A DNA stretch of 64,000 nt, from positions 31,515,983 through 31,579,982 of the forward strand of contig NC_089598.1 of NCBI RefSeq assembly GCF_019320115.1, in the 5' to 3' direction. Below are positions 1 to 64,000 of this stretch, one piece after another (position 1 is the stretch's first letter; the number at the start of each line of letters is the position of its first letter). Origin of the DNA: Miscanthus floridulus (lineage: Eukaryota; Streptophyta; Magnoliopsida; Poales; Poaceae). The notes beneath the pieces are model-generated. The model did not search any database and had not been told where the DNA came from. It saw nothing but the letters and a program-made list of their open reading frames with translations. The translations under genes and the position numbers were made by a program.

Positions 1-691
1 AAAAATTAGTGTAGAAAATTACTAGTGTTCACCAAGACTCTATTCAACTAGAGTGTCACATCAAGAAAAAAATACTATAGAGAAGAAGATGATGAAAAAT
101 CTAAATAGAATATTATATATTTTTTATTTCAGACGTAATTTAGGGTATTTTGCTGAGTTTTAATATAATAATTCGAATTTTCTTTTTTTTAAATGTAATT
201 TTTGTTGTAGTACTCAACAACAATTTTTTCCCCGAGATAAGTGCCGAGGTGGCGGCAGCTAGCCAGCGACACCAGCTTTCTTTTTTTTCTTGATGCCCGT
301 GCGTTGCTATAGGACAGCTAAACTTTTGTACTAAAAATATACGGATCGCACGATAAGATAATAATAATGTGAAATTAAATACCGACACTAAAGTGATATT
401 TAATCCAAAAAACAAAGTTCATGAAATTAACACAGTCACAGAGAGCGCGGCGTCGCTGGCTCACGAACTCTACTGTATAGATATTTCCGTGATGCGGCTA
501 AGATAATATTTTATATCGGTAGGAAGAAAATTTCAGATATCCATTTCTTTCGTGCGCCAATAAATCCATGAATAGGCTCCGCCGTATCTCCATATCATCA
601 TGTACACAGATTCGAGTATATATATATATGTAAATATTAGTGCTTGTCACGTGGATAATTCTACGAACGACGAGAAAACATAATGCTACGG

Positions 692-734
<43 letters not shown>

Positions 735-903
735 CACACACACACGAACGTGTGTTGCAGTGTTACCCGAAAAAGAGGCCAAAACATTGGTCGTGTAACA
801 ACCAAATTAAACATCACAAGATCACAAGTGTGGGAGCAGCATGAGCCTGGAGGCATACCAGACCTACAAGATCACTGACTGATTAGCTAAAACATTATAT
901 TTA
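1..903. other. AT-rich intergenic sequence
   Basis: No coding region is supported here. The sequence is AT-rich with homopolymer runs and short open frames that look like chance. It contains the composite microsatellite listed separately and ends at the poly-A-like tail of a minus-strand LINE. Confidence 0.6.
691..745. repeat. Composite dinucleotide microsatellite (AC)n(AT)n(AG)n(AC)n
   Basis: An AC run passes directly into a long AT run, then a short AG run and a second AC run. This is a simple-sequence repeat likely to vary in length. Short open frames that cross it encode only low-complexity peptides and are not genes. Confidence 0.9.
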
Positions 904-1850
904 TCTTTTTTTTCGTGACCATACCGTAGCTTTTCATTAAGAAGATGGTTTAAGCATTACACGGTAATCTTGTGATTACCAAGACACACGCACGCGATGG
1001 ACCAAAGGATTCCTTTTGCACATTGCAACAGCTTGCGACCAAGAAACTACCAAAAGCAAAGAACTACTCATAGAAGGTGACACGGCGACCTCAGAGCTCT
1101 GAAGCCAGACATCACCCAGAGGTTGGCCTCATCGACAATACCCTGCAGCAGTTCGCTTGGTGTTGCCGCATCGTTCCTGAATGTTTGTGCGTTCCGCTCC
1201 TTCCACAGAGTCCAACCCACCAGAAAGAATAGAGAATCAAAGCCACGGCGATTCTCCTTGGGCAGCACCTTCCTAATCCTTATCCACCACAGCATCACAT
1301 CTTCTTCCAGTACCTGAATCTGATCCTGGAGATGTAGTTTAGTCAAAATCATTGCCCAAATCTGCCGACTCAGAACGCAACCCAGAATAATCTGGTCCAT
1401 CGTCTCCACAGCCGGTGCACATATAATGCAGTCATCTGAATCCTGAAGGCCATGCCGTCTTCTCCGTGTAGCCATCCAACATCGTCGATGGAGCACCAAC
1501 CAAAAAAAGAACTTAACCTGTGGAGGGGCTGCCGTCTTCCAAAGGAGCTTCACACCAGGAGGTCTAGTCGATCCAACGAACATTGCGCCATATGCCGAAG
1601 CTGCAGAATACTCTTAATCGCTGGACCACCTCCAACAGAGCTTATCGGGTATTCCAGGAGAAAGCTGAACTTCTTCGACCAAATCCCAGATGTGCAGATA
1701 GTCCAAGATTACCGACCAGTGGGCGGCCCTTTGATGTCACGAACCCAAGCCCTCTGGCAGAGCACTGAAGCAACAGTTCTTTTCCAACATGATCGTGGCA
1801 CAGCTTGAAAGAGGGAAGGCGCCCGATTACAGGATCTATCATCTGAAGCG
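904..1850 (-). mobile_element. 3' fragment of an L1-type LINE (non-LTR retrotransposon)
   Basis: On the minus strand the end of a LINE ORF2 is followed by about 160 bases of 3' UTR ending in an A-rich tail (T-run on the plus strand near 905-914). Only the far 3' end is present, as is usual for LINE copies truncated at the 5' end by incomplete reverse transcription. Endonuclease and reverse transcriptase domains are missing. The left boundary is set by the A tail; the right boundary near 1850 is where protein similarity stops and is approximate. Confidence 0.75.
1068..1800 (-). pseudogene. LINE ORF2 carboxy-terminal zinc-binding (zf-RVT) domain, broken
   Basis: The minus strand encodes the reverse-transcriptase zinc-binding domain found at the carboxy end of plant LINE ORF2 proteins. 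The pattern WKTAAPPQVKFFFWL is followed by a Cys/His cluster (CIICAPAVETMDQIILGC) and then a WTLWKERNAQTF segment, all typical of this family. The frame can be followed upstream through IWDLVEEV and LCWRWSSD, then a stop codon at about 1610 and another near 1727 interrupt it. The downstream part from 1583 to 1068 is open for 171 codons. Without RT or endonuclease, and with internal stops, it is a dead fragment. Family assignment rests on remembered motif patterns. Confidence 0.75.
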
Positions 1851-2394
1851 GTCCACTTGCATTGCACAGCAGAACAACTTCTTAAATCAATTCCAAAGTT
1901 GCAATTGTTCCCTTAGATGAAACACAACTGAAAAGGTACAAAGAGTAACAAGTTTAGTAGTTACCACAATAACGAAAAGAACATTGACCGAGGGTACTGA
2001 ATTTAATGGAAATTTGCCAACAAACATAACCCAAATACAATGGAGTAATGGACTGCTTGTTTGGTCAAGAGAGCTTGGGAGGCCCTCATGTACTCGCATG
2101 ATGATCCATTTTGATCAAGAGAGCTGGAAAGATCCTAGTTCCTATCGCCCATCAGATTTGATTCTCGACATGCATGTCAGCTTTCATTTTTTTCCTGTGA
2201 GATATACAAATCAGTTTATCATATTCCATCATAGAAACCTGCAGACATAAAAGCGAAATATAGTTCAACCTATGCAAAAGGAGGGAGAAGATCAATGTTG
2301 CAAACTGAAATTGGAATAAAAATATTTAAAAATATTGAGCAGCACCTGGGATGGGCGGCGAGTAAACACCATGGGCGTCGATGCCTGATTGCTA

Positions 2395-2551
2395 GGCACA
2401 TCCTCGCCAACGAGGCAGGGATTCCGGTTCTTCGGTGATGTCGTCAACGAAGTCCAGAAACGATTCTAACCAGGAAGTTGAGAAGCCAGGCACGTCCTCA
2501 CCGGCGACGCAGGGACAGGGGCTCTCCGGTGATGTCGTCAACGAACTCCAG
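2395..2551. repeat. Pair of 63-bp imperfect direct repeats
   Basis: Positions 2395-2457 and 2489-2551 are equal-length imperfect copies. Both begin GGCAC(A/G)TCCTC and both contain GGTGATGTCGTCAACGAA followed by a CTCCAG or GTCCAG end, separated by 31 bases. The repeat length is a multiple of three, but neither strand gives a recognisable protein. Confidence 0.7.
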
Positions 2552-3164
2552 CGGCTGCTCCGGCCTACATTTAATCAGTTCAGCTGTTGGTGAACAGATT
2601 GTCGCTGGTACCAGGCTACCAGCAATCAACTTAGGACATTAAAAATTCAGAACTATGATATCTGAATCTTATAAAATTTCAAAGTAAGAAACGTCTCAGG
2701 TGCACTCTTAGTTTAAATACATATATGTGCACATATAAATCAGCTAGGTTAACCCACCTCAAATCCATCATTCTACAACTAATGATTTTGGTTGTATGAC
2801 AAATGCATGTGATGTGGAAATGCAATTGTGGTGGAATGTTTTGAAATGGAGATCCATAGTAAAATATAACTGTAACACAGATTTCCGAATAGTATTGAAC
2901 TATTTCCACTGAGTGTTAGGAAATAAGAAATTCCAGTTGTTTATCAGAAAATTATACATCACATTGTGCACATATTACCACACGATGAAATCTCTACTGA
3001 AACAAGAAATCAAGCACAACAAAAACACTATGTTCATGTCTAGCTAAGGGTAAGCAGGGGCGCCGTGCACTCGGAGACATAAACGAACAATGTAGCGGTG
3101 ACGGTGTCAATTTCGTAAGGTAATTTCATACCTAGTTAACTAAAGACAAAAGAAAACATCTTTG

Positions 3165-3465
3165 TAAGGGATCAAAGTTAGCAGTCGTAATACATGTATA
3201 CACTTGTAATTGGATCAGATCTGAATACAAATAGTCAAATGCTCGGTTTAACACAGCATAAAGGCAAGAGAAAAGGATGAGGAGCACAAGGGCGGCTAGG
3301 AACATTCAGAGCAAAGCAGATCAAATCACACAGAACTGCAGGCGCAGATCCACTGAAGGGCATTGGGTGTGCACATGTACGACTGATAATCTTTGAAAGG
3401 GATCAAAGTTGTAGGCATAATACTTGTATACACTTGTAATTAAATCAGACCAGACCCGAATTACC
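3165..3465. repeat. Pair of about 70-bp direct repeats
   Basis: About 3168-3235 and 3396-3463 share GGGATCAAAGTT, then a TAATAC(A/T)TGTATACACTTG segment and a TCAGA(T/C)C segment, with small differences. The copies are about 230 bases apart. No element boundary is evident. Confidence 0.6.
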
Positions 3466-4169
3466 AAATGAAAGGGGAAGAGAGGGGGTGGGCATACCTG
3501 TTGTGTGCTCGCCATCGTAGAGCTCCTGGCGTCAGCGTGGCAGATCGTGGAGACAGCGGGGACGGTGCGGAGCCGGCTGGGTATCCGGTGGCGGCGACGG
3601 AGACCTGAGCGCCATGGGGAAGGTCGTGCAGGAGGCGGCGTGGAGCCGTCTGGGTGTCCGGCGACATGGAGACGGCAGCACGTAAGGCTGCGGAACCGGA
3701 GACCTGAGCGCCTGGCGTGATGGGGCAGGGGGCGTTGATCGCATACTGATCGAGGGAAAGTGCTTGATGGACAGGGAGGGAGGCAGGGAGCGTTGATTGA
3801 TTGCGGTAGATTTGCGGGAGCTGGGATTACGGGAGATGGAGCGCGGAGATCGCACGCAGGCGGACCGACGAGGCGACGTTCGTTTGTCGTAGGGGAGAGG
3901 CAGAGGGATGACCCCAAAAATTATCCTACCATTAGATGGTCTTAGTTTTGTTTTTTTGTAGTTGTCGGAGATAAGGGAAAAAAAGAGGTCCAATCCGCTG
4001 CACGCCATCACTGGCGTCGCTTCCAAACTAGCCCGCGCAAACACGAATATCCCCTCTCCAATCCGTCCACTCACCGTTGCTAATTTTGAGCCCGCTCACG
4101 TAGTCCATCACTCGTTGGGAATCGCCCGATGGGGCTAGCGTCTGAAACCCGGCGCGCACACGTCTACAC

Positions 4170-4547
4170 ATCATGTGCAACACAAAATCTATTTTTGCAA
4201 TATGTAAAAGAAACTTTGCAACATACATAAAAAAAAATAGTTAAAACACTTGCAACATACGTCTGAAACACGGAAAACACGTGCGTAGCCATTGCAAAAC
4301 ATATGCAACATCTAGATGGAACACGTGCAACATCTGAATGAAACACTTGCAACATAAGTATGAAACATATGCAGCACCCAAATAAAATACGTGCAACATA
4401 CATCTAAAACATTTAGAACAGACGCTTGCAACATACGTGTATACCCATTGCAACATATGCAACATCCTGATCTATTTTTGCAACATCCACATGAACACAC
4501 TTGCAACATGCATATGAAACACTTGAAACATACGCTTACAACATGTA
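4170..4547 (-). repeat. Left inverted arm: array of TTGCAACAT/GAAACA short repeats
   Basis: A degenerate array alternates TTGCAACAT and TGAAACA motifs every 20-35 bases. The same array, reverse-complemented, occurs at 8851-9082 and resumes at 38917-39077. Both copies share landmarks in matching order, including a TGCAAAAATAGAT segment next to the outer edge. Two inverted copies bounding about 4.3 kb suggest the long terminal arms of a DNA transposon, perhaps Mutator-like. No transposase and no clear target duplication were found, so the class is inference. Confidence 0.55.
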
Positions 4548-4599
4548 AGGCGTGACACTCTAGTGGACGGCGACCACCATGTCTGGCGAGCCTCGAGGC

Positions 4600-4985
4600 G
4601 GTCGTGAAGTACGTCACGGCCACGACGCCCTTGCCGTCTCTAGCCGCATGGGGAGGTGATTCGGAGGACGTCGGTGCTAGCGCCGGCGATGAGGCGGCTG
4701 ATGTGCGGAAGAGGGACCTTGTACTGGTACCCGTAGCGGAAGTCATCCGAGGATATGAGCAACACCACGGGCGGGAGCTTGGAGAGCGGTCACGACGGTG
4801 AGGGGTGGACGGAGCAGGACGAAGGCGTGGCGGCAGCGAGGGCCATGGTGAGGAGGAGTAGGAGGCAGGGGGCGATGAGGGCTGGGGTGCGACCACGGAG
4901 GAGGAGAGGAGAGCGGCGGTGGGCTGAGCGAGTCGCCGGGGTCTGGACCTCGACTCAGTGGGTGGAGACGCCATCGACGGGCGGT
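4600..4985 (-). pseudogene. Fragment resembling the N-terminus of a plant nucleotide pyrophosphatase/phosphodiesterase (NPP)
   Basis: The minus strand encodes a Leu-rich signal-anchor-like stretch (IAPCLLLLLTMALAAAT, about 4860-4815), then a TGA at about 4797, then VVLLISSDDFRYGYQYK and PHISRLIAG (about 4775-4680). Plant type-I phosphodiesterase family NPPs, which are membrane-anchored or secreted enzymes hydrolysing nucleotide phosphodiesters, carry a closely similar VLLIS-DGFR-GYQ block at the start of the catalytic domain. Here the Gly of the DGF metal-site context is Asp, and similarity ends before the catalytic Thr motif. A stop follows and the rest of the enzyme is missing. It lies just inside the left inverted arm, as expected for a gene fragment captured by a transposon. 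The assignment is from memory. Confidence 0.5.
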
Positions 4986-5359
4986 GCTTTGGCTGCAGGA
5001 CTCGGGGAGAATGGGAGTGAATTGGATGTGGGAGAAGCAAAACGTGTGTGTGGCTTGCGGCGAGCCGCTTGCGGAGTGGGAGATTTTTATTTTGGGAGAG
5101 AGCATGGAGTATCATATATTTGTGATGTGTACGATAAGTGGACGACCTGAAGCCACGTATTGAACCGATCAGATCTGGTTGGCAGGCCGAGCAAAGGCAC
5201 TAGTCCTGCCGAACGGAGGCTAGGGCATTACCGTTGGGAATTCGCCCCGGTCCATGGATCCGAGAATCCGGTCGGCCAACGTCGGTGCACGGTGGAGGAA
5301 CGCTCGGTGCCGACTCCGATTAGTGCGTCGCATGGCCTCCAGAGTCGGTAAATCTCCTG

Positions 5360-5366
5360 TATAAAA
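5360..5366 (+). promoter_or_regulatory. TATA box of the SNW/SKIP-like gene
   Basis: TATAAAA lies 51 bases upstream of the ATG at 5417, which would give a very short 5' leader of about 20 bases if transcription starts at the usual spacing. It is the only good TATA element immediately upstream of the gene. Confidence 0.5.
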
Positions 5367-5416
5367 TTGACGCACCGCGTCCGTGTCACGGCAAATCAGT
5401 AGCCCTAGCCGGGATC

Positions 5417-6969
5417 ATGTACGGCTGCGACGTCGCGAGAGATCCTGTGACCATGCTGGCGAAACCCGTGCCGCCCTACGGCAGGCGCGCCGCCCTCGTG
5501 CCCAGGCGGCAGGAGGACTTCGGCGCCGGCGGCGCCTTCCCCGAGGTGCACGTCGCGCAGTACCCGCTCTCCATGGGCCTCCGCGGCGATCGCGAGGCGG
5601 CGCCGGGACCGGGATCCAACGACGTGCTGGCCGTGACCGTCGACGCGCGCGCCCGCGTCGCGTTCGGCGCGGTCGTCCGGCAGGGCGAGAACGCCGCCAA
5701 GATTGTCTACTCCAGCCACGCCGACCTCGTCCCAAGGATCGCTCCTGCGACCGATCAGGACGCCGCCGCCGACGAGGCTGAGGTGGAGGGTACCACCGCC
5801 CGGACTCGGGCCGCGCTGCAGTCGATCATCGACGCTCGCCTCTCCGCCGTGCAGCCGGCGAGCGTCGTCCGGCCGCCGCGTAGCCGGGACGATCCAACGC
5901 TTGTCAAGTACAGCCGGCGCGGCAGTTGGCGGCGTTCAACTCGGGAGCGGGGGAGCGGATCGTGAAGGTGGAGCACGCGCAGGAGGACCCGGTCCTGCCG
6001 CCCAAGCACAGGCGCAGGCGGGTGCCGCACCCGGCCGGGTCGCTGCCCGTCACCGTGATGCACTCGCCGCCGCGTCCCGTGTCGCTGAAGGACATGTCGA
6101 ACTGGAAGATGCCGCCCCTCGTTTCGGACTGGAAGAACTCCAGCGGGTACTGCATCCCGCTAGACAAGCGGGTGGCGGCAGACGGCCGGCGGATGCAAGA
6201 CGTCCAGGTCAGCGACGGCTTCGGCAGCCTCTCGGAGGCGCTGTACGTCGCGGAGCAGAAGGCCAGGGAGGCCATCCAGATGCGCGTCAAAGTGTTCAAG
6301 GAGCTAGGGATGAAGGCGCAGGAGCAGCGGGGACAAGAGCTGCGTAAGATCGCGAACAGGGCGCGCGCGGACTCCGACGCTGCTGCGGCGCCGCCAGTGG
6401 ATGCGGAGTTGAGCCAGCAGAGGATACAGCGCGACATGGTACGCGAGGAGCGGCGGCGGCAGAGGGAGTGTGAGAGGCGGCGGAAGGCGTCAAGCGGCAA
6501 GAAGAGCAGGATCACGCGAGACAGGGACCGGGACGTCAGTGAGAGGATTGCCCTGGGCATGGCTAGCACCGGAGGCGGCGCCGGCGCCGGTGAGCTCGCC
6601 TACGACGAGCGGCTGTTCAACCAGGACGCGGGGATGGACTCCGGGTTCGCCGCGGATGACCAGTACAACGTCTACTCGGGGAGGCTCTTCGCCGTGCAGC
6701 CGGCGCTGTCGATGCTCTACAGGCCCAACAAGCACGGCGACTCTGATGTATACGGCGGTGCGGATGAGCAGCATATCGAGAAGAGAACTAGGACGAGCAG
6801 GTTCAAACCTGACAAGGTGTTCTCTGGCGCTCCGGCGGAACGGCTAGCCGTCGGCAAGAGGGACAGGCCGGTTGAGTTCGATATGCCTGTGGAGTGTGGA
6901 GAAGCCGATGATCCCTTCGTCGAACTTGATCAGTACATGGCTAAGGTGAAAGAGGGGAAGAAACATTGA
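5417..6969 (+). pseudogene. SNW/SKIP-family spliceosome and transcription cofactor gene with a single frameshift
   Basis: This encodes a homologue of SKIP/Prp45, a nuclear spliceosome component and transcriptional coregulator. The N-terminal part (5417 to about 5912) has PPYGRRAALVPRR, the FGAGGAFPEVHVAQYPL block and QGENAAKIVYSSHADLVP. The SNW core follows from about 5915: LAAFNSGAGERIVKV, VMHSPPRPVSLKD and the WKNSSGYCIPLDKR segment. Basic and acidic coiled regions and a C-terminal part containing FNQDAGMDSGF, ADDQYNVYSGRLF and FKPDKVFSG complete it. About one base is missing near 5911, between LVKY and the PAR-QLAAFNSG segment, so the two halves lie in different frames. The signature SNW tripeptide reads SDW. 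The total is about 517 codons, shorter than the roughly 600 usual in plants, and there are no introns. It may be a decaying paralogue, or functional if the frameshift is a sequencing error. Confidence 0.85.
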
Positions 6970-7468
6970 GAAGATAGTAAATAGCTAGCGCCCCTATGCT
7001 ATGAACTAGCTAGAGCTATGCTTCAGGTGAAACATGCGATTTTGTTGTTTATATGATCTTGGGTCAACCGTTTGGCTGAAATGCTGTTAGGCTCTCTGCT
7101 TGTTTTGGTAAAATTGGTCTTGATAGTTCACGGATTTTTCGGTTCTTTTACGCCCGTAGTTCTGCATTTAGGGCATGACCTTGTCCATATACATTGCAAC
7201 AAGACAAATGTTTAAAAAGTTTTACAGCCTCGAAATGACCTGCGGGCATCCGTTGATAACCAAAACTCCAAAAGCATATCGAACTCATAGTATCTCATAC
7301 ATACTTGATTTTTCTTCTTTCAGATGTTATGATGACTTCGTAATTTTGAGTTGTAGCGTGTTTCAATGGTCTTTTATTTTAAAAAAATAGTCCTCTTTTA
7401 GCGAGCCATGAACTTGCCCATCTAAAGCATGCCACATTTTTTTTTCTCATCAAACATAGAACTATCAT
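6970..7468. other. Downstream flank of the SNW/SKIP-like gene
   Basis: This is the 3' flanking and probable 3' UTR sequence of the SNW/SKIP-like gene. It is AT-rich, with no convincing coding region and no clear canonical AATAAA in the first 150 bases. Confidence 0.5.
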
Positions 7469-7785
7469 GCCCGTTTAGATCATTGAAATTGGAATTCATT
7501 CTAATAATCTTAATTTAGGTATAGGTTAATTAAGCTAATATGATTATATGGGAAATATATTTGTATATATACTATTGTTGGCCATACGAGAGGGAACCGA
7601 AGAGCGTGGCTATAAGTTTGTAAAGTAGAAACATAACATGGTCATCTATAGAATCAATTTTCATCTATCACCCAATAAATTTGACATAGGCATATAGTGA
7701 ATATAGAATGTCCAATTCCAAGCCAAACAACCTAGTTCATTAAGTAGATCCCAATTCCTTCAAAATGAAAGGATCCAAATGGCCC
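7469..7785. mobile_element. Probable MITE with terminal inverted repeats (GCCCGTTTAGATC / GATCCAAATGGCC)
   Basis: The left end reads GCCCGTTTAGATCATTGAAATTGG. The right end, reverse-complemented, begins GGCCATTTGGATCC and continues to a TTGAAGGAATTGG segment. These are imperfect terminal inverted repeats around a 317-bp AT-rich core without coding capacity, typical of a miniature inverted-repeat transposable element. The target duplication is not clear, so the superfamily is undetermined. Confidence 0.6.
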
Positions 7786-8128
7786 ATTAGGGTGTTTAGT
7801 TTGAGTAATCACTCCATCCTAAATAAGGTGGTGCATTATGAGTTCATTCCTCAAATTTGGACGAATGACTTCATTCCTCTCATTAATTTGGGAGGAATGA
7901 GGTGATGATGATGGACTTCATTCCATTTCACAAACCACACAAAAAAATGAGGAGTGAGTAGATGATGGACTAACTCATTCTACAAACCAAACACATGTGT
8001 CGAAAAAAGTAGTTTATGAGGAATGAGTTGACGATAGATCAATCTATTTTATTTCACAAACCACACAAAAACTGAGAAGTGAGTAGATGTTGGACTAACT
8101 CATTCTACTAACCAAACATATATGTGTC
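7786..8128. repeat. MITE-like sequence with a 110-bp internal tandem duplication
   Basis: Positions 7892-8001 and 8018-8128 are imperfect copies. Both contain TTTCACAAACCACACAAAAA, then GAGTAGATG-TGGACTAACTCATTCTAC and an ACCAAACA-ATGTGTC end. The outer edges (GGGTGTTTAGTTTG near 7790 and CTAACCAAACATATATG near 8110) are roughly inverted, suggesting a second small non-autonomous element with an internal duplication. Confidence 0.5.
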
Positions 8129-8850
8129 ATTTTGTATAAAAAACATATATGTGTCGTTGTATAAAGAAAATAGCAGCAGTCTAAATACAATGTCGGATCG
8201 TCAACTCGGGTTAGTTTTTTTTTTGTTGTTATAATCAGCGGTTACGATCAATCTTTTCCCTTCCGTACCAATTCTTGTAGTAAAAAAAGAACAACACAAA
8301 AGTTTAGAGAAAAGCAATGGCCTCTCTCACTCTTTCGATGTTGCAATATCTGAATTGGTACTCGGTAATGCTACAGAACATAAGTCGGAATCTTAAAAAT
8401 ATCGGGCGCTCTGCTCCGTGCTCGCTTTAGCATATCGATCGGCCCAACATGCTCATCTACGCTCTCTCCTCTATCTACTCCATCTACCCTGAGACAGCCG
8501 ACAGAAATCCCCAACTCCTCGCTTCGCTCGTCATGGCTCACCGTGCCGTCCGCTCGCCCCAAGCTGCCTCGCGGCGGCGCCCCAATCCCACATCAAGCCG
8601 CGCCACATCTGCCGCCGTGCCCACTCCGCCTCATCGTGCCGTGCCCGGTCCCTGCCCCTACGCGTCGTGCCTTGTCCCTCGCCACATCGAGGTGTTGTCG
8701 ATGCCGCCGTTCCCCACCAGGAGGTTGTGGCCACTGTCGATGCCGGCATCGCCGAGACGTTCAACCTCAGTTCGCGACATCACGAGATACAGAGTGGCCA
8801 GATCCAGAGCGGGCTTCTCCAGCTGCACCTCGTGCTCCCTTCCTTCCTCG
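8129..8850. other. Unassigned sequence, GC-rich toward the right
   Basis: The AT-rich left part gives way at about 8440 to a GC-rich block with overlapping open frames on both strands. The peptides are Pro/Arg/Ala-rich and I recognise no family. The block sits just inside the right inverted arm, the mirror position of the NPP-like fragment, so it may also be captured host DNA. Confidence 0.35.
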
Positions 8851-9082
8851 GATGTTGCAAGCATGTGTTGCAAGCGTATGTTTTAAGTGTTTCATATGCA
8901 TGTTGCAAGTGTTTCATGCGGATGTTGTAAAAGTAGATCGAGATATTGCCTATGTTGCAATGGCTATACACGTATGTTGCAAGCGTCTGTTCCAAATGTT
9001 TCAGCTGTTTAAGACGGATGTTGCATGTGTTTTATCTGAGTGTTGTATATGTTTCACACTTATGTTGTAATTGTTTCATTCC
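8851..9082 (+). repeat. Right inverted arm, first part, cut by the Tat element
   Basis: ATGTTGCAAG/GTGTTTCA motifs alternate here in the opposite orientation to 4170-4547. The array stops abruptly at 9082, where the LTR of the Tat element begins, and continues after it at 38917. The last five bases (ATTCC, 9078-9082) are the target-site duplication of that insertion. Confidence 0.6.
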
Positions 9083-10479
9083 TGTTGGATACCATAAAAA
9101 GGGGTACCCTAAGCAAGAACCGAAAAAATTGCTTAGACCTTGTAAATATCGAAGCCAAGAGACAACCACGAGGCCTCGGCCGATTCTCCGATTCGCCCGA
9201 GGCCCGCGCCGCAAGGCCTTGGACGAGGTACCAACTCTCCACCTCGCCCGAGGCCCCCTCGCCCGAGGCCCCACCCCGCAAGGCCTCAGACGAGGTACCG
9301 ATTCTCTGCCTCGCCCGAGGCCCCGCCCGAAAGGCCTCGGACGAGGTACCGATTCTCCGCCTCGCTCGAGGCCGGCTCGGCAACAACCCCGTTGCCTCCG
9401 CCTCGACCAACTTTTCTGACAGGACGTCACGTCCAACTAACGCGTTCAACCACTCCCGCAACATCGGCCGAACGACGGCCCGATACAGCGGAGAAGCCGA
9501 CAAGACGCAAGTCACATCGACGCCATGCCGCTCGGGACAGGACGAGGCAGGGGCTACCGGCCGCTGTGCTCGGCACTGTGCCCACGACTGACGCCCGTGC
9601 TGCACTGTGCTACCTAACCCCTGCTCTGAGGACAGCGCGGCGTGGGGAGTCATGTTCGGGTCCCTGTAGCCTCGGAATCAGCATAAAAGACCAACTGCAC
9701 CCTCCGAGCCTCGGCTACCCGCCTCCGCACCCCTGTAGCCTTGGGACTCGCGCCCGCCGACCCCCCCACAATGGTTCAGCCTCTGCACCGACGAGGCCTC
9801 GGCTCTCTATGCTGTCGACATACAGCGACCGGCACGTCGTCAACAGTCTGCGCCATGCCCTGCGTCAAGCCATCACAGGAGCACCCACGTCGCACAGGAT
9901 CGGGCGTGACCGGCGCGTCGCCCCAGTGCACCGAGAACAAGACCGCTCCATCGACCATGCCGCCACAGTGACAAGCTACAGGGTTCGGCACGCCGCCTCC
10001 GCTCACAAAACGCCACGTAGCAATCCATGTACCATCCCCGTGCCTTCCTTCAACTATAAAAGGGAGTGACTGGGGCCGCTTCTAGGCATCGAGAGAACGC
10101 AGAGAGAAACGAACTCACGCACTCATCGAGACAACACATGGAGAGAACACACGCATCGGAACTCAGACGCCCACGAACACACACGCACGCATGAACAACT
10201 CACACCAACTTCCTCACTGCGGGAGATCAACATCTCAAGCAACCTACGCCGCTCCACGTAGAGACCTGGGACTAACTCCCTCTCTCGCCCTGCTTGTAAA
10301 CCCCTACTACAAGCACCTCGGTGCAAGGAATACAAGATCGCTCTCTCAGACTGGACGTAGGGCACCTATTACCTAAACCAGTATAAACCTTGTATCTCTT
10401 TGCATCACCATCCGGGATTAGGGGCACGTAGTACATTTTCACTAGTTGGTTGAGGGCCTGCCAGTCCAAAACACCGACA
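9083..10479 (+). repeat. 5' LTR of element T1
   Basis: This LTR is 1397 bp, begins TGTTGGATACC and ends ACACCGACA. A tandem block at about 9170-9385 repeats a roughly 55-bp unit built from CTCGCCCGAGGCC and GACGAGGTACC motifs. A TATA box at 10054 places the transcript start in the last quarter of the LTR. Confidence 0.9.
10054..10062 (+). promoter_or_regulatory. TATA box in the T1 5' LTR
   Basis: CTATAAAAG is conserved in both LTR copies (also at 38491-38499). It is the probable core promoter of the T1 genomic RNA. Confidence 0.6.
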
Positions 10480-10500
10480 GTTGGCGTGCTAGGTAGGGGG
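10480..10500 (+). other. Primer-binding site region of T1
   Basis: GTTGGCGTGCTAGGTAGGGG directly follows the 5' LTR and is where the primer tRNA should pair to start minus-strand synthesis. I have not assigned the tRNA. Confidence 0.5.
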
Positions 10501-10539
10501 CATGCTGCGTGTTAGCTTAATCATCCCAACAAGTTTCGG

Positions 10540-12267
10540 ATGGCAGACCCCGTGCGACCACTGCGTCTCGGCACAGTGATCTGGTTCGGGAGCCTAGAGT
10601 TCATGTCTCTAGGATGTGAGTACGATATGGTACTCCTTACACCCAGAGCCCCACCAACCGACGATGACATCACGCACCAGCAGCCCAGGCGCAGGCAGCA
10701 CCCGGGCCGCCGCTCTCGTCGCGTTCATCAGGCACGACGCGGGCGGGACCACCGCGACACCCTGCGAGCTCAGGGCGACGCACCACGCTCTGCCAGTATC
10801 CCACACCCGGCTATTGGTACAGAGTCCCTGGTTGGGGACCTATCTAGCTTAAGCCTGGGCAAGGGAAAGACGCCGATGGCACGCAGCAACGCCCCATCAT
10901 CAAGCTCTGCCCCACCACCTCCTGAGGAGCCAATTCCGGCGGAGCGTAGCCCGGCGATGGCACCATCCCCGTACCCCTTCGGGTTGAGCAATGCCGCCGC
11001 TGCCTACGCCTCCGCCTACGCTTCCGCTCACGTGGAGCCTTCAGGATGCCACCAACGTTTTGCCCTCGACCTCATCGCCACAACCTCAGCCCACACCCAC
11101 ACTGACTCCTCGGAGGAGGATGAGGCGTGGGCCGAAGCGGACTTCTCCAGGCTTCGCGACCCTGAAGCTATGCGCCGCTTCATGACCACGAGCGACTACT
11201 GCTTTGGCTACTCCGACTCCGATGACGAAGGCACTTACGATCCCACTCGTGAGTGCTTCTATGTCGAGCTTGGGATGCCAAGAGCGGGCAATGAGGACGA
11301 AGGGGCAGGCAATCGCTCCCCGCCCCACGAGGGGGCGGGTGACGCCACACCTCCACTCGTCGAGCCCCGGGCAGCGCGGAACGAGAACCCCGCCCCCAAG
11401 GAACTTCGACGCCTTAACCTGGAGCAGCTCCGTGAGCTTTAGGCCAAGGTCGAACAGGACTGACTCCTCCTATAGCAGCTCCGAGACACTCTCGAGCAGG
11501 AGCAGCGAGGTCGCGGTGATGGTAGAGGAGCCCGGCGGAGGGCTCACGACGTCCACCACCGCATCAACAACGACGAAGGGGGTGAGCAACCCCCTATCTT
11601 CAATCGCACCAGCCAGAACATCGCGGCAGCGGTGATGCTACTCCGGACAATGCTCGAGCCCTCTACCTCGGAGGGGCGACGGGTCCATGGCGAGCTCCGA
11701 GACCTTCTCAAGACTACCGTGGTACAGCAGGCCGAAAGTTCTGCCTCTCGACGGCGTGGGGGCGCCTCAGAACTACCCGCGACATCACCTCGGTAGGATA
11801 GAGAGGCCTCGGTTCGCCCCGAACCTGCTCGGGCACCAATAGCCAACAGGCCCCCCTCGGTGCACGACCGACTCGGCGACCGACGTGAGGTGCAAGGCGA
11901 CCACGATGTGGTCAGCAGATGACGGTGCCACGACAACGACAGGCCCGCCCGAGGCTACCACCTGCACCGAGGCGGTCGCTACGACAGTGGGGAGGACTGC
12001 AGTCCTTCTCCTGGGCCACTTGGCCCTCGAGTCTTTAGCAAGGCCATCCACGGCACTCACTTCCCGGCCCAGTTTCGGCAACCGGCCAACGTCGCAAAGT
12101 ATAGTGGCGAGACCAACCCTGAGCTATGGCTAGCCGATTATCGCCTGGCTTGTCAGCTAGGTGGCGTGGATGATGACCTGCTCATCATCCGCAACCTCCC
12201 CTTGTTCCTATCAGACTCGGCGCGAGCCTGGCTCGAACACCTCCCTCCCTCGCAGATCCACAACTGA
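10540..12267 (+). pseudogene. T1 gag remnant
   Basis: Codons from 10540 to 11442 form an open frame of 300 residues. Its C-terminal part contains the acidic stretch DYCFGYSDSDDEGTYDP and REC-FYVEL, a pattern I associate with gag proteins of grass Tat elements. The frame then breaks at a TAG and resumes in pieces. The segment PANVAKYSGETNPELWLADY and SARAWLEHLPP at about 12090-12260 is the start of the capsid domain. It ends suddenly near 12267, where the sequence jumps into the RNase H part of pol. Gag should form the virus-like particle; this copy cannot. Confidence 0.7.
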
Positions 12268-13710
12268 CCGTCGAACTCATAGGAGAAGCCCTATCTTTTG
12301 TGCCTCGGAAAGCAATTAAATCCTAGGTCTTGGCCGATTTTGTGGCTGAGTGGACCGACACCCAACTGCCACCTGCTCAAATCTAGGTGGAGTGCTGGAC
12401 CATGTACTTTGATGGGTCCCTGATGAAGACCGGGGCAGGCGCGGGTTTGTTCTTCATCTCACCCCTCGGAGTGCACATGCGCTACATGATCCGGCTTCAC
12501 TTCGCCACCTCCAACAACGTGGCCGAGTACGAGGCCCTCGTCAACGGCTTGCAGATTGCCATCGAACTTGGAGTGCAGCGTCTCGACATACGAGGCGATT
12601 CGTAGCTCATCGTCGATCAAGTGATGAAGGAGTCGAACTGCCATGACCCCAAAATGGAGGCGTACTGCAAGTTGGTATGTCGCCTAGAAGACAAGTTCGA
12701 CGGTCTTGAACTTAACCACATCGCGTGAAAATTCAATGAGGCCACGGATGAACTGGCAAAGATGGCGTCGGCACGGGCCTCGGTCCCCCCCGAACATCTT
12801 CGCCAGAGACCTCCACAAGCCCTCCATCGACTATGCCTCAGCGGTAGAAGAGGGCCCACCGGTGGAGCCCACCGCAGGGCCCAAGGCCCCCTCCATCACC
12901 GAGACCCCTGCAGCCGAGCCTGAGGTCATGGAAATCAACATGGAATCTCCCGAGGCCAACCAGGGCATGGACTGGCGAGTCCCGTTCCTTGATTGTCTCG
13001 TTCGAGGAGAGCTTCCTGCAGACAGGACCGAAGCCCGACGGCTTGCGCGACAAGCCAAAACTTACGTCCTCGGCAACGGCGAGTTGTACAGACGAAGCCC
13101 ATCTGGCGTCCTCCAACAGTGCATCACCACCGAGGTAGGCCAAGCCCTACTTTGGGACTTGCACGCGGGAGCCTGCGGTCACCATGCAGCGCCTCGGACG
13201 CTCATTGGAAACGCCTTCCGCCAAGGGTTCTACTGGCCAGCGGTGGTTGCTGACGCCACCAGGCTGTTACGCTCCTGCGAGGGATGCCAGTACTATGCGC
13301 GGCAGACGCACCTCCCAGCCCAAGCCCTCCAAACCATCCCCATCACGTGGCCATTCGCCGTTTGGGGGCTGGACATGGTTGGGCCTCTGCAGAAGGCCCC
13401 CGGGGGCTATACCCATTTGCTGGTAGCTATCGACAAGTTCTCCAAGTGGATCGAGGCTCGCCCGATCACTCGAATCAAATCCGAGCAAGCGGTGCTGTTC
13501 TTCACTGATATCATCCATAGGTTCGGGGTTCCAAACACCATCATCACTGACAATGGGATACAATTCACCGGCCATAAGTTCCTAACGTTCTGCGACGACC
13601 ACCACATCCGTGTGGCCTGGTCGGCCAAAGGACACCCTAGGACTAACGGCCAAGTAGAACGTGCCAATGGCATGATCCTACAAGGCCTCAAGCCAAGAAT
13701 ATACAACCGT
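12268..13710 (+). pseudogene. T1 RNase H and integrase, first part; RT deleted
   Basis: Just after the deletion junction the reading IKS*VLADFVAEW marks the RT-RNase H linker. RNase H follows, with the catalytic acidic residues visible in MYFDGS, NVAEYEAL and DIRGDS (12400-12605). Stops at about 12326, 12386, 12603 and 12726 break it. Integrase lies on a long open stretch to 13713: the H2C2 zinc finger (HAGACGHH to CEGCQYY, about 13160-13300), then catalytic D in WGLDMVGPL, D in ITDNGIQFT and E in GQVERANG. No RT motifs occur between 12268 and 12388, so about 2-3 kb of gag-pol is missing. Confidence 0.8.
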
Positions 13711-14207
13711 TGAAGAAATTTGGCAAGAAATGGCTTGCCGAACTCCCGTCGGTCATCTGGAGCCTGAGGAACACTCCAAGCCGGGCCATGGGGTTCACAC
13801 CGTTCTTCTTGGTCTATGGAGCCGAGGCCATCCTCCCCACTGACTTGGAGTACGGTTCCCCAAGGCTACATGCCTACAACAAGCAAAGCAACCACACTGC
13901 CCGTGAGGACGCCCTCGACCAACTAGAGGAAGCCCGAGACGTTGCGCTGCTACATTCGGCCAAGTACCAGCAAGCCCTACGATACTATCAAGCCCGACGC
14001 ATTCGAAGCCGAGACCTAAAGGTGGGCGACCTGGTGCTGAGACTGAGGCAGAGCAACAAGGGCCGCCACAAGCTGACCCCACCATGGGAAGGGCCGTACA
14101 TCGTCGCCCAAGTGCTAAAGCCCAGGACCTACAAGCTAGCCAACGAGAAGGGCAAAATCTTCACCAACGCTTGGAACATAGAACAGCTACGTCGTTTCTA
14201 CCCTTAA
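13711..14207 (+). pseudogene. T1 integrase C-terminal part, frameshifted
   Basis: The frame shifts at about 13710, between the KPRIYNR and KKFGKKWLAELP segments, and then stays open for 165 codons to a stop at 14207. It includes the integrase C-terminal block with NTPSRAMGFTPFFLVYG, the DLVLRLRQ segment and WEGPYIV, which make up the GPF/Y-like module of Ty3 integrases. No chromodomain follows, as expected for the Tat lineage. Confidence 0.8.
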
Positions 14208-14824
14208 ATTTCCAAGCATTGTATACATTGTTTCTCGAAATACATTAAAGAAGCGTTCTTTAGTTGTTTTAATTTTTCGAGAAACGCACCAAGCCCATCG
14301 ATGGGGGATTGACGTTATGATAACGCTATAAGGGAGACTCGGCTCTGCCTCTATAGAGGTGCCCACCGCGGGGTTCGAACAAGACTCGGCTCTGCCTCTG
14401 TAGAACCAAGCCTCCCTCGATGGCTAGAAGGGGGATCCCCCCCTAAGTCCCAGACATCGTTTTTAATCATTTTTTGGAAAAAATTTCTATGCCAAACTCT
14501 CTCCGTACTCTGACAAATCGATTGTAAAAAACCTAAGGACCGAAAGTCTATCCCAGGGCCAAAAGGCCGACCGAGCCACGAGATAGCCTACGCCTCTGGG
14601 CTACGACAACACCCTCACCACCTTTTGCCCAAAGGGCATCTTAGGCTCTGAGAAAGTTTTTCGCAAAAGATTTGCTCAAAGACGAGACAGAGGACATAGG
14701 CTCGGAAATATAATACGATTAAAAAGCGTATACACACGAGTACTTTAAAAGGCCTCGATGGCCACAAGTGTTATGATACGGTAACGTAAGTCCTAATCTG
14801 TTTACATGACCCCTTTGGCCTAGG
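14208..14824. other. T1 spacer between integrase and the opposite-strand gene
   Basis: No coding region is supported. The sequence is UTR-like, with GACTCGGCTCTGCCTCT occurring twice around 14338 and 14383. It is the shared 3' end of two convergent transcription units, pol on the plus strand and the long gene on the minus strand. Confidence 0.5.
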
Positions 14825-15711
14825 TCAAAACTCAGGGTCGCCAGCGTCGGCGGGCGGCGTAGGAGGAACCGCCTCCTCTTCGAACAAACTGGCCAGCGCC
14901 GTGCCAGGGGCCTCAGCCGCCTCCTCCAGCTTCATGACCTCTTCCTCGGCCTCCTCGTCATCCTCAGGAAAGATGTAGCCGTCGCTGACGGCCTCGAGGT
15001 CAACGCCGGCATAGTGCGAGGAGACGACGGCCAGGGGACGCTTGACGCCCGTATGCAGCACCCCCCGGAGCCGCTCGTGGACTCGGCCGCTCAACATGAT
15101 CAAGCGGCTCCTAAGGGAGTGGCCCGACTCGACCCCCCCGACCTCCAGGGCCTCGCAGGTGGTACGGGCGGCGCTCTATAGCGCGTTGTGCTCCCAGATC
15201 TCGGCCTCGAGCACTGCCTGCACTTCGACGGAGGCCTCGGCTGCTTGGGAGACCTGCTTCTCCAGCCCTATGCCCAGATAGGTGGGATGGGGTTAAGAAT
15301 GCAAGAAAAACAAATAAAACAAGGGGCGCGGTTAACAGGACTCACCCTCGAACTTTTTCTTCTAGGCTAAGGCCTTGACCCGGGAGGCCTCGGCCACTTT
15401 GAGGGCCTCTGCCAGGGCACCTTTCGTCAGCAGGTGCGCGCCCTGCTCTGCACCTAGTTGCCCAGTGGTGGCCTTGGCGGAGGCCGTCGCTTCTTCAGCC
15501 CGGGACCTAAAGGTGTCCCGCTCGCCGGCCACCCGGGTCAGTTCCTCCTCTAGCTCCTTGATCCGCGCCACCAAAGGGACGGCCTGCTCCCAGGCCGTGG
15601 TCGCCTCGGCCTTCATATCAGCACAGCGAAGGTGGAGGTCCTCCACCTCTGTGCTCCATGCCGCTAGAAGCTCATTGGCATTGGCAAGCAGGTCCTTCTG
15701 CTGCCGGAGCT
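14825..15711 (-). pseudogene. T1 opposite-strand gene, C-terminal part (coiled coil), cut off by chromovirus A
   Basis: On the minus strand, a strongly heptad-patterned segment rich in Ala, Glu and Arg (about 15646-15362) predicts a long coiled coil. A conserved end follows with SSHYAGVDLEAVSDGY and an acidic tail (15103-14825). The related gene in the second Tat element ends with HYDDNIDLEAISLGF at 44917-44961, so this C-terminus is conserved between families. The reading enters from 31420 on the far side of the chromovirus inserted at 15712. Function is unknown. Intron-like gaps and frame changes between segments prevent an exact exon structure. Confidence 0.6.
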
Positions 15712-18700
15712 TGTGGCAGAACCTCCTAAGTTATAGGGCCCCATGCACCTGTCACTGTCCGATGACCTTTGACATCTATGCATATGTTTCCATGAACTTA
15801 AAAAGACTGTCGGGTGTCCTCGGGGAACCCCGAATCATCCACGATTTCTGAGCAGGATCACATTACAAAGTCATTGTAGTATTACAACATTTATTCAAAT
15901 ATCAATACCAGAGTAAAAACAGCGGAAGTCTTACGATAACATAGTTTACAAACCAGTTGTTTCAAACCTTACAAACTAAGTTCGATAATTATTACAAACC
16001 ATAGTAGTAGTGGAGTGGCATAATTAACATATACATAACACACAAAATAAACATTCTGCCCAAGGATCACACATTTACTTCTCATCGTCAGAACGAACGA
16101 TAGTCATGCAGCACGATCCAAAACAGATCTGCTCATGAGGCTCACCTGCAATAAGGGTCAACGAACCCTAAGTACAAAAGTACTCAACAAGACTTAACCA
16201 AAATAAACTGATAGAACTCAGGAATGCCGGCTCATGGGATTCAAGGTATGGCTTTAACAATAATCAAAGTCCTTTTGCGTAAAAGCTCTTTCACAAAATT
16301 CTTTAATTCCAAGGTAAAACTTTATAAGTACCACATATGAATCGGCCATGATCCATAATGAGAACATGAACTTTATATCAATCTTTTTCGCAAACCTTTC
16401 TCAAGTTCCAGTTATTAATACTACGATGATGAACAGTGAGTTGAGTCTCCATAACCAAGGAGCAACGATGATTCGAACCGATTAAACAACCCAGCTGGGG
16501 ATTCCAGACCACACGACATATGCAGGTCCCCGACCTACATATACCAACCTATCCTCGGATCCTCTAAAACAAGAACGGGTCCGCGCCACCCGAGAATACA
16601 GTACTCCACCATTCCAGCCCATGGCCACGTGGGTACACGCTATTCCCGCCATCTCTCCACTCCTAGTGCGCGAGTAGCCATTCTCATAATAGAATAGCCG
16701 AGTAAAGGCTTACCGGAGTATGTGGTTAGTACTACAAATTCTCACCTCATGCAATTCAACAACGGACGTGCCTTAATCGACACAGGTGGAAAGAACCCGC
16801 TCACAAGACCTCCATGTCTGGTGGCTCACACTCACCGAGTCCGCCCGGTCTAGATTTATTACTCCACATTCCCATATCACATGCTAACATATTCATCCAA
16901 TGTTCCATTAAAAACTTGCAGGTGGCAGGTAGTCACCTGACTTTCATCGTTCTACGCATAGCTAAGCAAAACTAGGCATATACAAGTTTAAAACTGGTAA
17001 TATGGTAAATATGGAATAACAAGGGTGGTAATGCACCAATTAGGCTTTTACTTAACTCCTAATCACTTAATGCAATAACGGAAAGCAAAAGCGAAATTAA
17101 TTTGTAAAACACAAGGTAGGGTTGTATGCATCCGGGGCTTGCCTTCGTTGACGGAAAAGTCCGATTCCTGCGACGTTACACAAATATTCGATCCGACCTC
17201 AACAGACGGATTAACCTCCTCAACAACTTGATTAACTACCACGTGTTCACCTTCGTTCACTACACGTAATAACAATGCCATGTTTAACATGATGCGGTAT
17301 ACGAAACATGATGCTTGATGATGGATGCAAAATTAATAATTTGAATACAACTTTCCTTCGCGGTACAGTTGCAAGTCAAACAGATTAAATCTTTTTCATA
17401 ACACATACATCAATTGCCAAGGATCATTATCAACTAATGACCCAAGGTCATCACTCAATCCAAAATTACAAACAAAACCTAAATCACTAAAGGTTACTAT
17501 TTGCTTTTATGAATTAATTATTTAATTCAAAATTATGAAATAAATCAACTTATTCTAATTGAGCTCAAAATTCTAGTAAATGTTCATTACATGATAACTA
17601 AGTGGCAAAACAAATTTCATAATTTTTGGACAATTAATTAAGCCTAGAAAAATCATGGAAATCCATTTATTAATAAATTGAGCAATTTTTATCACATTTA
17701 AAAAGTACTGAAAAACATTATTTCATATTTTTCTTAAATACTTTACATCATATAGAAGTCACACAAAAATTTTCATAATTTTTGGAGCTCTAAATAAATC
17801 TACACAAAAATAACAAAAATAGACACTATTCATTTATTTCAGAAAATAGAAAAATCCATTTTTGAACTACACAGTCACTGACATGGTGACCCCACCTGTC
17901 ATCCCCTGCCTCCTGCTTTGACTACGGCGATGATGGCGCTGACCGGCGATATCTCGACGACGGCGAGATCAACGGCGACGACGAAGGCACTAACATGATC
18001 ACTACATCACGGCGCACCGATTTGTGGCACAAACAAACCAATTACTGCCTGGACCGAGCACTACGCCGGCCATGGCAGCTGCGGTGGCACAGCGACACTA
18101 CACCGGCGAAACGAAGCCGAAAACGGGGAAACAGAGGGCATGGGAAGGTCCAGTAGCTCACCACGAACACGTTGGAGCAAAGAACGAGACCGGATAAGCT
18201 ACGATGACACGGGTCGACGTTGACAGCGGTCACGGCGAAGCGATATTCGACGACGACGATGCTCTGGTAGCTATGGTGGTCAAAATGAGAAATCAATGGG
18301 TCACAAAGCACTACATCATTGTGGCGAAGCCGAAGCAAGACTCGGCAAGGGCAGAGACTCACCGTAGCGCGCTGGCCACGGCGCCGCGGGCTCGACGGCG
18401 GGGCTGCCGGCCGTGGAGAAGAAACACGACGAGTGGTAGTTCCCAGTGAAATTAAGCTGAATTAATGGGTTGGCTGAGCACGTAAGGATAAGGCGGAGCT
18501 AATGGATGCTTTGCTGCAATGGTAGAGGCACTGGTTCGACGATGAGGGCTCACCGGAGATGATCAGCAACGTTGGGAAAAACAGAGGACGAAGGAAGAAC
18601 AACGACGACGGCGTCGGAGCTTTATAGGGTGGCCAAGGAAGCAAGGAGAAGCCACGGCGATGCCTTTCCCGCGCCAGCACAAAGCCAAGGCCGCCATGCG

Positions 18701-19305
18701 CGCGCCTGGAACACTGAAGACGGTCGCCGGCCATGTAGCTTCGGCGGTGAACACTGTTCACAGTATTTACAAGTTTGCCATTCGCCAAAATTCACAAATT
18801 ACTCTCAAATTTTCATAACAACTCAAAAATCTCCAAAAATAAAAGTTGTTCAAAATCAAAATTTCTACAACTTTGCTTTTATAACCATCTCCTAATTCGG
18901 TCTTGATTTTGAAATGATCTTTTAAATTCAAATAGGGGATATTTAACGAATTACGCCTTTTTGAATTACTCCAAATTTTTCTAAACAACTTGAAAAACTC
19001 CAAAAAAACTTTGTATAGCTTGTCAAGCTCTACACTTTTGCTTTTGGGCCCAACCACAAAATATGCTTAGATTTTGAAATGGATTTTCAGGGTAGGGTTT
19101 AAATACTGAAAAGCGGGGTTTTCTCGAAAAATTCAAAACCCAAACAAACTTTGAACTTGAGTCAAACAATACAATTCAACACTCATTACACAAATGTAAA
19201 CTTGTTTTAGTGAATGCATATCAAAGTTTTCACCAAATGCCAAATGCTTTGCAATGCATATGATGACATGTCAGATTTTAATATTTAAACACCCGAGGTG
19301 TTACA
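15712..19305 (-). repeat. 3' LTR of element A
   Basis: This 3594-bp LTR reads TGTAACACCTCGGGTG at its start on the minus strand and ends GGTTCTGCCACA. A GC-rich block at about 17930-18760 is embedded in AT-rich sequence. It matches 28946-31414 closely, except that the right copy lacks about 1.1 kb (16485-17605 here). Confidence 0.9.
18620..18627 (-). promoter_or_regulatory. TATA box in the element A LTR
   Basis: CTATAAAG on the minus strand, about 680 bp from the LTR start, is conserved in the other LTR at 30727-30734. It would start transcription just inside the GC-rich block, giving a short U3 and a very long R-U5. Confidence 0.5.
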
Positions 19306-19321
19306 ATCCTTCCCCCTAAAA
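19306..19321 (-). other. Polypurine tract of element A
   Basis: On the minus strand TTTTAGGGGGAAGGAT directly precedes the 3' LTR. This is the expected plus-strand primer of reverse transcription. Confidence 0.75.
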
Positions 19322-19473
19322 GAAATCTCGCCCCGAGATTCAAAGCCATAGAGTAAGTAATGGAAAAGGAAATGTGTCAGTCCAAAAACATCCAAAACTT
19401 GCCTATAAAACAGCTGAAGTTCCTTTACAAAACACAACTTGTAGCAACCAAGCACAACTAATACTACTCTATT

Positions 19474-22400
19474 CTATATTGACGTTAAAAACTCTGGAAA
19501 CTTTTCTAACAAGTAATCTTCTGATTCCCAAGTAGCATCCTCTTCTGAATGTTGATTCCATTGTATTTTATAGAACTTGATTGTCCATCTTCGAGTAACA
19601 CGATCTTTCTGATCTAACACTCGGATAGGATATTCGGAATAAGTTAAATCCGGTTCTAGTTCTACTCCTTCAACTTCAACATTCTGTTCAGGCACTCGGA
19701 GACACTTCTTTAATTGAGAAACATGGAACACATCATGTACAGCTGCGAGATGTTCAGGTAACTTCAAGCGATATGCCACTTTTCCATACCTCTCCAAAAT
19801 TTGATATGGTCCAATATATCGGGGTGCCAACTTTCCTTTAACACCAAAATGGGTAACTCCCTTCATTGGTGATACTTTCAGATATATAAAATCTCCTTTG
19901 TTAAATACCAATGGTCTCCATCTTTTATCCGCATAACTCTTTTGTCGGGATTGAGCTATCTTCAAATTACTCTGTATTTGCCTAACCTTGTCTTCTATTT
20001 CTTTCACAAGGTCAACTCCAAAGAATCTTCTTTCTCTAGGCTCAGACCAACTCAATGATGTTCTGCATCTACGACCATAGAGTGCTTCAAATGGAGCCAT
20101 TCTGATGCTTTCCTGATAACTATTGTTATATGAGAACTCGGCCAAAGGTAAAGCATTCATCCCACTTAGTGGAATAGTTAAGGACACAACACCTTAACAT
20201 ATCTTCAAGTACTTGATTAACTCTTTCAGTCTATCCATCAGTCTGCGGATGATAAGTTGTACTATACAGAAGTTTGGTGCCCAATGAAGAATGCAATTGT
20301 TTCCAAAAATTGGAGACAAACTGTGTACCCCTATCTGACACTATGGTCTTTGGTACTCCATGTAAGCTCATGATTCTTGCTAAGTACATCTTGGCATATT
20401 GGATCATAGGATATATTGTCTTGACTAGAAGAAAATGTGCTGACTTAGTGAGTCGATCTACAATAACCCATACTGAGTCAAACCCCTTTGATGTCCTGGG
20501 TAGACCAACAATAAAGTCCATACTTATGTCCTCCCACTTCCAAGATGGAATAGGTAATGGTTGTAACTCACCAGTAGACCTCAAATGTATAGCTTTCACC
20601 TTTTGACAAGTATCACACTTTGCTATATATCTAGCAATCTCTATTTTTATTTTAGTCCACCAGAATCTTTGCTTCAAATCATGGTACATCTTGTTGCTTC
20701 TCGGATGGATAGATAACCTAGTAGCATGTGCCTCATCTAGAATTGACTGCCACAACTCAGGAACTTTTGGTACCACCAGGCGATCCTTGAACCACAACAC
20801 ATCTTCATCATCTATGCTAAAGCATTCTGCTTTCCCATTCTTGACTCTTTCCTTGATATGGGCTATACCCTTGTTTTCCTTCTGAGCAGCAATAACTTGA
20901 TCTCGAATAGTGGCTTCTACAATTATGTTGGTCAAACTTCCTTGTTGAATTACTTCTACATTCAACTTTTCCATTTCTTGACATAAATTCAAACCCATTG
21001 TTCTCACTGTTAGACAATTGCAATAACTTTTGTGACTAAGGGCATCTGCAACTACATTTGCCTTACCAGGGTGATAATGTACTTCCAATTCATAATCCTT
21101 AATTAGTTCTAACCATCTTCTTTGTCGCATGTTCAACTCTGACTGAGTAAAGATATACTTTAAGCTCTTGTGGTCTGTATACATATGGCACGTATTACCA
21201 AGCAGGTAATGCCGCCAAATCTTTAGAGCATGAACCACAGCTGCTAACTCCAAGTCATGAGTCGGATAGTGTTCTTCATGTTGCTTAAGTTGCCGGGATG
21301 CATAGGCAATGACTCGGCCTTCTTGCATCAACACACATCCAATACTAATACCTGAAGCATCACAATAAACATCAAACGGCTTCTCGATATCAGGTTGAGC
21401 TAACACTGGTGCAGTAGTCAACAGCCTTTTCAAAGTCTGGAAAGCCTCTTCACAATCTGATGACCAGACAAATTTGACTTGGTTCTTCAACAATTCAGTT
21501 ATGGACTTTGATATTTTTGAGAAATCTGGAATAAACCGACGGTAATACCCCGCCAATCCCAGAAAACTCTGAACTTGATGAACTGTGGCTGGTGGTTTCC
21601 AATCAAGCACATCCTTCACTTTGCTAGGATCAACTGCAACTCCTTTGGCTGACAAGACATGTCCAAGAAATTGCACCTCCTTAAGCCAAAAATCACACTT
21701 GCTGAACTTGGCATATAGTTGATGTTCTCTCAAGCGAGTCAGAACAATTCTGAGATGTTCCGTATGTTCTTTCTTATTCTTGGAATATACTAAAATGTCA
21801 TCAATAAACACCACTACAAACTTATCTAGCTCAGGCATGAATACTGAGTTCATTAGATACATGAAATGAGCTAGAGCATTTGTCAAACCAAAAGACATTA
21901 CCAAGTATTCATATAATCCATATCTTGTGGTAAATGCCGTTTTGGGAATATCTTCAGGCTTTATCTTGATTTGGTGATATCCTGATCTCAAATCTATCTT
22001 AGAGAAAACTTTGGCTCCGGCCAATTGATCAAAAAGCAAATCTATCCGAGGTAATAGATACTTATTCTTGATAGTCACTTCATTCAATGGACAATAGTCA
22101 ACACATAACCTCAGGGTCTCATCTTTCTTTTTCACAAAAATTGCCGGACATCCCCAAGGTGAGGAACTAGGTTGGATAAACCCTTTCTCAATCAATTCTT
22201 GTAACTGAGTCTTCAACTCGGCCAATTCCTTAGGTGGCATCCTATAAGCTCTCCGAGAAATCAGAGCTGTTCCAGGTTGCAACTCTATATTAAACTGTAC
22301 ATCCCTATCAGGTGGTAGACCGGGTAAATCTTCAGGAAACACATCCGGATATTTACACACTACCGGAATATCTCTAATCTCTTTGACAGCAGTTGCACAA

Positions 22401-23965
22401 ATCTTGCCCACTGATCTTCTTAAGGTTGTAAGTTGGATGAGAAGTTGAGAATTACTATCAGGCAAACTCACCCTTAAGGTCCTATTCAAAGCATCTATAA
22501 CAGCCTTATGCTAGTACATCCAATTCATTCCTAAGATTACATCTATATCCTGATCCTTAAGGATAATCATGGTAGTGGGAAAAATATGCCCACCCAGGTT
22601 GACGGGTACCTGGTATACCATTTCCTTAGTACACAGACGTCCCCCGGGCGACTGTATAAAGAAACTTTCCTTTGTTGCCCCAATTGAAATTTCATGCTTC
22701 ACGACAAATGTTCTATTGATGAATGAATGTGATGCACCAGAATCAAAAAGTATAACTGCAGGATGATTGGCAACAGGAAACATACCCATCATCACTGGCT
22801 CCCCTTCCAGAATTTCTCCAGCTTGAATATAGAACACCCGTCCTGTCTTCCTCTCATCTTTGCCCTTCTGAGCATTTTGATTGGGGTTCTTGTTTGGTGC
22901 CTGACCCTGTTGTTGATTGGCAGGGACCTTCTGATAATTTTGATTAGCCTGCCTAGGATATGGACATTCACTAGAGAAATGACCAGTCCTTCCACAATTG
23001 TAGCACGGGTAGTTGTGACCCTGGGATGTTGGAGTATTGCCACCAGGAGCATTGGTTGACTGTGAATTCGGATAGGTTATAGCAGGATGGACATTTGACT
23101 ATTGCCCAGCTTGGAACTGCGGCGGACGATAAGGAGGATGATTATGATGTACTGGATGATAAATTACCCTCTGCCTCTTCTGATTTCCCCCAAAAGATCT
23201 AGATGGCACACTCTTTTTCTTTTTGAGCTCCTTATGCTGCCAATACTTTGACTCTGAAGCAATTGCAATATTTACAGCCTCATGGTAAGTAACATTGGTG
23301 CAAGTGGTCATCATAATCTGCAACTTGGTATTCAGGCCTCTTATAAACCACCTCTTCTCCTTTACATCAGTATTGACATGTTCTGATGCATATTGTGACA
23401 GGTGATTAAATCTTCCCACATACTGCATTACGGTTTGATCTCCTTGCTTCAAAGCAAGGAATTCATCTAGCTTCATAGCCATCACTCCTTCAGGGATATA
23501 ATGGGCTCTGAAGGCAGTATGGAACTTAGCCCAAGTTATTGGAATGCCAGCTGGTTGCATAGCCACTAAGTTTGCCCACCAAGCACTTGCTGCTCCTCTA
23601 AGTTGCTAGGCGGCAAACATAGGTTTCTGATATTCCATGCATGGAATAAGATCAAATTTCTGCTCCATGGTTCGAAGCCAGTCATCAGCCTCCAATGGTT
23701 CATCTGCCTTGGTGAACACTAGGGGTCTTGTGTCTGTGAAATCAACATATGTGGCCTCCTGTCTGTTATGGTGGCGTCCATGGTTTACGTACATCTGATT
23801 CTGATTACTCTGAGCCATCTCATGAAGCAAACGAGAATTTTCAACCGTCACATTGACAAGTGCGGTTATAGCATCAGCTAAATTTGTTGGAACTGGTGGC
23901 GGATCTAGAATACTGTCCTCATCTTGTGAAGTTCCCAGAATAAACGAACCCCGCGTACGACGCAT
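19474..23965 (-). pseudogene. Element A gag-pol polyprotein with chromodomain, broken
   Basis: The frame starts at ATG 23965 (MRRTRGSF), directly after a CAG. Domains in order: gag capsid; CCHC knuckle CYNCGRTGHFSSEC (23005-22964); protease with LFDSGASHSF (about 22735); RT with FIDD (about 21800); RNase H with CDASG and TDHKSL (about 21370-21160); integrase H2C2 and DDE (20700-20190); and a chromodomain near the end, with IKFYKIQWNQHSEEDATWE. Reading is stopped by TAG at 23606-23608, 23099-23101, 22511-22513 and 20231-20233. An extra base near 20155 shifts the frame. RT has VDYCPLN and TNALAHF where element B has VDYRPLN and TNAPAYF, changes likely to damage the enzyme. The copy is inactive but recognisable over its full length. 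Confidence 0.92.
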
Positions 23966-24140
23966 CTGCTCATAACAAACCAAACTTTATTCACATGTCT
24001 TTATTGAATTGTACCAAAGCTTACTCTAGACACATTACATAGAGTTTACTAATGTACAAACAAACCCACGAGTACGACAACAAACTACGTAACTTAACTA
24101 GAGCTACTATTATACAACTCTACTCTTTTCCTCAATTTCT

Positions 24141-24710
24141 TCAAACTTCAGGCTCGGTATCCATTCCGGAATTATTACCGCCTTCATCATCACTTTCATC
24201 GATCATTACTAATTCTTCAGGATCTTCTTCCTCTTCCTCTGCCGATTCATCATCATCGGCAATGATGACACCGGGGTCCATGGCATCAGCTTGAGGCTCA
24301 TGATTCGGATTTAGTAGATTGCTAAGCCTATGAACTTCCTCATGTAGATAAGTATTATGTTCTTCTAAATCTTCTACATAGAATTCTAGCTCATGAGTTC
24401 TAGCTCTAGCTACATTTTCCCTATGACAAGCCTCATTTCTTCCCTCCACTGTACGAACCAACATACGTTCGTAGTTCCTATGCGCGGTGGTGAGATGCCT
24501 CAATTGACCCTGTAATTCTCCTATTTGTATAACATCCAAAGCCCTATCTCTAGTAGATTGTGCTAACTCTATAGAAACCCTCAGTATCTCTGCCTGGGGA
24601 TCAGGCCTAGTACTGCTACTGCTAGCACCATCATTTCTAGGGGCAAGTTGGTGACGAGGAACTCCTTTGGGTCCAGTGGACTTATGGGGCGTCATCTTGG
24701 CACGAGCCAT
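24141..24710 (-). CDS. Element A extra ORF upstream of gag: H3-tail-like N-terminus, coiled coil, acidic tail
   Basis: The first ATG, at 24710, opens an uninterrupted 189-residue frame between PBS and gag. It begins MARAKMTPHKSTG and continues to a HQLAPRN segment, an eroded match to the histone H3 tail that keeps A1, R2, K4, K9, S10, T11 and G12. A helical, heptad-rich middle (about residues 40-130, ending EEHNTYLHEEVHRLSNLL) predicts a coiled coil. The C-terminus (about 145-175) is dominated by Asp and Glu. The globular domain present in the element B homologue is absent. A preceding CTACAG one base before the ATG resembles a 3' splice site. Function is unknown. It has no stop, although the adjacent gag-pol has four. 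It is not a histone: there is no histone fold. Confidence 0.75.
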   Translation of the reverse strand: MARAKMTPHKSTGPKGVPRHQLAPRNDGASSSSTRPDPQAEILRVSIELAQSTRDRALDVIQIGELQGQLRHLTTAHRNYERMLVRTVEGRNEACHRENVARARTHELEFYVEDLEEHNTYLHEEVHRLSNLLNPNHEPQADAMDPGVIIADDDESAEEEEEDPEELVMIDESDDEGGNNSGMDTEPEV

Positions 24711-25100
24711 ACTGTAGGAAGCCAATTTAATCCAAATAAGACCATTTGATCAAAATCCAAAAAGTAGCTAAGATGGATTACATTCCTCATCCCAGACTCA
24801 CTACTCAACTCTAGACTAAGAGGTGAAGGAAGTAACGAGTGAATTATTCATGATGCATGAATCGTTCTTACGAACAAAAACATCAACGTTTATAATGCAC
24901 ATAAACAACATTTATTTTTATATAGGGCATAGAAAAATTACTACTCCACCACACAAAACCTTTTTAATCAAATACGGAATGGTGAGAAAGAAATAAGATA
25001 AGTCAGAAGCAATTTGGACTAAATTATCAAGTTAAATTTAGTCATTCCAAATCATTTTGAAGTTTTTGTAAAACAATACAACAAAAACCTTGTAACGATC

Positions 25101-25112
25101 GCTCTGATACCA
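25101..25112 (-). other. Primer-binding site of element A (initiator tRNA-Met type)
   Basis: On the minus strand TGGTATCAGAGC lies three bases from the 5' LTR end. It is complementary to the 3' end of plant initiator tRNA-Met, the usual primer for chromoviruses. Confidence 0.85.
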
Positions 25113-25115
25113 TTC

Positions 25116-28100
25116 TGTGGCAGAATGTAACACCCTAAAATTTGCCTCTTTTGAAAGAGTTAAAATGATTTAAGTTGGAATTTTTGTGCACATGAACTAT
25201 AGGAAATAAAATTTTTCATTAAATTAAAATACATTATAAGGTAGCAACATGTTTGATGCATACATGCTATTGCATTTAATTTTATTGGTTGAGTGGTTTT
25301 AATTGAAAAGTCAAAATGGTTAAAATGCTTTTGAAATGAAATTAAAAATGGCTTTGAAATAAAAGAAAAGAAAGAAAAGAAAATTAGAAAAAAATAAAAG
25401 TATTATTAAAGTTGTAAAGTTATCTTGGAAAGCCTAACAAAATTGTCTATTTTTATTTGAATAGAAAAGTATATTGAAACTATACTTGAATTTGTTTGGA
25501 ATTTAACTTGAGATTTTGAAAAACTAAATAGGAAAAAGAATTTGAATTGAAAATAAATAAATAAATAAAAACTCCCCTCTCTCATTTGGCCCGAAGGCCC
25601 AGTTTCCCCGGCCCACTCCCACGCCTCACTCCCCCTCCCTTCTCCCTTCCTTCAGCGCCCGGCCCACTCCTCGCCGGCCCAGCCAGCGCCTCCTCCTCCC
25701 TTCCCGCTTTCTCCCGCACCAGCCCACTACCGCGTGGCCTGGCTTGGCACCGGGGCCCGCAGCTCCCGCGGCCGTCTGCTCCTTCTTCCTCTCACTACAC
25801 CCTGGCCCCATTCGTCAGCGTGCACCCGCACTCGCACGCGCAAGTCACCGGCCGCTCTTCGGCCTGCCCACAGCACCGCTGGCCCGCGCGTTAGTCGCCC
25901 GCACCTGCACGCGCTTCGCCCTTCTCCCTCACTGCCCCTCTGGCCCACTCGTCAGCCAGACCCCCTTCTCCCCCTTCCCTTCTTTCCCCCTGCTTCTTTC
26001 CTTTCTAGATGCCCGCCGATGGCGCTACAACGACGGCAAGCCACCGCGCCACATGGAAAGCAGCCAGATGGAAGGCCATCGCCGTGCCCCGCTCCCTTCC
26101 TTCCATGCCGCAGCACCCTCGGCCTATAAAGCCGAGCCAAACCCCCATTCCTTCTCCCTTTTCCCGGCCGCGCTCAAGCAACTCCCCGCCGCCGGCAATC
26201 TCCCTCACCCGCGCCTCAATCCCCATCGCCGAGGAGTCCCGGAGCTCCGTAGTGATCCACCGCGCCCGTGGGTACCTCCATATCTTGTTTTTTGTCACAT
26301 TTTGGTCGGATTCGCCCTCACCCACGCCCTCCCTCTCTCCTCAGATCGCCGCTACCGTGGACCGCGCCTTCGGAGGCCTTCCAGATGCCGTGACCACCAC
26401 CGTGGGACTCACGGTGAGCTCCTCCGTCTTCCCGTGACTTCCTTTCGATGCTTCGTACACTAGAACGCCGCATCCACAAGCTCGGCTCGCCGCTGGCCAT
26501 GGCGCCCTTGTTGGAGATGCCGTGCCGCCACCGGAGTTCCTCCCGTTCACTCCACACCGTCAGATCGAGCACAGACGGCCTAGATTAGAACAACCGGTTG
26601 GTTATGTAACCGGTGCACCACGGACTCGTGGACGTGGTCCACGGCGCCATGTCACCGCGTCCACCACGCCACATGGTGAACCGCACCACTTGCAGAGTGC
26701 CACGTGCCCGCCTGGTCAGCAGCCAGGGGTCAACCCACGGTCAGCCGTGCACGTTTTGCAGATTAGCCCCTGGAGTTTTAAGAAATTAACCCGCAGTCCG
26801 TGGCAGTTCAAAAGAATTACAAATCCGTCCTGTTTTTATTCGGTTAGGACCCTGTAATTTCCAGAATTAGTGTGCCCAGTCCAAAATACATTTAAATTCA
26901 GAATTTTAATTGTTTTAATTCAAAAATGAGTTCAAATATTTACAGAAATGCCACTGAATCTTATTTTATGCGTAACTTTTGCGTTTTAAGTCCGATTTGA
27001 CCCGTTTGAATTGCGTTAGGATCGTATTTACATTTTCTACATGTTTATATGACTGTTAGGCATGTTTTCAACACTTGAAATTCATGGGTAGATTTAATCT
27101 ATTAATTAACTAAAGCAAAACTTGTTTAAATCATAACTCATTCATTCTAACTCCGAAATAGTCCGTTCAAGTTGCGTTTGTTTCGTAACATCGAGATCTA
27201 CGTATTAGTAATGATGTTTACTATATTACTATTTCATAAAAATCATAGTTTAAATCATATCTTGATTAAAGATTATACAACTGAGTTTTATACAAAAAAT
27301 ATGATCTGTTTTACTTTTGTTTTATAATTCAAATCTAAAATTGACTTAATTCAATCCATATTGTTTATAAAATATCTTTTGTATATGAATTCATATAGTT
27401 AACATAAATGAAGCCTATAGTTTATTTTTTCACGTATTCAACAAATCTTTCGGTAGATGTATCTTTTTCACCGTAGCTTCGATTAGCGTGCTTCTCGCCA
27501 CTGTGTGTTCGTAGTGATACGTAGAATCATATATTAATCTCTTTTACTTATTTTTCTATGATTGGTGTACTGTTCTGATATAGATACAACTATATGCTAT
27601 GCATGTATGTGTATTGATGTTTGTGTGGTGTTCTACGAATTACGTCCAGTCGGTGAGATATACGTGGTGATCCAGAAGAAGAAGAAGGACATCAAAGAAT
27701 AAAGCTTACCGAAGGATCGGTGTGTAAGGCAAGTATAGCATGGGATTATCCTTGTTACCTATTCACATTTAATCACTTAATTCATATTGCATGTGTCTCC
27801 CTTGTTACCATTAAGGATATCCTAGATATTTGATATCTTGCACCTTGACACCTTTGGGATATTGCATTGGATAGTTTTTGCTAGTGCTTAATCAAAACCA
27901 TGATCTTGTAACTTGACTAATGATATATGCAATAAACATTAAAATATGACTTTTTAGTAACATGGAACCAGGGGGCTGGAGTGTTTATATGCTTCAGATT
28001 CCTCTCCCTAAGGACTTATCTGTAAGCGATCATCCGGGACTTATAGTACAGCTATGAGGGCCATATGGCTCTAGCTTTAGCTCAGTATGAGGATCTTTTC

Positions 28101-31100
28101 TAGCTTGTTAGTGGTTACCTTTGAGGCGCAGGGTATGTTTCCTTTGCTGCTAGGAAGTGTGTACCGTGCTGCGATGCCCACGCATGCCACTCCTAGAGAT
28201 AGGCCACATACGCCTGGCGGCCCTAACTTGTTAGAGGAATTCTTTGAAAGGCTTCATAGTGAACCCTGCCGACCTTCCTTGGAAGTGGGTCAAGAGAATA
28301 GCTACCTCAGGCGAAAGGGTAAATCACAACTCATAGTGAACATGTACAAACTCTGCAGAGTATAAAACTGTTATAACAGCCGTGCTCACGGACACGAGAG
28401 GCCTTGGACCCTTATGGAATAGAGATGATCACAAATGGATAATTATACTAATGATCAATTGTTTATGCTATACATTATCATGATTACCTGATCATGTGTT
28501 TAAGGGAATGATAAATTCTTTGCCACCCAACTGCTTAAAAAGATGATCTATTAAAGCTAATCGCAGTTAAACCAGTGTCAGCCATTTTGAGCCTCATGAA
28601 CCCCATGATATAATTGTTAAGTACGACATGTACTTACGCTTGCTTTATTTTTTTTTCTATACATTGGATAAAAATCCTGGATGGGTACCAGATTGCTGGT
28701 TTGGAGGAGTTAGGCTTGTGGTCAACCAGTCAGTCGTCCCTGTGGATTTGGAGTCTTCGCCAGAAGATCGGAGTCAACTTTCCGCTGTCTTTACTCTAAG
28801 GGTACTTTTCTTTTACTAATACGTTATGTAATAAGTATTGTCTTTTGATATTACCCTTATTTGTGGCTATATGTGAGATTTGACTTCCTGGGCTCACATA
28901 TAGTGTGTATCTGGTTTTGTCTTTAAAACTGGGTGCTACACAGAACCTCCTAAGTTATAGGGCCCACATGCACCTGTCACTGTCCGATGACCTTTGACAT
29001 CTATGCATATGTTTCCATGAACTTAAAAAGACTGTCGGGTGTCCTCGGGGAACCCCGAATCATCCACGATTTCCGAGCAGGATCACATTACAAAGTCATT
29101 GCAGTATTACAACATTTATTCAAATATCAATACCAGAGTAAAAACAGCGGAAGTCTTATGATAACATAGTTTACAAACCAGTTGTTTCAAACCTTACAAA
29201 CTAAGTTCGATAATTATTACAAACCATAGTAGTAGTGGAGTGGCATAATTAACATATACATAACACACAAAATAAACATCCTGCCCAAGGATCACACATT
29301 TACTTCTCATTGTTAGAACGAACGATAGTCATGCAGCACGATCCAAAACAGATCTGCTCATGAGGCTCACCTGCAATAAGGGTCAACGAACCCTGAGTAC
29401 AAAAGTACTCAACAAGACTTAACCGAAATAAACTGATAGAACTCAGGAATGCCGGCTCATGGGATTCAAGGTATGGCTTTAACAATAATCAAAGTCCTTT
29501 TGCGTAAAAGCTCTTTAACAAAATTCTTTAATTCCAAGGTAAAACTTTATAAGTACCACATATGAATCGGCCATGATCCATAATGAGAACATGAACTTCA
29601 TATCAATCTTTTTCGCAAACCTTTCTCAAGTTCTAGTTATTAATACTATGATGATGAACAGTGAGTTGAGTCTCCATAACCGAGGAGCAACGACATTTCA
29701 AACCGATTAAAAAGTACAAATTTCATAATTTTTGGACAAATAATTAAGCCTAGAAAAATCATGGAAATCCATTTATTAATAAATTGAGCAATTTTTATCA
29801 CATTTAAAAAGTACTGAAAAACATTATTTCATATTTTTATTAAATACTTTACATCACATAGAAGTCACACAAAAATTTTCATAATTTTTGGAGCTCTAAA
29901 TAAATCTACACAAAAATAACAAAAACAGACACTATTCATTTATTTCAGAAAATAGAAAAATCCATTTTTGAACTACACAGTCACTGACATGGTGACCCCA
30001 CCTGTCATCCCCTGCCTCCCGCTTTGACTACGGCGATGATGGCGCTGACCGGCGATATCTCGACGACGGCGAGATCAACGGCGACGGCGAAGGCACTAAC
30101 ATGATCACTACATCACGGCGCACCGATTTGTGGCACAAACGCGACCAATTACTGCCTGGACCGAGCACTACGCCGGCCATGGCGGCTGCGGTGGCACGGC
30201 GACACTATGCCGGCGAAATGAAGCCGAAAACGGGGAAACAGAGGGCATGGGAAGGTCCAGTAGCTCACCACGAACACGTTGGAGCAAAGAACGAGACCGG
30301 ATAAGCTACGATGACACGGGTCGACGTTGACAGCGGTCACGGCGGAGCGATCTTTGACAACGGCGATGCTCCAGTAGCTGTGGTGGTCAAAATGAGAAAT
30401 CAATGGGTCACAAAGCACTACATCATTGCGGCGAAGCCAAAGCAAGACTCGGCAAGGGCAGAGACTCACCGTAGCGCGCTGGCCACGGCGACGCGGGCTC
30501 GACGGCGGGGCTACCGGTCGTGGAGAAGAAACACGACGAGTGGCAGTTCCCAGCGAAATTAAGCTGAATTAATGGGTTGGCTGAGCGCGTAAGGATAAGG
30601 CGGAGCTAATGGATGCTTTGCTGCAACGGCAGAGGCACTGGTTCGACGATGAGGGCTCACCGGAGATGATCGGCAACGTCGGGAAAAACAGAGGACGAAG
30701 GAAGAACAACGACGACGGCGTCGGAGCTTTATAGGGCGGCTAAGGAAGCAAGGAGAAGCCACAGCGACGCCTTTCCTGCGCCAGCACAAAGCCAAGGCCG
30801 CCACGCGCACGCCTGGAACGCCGAAGACGGTCGCCGGCCATGTAGCTTCGGCGGTGAACACTGTTCACAGTATTTACAAGTTTGCCATTCGCCAAAATTC
30901 ACAAATTACTCTCAAATTTTCATAACAACTCAAAAATATCCAAAAATAAAAGTTGTTGAAAATCAAAAGTTCTACAACTTTGCTTTTATAACCATCTCCT
31001 AATTCGGTTTTGATTTTGAGATGATCTTTTAAATTCAAATAGGGGATATTTAACGAATTACGCCTTTTTAAATTACTCCAAATTTTTCTAAACAACTTGA

Positions 31101-31414
31101 AAAACTCCAAAAATAAACTTTGTATAACTTGTCAAGCTCTACACTTTTGCTTTTGGGCCCAACCACAAAATATGCTTAGATTTTGAAATGGATTTTCAGG
31201 GTAGGGTTTAAATACTGAAAAGCGGGGTTTTCTCGAAAAATTCAAAACCCAAACAAACTTTGAACTTGAGTCAAACAATACAATTCAACACTCATTACAC
31301 AAATGTAAACTTGTTTTAGTGAATGCATATCAAAGTTTTCACCAAATGCCAAATGCTTTGCAATGCATATGATGACATGTCAGATTTTAATATTTAAACA
31401 CCCGAGGTGTTACA
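25116..31414 (-). repeat. 5' LTR of element A, split by a solo LTR and carrying a 1.1-kb deletion
   Basis: LTR sequence occupies 25116-25125 and 28946-31414. Between them lies a solo LTR plus its duplicated target. Without this insertion the LTR is 2479 bp against 3594 bp for the left copy. The difference is a deletion at about 29705, which joins sequence equivalent to 16485 and 17605 of the other LTR. Confidence 0.88.
25126..28940 (+). mobile_element. Solo LTR of another Ty3/gypsy (Tekay-like) family
   Basis: The sequence begins TGTAACACCCTAAAATTTGCC-like and ends GGGTGCTACA, flanked by CAGAA on both sides (25121-25125 and 28941-28945). It is 3815 bp with no gag, pol, PBS or PPT, so it is a single LTR left by recombination between the two LTRs of a complete element. 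A GC-rich block (about 25570-26700) contains CTATAAAG at 26124-26131 as a probable promoter. Open frames in this block (25744-26463 and others) are composition-driven Pro/Arg/Ser-rich frames and are not proposed as genes. Confidence 0.85.
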
Positions 31415-31419
31415 GAGCT

Positions 31420-33969
31420 GGTCCCAGACGTCCCTCTCCCGCCGTAGGAACATCGACTTCCTGAGGGACCGGGCCTCGAGCTCCTGGGTAGGCAAAATAG
31501 GGGTCAAGTACTATGAGAAAACTCAGAAAAAGATGACACAGCACCGGGAAAGATAGCGCGCACCGGGGCAACCCCGGGCAGATCATCAGCCACGATGGAC
31601 AGCGCTGTCCGCAGCGACCGCTTCGCTAGCTGGCAAAATTGCTCAAAGGAACCCTAGCGCCCCCCTCGGCCGTGTCCTCAAGGGCGAACAGAGGCTCCCC
31701 CTCAGGGTCATCTCGGCTCCACCACAAGACACGCGGGTGATCCCACCCGTGGGACTCGGGTCGTACCTGCATGAGGGCTGAGCTCCCCTCGGCAGGAGTC
31801 AGGACTGGCTGCTCCACGGTGCTGGCCACCTCGACGTCCGCCACCTCCTTCCCCCGGGAAGTATCTTCAGAGGAGATTGTCTGAACCTCCACTTCTTGGG
31901 TGCTCTCCTGCGATGGTGGCAGGTCTTGGACCGGGGGCAGTACTAAAGCATCCCCCGCCTCGGTCTCCGCCACCTCGGCCTCGGTGGTCCCGGGAGCTCC
32001 AGCCTCTGCCACCTTGGCCTCGGAGGTCCTAGGGGCCTCGACCTCGCCCTCGGTGGCCTCAACGACTAAAGGTGCCTCGGCTTCATCTGACTTGCAGGCC
32101 TCAGCCTCACGGGACGTAGGCGCCTCCTCCCCGCTTGCTTCGTGGCCGCCTCGGCAGCCTCCTCTGGGGCGACCGGCTGCTTCGGGTCGGCCCTCGCCGA
32201 CGCCGCGCCACACTGTATGGTGGCCTATGCCTCCACCACCCATTGAGCGGTGGAGCCGGTGCTCACCTTAAGCGCCTTACGTGGCGCCAGGGCAGGTGCC
32301 TCCGCCTAATGCTTTCGGCTGAAAGCAAAAGCACTCACAAGGTCAGCATACGAGCGGGAGATGCTGCAAACTCCACTGACAAAACACTCACCTCAAATGG
32401 GGACACAACCACTTTGGCACTGCGTCCCTCGTCCTCTGTAACAGCGGCAGTGGCGGCGGTGGCACGGCCCCCACGTCTACTGGTGCCGGCCGGCCCTCGC
32501 CGGACTCCAGCATCCCCTCGACCCTCTATGGAGATGGTTGCATTGCCCCCACCGGCGCCTGCTCCATCTCCACCGTCGAGCCCACCGGGCTGACGGCACG
32601 CTTCCCTAATGCCCGTGCCTCGGGCGTGTCGGCCACGGCCCTAGGGTGGGCGATCATCGACCCTGAGGCGTCCTCTCCTCCTCCTCCTAGAAACGTTGGG
32701 CTACTCGTCGGTGCCCCGGGCACCGTCCCCCTGATGTTAGGGTGGTGGTCCAGGGGACCCCGCCCTACCTCGCTCTCGTCGTCATCGCTCGAGGAATCCG
32801 ACAACGACGGTGACGGAGACGGCTCCACCGGGAGACCATCGTGCCTCTGCTGCCGGCGACGTTTCTCCAGCTTGTCGTGCTCGAGGTTTTTCCTCTTGCG
32901 CCTTGCCTCCACAGCGTCCTTCCACTTCTTCTACGCCTCAGCATGCGCCCTGTTCATCGCCCGCCACTCTGCGTCCTCAGGAATAGGCTGTGGGGATGCT
33001 CGCACATCCCTCATCCCCTGCAGGAATAGCGAACGCAAATAAGAGAATAGGAAAATGCAAGGAGCAAGGAGGCCTCGGGGGCTGCAGCGGCGCGTGACTC
33101 ACCAGAGAGATGTACCCCCACGATGGGCGCATCGGGAATGAAGCCAGACCACTGCTCCTTAGCCACCCCTCCACCGTCTCTCTCACCCAACGTAGAATCT
33201 CCTCGTTGAAGAGGGCGATGGCGGACAACCGGACGCCGCCAATCGGCCCATACGGTGTCATCTCGAACAGGCGCTGCCACCGAGCCATCAGCGGCAACAC
33301 CCTCCGGTGGTGGAAGGCCGCCACGACCATGACCGCCATAAGGCCGTGGCCGCATAGCCTCTCCAGCGCCTCCAGGAGCGGTCGTAGCTTGGGCTGATCA
33401 GCCACCGGGACGCCGTACCTCCACCTCTCTGGCTGGCTCTCCACGACCCGCCCGGTATAGGGGGGAAGCCCGCCGTCATCGTTGCGGAGGTAGAATCAAC
33501 TATTGTACCAGCGGTGGTTGGATGACACGAGCTGGGCCGGGATGTAGAGGAGCTGCCAGTCTTGGCGCACTTGGAGAGTGCAGCCGCCGGCCCTCATCGC
33601 CTTTTGCATGCCCACCATGCCCGCCGGCTTGGTGGTGAGCCACGCCCAAAAAAGGTGGAGCCACAGCTCCCAGTGGGGGATGATGCCTAGGTACCCCTCG
33701 CAGACGACGACGAAGATGGCCGCCTATGCAATGGAGTTGGGGTTGAAGTTGTGGAGCTCCACACCATAGTAATGCAGGAGCGTCCGCATGAACCGGTCCA
33801 CCGGTAGGCCGAGACCATGCTTGTGGAAGGCCACAAAGCTCACGATGTTGCCATCGCATGGCCTCGGCTCCGGCTCGCTCCCCGGAGCAATCCACTTTGG
33901 CCTATTGGGGTCGGTGACCGAGCGGAGGAGACCGTCATCGACAAGCGATTGCAGAGTCTCCATGGACAC
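31420..33969 (-). pseudogene. T1 opposite-strand gene, N-terminal and middle parts (gypsy-type 'Transposase_28'-like domain)
   Basis: The minus strand starts at 33969 (MSMETLQSLVDDGLL). GNIVSFVAFHKHGLGLP and LLHYYGVELHNFNPNSI follow, a domain found in plant Tat-element accessory proteins and catalogued as a putative gypsy-type transposon domain (Transposase_28). Stops near 33724 and 33500 interrupt it. A further domain segment occupies 33444-33010 (AFHHRRVLPLMARWQRL, then WVRETVEGWL). Low-complexity Ser/Glu/Pro-rich and Ala/Glu-rich parts lie at 32912-32526 and 32243-31626. The gene continues beyond chromovirus A at 15711. Its role in the element is unknown. It is not a DNA transposase despite the domain's name. 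Confidence 0.65.
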
Positions 33970-34187
33970 ATCAGGTGGACCCCAAGGATCCGCCTAGAGG
34001 ACAACAGTGCCACCTCTCATGGGTGTGGCGGAGAACGCGACTACGGCGGTAACGCGTACTCTCTCTCTCTCTCCCTATCCCCCTTCTCCCTTCTTCTCCC
34101 CGGCGCTCTCTATTCTTAGCAACCGCTCAAGGGCAGAAACAGTCGAACGTATGCAGGCAAAGTAAGAAGGGGAGGGGTGAGGCTCGT

Positions 34188-34199
34188 CACATATTTATG
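34188..34199 (-). promoter_or_regulatory. TATA-like element for the T1 opposite-strand gene
   Basis: On the minus strand CATAAATATG lies about 220 bases upstream of the start at 33969. The equivalent gene in the second Tat element has a better TATA box (41312) in a similar position, supporting an independent promoter. Confidence 0.4.
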
Positions 34200-34434
34200 A
34201 GGGAAGGGGGCAAAATAGATGGGCGACGAAACCGGGGAAGTTTCCCTCATATCCGGCGCAGTTAATCCGGATCCGATTAAATCCCCACGCGTCCACCTTT
34301 TCCTTATTAACCACGTGCGCACAGTAACATCCCATCTGCAGACATCACGTCGCATCCGACCACAGCAACGGCAGGCACCGTTCTGTCTCCCCGAGAAACT
34401 GCCTCAAAAGGCGCACCCGATTCCTTCCAGGCTT

Positions 34435-37320
34435 AGGAACTAGGCATCGAGCCCGTTACGGTCTAGGGGTTCGAAGGCTGGGCCCTGAGGGTTTCGATAG
34501 CCGCCCCAGGACAAACAGAGTTAGGGATGACTATGGGCGAGCCTGTACATGGCCAAGGCCCGAGCAAGCGATTGCTTGGGATGCCCTAAGTCATGTCTGA
34601 GACTGGCAGGGAGGTCTCTGAATGGGATCCCACCGTAGGGAGGCATCGAGCCCCCGGGGCCAATCGAACGGCCCTAGGACCCACTAGAGAAGCCCTCTAG
34701 TACTTTTGGAGTGCGTCCCTAGACCACCAGCCGACCCCTATCGAATGGGGCATGGGCCTCCACTTGGACATACCCGATAACAGCTCACCGGAGGTGTCAC
34801 TGCTCACGCCCACCGAGGGTAGCCTGGCATACTCCACCCCTCCTTCCAAATGAAAAGGATGCATGAGGGCCGCACAAAAAAGATAGAGAAACTCCTGATT
34901 GCCCTCTTGCTCCGCGCAGAGGCTCGAGGGCTCTTCCTGCAATTGACCCAAGACCCAGCGACCCAAAAATTGCACTCGGGGGCTCGGCAAACAACCCCTC
35001 CTTCCGAACAAAAAGGATGTGTGAGGGCCACACAAAAAAGATAGGGAAACTCCTGATCGCCCTCTTGCTCTGAGCAGAGGCTCGGGGGCTCTTCCTGCAA
35101 CCAACCTGATTCCTTCCTGGCTAAGGAACTAGGCACCGAGCCCATTACGGTCTAGGGCTTTGAAGGCTGGGCCCCCGAGGGTTTTGACAGCCGCCCCAGG
35201 ACAAACAGAGTCAGGGATGACTATGGGCGAGCCCGTACATGGCCGAGGCCCAAGCAAGTGATCGCTTGGGATGCCCTAAGTCATGTTCGAGATGGTAGGG
35301 AGGTCTCTGAATGGGATCCCACCGTAGGGAGGCATCGAGCCCCTGGGGCCAATCAAACGGCCCTGGGACCCACTAGAGAAGCCCTCTGGTACTTTTGGAG
35401 TGCATCTCTAGACCACCAGCTGACCCCTATCGAATGGAGCATGGGCCTCCACTTAGACTTACCCGATAACAGCTCACCGGAGGTGTCACTACTCGCGCCC
35501 ACCGAGGGTAGCTTGGCATACTCCACCCCTCCGTCCAAGCAAAAAGGATGCACGAGGGCTGCACAAAAAGACAGGGAAACTCCTGATCGCCCTCTTGCTC
35601 CGCGCAAAGGCTTGGGGCTCTTCCTACAATCGAGCTAAGACCCAGTGACCCAAAAATCACACTCGGGGGCTCGGCAAACAACCCCTCCTTCCGAACGAAA
35701 AGGATGCGCGAGGGCCGCACAAAAAAAGACAGGGAAACTCCTAATCACCCTCTTGCTCCGAGTAGAGGCTCGGGGGCTCTTCCTGCAACCAAGCCGATTC
35801 CTTTCAAACTAAGGAACTGGGCACCGAGCCCGTTACAGTCTAGGGGTTCGAAGGCTAGGCCCCCAAGGGTCTCAACAGTCGCCCTAGGACAAACAGAGTC
35901 AGGGATGACTATGGGCGAGCCCGTACATGGCCGAGGCCTGAGCAAGCGATCGCTTGGGATGCCCTAAATCATGTCCAAGACCGACAGGGAGGTCTCTAAA
36001 TGGGATCCCACCGTAGGGAGGCATCGAGCCCCCGGGGCCAATCGAATGGCCCTGGGACCCACTAGAGAAGCCCTCTGATACTTTTGGAGTGCTTCCCTAG
36101 ACCACCAGCTGACCCCTATCGAATGGGGCATGGGCCTCCACTTGGACTTACCCAATAAATACCTCACCGGAGGTGTCACCGCTCGCACCCACTGAGGGTA
36201 GCCTGGCATACTCCACCCCTCATTCTGAACGAAAAGGACGCGGGAGGGCCGCACGAAAAAGACAGGGAAACTCCTGATCGCCCTCTTGCTCCACGTAGAG
36301 GCTCGGGGGCCCTTCCTGCAATCGAGCCGAGACCCAGCGACCAAAAAATCACACTTGGGGGCTACACCCGCCGGGTAACTCCTGATCGCCCTCTTGCTCC
36401 GCGCAGAGGCTCGGGGGCTCTTCCTGCAATCGAGCCAAGACCCAGCGACCCAAAAATTGCACTCGGGGGCTCGGCAAACAACCCCTCCTTTCGAACAAAA
36501 AGGATGCGCGAGGGCCGCACAAAAAAGATAGGGAAACTTCTAATCGCCCTCTTGCTCCGAGCAGAGGCTCGGAGGCTCTTCCTACAACCAAGCTGATTCC
36601 TTTCAGACTAAGGAACTGGGCACTGAGCCCGTTACAGTCCAGGGGTTCGAAGGCTGGCCCCCCAAGGGTCTCGACAGCCACCCCAGGACAAATAGAGTCA
36701 GGGATGACTCTGGGCGAGCCCGTACATGGCCGAGGCCCAAGCAAGCGATCGCTTGGGATGCCCTAAGTCGTGTCCAAGACTGGCAGGGAGGTCTCTGAAT
36801 GGGATCCCACCGTAGGGAGGCATCGAGCCCCCGGGGCCAATCGAATGGCCCTAGGACCCACTAGAGAAGCCCTCTAGTACTTTTGGAGTGCGTCCCTGGA
36901 CCACCAGCCGACCCCTATCGAATGGGGCATGGGCCTCCACTTGGACTTACCCAATAAATAGCTCACCGGAGGTGTCACCGCTCGCACCCACCGAGGGTAG
37001 CCTGGCATACTCCACCCCTCCTTCCGAATAAAAAGGATGCGCGAGGGCCGCATGAAAAAGATAGGGAAACTCCTGATCGCCCTCTTGCTCTGCGTAGAGG
37101 CTCGGGGGCCCTTCCTGTAATCGAGCTGAGACCCAGCGACCCAAAAATCGCACTCGGGGGCTTGGCAAACAACCCCTCCTTCCGAACAAAAAGGATGCGC
37201 AAGGGACACACAATAAAACAGGGAAACTCCTGATCGCCCTCTTGCTCCGCGTAGAGGCTCGGGGGCTCTTCCTGCAACCAAGCCAAGACCTAGCGACCCA
37301 AACTCGCACTCATGAGCTCG
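34435..37320 (+). repeat. Four tandem copies of a roughly 0.69-kb unit in the T1 3' region
   Basis: Each unit begins AGGAACT(A/G)GGCA(C/T), with starts at 34435, 35124, 35812 and 36611. Spacings are 689, 688 and 799 bases. The third unit carries about 110 extra bases from an internal duplication. Within each unit a shorter motif, with AAAAGGATG then ACTCCTGATCGCCCTCTTGC, occurs twice. Frames through these repeats yield repetitive peptides on the minus strand (for example 36874-37350) and are not regarded as genes. Such arrays between pol and 3' LTR are a known habit of Tat elements. Confidence 0.88.
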
Positions 37321-37523
37321 GCAAACATGATAAAACCCCTCACTCAACATGGGAAAAGCCCCTGGAGGAGTAAAAATCTACTCCTCTAGGGCCTTGGGGG
37401 CTACACCTAGTGGGTGCACTCGTGCGCACCCATCGAGGCCTCGAGCACAAAACACAATCCTGACGGGAGCTGCTGCGAGCCAAGTCTTGTCAAAACCTCA
37501 GGGAGAGTGCTCGCACTCCCCCC

Positions 37524-37539
37524 GAGGCTCAGGGGCTAC
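37524..37539 (+). other. Polypurine tract of T1
   Basis: GAGGCTCAGGGGCTAC ends directly at the 3' LTR start. A purine-rich tract ending GGGGCTAC before TGTCGG is the expected plus-strand primer. Confidence 0.65.
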
Positions 37540-38916
37540 TGTCGGATACCATAAAAAGGGGTACCCTAAGCAAGAACTAAAAAAATTGCTTAGACCTTGT
37601 AAATATCGAAGCTAAGAGACAACCATGAGGCCTCGGCTGATTCTCCGATTCGCTCGAGGCCCACGCCGCAAGGCCTCAGATGAGGTACCAACTCTTCGCC
37701 TCACCCAAGGCCCCCTTGCCCGAGGCCCCACCCCACAAGGCCTCAGACGAGGTACCGATTCTCTGCCTCGCCCGAGGCCTCGCCCGAAAGGCCTCGGACG
37801 AGGTACTGATTCTCCGCCTCGCTTGAGGCCGGCTCGGCAACAACCCCGTCGCCTCCGCCTCGACCAACTTCTCTGACAGGACGTCATGTCCAACTAACGT
37901 GTTCAACCACTCCCGTGACATCAGCCGAATGACGGCCCGATACAGCGGAGAAGCCAACAAGACGCAAGTCACATCGATGCCATGCCGCCTAGGACAGGAC
38001 GGGGTAGGGGCTACCGGCCACTATGCTCGGCACTGTGCCCATGACTGATGCCCGTGCTGCACTGTGCTACCTAACCCCTGCTCCGAGGACAGCATGGCAT
38101 GGAGAGTCATGTCCGGGTCCCTGTAGCCTCGGAATCAGCATAAAAGACCAACTACACCCTCCGAGCCTTGGCTACCTGCCTCCGCACCCCTATAGCCTTG
38201 GGACTCGCGCCCGTCGAGCCCCCCCACAATGGTTCAGCCTCTGCACCAACGGGGCCTCGGCTCTCTATGCTGTCGACAAACAGCGACTGACACGTCGTCC
38301 ACAGTCTGTGCCATGCCCTACGTCAAGCCATCACAGGAGCACCCACATCGCATAGGATCGGGCGTGACCGGCGCGTCGCCCCAGTGCACCGAGGACAAGA
38401 CCGCTCCATCGACCATGCCGCCACAGTGACAAGCTATAGGGTTCGGCATGCCGCCTCTGCTCCATGTACCGTCCCCGTGCCTTCCTTCGACTATAAAAGG
38501 GAGTGATCGGGGCCGCTTCTAGGCATCGAGAGAACGCAAAGAGAAATGAACTCATGCACTCATCGAGACAACACACGGAGAGAACACACGCATCGGGACT
38601 CAGACGCCCACGAACACACACGCACGCATGAACAACTCACACCCGCTTCCTCACTGCGGGAGATCAACATCTCAAGCAACCTACACCACTCCACGCAGAG
38701 ACCTGGGACTAACTCCCTCTCTTGCCCTGCTTGTAAACCCCTACTACAAGCACCTCAGTGCAATGAATACAAGATCGCTCTCTCAGACTAGATGTAGGGC
38801 ACCTATTGCCTAAACCAGTATGAACCTTGTGTCTCTTTGCATCACCATCTGGGATTAGGGGCACGCAGTACATTTTCACTAGTTGGTTCAGGGCCTGCCG
38901 GTCCAAAACACCGACA
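37540..38916 (+). repeat. 3' LTR of element T1
   Basis: The LTR is 1377 bp, begins TGTCGGATACC and ends ACACCGACA. It differs from the 5' LTR by many, mostly C/T or G/A, substitutions and small indels, which indicates an old insertion. It is followed by the target duplicate ATTCC at 38917-38921. Confidence 0.9.
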
Positions 38917-39077
38917 ATTCCGATGTTGCATATGTTTTCACATATATATTGCAAGTGTTTTTCATCGAGATGTTGCATATGTTTTGCAATGGCTACACAC
39001 ATGTTTCCCTCATATTTCAGATGTATGTTGTAAATGTTTCCTCTAGATGTTGCAAAAATAGATCTGGTGATGCACAT
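38917..39077 (+). repeat. Right inverted arm, second part
   Basis: This continues the ATGTTGCA/GTGTTT array interrupted at 9082. It includes the TTGCAAAAATAGATCTGGTG landmark that mirrors the outer part of the left arm. It is cut at 39077 by the second Tat element, so the outer end of the right arm is not in this window. Confidence 0.6.
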
Positions 39078-40627
39078 TGTCGGTGTTTCGAGTAAACACC
39101 AACTAGTAAATTTGTATTTGTTGCGTCTTAGGCCTGGATGGTGTGCTAAAAGACACAAGGTTTATAATGGTTCAGGCATAATGTCCCTACATCTAGTTTG
39201 TTGCTGCTGCTCATGTTATTAGCACTAAAAGGTTCGTAGTAGGGGGTACAAACGGTCGAGAGAGGGACAGGTCCCAAGTCTCTGATGGAAAAGTCAAGCG
39301 AGTACTGAGAGCTCGGTTGCTGCTTAGTTGTGTGCTATGTGGTGTGTGGTGTGTAGAATTGATCCATCCCCTTAGTGGGGTGCCCTGCCCTCCCTTTTAT
39401 AGATCAAGGGGGAGCAGGGATTATAGACGGGAGAAAGAGGAAAAACTAGAGGCAAAGAAGGTCCTTCGGTGGTGCCGGGTCTTCCTTCTCCTTTAAGCCT
39501 ATCCTACTGACAAGGAAAATGGTGCCAGGGATGGCATGTTCACTGATCCTGATAGGGCAGTGCTCTAGCTTCGTTCAGCAAGTGGTCACGTCCCATCCTA
39601 CTCCGGCGGACGGTGCGGCGTGCCAGGGTGTCGAGCCATGACCCTATGGGGTGCAGATGGCATAGAGGCCCCACATTTGTTACTGTAGATGACAAGAGTT
39701 TCCTGCTGGACCGTAGTGGCTATCGTATGTTTTTGTAAGGATTCATGTCCAAGGGCAAATGTCGGCGCCCATAACACTGTAGGACAAATATCGTCGCCCA
39801 CAACACTGTTTGGGCTCTGACATGCCTAGAAGGGCTTAAAGCACCTGTCTGGTCATATCCTGATGGTACTTCACTGTAGGCGGGTAGGGTATGGTCCTCG
39901 ATATTGTAGTTGACTTGAGTGCCCCACCTTATCTACACACGTACTTATGAAGGAGTAGCGCATAGACGTCGGGTGAGGCAGAGTCTACCCTCGAACGTCG
40001 GGCGAGGTGGAGACAGCCCTAGACGTCGGGCTAGGTGGAGCCTACCCTAGACATCGGGCAAGGCGGAGCCCAGCCCTTGGACATCGGGTGGGGCGGAGTC
40101 TGCCCAGGACATCGAGCAAGGCAGAGCCTGCCCTAGACATCGGGAGAGGCGGAGCCCAGCCCTTGGACGTCGGGCGAGGCGGAGTCTGCCTGGGATGTTG
40201 AGCAAGGCGGAGCCTATCCTAGACATTGAGTGAGGCATAGCCCAGCCCTCGGTCATCAGGCGTCAGGCGAGGCAGAACCAAGCCCTCAAACGTCTAGCGA
40301 GGTGGAGTCTGCTCGGGACATCGAGCGAGGCGGAGCCCAGCCCTCAGACGTCAGGCGAGGCGGAGCCTGCCCTAGACATCGGGCGAGGCGGTCCTAGCCC
40401 TCAGACGTTGAGCGAGGCAGAGCCTGCCCCTAGACATCCGGTGAGGCAGAGTCTGCTCTCAGACGTCAGGCAAAGCGGAGTCTAGCCCTTTGGGGTTGGG
40501 CGAGGCGGAGCCAATCTTTAGTCGTTTGGGCAAGAAGTGTAGCTACGTTCTTGTCTATTCGGAACCATTAATTTTTGACGGTTATTAACACCTCCTCTTT
40601 GGGTACCCCAGTATTCGGTCATCGATA
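39078..40627 (-). repeat. 3' LTR of element T2
   Basis: On the plus strand the LTR starts TGTCGGTGTTTCGAGT and ends GTATTCGGTCATCGATA, next to a PPT. The final dinucleotide is TA instead of the canonical CA, consistent with one C-to-T change. It includes the tandem array at 39965-40530. Confidence 0.65.
39965..40530. repeat. Array of about 28-bp imperfect tandem repeats inside the T2 LTR
   Basis: The core GGGCGAGGCGGAGCC followed by CTGCCCTAGACATC or CAGCCCTCGGACGTC repeats about every 28-30 bases, roughly 20 times with variants. Open frames across it give repeated peptides and are not genes. The repeats touch with no unique spacers, which rules out CRISPR. Confidence 0.85.
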
Positions 40628-40890
40628 GTAGCCCCCGAGCCCCTGGATGATTCGGATAGAATCACCCGGGGGGGGTGATTTGATTTGCTAGAGGGTGCAC
40701 GCAAGCGCACTCAACGGGTGTAGCCCCTGAGCCCCCGAGTGATTCAGATAGAATCACCCGGGGGGTATTTTGATTCGCTAGAGGCTGAGCCTTTAGGTCA
40801 TTCAGATAGAATCGCCTAGGGGTATATCGATTTGCCAGAGGGTGCGCGCGAGCGCACCTGTCGGGTGTAGCCCCCGAGCCCGAGGGGTAA
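40628..40890 (-). repeat. PPT of T2 and adjacent tandem repeats
   Basis: On the plus strand GTAGCCCCCGAGCCCC follows the LTR (PPT on the minus strand, 40628-40643). GTAGCCC(C)(C/T)GAGCCC recurs near 40720 and 40868. An ATTC-GATAGAATC-CC-GGGG motif recurs three times (about 40655, 40742 and 40801). PPT-containing tandem duplications sit next to the LTR. Confidence 0.6.
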
Positions 40891-41311
40891 TTCGGATTCT
40901 TTGTGGGTATGGCTATGAGATTTGGTGTTTTGATAACCGAATAGTTTAAAGGGAACCCTGGTATCCCGCTCGTGGGGATTCATCTAGGGTCAGCCCAATT
41001 GAGACTCGATCGCGGATCGAGACTCCCTTGAGGCTCGTGCGCCTGAGTTTTGGCCGCTCATGGGCCTATCCTTCGTTGGGATGGCCGTTGAAATCATTGG
41101 GCTAGCCCTCAAACTCCTGGGCCTAGGTGGGACAGAGAGACGCTTTTTGACCTGTGTCCCTTCTACGAGAAAAGAGTCCTAGTCTGCCCAGGAAGGCAAA
41201 ACGTCTGGCGTGACTTTGGTGGGAAAGGATAGGGATTGGGGGCGCATATCCCGCGTGGTGACATGGTGGCAAATCGTGGCAGACATGGTGCCTTCCTCGC
41301 ATCCATCGCCC

Positions 41312-41319
41312 CTATAAAA
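41312..41319 (+). promoter_or_regulatory. TATA box of the T2 opposite-strand gene
   Basis: CTATAAAA lies 138-145 bases upstream of the ATG at 41457, on the strand opposite to the element's own transcript. Confidence 0.5.
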
Positions 41320-41456
41320 CCAAAGGGTTTGCCCCCAGGGTTTCATACATTGCCTCCTTGCCTTTGCATCTACCACGTCCACCGCCAATCGCCTGAGCCT
41401 TCCGCACCCACAGCATAGCCGCTATCAAGCTCGCATCCACCCACTCCAATCGTCTA

Positions 41457-44400
41457 ATGGAACCGTGGTGCAGATCCAATGTCACCCTCCAGTGCCTGGA
41501 GGGCCTTGTTTGTCGCGGCCTTCTTTGCGCGCGGACTGCCGCCGAGGAGTGGCGGCTGTCTGGTAATGAGGACGTGCTGTCGCCGCCCAATGGCTACATT
41601 GTGTCCTTCGCTCACTTTCATGAGCGGGGATTCACCACCCCCGCCCACAAGTTCCTTCGGGGGTTGCTGAATTACTACAATGTGGAGCTATAGCACCTCA
41701 CTCCCAATGGGGTCCAACACATTATGATGTTCGTCATCCTGTGCGAGGGGTTCTTGGGGATTAGTCCCCACTTTGACCCGTGGTAGCATTTCTTCACCGT
41801 CACCCTCCTAAAGAAGTGAGAGAAGAGGCAGGAGCTGAGCGTGCCGATGGGATGCGCCGGCATTTAGCTCCGCAACAACCAGGTCAATGAATACTCGTCG
41901 ATGCGTCTGTCGACCTCAAACAAGGGGTGGCATCGCATTGGTTCTATGTCAAGAACGACATAGCCGCCCCCTTGTTAGCATTCACCGGACGCCTCATCGA
42001 AGAGGCCTCGAAATCATGGAGGAAGTGGGGGTCCCGGATAAAGACAAGAAGAAAATCTAGGACCATCTTGCCGCCATCCAAATTCTAAAGGAGAGGGGTG
42101 TGAAGGGGTCAAGGATCATTGGCGCCTACCATACACGGAGGGTGGCATCGCTGATGAGTCATGCACTTCCCCTGTACCTAATGGCGCCCAGCGCGTCACT
42201 TGATGGGACGGCGCATGCTGATGGAGCACTCTCACCCTCTGAAGTGGTGCAGCGCATCAAGGAGGCGATGGAGCCTTCGCAGGACGACGCCAGCGTCGCA
42301 CTTGATTTTGTGTATCCGGTGCCGGGGCACCCCCCAATGCGGTCGGAACTAGGGTACATCGACTTCGTAAGTTCTCTTTCCCCGTGCCTCCTTTTTAATT
42401 GAACTCCCTCCCATTGATGCTGATATTGAGATAGCAGGACCAGCCGAAGAGACTCATCTTTATGGATCGCTCGGCCCCGCTGCTGAAGGACCCACTCATG
42501 GCAGTGGTGAATTGCACCATGACTGAGTGGCAGAAGAAGATGAAGGAGGTCAAGAGGAAAAAGAAGCAGCAGAAACTACAGGCATGGGAGCGAGGAGAGG
42601 AGACAGACAGTGATGACAATGATGACGACGATGAGGAAGATGACGAGGTAGTCACAAACACCGAGTGGGGTGACCGAGGAAGTGAGGACACGCTGACAGG
42701 TACCCACTCATTAATGTAGGGACCCTTCCCATTCCATGCAAGGGAAGGTCTGGGCGTGAGGCCAGAGGAGGCGGGTCGGCCTATCGGCCCGTCTTTAGAA
42801 CCATCAGGGGCGGGCGGATCTGCCACCGCGCCTGAGGTGCCAGCAGGGGGGGGAGCAGCCCCGCCACCGTGCCTCGGGAATCAATGGGGACGGGTGGATC
42901 TATCACCACTCCCAAGGTGCTAGCAGGAGCGGGCAGACCCGTCGCCGTGCCCCAAGAGCCGGCGGCGATGGGCGGATCCGCCGCCGCACCCGAGGTGTCG
43001 AGAGAGGGGAGTGGCTCCGCCACCGTGCCCCAGATATGAGGGAGGTGAGCCCCTTGGCCTGGGAGCATTGGCCGGCCTCAAAACAGTCCTGCCCCGATGA
43101 GGTGGAGCAGGGAACTGGGGGTTCATCCCCCAAACATCTCCACCGCCCAACAGCGCCAACGTAAGTTGCTGACTCCTCTATTATTTTTGTTTTTCTCTGT
43201 TTTTCATAGTGACGCGTGCCTTGTGTTTCTTCTTCGGCATCAGGAGATGGGTCAGTCAGGGCACTTCTTTGGTGCTGGTGCCCAAGAAAACCATCGCCCT
43301 TCAGGTAAGGCGGGGGCCGCCGCCTGATGTTGCTCCTATTTCGGGCGAGAGCGGAGCCAGCGTCATAGCCTTGTCGGCCGATCTGGCACAACCTATGGTG
43401 GTGCCCATGCCCTCAGCAGGTCAAGCGGTCGACAAGGTCAAGGGGGCACCCTCGGAGGTTGTTGCACAACCGGTGATGGAAGTGATTCTGCTGTCGACGT
43501 CGGAGCGGGCGGAGCTATCGGCCGCACCCATTGCGTCGACCACAGTGGGTGTGGTGCAGCCGGATGAGGTCCTGCCAATGGAGGTAGAGGTAATGGTGGC
43601 TATGATGGATGGGTTGCAGCCAGAAGCTGTGGTGGCAGCGCCCGAGGCAGTGGCGCATCCCATGCTACCGGCAGCCCCAGAGACGACGTCCGTCATGGGC
43701 AGGACAGAGGGGGTCATGGCCAAGGGACCCTTGGACATCGCAGTGGTTGCCGAGGAGACCAATAGGGAGTTGTCCCTGGTCCTGACATCATAGGGCCACC
43801 ACCCGCCGACGCGGGATGAGCTCCCGCTCCTATGGGTGAGTCCATGGGACCCGTCGTCGGAACTCATCATCCTCGACGATGCCGCCGAGGGCATGGAGCG
43901 GGAGAATCTCAATGATGGGTTCACGGCCATGCTAGAAGCTCTAAACCAGGCTAGGGGCACCCTTCAAGACATAATCGTTCCCACCGGCCGGGTATTCACT
44001 TGGTCTTGCCTCTCGATCTCTTTTTTATTCATCTATTTTTGTTTTCTAACCACCGTCTTTTTTTAGTCTCTTGTTGCTCGCAGCCGGGAGAAATCCTGGT
44101 TCCTTCATGAAGTTCAAGGAGGATTGAGACCGCCTCATCAATAAGGCATAGCTGCATAGGGATGTGACCACCCAGCTCTGCCAGAGGGTGGCCCAATTGA
44201 CTCCCCTTGCCGCGGAGGTGGACAATTTTCGACGACGGGAGGCCGAGGCCCACCGGGATGTAGAGGACACCGAGAAGTCTTTTGATGAACTATCAGAGAG
44301 GGCATGGTGAGATTAAGAGGAGGCTGCCAGAGTGCGGAAGGAGCATGACAAGCTGCTCCAGGGGGATGTCGAGACCCGCCAGTGGATCATCGACCTCCTG

Positions 44401-45072
44401 GCCGAGGCCGAGAAGGAGCGGGATCTCAGGCTGGGAGCCGAGGAGAGGTCCACAGCCCTGGAGTAGAGGGCAAAACTAGACGTCGAGGCGGTCACATGAC
44501 TGCACAAGGAGCAAGACGAGCTATGCCATGCTACGGAGAGGCTCTACTTAGAACGCGGTGCGGCCTGTGGGATGCACGACCAGGTCGTCCGAGAGCGTGT
44601 CGAGGTGCAATAGAGGATTAGCTCCCTCCAGGCCGAGCTGGAGACCACGAAAGCCTAGAAGCTGGAGGTCGAGGGTGCCGTTGCCAGACTGGCCATGCAT
44701 CTCACTGAGGCACGGAGTCTTCTTTAGGTAGAGAGCGATGAGCTCGATGTCCTGAAGGTTGCCCTTGGCATAGTCTGCAATGACCTACAGGTGGTGAAGG
44801 TGGAGGGGACCAGCTTGCTCGCAACCCACGTCGTAGATATCTCGGCGCGGATGCACCAGCTGGAGAAGGAAGCTCTTTGCTCAGGGATCACCCAAGCCTT
44901 CACCATCGCCCACTCGCATTATGATGACAACATCGACTTGGAGGCGATAAGCCTCGGTTTCGCGTATGGCTATGAACCCTCCGAGCTGGATGAAATAGAA
45001 GCGGCGGTGACTCCTCTTGCGGAAACCCTAGCGAGCAAAGTTGAAGACATGGTTCTCCCCCAGAGGGGGTAG
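41457..45072 (+). pseudogene. T2 opposite-strand accessory gene (Transposase_28-like N-terminus, coiled-coil C-terminus), broken
   Basis: Starting at MEPWCRSN (41457), the first segment has GYIVSFAHFHERGFTTP and LLNYYNVEL, matching the N-terminal domain of the T1 gene. A TAG at about 41691 and several later stops break it. A donor GTAAGT at 42367 and an acceptor ending AG at 42437 join IDF to DQPKR, suggesting a 71-base intron; another donor-like GTAAGT is at 43161. Middle parts include a Lys-rich then Asp/Glu-rich stretch (42530-42660) and a Val/Met/Ala/Pro-rich stretch (43330-43790). A coiled-coil region (about 44100-44900) leads to the conserved end HYDDNIDLEAISLGF and a stop at 45072. Expression, if any, would be antisense to the element. 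Function is unknown. Confidence 0.65.
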
Positions 45073-47640
45073 TTAGTTGAATGTGTCTGATGGACATTTA
45101 TCTATAATATGTGGACAAGTGTTGGCACTTTTGTATTTTTGAAAATAGATTCGCAACTTCATTTCGTTAAACAAATTTGCAATTTCATTTCATTTGATTG
45201 ATCTTGCTTTCTTCCCTTTTTGCATTCGAGAAAAAAGGTTTATGCAACCCGAACCCTTCTATTTGTTAAGACCATAGGGCCCGAGGTGTATAAGAGGAAA
45301 ACTTCGATTATGCTGGTGAGCAAAGTTACTGTAGCCGTCGGGGCATAGGTTTTTTGCAGTCTGACCAGGCACGCTTGGTTATTTGTTCCCACAAACCTTG
45401 CCACTAGCCTTAGCGTGAGGAAGAGGTCCGACACAGTGACTATTTTGGAAAAGGGGATTTTATATCTTTACCAGCCCCCGAGTGAGATCCAACCTCTTGC
45501 GGTTGCTGGGGTCGAGTGTCACTAGAGACCGAAGAGAGGATAGCGAAACTGCTCTTGTATTCGCACATACCCCTTCCTTAGGATTTTAGCTATCGTTCTA
45601 CGACCGTGCGTTTATCACGCCTTGCAAGTCCAACCTTCCTTGAGCCCCCACGTGTGGTGGGGATTCGGTCAAGGGTTGGCTCATTTTTATGACTGTCGCC
45701 CCATCAACGGTTTTCCCAACCGGAGGGGGTTGAGGCAACGTCACTTACCTCGATGGTTGAGTGACGTGCTTGATGAGCTCGCTAACGGGGATGTTCAAAC
45801 GAAATCCAGTCCCGCCGCTCGTGACAGGGTTGGCAAAGCCCTCGGGGTGGCATTCTATTGCTCCTTAACTAGCCTTCCAACAGATTCCCCCTCAATAGGG
45901 ATTCTATGGGCTCGGCTAGAGGTTGGATTAAACTAGAAGGTTGAGATGACCCTATCCGCCTCTATGTGGGCTGGCCTTCGAACCTCAGTCTCTCGATCTA
46001 GGATCGAGCAGCTCGAGCCCTCGAGCCCCTCGGGGTCTGATAGGGGTCGACCGTGTTTCACACGTCACCCCGTCCTTGGTTTTCGCAACCGAAGGGGCTA
46101 AGCTAACGACACTTGCCTCGATGGCTCAACTATCGCGCTCAATGAGCTCACTAATGGGCATGTTCATGTGGAATCTAGGTCCATCATCCGCTGACGGGGT
46201 CGGTAGAGCCCTCATGTGGCATTCCACTACTTCTTAACCCACCTTCCAGTAGATGCCTAAGCCGTTCGATAGGCTCAAGTGTTCAGTTGGCCTCTCCTCG
46301 ACAGAGATTCTGTGGGTTTGGCTCGAGGTTAGAATCGAACGAGAAAGGCTGAGATGTCACTATCCGCTTCTGAGCGGGGTCGAGCAAGGCCGCTAGGGCT
46401 CATCTCAGTTTTTCTCCCCTAGCTTTGTTTGATATGAGGCGGCCTCGAGCCCTTCATGAGCTAGCCTCCGAACCTCAGTCAGTTGCAGCTCATATCGAAT
46501 GAGGCGACTATCGCTTCGTGACATGATGCGAAGTGTTGAGATGCAGCAATTGCAAATGCAACGCTTGGATGTATGGGATGAATGTACGATATAATGGAAA
46601 CAAGTGCGAGGGTCGGTGATGTTACCTTGGTGGCATGAGTGACCGGAAGCTCTTACCGGATATGTCCATGCAGGGTTTGGATCCGACATTTGCGATGGGG
46701 CCGGTGTAACCAGCATGAGCATCGCAATTTTTGGTTTCTGTCTCTTGGGAGTGATCTGAGCCATTCGATCGATTTGGGCGACCTAACAGCTTCTTCCTGA
46801 AGGAGATTCCGTAGGCAGACCCCTCTAAACCCCTTTTGAGAAGGCGGATGCTAAATCTTGGGGTGAGGGGACAAAGAATTTGATTATGCTGGTGAACAAA
46901 AAACACCATAGCCGCTGGGGCGTAGGGTCTAGCGGTTCATCCAATTTTACTCAAAGTTTACACCCGCACACCATGCCTCTGGTTTTTAAATGTAAGGAGG
47001 GGTCGGGCGAAGAGAATGTCTAAATGACTAGACACTCTCGGTAGCCCCTGAGCGATGTCTGCGCCCCTGCCGTTGATGGGGTCGGAGGCTCGGTAGTGAA
47101 ATTAATACGTAAGGTAAGTAAATAAGGGTGCTTATCTTTCGGCGACCGTTCGTTCGGCGTTAACCTAGGCTGTCCGATCGACCCAGGTGGTCCATTGGGC
47201 TCCCCTTGATGGAGGTTCTATCATGGGGCCCTTCCATGTCCTGCCTGGGAAAGCGGAGAGCCGCCTGCATGCAGTTGTGCCTTGTTTCTCATGCCCAGCA
47301 TGTGGTAGTGGTGGGCCATGCCTAGGCCATGTCCCGTTTGACCCGGCACGGTCTCATTGAGCAGGCCATGTCCCATTGGTCAAGACGCGTCCCCTCGAAT
47401 TCCCATCTACATTGAATAGGGGAAGGGAGAGGGGTTTTTTGCCCCAACCCTTTTCCTTTCTCCAACTGCTATGTCTCCTCCTTAAATAGGGGAAGGGAGA
47501 GGGTTCTTGTCCCATTCCTCCACCTATTCCTGAGTTGCCGCCTCTCCTCCTTCTTCCTTTTCGCCGAATGCGTTCGTGCGTCGCGGCGGTTCGTAAGTGA
47601 GAGAGGGTAATGCGAGGGAGAGGAGAACTCATAGATCCGC
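45073..47640. other. T2 non-coding internal region with a duplication
   Basis: No coding segment is supported. About 45705-46075 and 46076-46440 are diverged copies of a roughly 365-bp unit. Shared landmarks are CAACCG-AGGGG, then TTGCCTCGATGG or TTACCTCGATGG, GATGAGCTC or AATGAGCTC, and GTGGCATTC. A short motif, TTATGCTGGTGA-CAAA, occurs at about 45310 and 46885. A TATA-like TTAAATAG at 47482 may serve the next domain fragment. Confidence 0.5.
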
Positions 47641-47658
47641 TCGTGAATCCGGAGCACG

Positions 47659-48038
47659 ATGTTGAGCTGGAGGTCATCCAACATAGATGAGGTGGTGTTG
47701 GCCGCCTTCACCGAGAAGGGGCCGCTTCTGCCGAAGGAGGAGGTGCACTGGAAGGTGCTGCATGTCGTCGGCTTTGTCACCATCTGTGAGGCCTTTGTCG
47801 AGATGGAGCCATACGGAGACCTCTTTCGGTGAATCTTCTCCGGGCGAGCCTTGTCGGTGGGGAAGCTGCCTAGGACTATGTCGATGGGGGGCTTCGGCCT
47901 TGCAGCCGCTCAGATCGACCAGTTCATGAAGTTTGATGAGATGTCAGAGACATCCAACAGTCATGGCGGCCATACTTTGGCGGGCAGCATCCCCGTGGAG
48001 GTGCTGTTGTTAGGGTTGTGGCTGATCATGATGGCGTA
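47659..48038 (+). pseudogene. Second Transposase_28-like fragment, internally deleted
   Basis: The frame from 47659 (MLSWRSSNIDEVVL) includes PLLPKEEVHWKV and then VGFVTICEAFVEMEPYGDLF, an N-terminal domain of the same family as at 41457 and 33969. The central SFLxFHERG part is missing, with a direct jump from HWKV to the LHVVGF segment. An in-frame TGA at about 47830 interrupts it, and it ends at TAG 48038. It is a remnant. Its closeness to T2 suggests the same element or another truncated Tat copy. Confidence 0.6.
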
Positions 48039-48371
48039 GTCCCTGGATGCCCCGGCGAAGACACCATGGTCACTGACGTGGTGCTCGACGTTGCAAACGA
48101 TGGCACCCTCAGGGATCCCATGGAGCGGTAGGGCGTTTCCAATGGAGAGCGTGGCTCGGCAGCCGTAGTAGTATTTAGTTCTTAAATTTCATTACGGCAA
48201 ATAGCTTTTTAGCTCTTCTCCCTCTTTTTGTAAAAGAGGTTCAGTGCCTTCTGACCCTTCTTGTAGTTAAGGTCACAAAAAGCTCAGAGTGCGGGCGAGC
48301 CAATGGGGCATGGGTTTCCCGTAGTCCTACCAGTTATACTCAGAGCTTGTTCCCAAAATCCTAGCCCTTAG
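48039..48371. other. Remnant Tat sequence up to the chromovirus B insertion
   Basis: No gene is supported. The sequence is UTR-like. Its last bases CTTAG (48367-48371) would be the target duplicate of chromovirus B, which cannot be confirmed because the other flank is outside the window. Confidence 0.4.
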
Positions 48372-51300
48372 TGTCGTAGAATTGACCAATTTATAAGAAT
48401 ACAAGTACAATGGCAATCCGCAAGCGGTCGCACTGTCATACTTGAACCCATATAAACCCGGTAGTCCGTCAAGTACCACGACGGGTCTCGATAAACGATT
48501 TACAACAACCAAGATCGTATAGGATTCAACATACATGCCACATGTTACATAAAGTTCACAGATACTTTTCGTCATCAGAGTATGAATAAAAGTTATTACA
48601 AACCCAGTTTGATAATTAAAGCGGAAGCAAATGAGTTCGAAGACAAAGTTTCCAACATAGTTTGATACAGTGCCAAGCCAGATCACGGTCCACAAAAGCA
48701 AAGATAGGAATTACTAAAGAAGCCTGCCCAAGGCTTACTCCTCATCCACAGCGGGATAGAAGCAACTCTTGCAATAACCATGATACACAGTGCCATCTGC
48801 AACAATGGGAAAATAAACCCTAAGTACGAGAAGGTACTCAGCGAGACTTACCCGTCATGAACCAGAAATAAAATGACTCCAAGGATCATGCAAGGCTGTA
48901 TAAGTGGACGTAACTTGACAACATTTTGCGTAAAGGCAATTTACCCGTTGTACAATTATGATTCCTTTATCAAGTTAAGTATAACTATCCATTTCTAGAT
49001 TAGCAACTATCATGTGCCAAACATGTGGTATATCATTTAGAAGCATACAATAGTAACCATAGCAGGTATTGTAATTCCATATTCATCCGAACCATCATGT
49101 TTCATAATATAGTTGCTATGATGTAGGGACTAGCCAAGTTTCTCACTATCCGGGAGAGACGGCGATTCGAATTGATTTCTACCAGCTGGGAATTTATTCC
49201 TAACACAAACCCAGATCTACCAGCCACGATAGTCTTAGGTCACCTTTGGTACAACTCCGGTACACATTTCGTGGGTCCATACTGCGCTGCACAATCTAGA
49301 ACACCAGATGCTAGGATGCTCAGGCCAAGCCTGCCCTTGGGCTCAGTCTGATCGTTCCCCGGAAGGAGCGCACAACAGAACGATTCCCGGCCTGAGTTGA
49401 ATTACTCGGCTTCGCGGTCGGAATGAGTTATCCGGCCAGCTAAGTGAGAGGCATGCGTTCAATCTTGTCAGAAGCACCAACAACTGTACGGTCCTTAATT
49501 GACACAGACGGGGATAAGTCCACACCCAAGACCTCCATGTCTTGTTGCTTCTCTATCGACTTCCCGTCCGGTCTCAATTTACTTTTACCTCATGGTTCTG
49601 ATCCATGATAGCAGATATAGCCAACCGTGCTCCGGTATCCACCTATATCTCGCAGGTGACAGGGCATCACCCGACTTCTATCGGTCTAAGCATGGCTAAG
49701 CATATATATTCGATCCTGGACCTATACCGGTTAAAGGTGTAATATTTGGACAAGGAATGTACATGCATCAAGTGGTTTCATTCAACTCTTATAACCTAAT
49801 GCATCAATCATAAATACGTAAGTAAACATTTGTAAAATTACTGGGAGACTTATAATGCTCCGGGGCTTGCCTCGCAGAAAGGAAGTAGGGCGATGGTCAG
49901 GACACTCTGGAAGCTCTTCAGGGTTCTGCTCCATGCCTTCGGGAGCAGCGGCTTGCGGATCCTCCTGCGGGTTCCCTTCCTCTGCTTCTTCGAATTCCAG
50001 CAACGTGATCTCTTCCTCCGATCCTAGATGCATGAGTATGGTATGAGTATTACGAATGCATATATGTTAACAAGTGCATCATGTTGTTTGAGTAGGTGCA
50101 TATCTCTTCTCGATTACTACTTAACTACTTCTACAATGCATCGACTATGCCACAAACAGTAGCTACTTGTTTCACTCATAACTGGAGTTCTACAAATCCA
50201 AAAATAGTGATCCAGGACTTTCTGGAAAGCTTATCAAATTCTCTACAACTTTGTTATTAACCATTTTTACAGTACACATCAGTTTCAATATGCAACTCAT
50301 CACACTCTAGAATCAGTCCGGAAACTATTTAACATGCAATATAAAGTAATAATACTCCTACTTCATGTAATCATTCAAAATTTGACAACTTAACATCTAC
50401 CAATAGTGTAGGCATACCAAATACATTTTTGATAATATAATGGTGAAGCCCAAACTATTTATTTAATTACCTTTATTATTTTATTTAGATATCTAGGTTA
50501 AATACTAAACATATATCAGACATACTTATTAAATTCTCAAAAATTTACAGTGCCTTACTAATGCTATAAAAGGACTACTATAAAAATTTCATGTCATTTT
50601 ATCAAGTAGAACATCCTATACAAAAATGACAAGGAAGCAAGGCTTAAAATAGCATAAATAGAAAACTATATTGAAAAGTGTCAAGCAACAGATTTCCTAT
50701 TTTTATTATCATCTTTATGGTACTAGTATACCCTCCAACAAATTTCATGAATTTTAGATTCATAATTAATTTATTAAAATTTATACAAGGATTCACTATT
50801 TATAAAATAAAAATCTATAACTATAGATCTACACATGCACTGGTCTTCAAATTTTTACCAGAGTTCATATATGCTAAGACTAGCTTACCACAAAAAATTC
50901 ATAATTTTTGGAGCACAGGAACTCTAGATACAAAATAAACAAATTTGAATGCATTCAAAAGCATATTTGAAATCCCTATTTAAATCTACCACAATCCTTA
51001 CTGTAAGTGCCAAGAACATATTTTTCCTAAATACTTAACTTCCTAATGAACACTACCAAATTTATTTCACAAAATTTGAAGCTACCTAGCTCAACTTATC
51101 AAATTTCCAAAGTGGCACATGAAACATGAACAAATGAACTAGCCCACTTCACTTCTGTCGCTGACAGGCGGGACCCCACTGTCAGCCGGCCCTACCCACC
51201 AGTGAGACAAAAACAGGGCACGGCGCCGCGACGGCGCGGGGGCGGTGCTAGCTCACCGGCGGTGACCCTTTTGGCGACGAAACCTGGACTACCGTGATCT

Positions 51301-52783
51301 CCTTGACCTAGTGTACGCGTGGAGCTATCTAGGTGGGCGGATGACCGACGTGAAGTACAGCGGCGACGGCCATGGCGGCTCAGCGGAGTTGGACGGTGGC
51401 GCTACGCCGGCGGAGGCCATGGAGATGCAGAAACAAGCTTGGACGTGCATCTACACACTACGACGAAGCTACCGCACCCACTATTACTGCTAGAGGTGGT
51501 CGGAGATGCCCCGGCCACGGCGAGCGCGCGCTCCGGCGAGGCGCTAGTGATGGCGGCGGCGACGGAAATGGCCAATGGGCCCTCACCTTGTCTCCAATGC
51601 GACTGCGAAGGGGTCAAGTAGGTAGGTCGAAGCACGACGCGTCTATGGTTGCAAGAAATGGCGCGACGGTTGGCTGGCGAAGGAGCTGCGCGGCGGCGAT
51701 GGCTACGGCGGAGCTGCTGGAGCTCGGCGGCTGTGCTTGCGGTGAAGAAGGAGGCGGAAATGTGATACTGGAGGTGTGGCTGAGTGCGGGCGGGTGCTGG
51801 GGACTTGAAGGCGCGTGTCTGCCTGCCTTGGCCGCGCTGGGCAGAGCGCCGGCGACGCACGGCCAGCCGCGACGTCCACGCGGCGCGCAGACTCTGCTCC
51901 TGTCGGCCACTGAAGAACGGGCGGTTCAGTTCGTCAGTCGCCCGAGCAGTGCCTGACAGCGCGTTTTGGCGACACTTTTCCAGCTAATCCGTCGCTCCAA
52001 CGTGCAAACATTCCACATAGAAATGGTAGACCTAGGTACCATATCCAAAAGTTGTTCAATGATCTCGTGCTAAAACGCAACATAAACTGAGTAAAATCAT
52101 GATCAAAGTCGGCCTGTCAGGCTGTCAGTGATCCAGGACTTAGCAAAATTTCCTAAGTCATGAGATGTTGATTTTACTAATTTTTGTGATTCAATTTCAA
52201 GCATGTTAGGAGCTGAATCAGTTAATGACACAAAAATAAAAGTTGTTCCTTATGTCAAACACTACAACATTGCTTTAGTGAACTCCTCCAAGCAAGGTCC
52301 CTAACACCTAGTTCAACTTTAGTCAAACATGTCACTTTGAAATCATGATACATATTCAAACCATGGCTAAATGACCAAACTAGCCCTAGCCTTAAATACC
52401 AAAGTTGTTCATGACGATACTCTAAGCATGTTTAAACAATTTGCAAGGTCATTTAAGCATTTCATGTAGTAGTCACTCATATAGCTATCCAGGTCAACAC
52501 ATGTAATATTACTTAAGTGCTTGATCATGAAAGGTGACCTTCATGAACAAGGTTCCTTTTGTTAACCTAAGTGTAGCTAAGGTGTTTTAGTGACCAACAT
52601 TACCCACTTGCATTCATTTGCACATGATCATATGCATATGTTCCAAGAAACACGAGATAACAAGCAATGTTTCATATGTTTCGATCAAATGTTTCAATCG
52701 TAAATGATGATTTATGAATGCTTGATGCTCATGCTCATGTTATGCAAGTCAAGTTATGCAAGGCTAACACCCGAGGTGTTACA
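48372..52783 (-). repeat. Left (3') LTR of chromovirus B
   Basis: The 4412-bp LTR reads TGTAACACCTCGGGTGTT at its start on the minus strand and ends with a TCTACGACA segment. A GC-rich block at about 51130-51960 is embedded in AT-rich sequence and carries an open frame of 194 codons on the plus strand (51372-51956) with no recognisable domain. The same frame is kept in the other LTR, as expected from LTR identity alone. Confidence 0.92.
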
Positions 52784-52803
52784 GCCCCTCCCCCTTATAA
52801 AAA
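52784..52803 (-). other. Polypurine tract of chromovirus B
   Basis: On the minus strand TTTTTATAAGGGGGAGGGGC adjoins the 3' LTR. Confidence 0.75.
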
Positions 52804-52826
52804 TCTCGTCCCAAGATTTGCAAGAC

Positions 52827-55800
52827 CTACCATTCTTGGAAAAAGGCGGGATAAACTTCTCGTAGATAATCTTCTCTTTCCCACGTAGCATCCTGTTCAC
52901 TATGATTGTTCCACACCACCTTATAAAACTTAATAATCTTACTCCTTGTTACCCTCTCCATCTCTTCTAATACTCGAATTGGCTTTTCTTCATAGGTCAA
53001 ATCCGATTGAAGCTGCACGTTGGTGGGTGCAATCGCTTCTTCCGGCACTCGAAGACATTTCTTTAGCTGAGAAACATGGAACACATCAAAGATTGCACTC
53101 ATCGCTGGTGGTAGTTGTAGCTTATACGCAACATTTCCTTTTCGTTCCAAAATTTTGTATGGCCCTACATATCTTGGTGAAAGCTTCTTTTTCATCCCAA
53201 ATCTCTTCACACCTTTCATGGGTGATACTCTCAAGTATACATAGTCACCCACTTCAAAAGTCAGTGGTCTTCTTCTCCTGTCGGCATAACTCTTCTGTCT
53301 TGATTGAGCTGTCTTCATGTGTTGTTGGATGATACGTACTTGTTCTTCGGCTTCATTGACAAAATCAATACCAAAGTATCTCCTTTCACCGGGCTCAATC
53401 CAATTCAATGGAGTTCTGCACTTTCTACCATACAAGGCTTCAAATGGAGCCATTTTGATACTCGCTTGATAACTGTTGTTATAGGAGAATTCAGCTAAAG
53501 GTAACCATTTCTCCCATGACCCTTTTGAAGATATAACACAAGCCCTAAGTAAATCTTCTAGGATTTGGTTCACTCGCTCTGTCTGTCCTGAAGTTTGCGG
53601 ATGATAAGCTAAACTTCTGATTAGCTTGGTTCCCAAAGCTTGGTGCAAGTGCTCCCAGAAACGAGCTATGAACTGTGGTCCTCTATCTGAGATTATGGTC
53701 CTGGGTACTCCATGCAATCTCATGATCTGGGATATATATATCTCAGCGTATTTCCCAACTATATACCGCATGTTCACGGGTATAAAGTGTGCTGACTTGG
53801 TGAGATGATCAACAATGACCCAGATTGAATCGTGACCTTGTGGCGTTGTTGGAAGGCCTGTAATAAAGTCCATACTGATCTCCTCCCATTTCCATCTTGG
53901 AATAGGCAGTGGCTGAAGTAATCCAGTGGTTTTCATATGGACGACTTTCACTCTACTGCAGTTATCACACCTAGCAACATAGGTTGTGATCTCTTTCTTC
54001 ATCTTAGTCCACCAAAAACGGGTTCTTAGATCTTGATACATTTTACTACTACTCGGGTGGATAGACAATTTGGACGAGTGAGCTTCTTCTAAAATTTGAT
54101 TCCTTAGCTCACGGTCTTTTAGCACCACTAGTCGGTCCTCAAACCATAATACACCTCTTTCGTCCAATCTAAAATGTTTGGTTTCTTGCTCTTGCATTTT
54201 TCTCTTAATGTGACTTATTCCTACATCTGTCTGCTGTAGCTCTATGATTTTGCCCTCAAGCGAACAACTGATTGTGATATTGTGTAGTACAGTAGGATGT
54301 AGCAAGTTGAATCCATCTTCCAATAGTGCTTCCACAGTGTTGCAATGGGACTTCCGACTAAGTGCATCGGCTACCACATTAGCTTTACCCGAATGGTAAT
54401 GCACTTCCAAATTATAGTCCTTAATCAATTCTAACCATCTTCGTTGTCTCATGTTCAGTTCTGGCTAGGTAAAGATATACTTGAGGCTTTTGTGGTCAGT
54501 ATAGATATGACATACATTGCCCAACAAGTAATGTCTCCATAACTTCAATGCATGAACAACGGCTGCTAGTTCCAAATCATGTGTAGGGTAGTTGACTTCA
54601 TGTTTTCTCAATTGCCGTGAGGCATATGCGATTACTCTCCCTTCTTGCATAAGCACACATCCCAAACCTATTCCTGATGCATCACAAAATACATCAAAAG
54701 GCTTTTCAATGTCTTATTGTGCTAGCACAGGCGCTGTAGTCAACAAAGTTCTGAGGGTGTGAAAAGCGGTTTCACATTCTGGTGTCCATTTGTACTTCTC
54801 ATCTTTCTGAAGTAGTCTGGTCATAGGCTTAGCTATCTTTGAGAAATCTAGAATAAACCGACGATAGTACCCTGCTAACCCTAGAAAACTCCGAACTTCA
54901 TGAACCGAAGTTGGGGCTTTCCAATCCATGACCTCTTGTACTTTTGATGGGTCTACTGAGATTCCATCTCTTGATAAAATGTGACCTAAGAAAGGTACTT
55001 TGCTCATCCAAAATTCACATTTGCTAAACTTGGCATATAGCTTATGCTCCCTCAGTCTGGATAGGACAATCCTCAGATGCTCTTCATGATCTGACTCATT
55101 TTCTGAATAAATCAATATGTCATCGATAAACACGACCACGAACTTATCAAGTTCGGGCATGAATACCGAGTTCATCAGGTACATGAAATAGGCTGGAGCA
55201 TTTGTTAGTCCGAAAGACATAACCAAATACTCGTATAAGCCGTACCTAGTAGAGAAAGCAGTTTTAGGTATATCCTCCGGTCGGATCTTTATCTGATGGT
55301 AACCTGACCTCAAGTCAATTTTGGAGAATACCTTTGCCTTCGCTAGCTGATCGAACAAGATGTCGATGCGGGGCAACGGATACTTGTTCTTGATGGTCAC
55401 AGCATTGAGTGGTCTGTAATCTACACACATTCTTAGTGACTTATCCTTCTTTTTCACAAACAATGCTGGACATCCCCACGGAGATGAGCTAGGTTGGATA
55501 AGACCCTTGTCCAATAGATCTTGCAATTGAATCTTAAGTTCTGCTAACTCATTGGGTGGCATTCTATAGGGCCTTCTGGATATGGGTGCGGTACCTGGCA
55601 CTAATTCGATCTTAAATTCCATGTCCCTATTCGGGGGTAGACCTAGTAATTCCTCTGGAAATACATCCAGAAACTCACAAACCACGGGAATATCACATAT
55701 GGTGGTGGCTTGGATAGCATAGGCTAAATGTTGGGGTTCGAATTCGCGGGAGAGTGGAACTAGGAAAGCATTCCCTCCCGTGGGTTCTCTCAACATAATA

Positions 55801-57240
55801 GTATGGGTGCTGGTGTCAATAAGAGCACCATGATACTTCATCCAATTCATGCCTAAGATTACACTTATCGACAACCCCGGCAATATTATCAAATCTGTGG
55901 TATACTCCCTCCCTTGTATCAAGATGAGTACATTTTTGACTATCTTTTTTGGTAGTAACAGTTCCTCCTGCTGAACTTATGTTAAAACCCCCTTTGCTTA
56001 CTTCAATTATTTCTTGATCATGTCTAGATGCAAATGCTTGACTCATAAATGAATGAGAAGCTCCCGAATCAAATAAAACAACAGCGGGATGCTTGTTGAC
56101 GAGAAACATACCAGCCGTGACAACTTCTCTGGCGGGCACTTCCTCCACAGCGGTATAATGTACTTGTCCCTGACGTGCCCTAGCATTCACCTACCTCTGA
56201 TTGTTCTGAGTTGGGTTGCCATTCCTCTTGGGGTGGGGGCACTCCTTGGACCAATGACCCAGTTGGTTGCAGTTGAAACATGGTTGATTACTTCTGAATC
56301 CTGTGGAGCTATCCTGATTACCATTCCCTTTTGGTAAGGCAATAGTGAATGCCTTACGAAATGGTTTCTATGGCCTGTTATTCTGAGCTTTCGGTGGTGG
56401 AGGCCTGAACTTGGGTGCAGGTGGACGAAATTGTGGCCTAGCTGTGATAGGCGCTTTCGACTGGAAAGATCCGGATGCACCGGCCTCATAGGCCCTCTTG
56501 TGACCTTTAGCAACTGCATGCATGTTGTTGTGGTTTTCTTGGGTCAAGGCATCACTAATAAACTCATTGTATGTGGCACATCGAGAATTTGCCATAGTCT
56601 TCATTAATTTGGTACCCAACCCTCGCTTGAAACTCTCAATCTTTTTCTCTTCAGTATCCACAAAACTTGGAGCATATCTTGACAAGTTGTTGAATGCGTG
56701 CATATATTATGTGAGTGACTTTGTTCCCTGAGTGAGCCTCATAAATTCTGCTGCTTTCATGCGCATCAGGCCCGGGGGAATATGGTGTCCCCTAAAAGCC
56801 AGCTTGAATTGATCCCAGGTCACTCTCGCATTAGCAGGTAGAGACGACAGAAAGTGCGTCCACCATAATCCTGCTGGTCCTTGCAATTGATGAGAAGCAT
56901 ATTCTGCTTTCAGGTGCTCTGTGACCCTTAGCAGACGAAATTTCTGCTCGATGGTATTTAGCCACTTATCGGCCTGCAGTGGTTCCTCAGCCACCTTGAA
57001 GATCGGCGACTTCGTGTCTAGAAACTCCTTGAATGAACTGTGCTGATTTGGCTCGGCCCCCGGTTGCTATGGGTGGCCACGAGCAGTGTTTTGCGCGATA
57101 AGGCGCAAAGCTTCTTCCATTGTCCTCTGGCTCCCCAGGAACTGGGCAAAGAACTCCTGAGCAGACGGTGGCGGTGGTGGGGGTAAGTCATCACCATTGC
57201 CATCCTGGCTGCTACTAGCTCCTGCACGGGTGCGTGTCAT
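52827..57240 (-). pseudogene. Chromovirus B gag-pol polyprotein with chromodomain, broken by scattered stops
   Basis: The frame begins at ATG 57240 (MTRTRAGASSSQ), directly after a CAG. Order: gag; CCHC knuckle CFNCNQLGHWSKEC (56280-56239); protease VVLFDSGASHSF (about 56080); RT with VDYRPLN and FIDD (about 55120); RNase H with CDASG and [12 protein letters not shown]; integrase H2C2 (about 54090-53965), then MDFITGLP, ISDRGPQF and SGQTERVN as DDE; and a chromodomain (about 53010-52830, with WNNHSEQDATWEREDY). Stops lie near 57069, at 56707-56709, 56368-56370, 56191-56193, 54714-54716 and 54465-54467. One extra A in an A6 run near 55950 shifts the frame. Everything from 54452 to 52827 is open. 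All domains and most catalytic residues remain. Confidence 0.93.
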
Positions 57241-57592
57241 CTGCGAATTTACAACAATAAGCGATTATTGGTTGAGGTCAAGAGATTGCAGAGGAATTTT
57301 GTACTCATACCAAACTGAAATTACTGGAGAAAATTCTCAAAATCACAATAAAAATAGAGGCATAATAATTCATTCTCGCAACATGACATCACCAATTTGA
57401 CCAATTATCGTGCTCATAATGCATGCAAATTTAAAGCGTGATTACCGACAAAGAACTGGAATTGCATTGACGTTCATCCAAACATGCGATTAAAATTATA
57501 TGATAGTCTGGTTACTAATGCCAACTTCAAACTACAGGTCCATTACATAAATAAAGGTGATACATTAGTCCTTCCACTAAGTGCTAAGCGAT

Positions 57593-58516
57593 CTAATCCT
57601 CATCATGATCACTATCGAGGTCAGACGCAGAATCATCTCCTTCCTCAGGTTCTACTTCTTCTTCAGGCTCCACTTCTTCTTCTTCCTCGTACCCTTCTAG
57701 ATCCATTTCTACGGCTCCAGGTGGGACATAAGGGTGGAGCTGATTGTTTAGTAGATGAACCTCTTCATGCAGATTATCGTTGTATTCTTCCGCATTGGCC
57801 AGCTGCTGTCCCAGCTCAAACTGTCGAGCTCTCAGGACATCTTCCCTGGACCAAGCTGCATTCTGCTAGTGAGTTAACCGAGTCATTTCTTCAGTGAGCC
57901 TTTCAATCTCTGCGTCGTGCTCCCTCTGAAGCTGACGTCGGTCCTCACGGGCATGACCAAGAGCACCAGACACACGTCTGAGGCTACCTTCTACTCCATC
58001 TAACACTCTCATCACTACGAACATGGCGCTCATGGCAGGGTTATCACTGTTCTGCCCTTCTGCTGCACCAATCTCTAAAGATCTTCCTCTTGCCTGCTGC
58101 CATGAGTCAGTGGAGGGATTACCTCTTGGAAAGACTCCAACCAAAGTGGCTGCCAGCTCCTGAGGAAAACGATCCATGATATCCCTCAGGATCCCAAAGG
58201 CTGCCCTACCAGCTGCTTCTTCAGCAGTCCTACCAGTTGACTTATAACACCAGCCTGTCCACTCAGAATCGTCACCACGGGGACGAACAACGGCCTCCAC
58301 AGTAACTAAGAGACCTTCTCCCAACCGCTCATTCGCCCAGAAGTAGCGGGGTTCCATTCCATCAGGATAACCTATATAGCTGAGCACTCTCCACAAGAGT
58401 GTAGGCATCCCAAACTCTACAAGGAACGTGTGACATTGATGGGTACGTGGAGCAAGTTGACGGCTAGGAGCTCTGCCTCCTGTGGACTTGCGAGCAGTCT
58501 GCTTTGTGCGTGCCAT
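57593..58516 (-). pseudogene. Chromovirus B extra ORF with a histone H3 tail mimic, globular domain, coiled coil and acidic tail
   Basis: This 307-codon frame lies between PBS and gag. From the Met at 58516 the next 13 residues, ARTKQTARKSTGG, equal the H3 tail, and RAPSRQLAPR continues the similarity to about H3 position 23. I choose this Met over one 15 bases upstream because it directly follows a CAG and would expose an H3-like N-terminus after Met removal. Residues 35-115 look like a compact alpha-beta-beta-beta-alpha domain ending GRTAEEAAGRAAFGIL, reminiscent of a double-stranded-RNA-binding fold. Residues 170-250 are heptad-rich, and the last 50 are mostly Glu and Asp. One TAG (57866-57868, codon 217) separates the coiled coil into two parts. 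The element A homologue at 24141-24710 shares the ends but not the middle. It lacks a histone fold, so it is not an H3 gene. Function is unknown. Confidence 0.85.
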
Positions 58517-59268
58517 CTGCACCATTAACATGTACCCCTTGGTGAGACAATGCCATAATGGATAAGAGTTACATAACCGAGTAAGAATCTTATAAGGGGA
58601 GGAACAATGTAATTATGTGAATGGTAATTTAACATGATGCATGCTCGTGCCGTACGTCCTTACAAACTTAGGAAAAATTTGTTTCTAACGGTAGACACGG
58701 TGGCATACATACGTTCTCTCATATATATCCTAACTAGTCAAGCTACATGTTTCGTTGTTAGTGTACCTGCATAAAATTTCATTTCAGCCCTAATCCCATA
58801 ATGAATATGCAGAATGTAATTGTAAATACTTTCATATATGTATACCCATACATATACTTCCATATCAATCTACCCGACAAGAATTTAAACCCACAATTAA
58901 ATACGTACCATATACACATGCAGAGATGCATACATAGCCATACCAAAGCTAACTATTTCCGACCGCACGCTCACATCTTGCGGTCATACACTCATCTTAC
59001 CTTGGCGTAGAGGCATTTGATCCATACATTACCACTCAAGTGAATGGCATCCATACTATAGCACGCCGTATGGATGACGAAGTAAAAACCCCCATGTTAG
59101 TACTTAAATAGCCACCTAATAGTCCTTAATTTGGGCATAAGGAAAGTGATCATTGGCACACTTTAGATTTCAAATACCTATTATATAACTATTAGTTGCT
59201 AGAGAAGGGTTTTTGGAAAACAAAAACTTTTGTTTTAAATACACTTGTGACAATTAACGTTGAATCTT
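58517..59268 (-). other. Leader of chromovirus B between PBS and extra ORF, with a candidate splice donor
   Basis: There is no coding sequence. On the minus strand CCAAG|GTAAGATGAG, with GT at 59000-58999, is a near-consensus 5' splice site. CAG at 58519-58517 immediately before the extra ORF could be its 3' splice site. Confidence 0.45.
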
Positions 59269-59280
59269 GCTCTGATGCCA
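59269..59280 (-). other. Primer-binding site of chromovirus B
   Basis: On the minus strand TGGCATCAGAGC lies two bases from the 5' LTR. It differs by one base from the initiator tRNA-Met type site TGGTATCAGAGC found in element A. Confidence 0.75.
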
Positions 59281-59282
59281 GC

Positions 59283-62200
59283 TGTCGCAGAACCGACCAA
59301 TTTATAAGAATACAAGTACAATGGCAATCCGCAAGCGGTCGCACTGTCATACTTGAACCCATATAAACCCGGTAGTCTGTCGAGTACCATGACGGGTCTC
59401 GATAAACGATTTACAACAACCAAGATCGTACAGGATTCAACATACATGCCACATGTTACATAAAGTTCACAGATACTTTTCGTCATCAGAGTACGAATAA
59501 AAGTTATTACAAACCCAGTTTGATAATTAAAGCGGAAGCAAATGAGTTCGAAGATAAAGTTTCCAACATAGTTTGATATAGTGCCAAGCCAGATCACGGT
59601 CCACAAAAGCAAAGATAGGAATTACTAAAGAAGCCTGCCCAAGGCTTACTCCTCATCCACAGCGGGATAGAAGCAACTCTTGCAATAACCATGATACACA
59701 GTGCCATCTACAACAATGGGAAAATAAACCCTGAGTACGAGAAGGTACTCAGCGAGACTTACCCATCATGAACCAGAAATAAAATGACTCCAAGGATCAT
59801 GCAAGGCTGTATAAGTGGACGTAACTTGACAACATTTTGCGTAAAGGCAATTTACCCATTGTACAATTATGATTCCTTTATCAAGTTAAGTATAACTATC
59901 CATTTCTAGATTAGCAACTATCCTGTGCCAAACATGTGGTATATCATTTAGAAGCATACAATAGTAACCATAGCAGGTATTGTAATTCCATATTCATCCG
60001 AACCATCATGTTTCATAATATAGTTGCTACGATGTTGGGACTAGCCAAGTTTCTCACTATCCGGGAGAGACGGCGATTCGAATCGATTTCTACCAGCTGG
60101 GAATTTATTCCTAACACAAACCCAGATCTACCAGCCATAATAGTCTTAGGTCACCTTTGGTACAACTCCAGTACACATTTCGCGGGTCCGTACTGCACCG
60201 CACAATCTGGAACACCAGATGCCAGGATGCTCAGGCCAAGCCTGCCCTTGGGCTCAGTTTGATCGTTCTCTAGAAGGAGCGCACAACAGAACGATTCCCG
60301 GCCTGAGTTGAATTACTCGGCTTCGCGGTCGGAACGAGTTATCTGGCCAGCTAAGTGAGAGGCATGCGTTCAATCTTGTCAGAAGCACCAACAACAGTAC
60401 GGTCCTTAATCGACACAGACGGGGAAAAGTCCACACCCAAGACCTCCATGTCTTGTTGCTTCTCTATCGACTTCCCGTCCGGTCTCAATTTACTTTTACC
60501 TCATGGTTCTGTTCCACGATAGCAGATATAGCCAACCGTGCTCCGGTATCCACCTATATCTCGTAGGTGACAGGGCATCACCCGACTTCTACCGGTCTAA
60601 GCATGGCTAAGCATATATATTCGATCCTGGACCTATACCGGTTAAAGGTGTAATATTTGGACAAGGAATGTACATGCATCAAGTGGTTTCATTCAACTCT
60701 TATAACCTAATGCATCAATCATAAATACGTAAGTAAACATTTGTAAAATTACTGGGAGACTTATAATGCTCTGGGGCTTGCCTCGCAGAAAGGAAGTAGG
60801 GCGATGGTCAGGACACTCCAGAAGCTCTTCAGTGTTCTGCTCCACGCCTTCGGGAGCAGCGGCTTGCGGATCCTCCTGCGGGTTCCCTTCCTCTGCTTCT
60901 TCGAATTCCAGCAACGTGATCTCTTCCTCCGATCCTAGATGCATGAGTATGGTATGAGTATTACGAATGCATATATGTTAACAAGTGCATCACGTTGTTT
61001 GAGTAGGTGCATATCTCTTCTCGATTACTACTTAACTACTTCTACAATGCATCGACTATGCCACAAACAGTAGCTACTTGTTTCACTCATAACTGGAGTT
61101 CTACAAATCCAAAAACAGTGATCTAGGACTTTCTGGAAAGCTTATCAAATTCTCTACAACTTTGTTATTAACCATTTTTACAGTACACATCAGTTTCAAC
61201 ATGCAACTCATCACACTCTAGAATCAGTCCGGAAACTATTTAACATGCAATATAAAGTAATAATACTCCTACTTCATGTAATCATTCAAAATTTGACAAC
61301 TTAACATCTACCAACAGTGTAGGCATACCAAATACATTTTTTATAATATAATGGTGAAGCCCAAACTATTTATTTAATTACCTTTATTATTTTATTTAGA
61401 TATCTAGGTTAAATACTAAACATATATCAGACATACTTATTAAATTCTCAAAAATTTACAGTGCCTTACTAATGCTATAAAAGGACTACTATAAATATTT
61501 CATGTCATTTTATCAAGTAGAACATCCTATACAAAAATGACAAGGAAGCAAGGCTTAAAATAGCATAAATAGAAAACTATATTGAAAAGTGTCAAGCAAT
61601 AGATTTCCTATTTTTATTATCATCTTTATGGTACTAGTATACCCTCCAACAAATTTCATGAATTTTAGATTCATAATTAATTTATTAAAATTTATACAAG
61701 GATTCACTATTTATAAAATAAAAATCTATAACTATAGATCTACACATGCACTGGTCTTCAAATTTTTACCAGAGTTCATATATGCTAAGACTAGCTTACC
61801 ACAAAAAATTCATATTTTTTGGAGCACAGGAACTCTAGATACAAAATAAACAAATTTGAATGCATTCAAAAGCACATTTGAAATCCCTATTTAAATCTAC
61901 CACAATCCTTACTGTAAGTGCCAAGAACATATTTTTCCTAAATACTTAACTTCCTAATGAACACTACCAAATTTATTTCACAAAATTTGAAGCTACCTAG
62001 CTCAACTTATCAAATTTCCAAAGTGGCACATGAAACATGAACAAATGAACTAGCCCACTTCACTTCTGTCGCTGACAGGCGGGACCCCACTGTCAGCCGG
62101 CCCTACCCACCAGTGAGACGAAAACAGGGCACGACGCCGCGACGGCGCGGGGGCGGTGCTAGCTCACCGGTGGTGACCCTTTTGGCGACGAAACCTGGAC

Positions 62201-63694
62201 TACCGTGATCTCCTTGACCTAGTGTACGCGTGGAGCTATCTAGGTGGGCGGATGACCGACGCGAAGTACGGCGGCGACGGCCATGGCGGCTCAGCGGAGT
62301 TGGACGGTGGCGCTACGCCGGCGGAGGCCATGGAGATGCAGAAACAAGCTTGGACGTGCATCTACACACTACGACGAAGCTACCGCACCCACTATTACTG
62401 CTAGAGGTGGTCGGAGATGCCCCGGCCACGGCGAGCGCGCGCTCCGGCGAGGCGCTAGTGATGGCGGCGGCGACGGAAATGGCCAATGGGCCCTCACCTT
62501 GGCTCCAATGCGACTGCGAAGGGGTCAAGTAGGTAGGTCGAAGCACGACGCGTCTATGGTTGCAAGAAATGGCGCGACGGTTGGCTGGCGAAGGAGCTGT
62601 GCGGCGGCGATGGCTACGGCGGAGCTGCTGGAGCTCGGCGGCTGTGCTTGCGGTGAAGAAGGAGGCGGAAATGTGATACTGGAGGCGTGGCTGAGTGCGG
62701 GCGGGTGCTGGGGACTTGAAGGCGCGTGTCTGCCTGCCTTGGCCGCGCTGGGCAGAGCGCCGGCGACGCGCGGCCAGCCGCGACGTCCACGCGGCGCGCA
62801 GACTCTGCTCCGGTCGGCCACTGAAGAACGGGCGGTTCAGTTCGTCAGTCGCCCGAGCAGTGCCTGACAGCGCGTTTTGGCGACACTTTTCCAGCTAATC
62901 CGTCGCTCCAACGTGCAAACATTCCACATAGAAATGGTAGACCTAGGTACCATATCCAAAAGTTGTTCAATGATCTCGTGCTAAAACGCAACATAAACTG
63001 AGTAAAATCATGATCAAAGTCGGCCTGTCAGGCTGTCAGTGATCCAGGACTTAGCAAAATTTCCTAAGTCATGAGATGTTGATTTTACTGATTTTTGTGA
63101 TTCAATTTCAAGCATGTTAGGAGCTGAATCAGTTAATGACACAAAAATAAAAGTTGTTCCTTATGTCAAACACTACAACATTGCTTTAGTGAACTCCTCC
63201 ATGCAAGGTCCCTAACACCTAGTTCAACTTTAGTCAAACATGTCACTTTGAAATCATGATACATATTCAAACCATGGCTAAATGACCAAACTAGCCCTAG
63301 CCTTAAATACCAAAGTTGTTCATGATGATACTCTAAGCATGTTTAAACAATTTGCAAGGTCATTTAAGCATTTCATGTAGTAGTCACTCATATAGCTATC
63401 CAGGTCAACACATGTAATATTACTTAAGTGCTTGATCATGAAAGGTGACCTTCATGAACAAGGTTCCTTTTGTTAACCTAAGTGTAGCTAAGGTGTTTTA
63501 GTGACCAACATTACCCACTTGCATTCATTTGCACATGATCATATGCATATGTTCCAAGAAACACGAGATAACAAGCAATGTTTCATATGTTTCGATCAAA
63601 TGTTTCAATCGTAAATGATGATTTATGAATGCTTGATGCTCATGCTCATGTTATGCAAGTCAAGTTATGCAAGGCTAACACCCGAGGTGTTACA
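59283..63694 (-). repeat. Middle LTR of chromovirus B (5' LTR of one copy, 3' LTR of the next)
   Basis: This LTR is 4412 bp, the same length as the left LTR, with scattered substitutions and no net length change in the parts compared. Both ends are canonical (TGTAACACC start and GACA end on the minus strand). It is joined on the left to a PBS and on the right to a PPT, so it serves two internal regions. Confidence 0.93.
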
Positions 63695-64000
63695 GCCCCA
63701 CCCCCTTATAAAAATCTCGTCCTGAGATTTGCAAGACCTACCATTCTTGGAAAAAGGCGGGATAAACTTCTCGTAGATAATCTTCTCTTTCCCATGTAGC
63801 ATCTTGTTCACTATGATTGTTCCACGCCACCTTATAAAACTTAATAATCTTACTCCTTGTTACCCTCTCCATCTCTTCTAATACTCGAATTGGCTTTTCT
63901 TCATAGGTCAAATCCGATTGAAGCTGCACGTTGGTGGGTGCAATCGCTTCTTCCAGCACTCGAAGACATTTCTTTAGCTGAGAAACATGGAACACATCAA
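63695..64000 (-). pseudogene. PPT and chromodomain end of a further chromovirus B internal copy (partial)
   Basis: After the middle LTR the sequence repeats 52784 onward: the purine tract, then the chromodomain-coding end (63995-63738) with WNNHSEQDATWEREDY. It differs from the first copy at several bases, for example LEEA where the other has PEEA. The open frame runs off the window edge, so its integrity cannot be judged. Confidence 0.9.

What the first reader, a model, noticed from the sequence alone, without database searches (positions are those of the whole stretch)
58445..58516. A retrotransposon protein that begins with an exact copy of the histone H3 amino tail
Read from the Met at 58516 on the minus strand, residues 2-14 are ARTKQTARKSTGG, identical to H3 positions 1-13; 18 of the first 24 positions match. 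The rest of the 307-codon frame has no histone fold. It lies between PBS and gag of a chromodomain retrotransposon. Thirteen identical residues in register with the initiator Met cannot reasonably be chance. H3 tail mimics are known in some other systems, but I know of no established description in plant LTR retrotransposons. A tail carrying the K4 and K9 contexts could recruit or titrate H3 methyltransferases, demethylases or readers, or target the element's particles to chromatin.
Basis: partly seen in the sequence, partly recalled or inferred. Interest (0 to 1): 0.96.

Follow-up and report, generated by a model that had tools for sequence, protein, structure and literature searches.

The report
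Histone-tail mimic in a plant retrotransposon
An abundant retrotransposon of what is likely a grass encodes a protein that begins with an exact copy of the first 13 residues of the histone H3 tail, a stretch that stays largely unchanged between distant subfamilies while the rest of the protein diverges, and that likely serves as a decoy against the host's silencing of the element.

Summary
ORF0, between PBS and gag of a long-LTR Ty3 element, starts MARTKQTARKSTGG; 18 of H3 residues 1-24 match. The tail is no quirk of one copy: 78 of 78 copies fetched with tailed queries carry a recognisable tail, as do 20 of 20 found with the domain alone. Between subfamilies A and B, whose next domain differs at a third of nonsynonymous sites, tail codons 2-17 differ by about 7 synonymous and 0.2 nonsynonymous changes; other pairs are less extreme. 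On a domain tree tailed and tailless ORF0s separate, with one chimera. Two features look new: K9 is kept in 22 of 22 counted tails (K4 in 16) while K14, K18 and K23 are mostly R or H, and the next domain folds like a dsRBD without its RNA-binding lysines. Maize ZMET2 needs H3K9me2 and K18 for full activation, so I propose a K9-methylated decoy that binds but activates poorly. No biochemistry was possible. I recall that Steinbauerova et al. (2011) reported partial histone H3 similarity in grass chromovirus extra ORFs, so the resemblance is probably known; selection, residue logic and mechanism appear new.

The parts
58442..58513 (-). H3-tail mimic, H3 residues 1-24 (1-13 identical: 58475-58513)
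   Evidence: conservation
58514..58516 (-). ORF0 start ATG shared by the tailed subfamilies (in this subfamily in-frame ATGs also lie at 58531 and 58525)
58517..58519 (-). CAG directly before the ORF0 ATG, splice-acceptor-like (splicing not shown)
   Evidence: CAG|ATG in 74 of 78 copies
58154..58408 (-). dsRBD-like domain, residues 37-121, canonical RNA-contact lysines absent
57872..58039 (-). predicted long helix (coiled coil), residues 160-215
   Evidence: coiled-coil matches of relatives
57866..57868 (-). in-frame TAG that breaks this copy at codon 217
57596..57865 (-). rest of the 307-codon frame, ending in an acidic stretch; not reached by translation in this copy
57238..57240 (-). gag start ATG, also preceded by CAG
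52827..56190 (-). pol pieces: protease, reverse transcriptase, integrase, weak C-terminal chromodomain (PF00385 19.2 bits, cut-off 25.1)
59283..63694 (-). 5' LTR, 4,412 bp
48372..52783 (-). 3' LTR, 4,412 bp, 68 mismatches to the 5' LTR
59269..59280 (-). primer binding site TGGCATCAGAGC (iMet-tRNA type, recalled)

Best explanation
This is the start of ORF0, a predicted accessory protein encoded 5' of gag in a long-LTR Ty3 retrotransposon, whose first 13 residues after the Met copy the histone H3 tail and which likely acts as a decoy tail that would occupy the host's H3K9 methylation and CHG-methylation machinery without activating it. Shown by sequence: the exact tail, its very low amino-acid change between subfamilies A and B, replacement of K14/K18/K23 with K9 kept, and a separation of tailed from tailless ORF0s on a tree. 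Predicted: a dsRBD fold, without its RNA-binding lysines. Inferred: Met removal would leave a free A1 as in H3, and a SUVH4/KYP-type enzyme would methylate K9. The K9me2 tail would then dock on the BAH and chromo domains of CMT3/ZMET2. Lacking K18 and T22, it would not set the allosteric loop, so the enzyme would be bound but poorly active and new copies would escape CHG methylation for longer. The dsRBD-like domain and the helix would dimerise, perhaps with host DRB-type partners.
Against: No binding, methylation, expression or localisation data. In subfamilies A (the window's) and B, position 18 is R (46 of the 78 copies overall), which keeps the charge and might still fit the acidic pocket; H is found in 30 of 78. 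The stop pattern suggests that copies do become CHG-methylated, so any protection is temporary. Lysine codons (AAG) are less prone to deamination than arginine CGN codons, so K9/K4 constancy is partly mutational. Some comparisons are weaker: A-C tail dN/dS 0.17 vs domain 0.11; A-A2 codons 2-22 0.29 vs 0.18 (with degraded copies); within A2 the tail has more nonsynonymous than synonymous differences (1.97/0.76 per pair), read as decay after insertion. One lineage, P0090, has a badly eroded tail. K14R and K23R keep charge and leave the nuclear-import reading open.
Confidence: 0.35

Rival explanations
1. Tether: the K9-methylated tail is a handle that H3K9me2 readers (or the element's own type II chromodomain, whose partner is unknown) grip, bringing ORF0-containing particles or integration complexes to heterochromatin.
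For: Same conservation data; the integrase carries a chromodomain-like end; type II chromodomains lack part of the aromatic cage and have no identified partner (PMC6317226, passages).
Against: Does not explain loss of K14, K18 and K23; tailless sister elements are also numerous (137 scored hits); insertion preferences were not measured, and the chromodomain type of this element was not tested.
Confidence: 0.25
2. Import signal: the tail is used only as a borrowed nuclear localisation signal read by H3 importins.
For: H3 1-28 is a bipartite NLS read by Kap123 through K14 and K23, and K14R has only a minor effect (PMC5677370, passages); ORF0 tails have R at 14 in 20 of 22 and at 23 in 18 of 22.
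Against: The ordered NLS stretches are 12-17 and 21-26, yet conservation is strict in 1-13 including A1, T3, K9 and S10; an ordinary basic NLS could evolve far more easily.
Confidence: 0.2
3. Decoy for other H3-tail enzymes: K4 writers, LSD1-type erasers, PHD readers, or the K9 demethylase IBM1, rather than CMT3.
For: A1, R2 and T3 each kept in 21 of 22 and K4 in 16 of 22 tails.
Against: K4 is R in 5 and W in 1 of 22, Q5 is L in 10 of 22, while K9 never changes.
Confidence: 0.15
4. Relic: a captured H3 5' end with no present role.
For: The window copy itself is broken; P0090 shows an eroded tail.
Against: Strong excess of synonymous change between A and B and persistence of the tail across relatives about 50% identical in protein.
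Confidence: 0.03

Closest known systems
ORF0 / 5'aORF of grass Retrosat2, RIRE3, RIRE8 and maize/sorghum Tekay elements (PMC3485330; PMC11728184)
   Same: Position 5' of gag, long LTRs, no Pfam domain, DRBM-like predicted fold with a long C-terminal helix (maize, sorghum).
   Different: Neither text mentions histone: 'histone' occurs 0 times in PMC3485330 and 0 times in PMC11728184 (count in the listing). Functions offered are hydrolase-like or RNA-silencing modulation. The named ORF0 letters were not held, so direct homology was not tested.
Extra ORFs of Poaceae chromoviruses with 'partial similarity to histone H3' (Steinbauerova et al. 2011, Genetica 139:1543; recalled abstract, not seen)
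   Same: Probably the same ORF family and the same H3 resemblance, ascribed there to capture of a cellular gene.
   Different: As recalled, the abstract gives no residue-level logic, selection test or mechanism; unverified here.
Histone H3 N-terminal tail
   Same: Residues 1-13 identical in this copy; P16 and L20 in 22/22 tails.
   Different: No histone fold; K14, K18, K23 replaced; followed by a dsRBD-like domain.
Viral histone mimics (influenza NS1 and others; recalled)
   Same: Short H3-like peptide in an invader protein.
   Different: Here it is at the true N-terminus, 13 residues exact, in a plant LTR retrotransposon.
Plant DRB7.2 / DRB4 dsRBDs (PDB 8igd)
   Different: Sequence identity 17%; KKxAK lysines missing in the ORF0 family.
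Geminivirus TrAP (PMC4606454)
   Same: Invader protein countering H3K9me2-linked silencing, by analogy only.
   Different: TrAP inhibits KYP by binding its catalytic domain; no H3-tail copy is mentioned in the passages seen.

Membership tests
Grass Tekay-type ORF0 / 5'aORF | ORF between PBS and gag, same strand | tested here: met
Grass Tekay-type ORF0 / 5'aORF | LTRs above 3 kb | tested here: met
   4,412 bp; Retrosat2 over 3.2 kb
Grass Tekay-type ORF0 / 5'aORF | DRBM-like predicted fold | tested here: met
   published for maize and sorghum
Grass Tekay-type ORF0 / 5'aORF | sequence homology to named Retrosat2/RIRE3/RIRE8 ORF0 | not tested
   those sequences were not held
Tekay clade chromovirus | RT placed in Tekay on a tree | not tested
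   RVT_1 present, no reference RTs held
Tekay clade chromovirus | integrase with C-terminal chromodomain | tested here: inconclusive
   PF00385 19.2 bits against cut-off 25.1, E 0.0012
Histone H3 | histone fold (PF00125) | tested here: not met
   no Pfam family at E<=1 in the 216 residues; model is dsRBD-like
Canonical dsRNA-binding domain | alpha-beta-beta-beta-alpha fold | tested here: met
   predicted model only
Canonical dsRNA-binding domain | KKxAK lysines at the start of helix 2 | tested here: not met
   K/R in 0/66, 5/66, 0/64 sequences of alignment A2; motif recalled, mapping by eye
H3-tail mimic | H3 tail letters at the N-terminus, in register | tested here: met
H3-tail mimic | engages H3 writers or readers | not testable with these tools
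   needs biochemistry

The most novel reading that the evidence does not exclude
A whole clade of retrotransposons, with at least hundreds of copies in this one genome, carries an activation-dead H3 tail: K9 kept so that the host methylates it, K18 (with K14 and K23) edited away so that it binds the chromomethylase CMT3/ZMET2 but does not switch it on. It would be a genetically encoded competitive inhibitor of the H3K9me2-CHG methylation loop, borrowed from the host's own H3.
Probability: 0.25. Interest if true: 0.95.

Novelty: new variant of a known kind. Interest (0 to 1): 0.8.

Why it matters
How plant LTR retrotransposons amplify in genomes that silence them through H3K9me2 and CHG methylation is an open question. 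A captured H3 tail under strong purifying selection, with the methyl-acceptor K9 kept and the lysine that CMT3 reads removed, points to a specific host target and makes the question directly testable with peptides in an existing assay. It also offers a role for the ORF0 proteins, which were described by 2012 without a known function (PMC3485330).

Tried and rejected
Chance match: rejected (78 of 78 copies; 20 of 20). Recent single fusion: rejected; the tail is spread through one side of a domain tree whose dividing branch has support 100/99, the exception being P0089, a tail on a tailless-type body (the tool's own label count is 8 changes for 'tailed' and 4 for 'tailless', because the ten rows of unknown N-terminus were given as a third group). 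Neutral drift: rejected for A-B, A2-B and B-C, less clearly for A-C. Histone fold: no Pfam hit in the window protein; the only histone-related hit among the ten proteins scanned is a weak one of P0078's first 30 residues to the PAF histone-like domain (E 0.64). dsRNA-binding silencing suppressor, as suggested in PMC11728184: weakened, because the RNA-contact lysines are missing; a PDB sequence search with the alignment gave 71 matches at E<=10, mostly coiled-coil chains and no dsRBD among the 60 shown. Relatives in viral contigs: 16 pattern matches, none confirmed. The third protein search (P0121) gave 5 proteins and no species names. Comparing tail codons with the host's own H3 genes failed: the request did not complete. 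Whether the tail was gained in one clade or lost in the other is open, since the ORF0 tree is unrooted. Claims that something is not in print rest on searches in an open-access library only; one search listed 40 of 123 papers holding the tail letters, of which I looked into one (PMC5677370, passages). In one search, 22 of 23 tails were counted (P0114 dropped for a deletion; P0090 and P0097 were missed by the script's limits, both with K at position 9 by eye); these come from the 160 proteins listed, while one search matched 706 and listed 120.

Full report
What is there. On the minus strand of the window, ATG 58516 opens a frame whose first residues are MARTKQTARKSTGGRAPSRQLAPRT. Positions 1-13 after the Met equal H3 1-13, and 18 of 24 match. 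The frame is interrupted by TAG at 57866-57868, so this copy is broken; the remaining frame, read, is acidic near its end and stops at 57593-57595. The ORF sits between PBS and gag of an element with two 4,412-bp LTRs differing at 68 sites. With a rate of 1.3e-8 per site per year (recalled) that is roughly 0.6 million years. The direct repeat of 98.4% identity runs past the LTR into pol, and the next ORF0 lies 10,910 bp away, so the window probably cuts a tandem array that shares LTRs.

How common. A search of the window's genome with the 216 residues scored 150 of 9,465 candidates, and all 150 align from residue 1. A second family from the protein database (P0057) gave 150 of 9,015 scored, again all from residue 1. 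These queries contain the tail, so they favour intact tails. Two checks reduce that bias. P0036, whose own tail is less H3-like, brought 30 loci (of 123 matches), mostly decayed copies, and most of their tails are closer to H3 than the query's. A search with the domain alone (150 of 7,502 scored) gave copies that I did not see, by eye, in the list; I fetched the tail stretch of 20 of them. All 20 carry the tail, with K4 and K9 in 20 of 20. One has lost the start codon, three have a stop at position 19, and two are frame-shifted after the tail.

Selection. Seventy-eight copies fall into five groups (A 18, A2 24, B 30, C 4, D 2). Between A and B, codons 2-17 average 7.5 synonymous and 0.2 nonsynonymous differences, dN/dS 0.01, against pN 0.33 and dN/dS 0.21 over 88 domain codons. 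Sliding 16-codon windows (73 of the domain; at most 18 by 10 copies per pair): none is as conserved as the tail in A-B, A2-B or B-C; in A-C, 6 of 73 are. Other pairs are less clean: A-A2 0.12 vs 0.18 (codons 2-22: 0.29), A-C 0.17 vs 0.11, A-D 0.25 vs 0.29. C, D and A2 hold decayed copies; within A2 the tail shows 1.97 nonsynonymous to 0.76 synonymous differences per pair, which I read as decay after insertion. Pairs are not independent and the tail has only about 14 synonymous sites.

Residue logic. In 22 tails from the protein database (23 found, one with a deletion dropped), K9, P16 and L20 are invariant; A1, R2, T3, T6, A7, S10 and G13 are kept in 21. K4 is K in 16, R in 5, W in 1. K14 survives in 1, K18 and K23 in none. 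Position 14 is R in 20; position 18 is H in 16, R in 5, Q in 1; position 23 is R in 18, C in 2, H in 1, S in 1. In the 78 genomic copies K4 and K9 are 78 of 78, position 14 is R in 77, position 18 is R in 46 and H in 30. So the methyl-acceptor K9 is kept and the usual acetyl-acceptors (general knowledge) are lost with charge mostly kept. Caveats: AAG is a slowly mutating codon in methylated DNA, so part of the lysine constancy may be mutational; P0090, outside the count, has an eroded tail.

Origin. One distant tail (P0111) reads TGGKVPRQQLATRA, which keeps K14 and T22. Together with the shared R14 elsewhere this fits one capture from an H3 gene followed by descent, an inference. Tailless relatives (P0146, P0117, P0134, P0092 and the eight loci L079-L086) begin with MA or MD plus a short stretch (L085 has lost the start), then a related xFLxxFG[TM]PT[LI]LWRV stretch. 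On the domain tree of 39 rows (20 tailed, 9 tailless, 10 unknown), one branch with support 100/99 puts 19 tailed and 7 unknown rows against 9 tailless, 3 unknown and P0089, which has an A-type tail on a tailless-type body and reads as a recombinant.

Expression. The ATG of ORF0 is preceded by CAG in 74 of 78 copies, though the 45 bases upstream are only 31-50% identical between groups. The gag ATG follows CAG in the window and in 5 of 7 loci scanned; that scan looked only for CAG|ATG, so the other two are unknown. The 766-nt leader holds 33 ATGs. Spliced mRNAs are likely but not shown.

Mechanism. ZMET2 and CMT3 bind H3 1-10 with K9me2 by BAH and chromo domains, and are switched on through H3 14-23, with K18 in an acidic pocket and R17, L20, T22 at the allosteric loop; H3 1-17 K9me2 does not stimulate appreciably and K18ac weakens it (PMC9256654, section 10 and passages). 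The ORF0 tail keeps the docking part and L20 and changes K18 and T22 (R17 kept in 16 of 22). I therefore propose a decoy that binds and fails to activate. R at position 18 in the window's subfamily is the main weakness. Geminivirus TrAP, which inhibits KYP, is a precedent for the target pathway (PMC4606454, passages). Stops in 30 older loci are TAG in 89 of 107, consistent with CHG methylation of these elements. Nuclear import is a real rival, since K14R hardly harms the H3 import signal (PMC5677370, passages).

Prior work. Gao et al. 2012 describe ORF0 in grasses as of unknown function (PMC3485330, abstract, sections 10 and 14 and passages). I recall, but could not see, the abstract of Steinbauerova et al. 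2011 noting partial similarity of Poaceae chromovirus extra ORFs to histone H3. A 2020 review of additional ORFs does not contain the word histone (PMC7264820, term search). Tekay membership was not tested on a tree.

Noticed in passing
window 58517-58519 and 57241-57243; L002, L004, L011, L022, L056, L063: ORF0 and gag ATGs follow a CAG after T-rich sequence, and a third CAG|ATG with a pyrimidine tract lies at positions 220-307 of these six loci (of seven scanned), likely inside the LTR. Suggests alternatively spliced mRNAs.
   Followed up: partly
window 48372-64000; G000:C19 31.57-31.61 Mb: Probable tandem array of elements that share LTRs (10.9-kb period).
   Followed up: partly
P0089: Chimeric ORF0: A-type H3 tail on a tailless-type body, joined near the conserved FGMPTLLWRVL stretch; the tail can apparently move by recombination.
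   Followed up: partly
L049-L078: In-frame stops in 30 older loci are 89 TAG, 14 TGA, 4 TAA, the pattern expected from methylated CAG (CHG) sites.
   Followed up: partly
window 51372-51956 (+) and 62283-62867 (+): A 194-codon ORF antisense to the element lies in both LTRs. Possibly only GC-rich sequence.
   Followed up: no
P0059, P0084, P0126, P0140 tails: These tails carry RRKS or RHKS just after position 24, reminiscent of the H3 K27 context with one extra residue; the captured stretch may have reached H3 residue 28.
   Followed up: no
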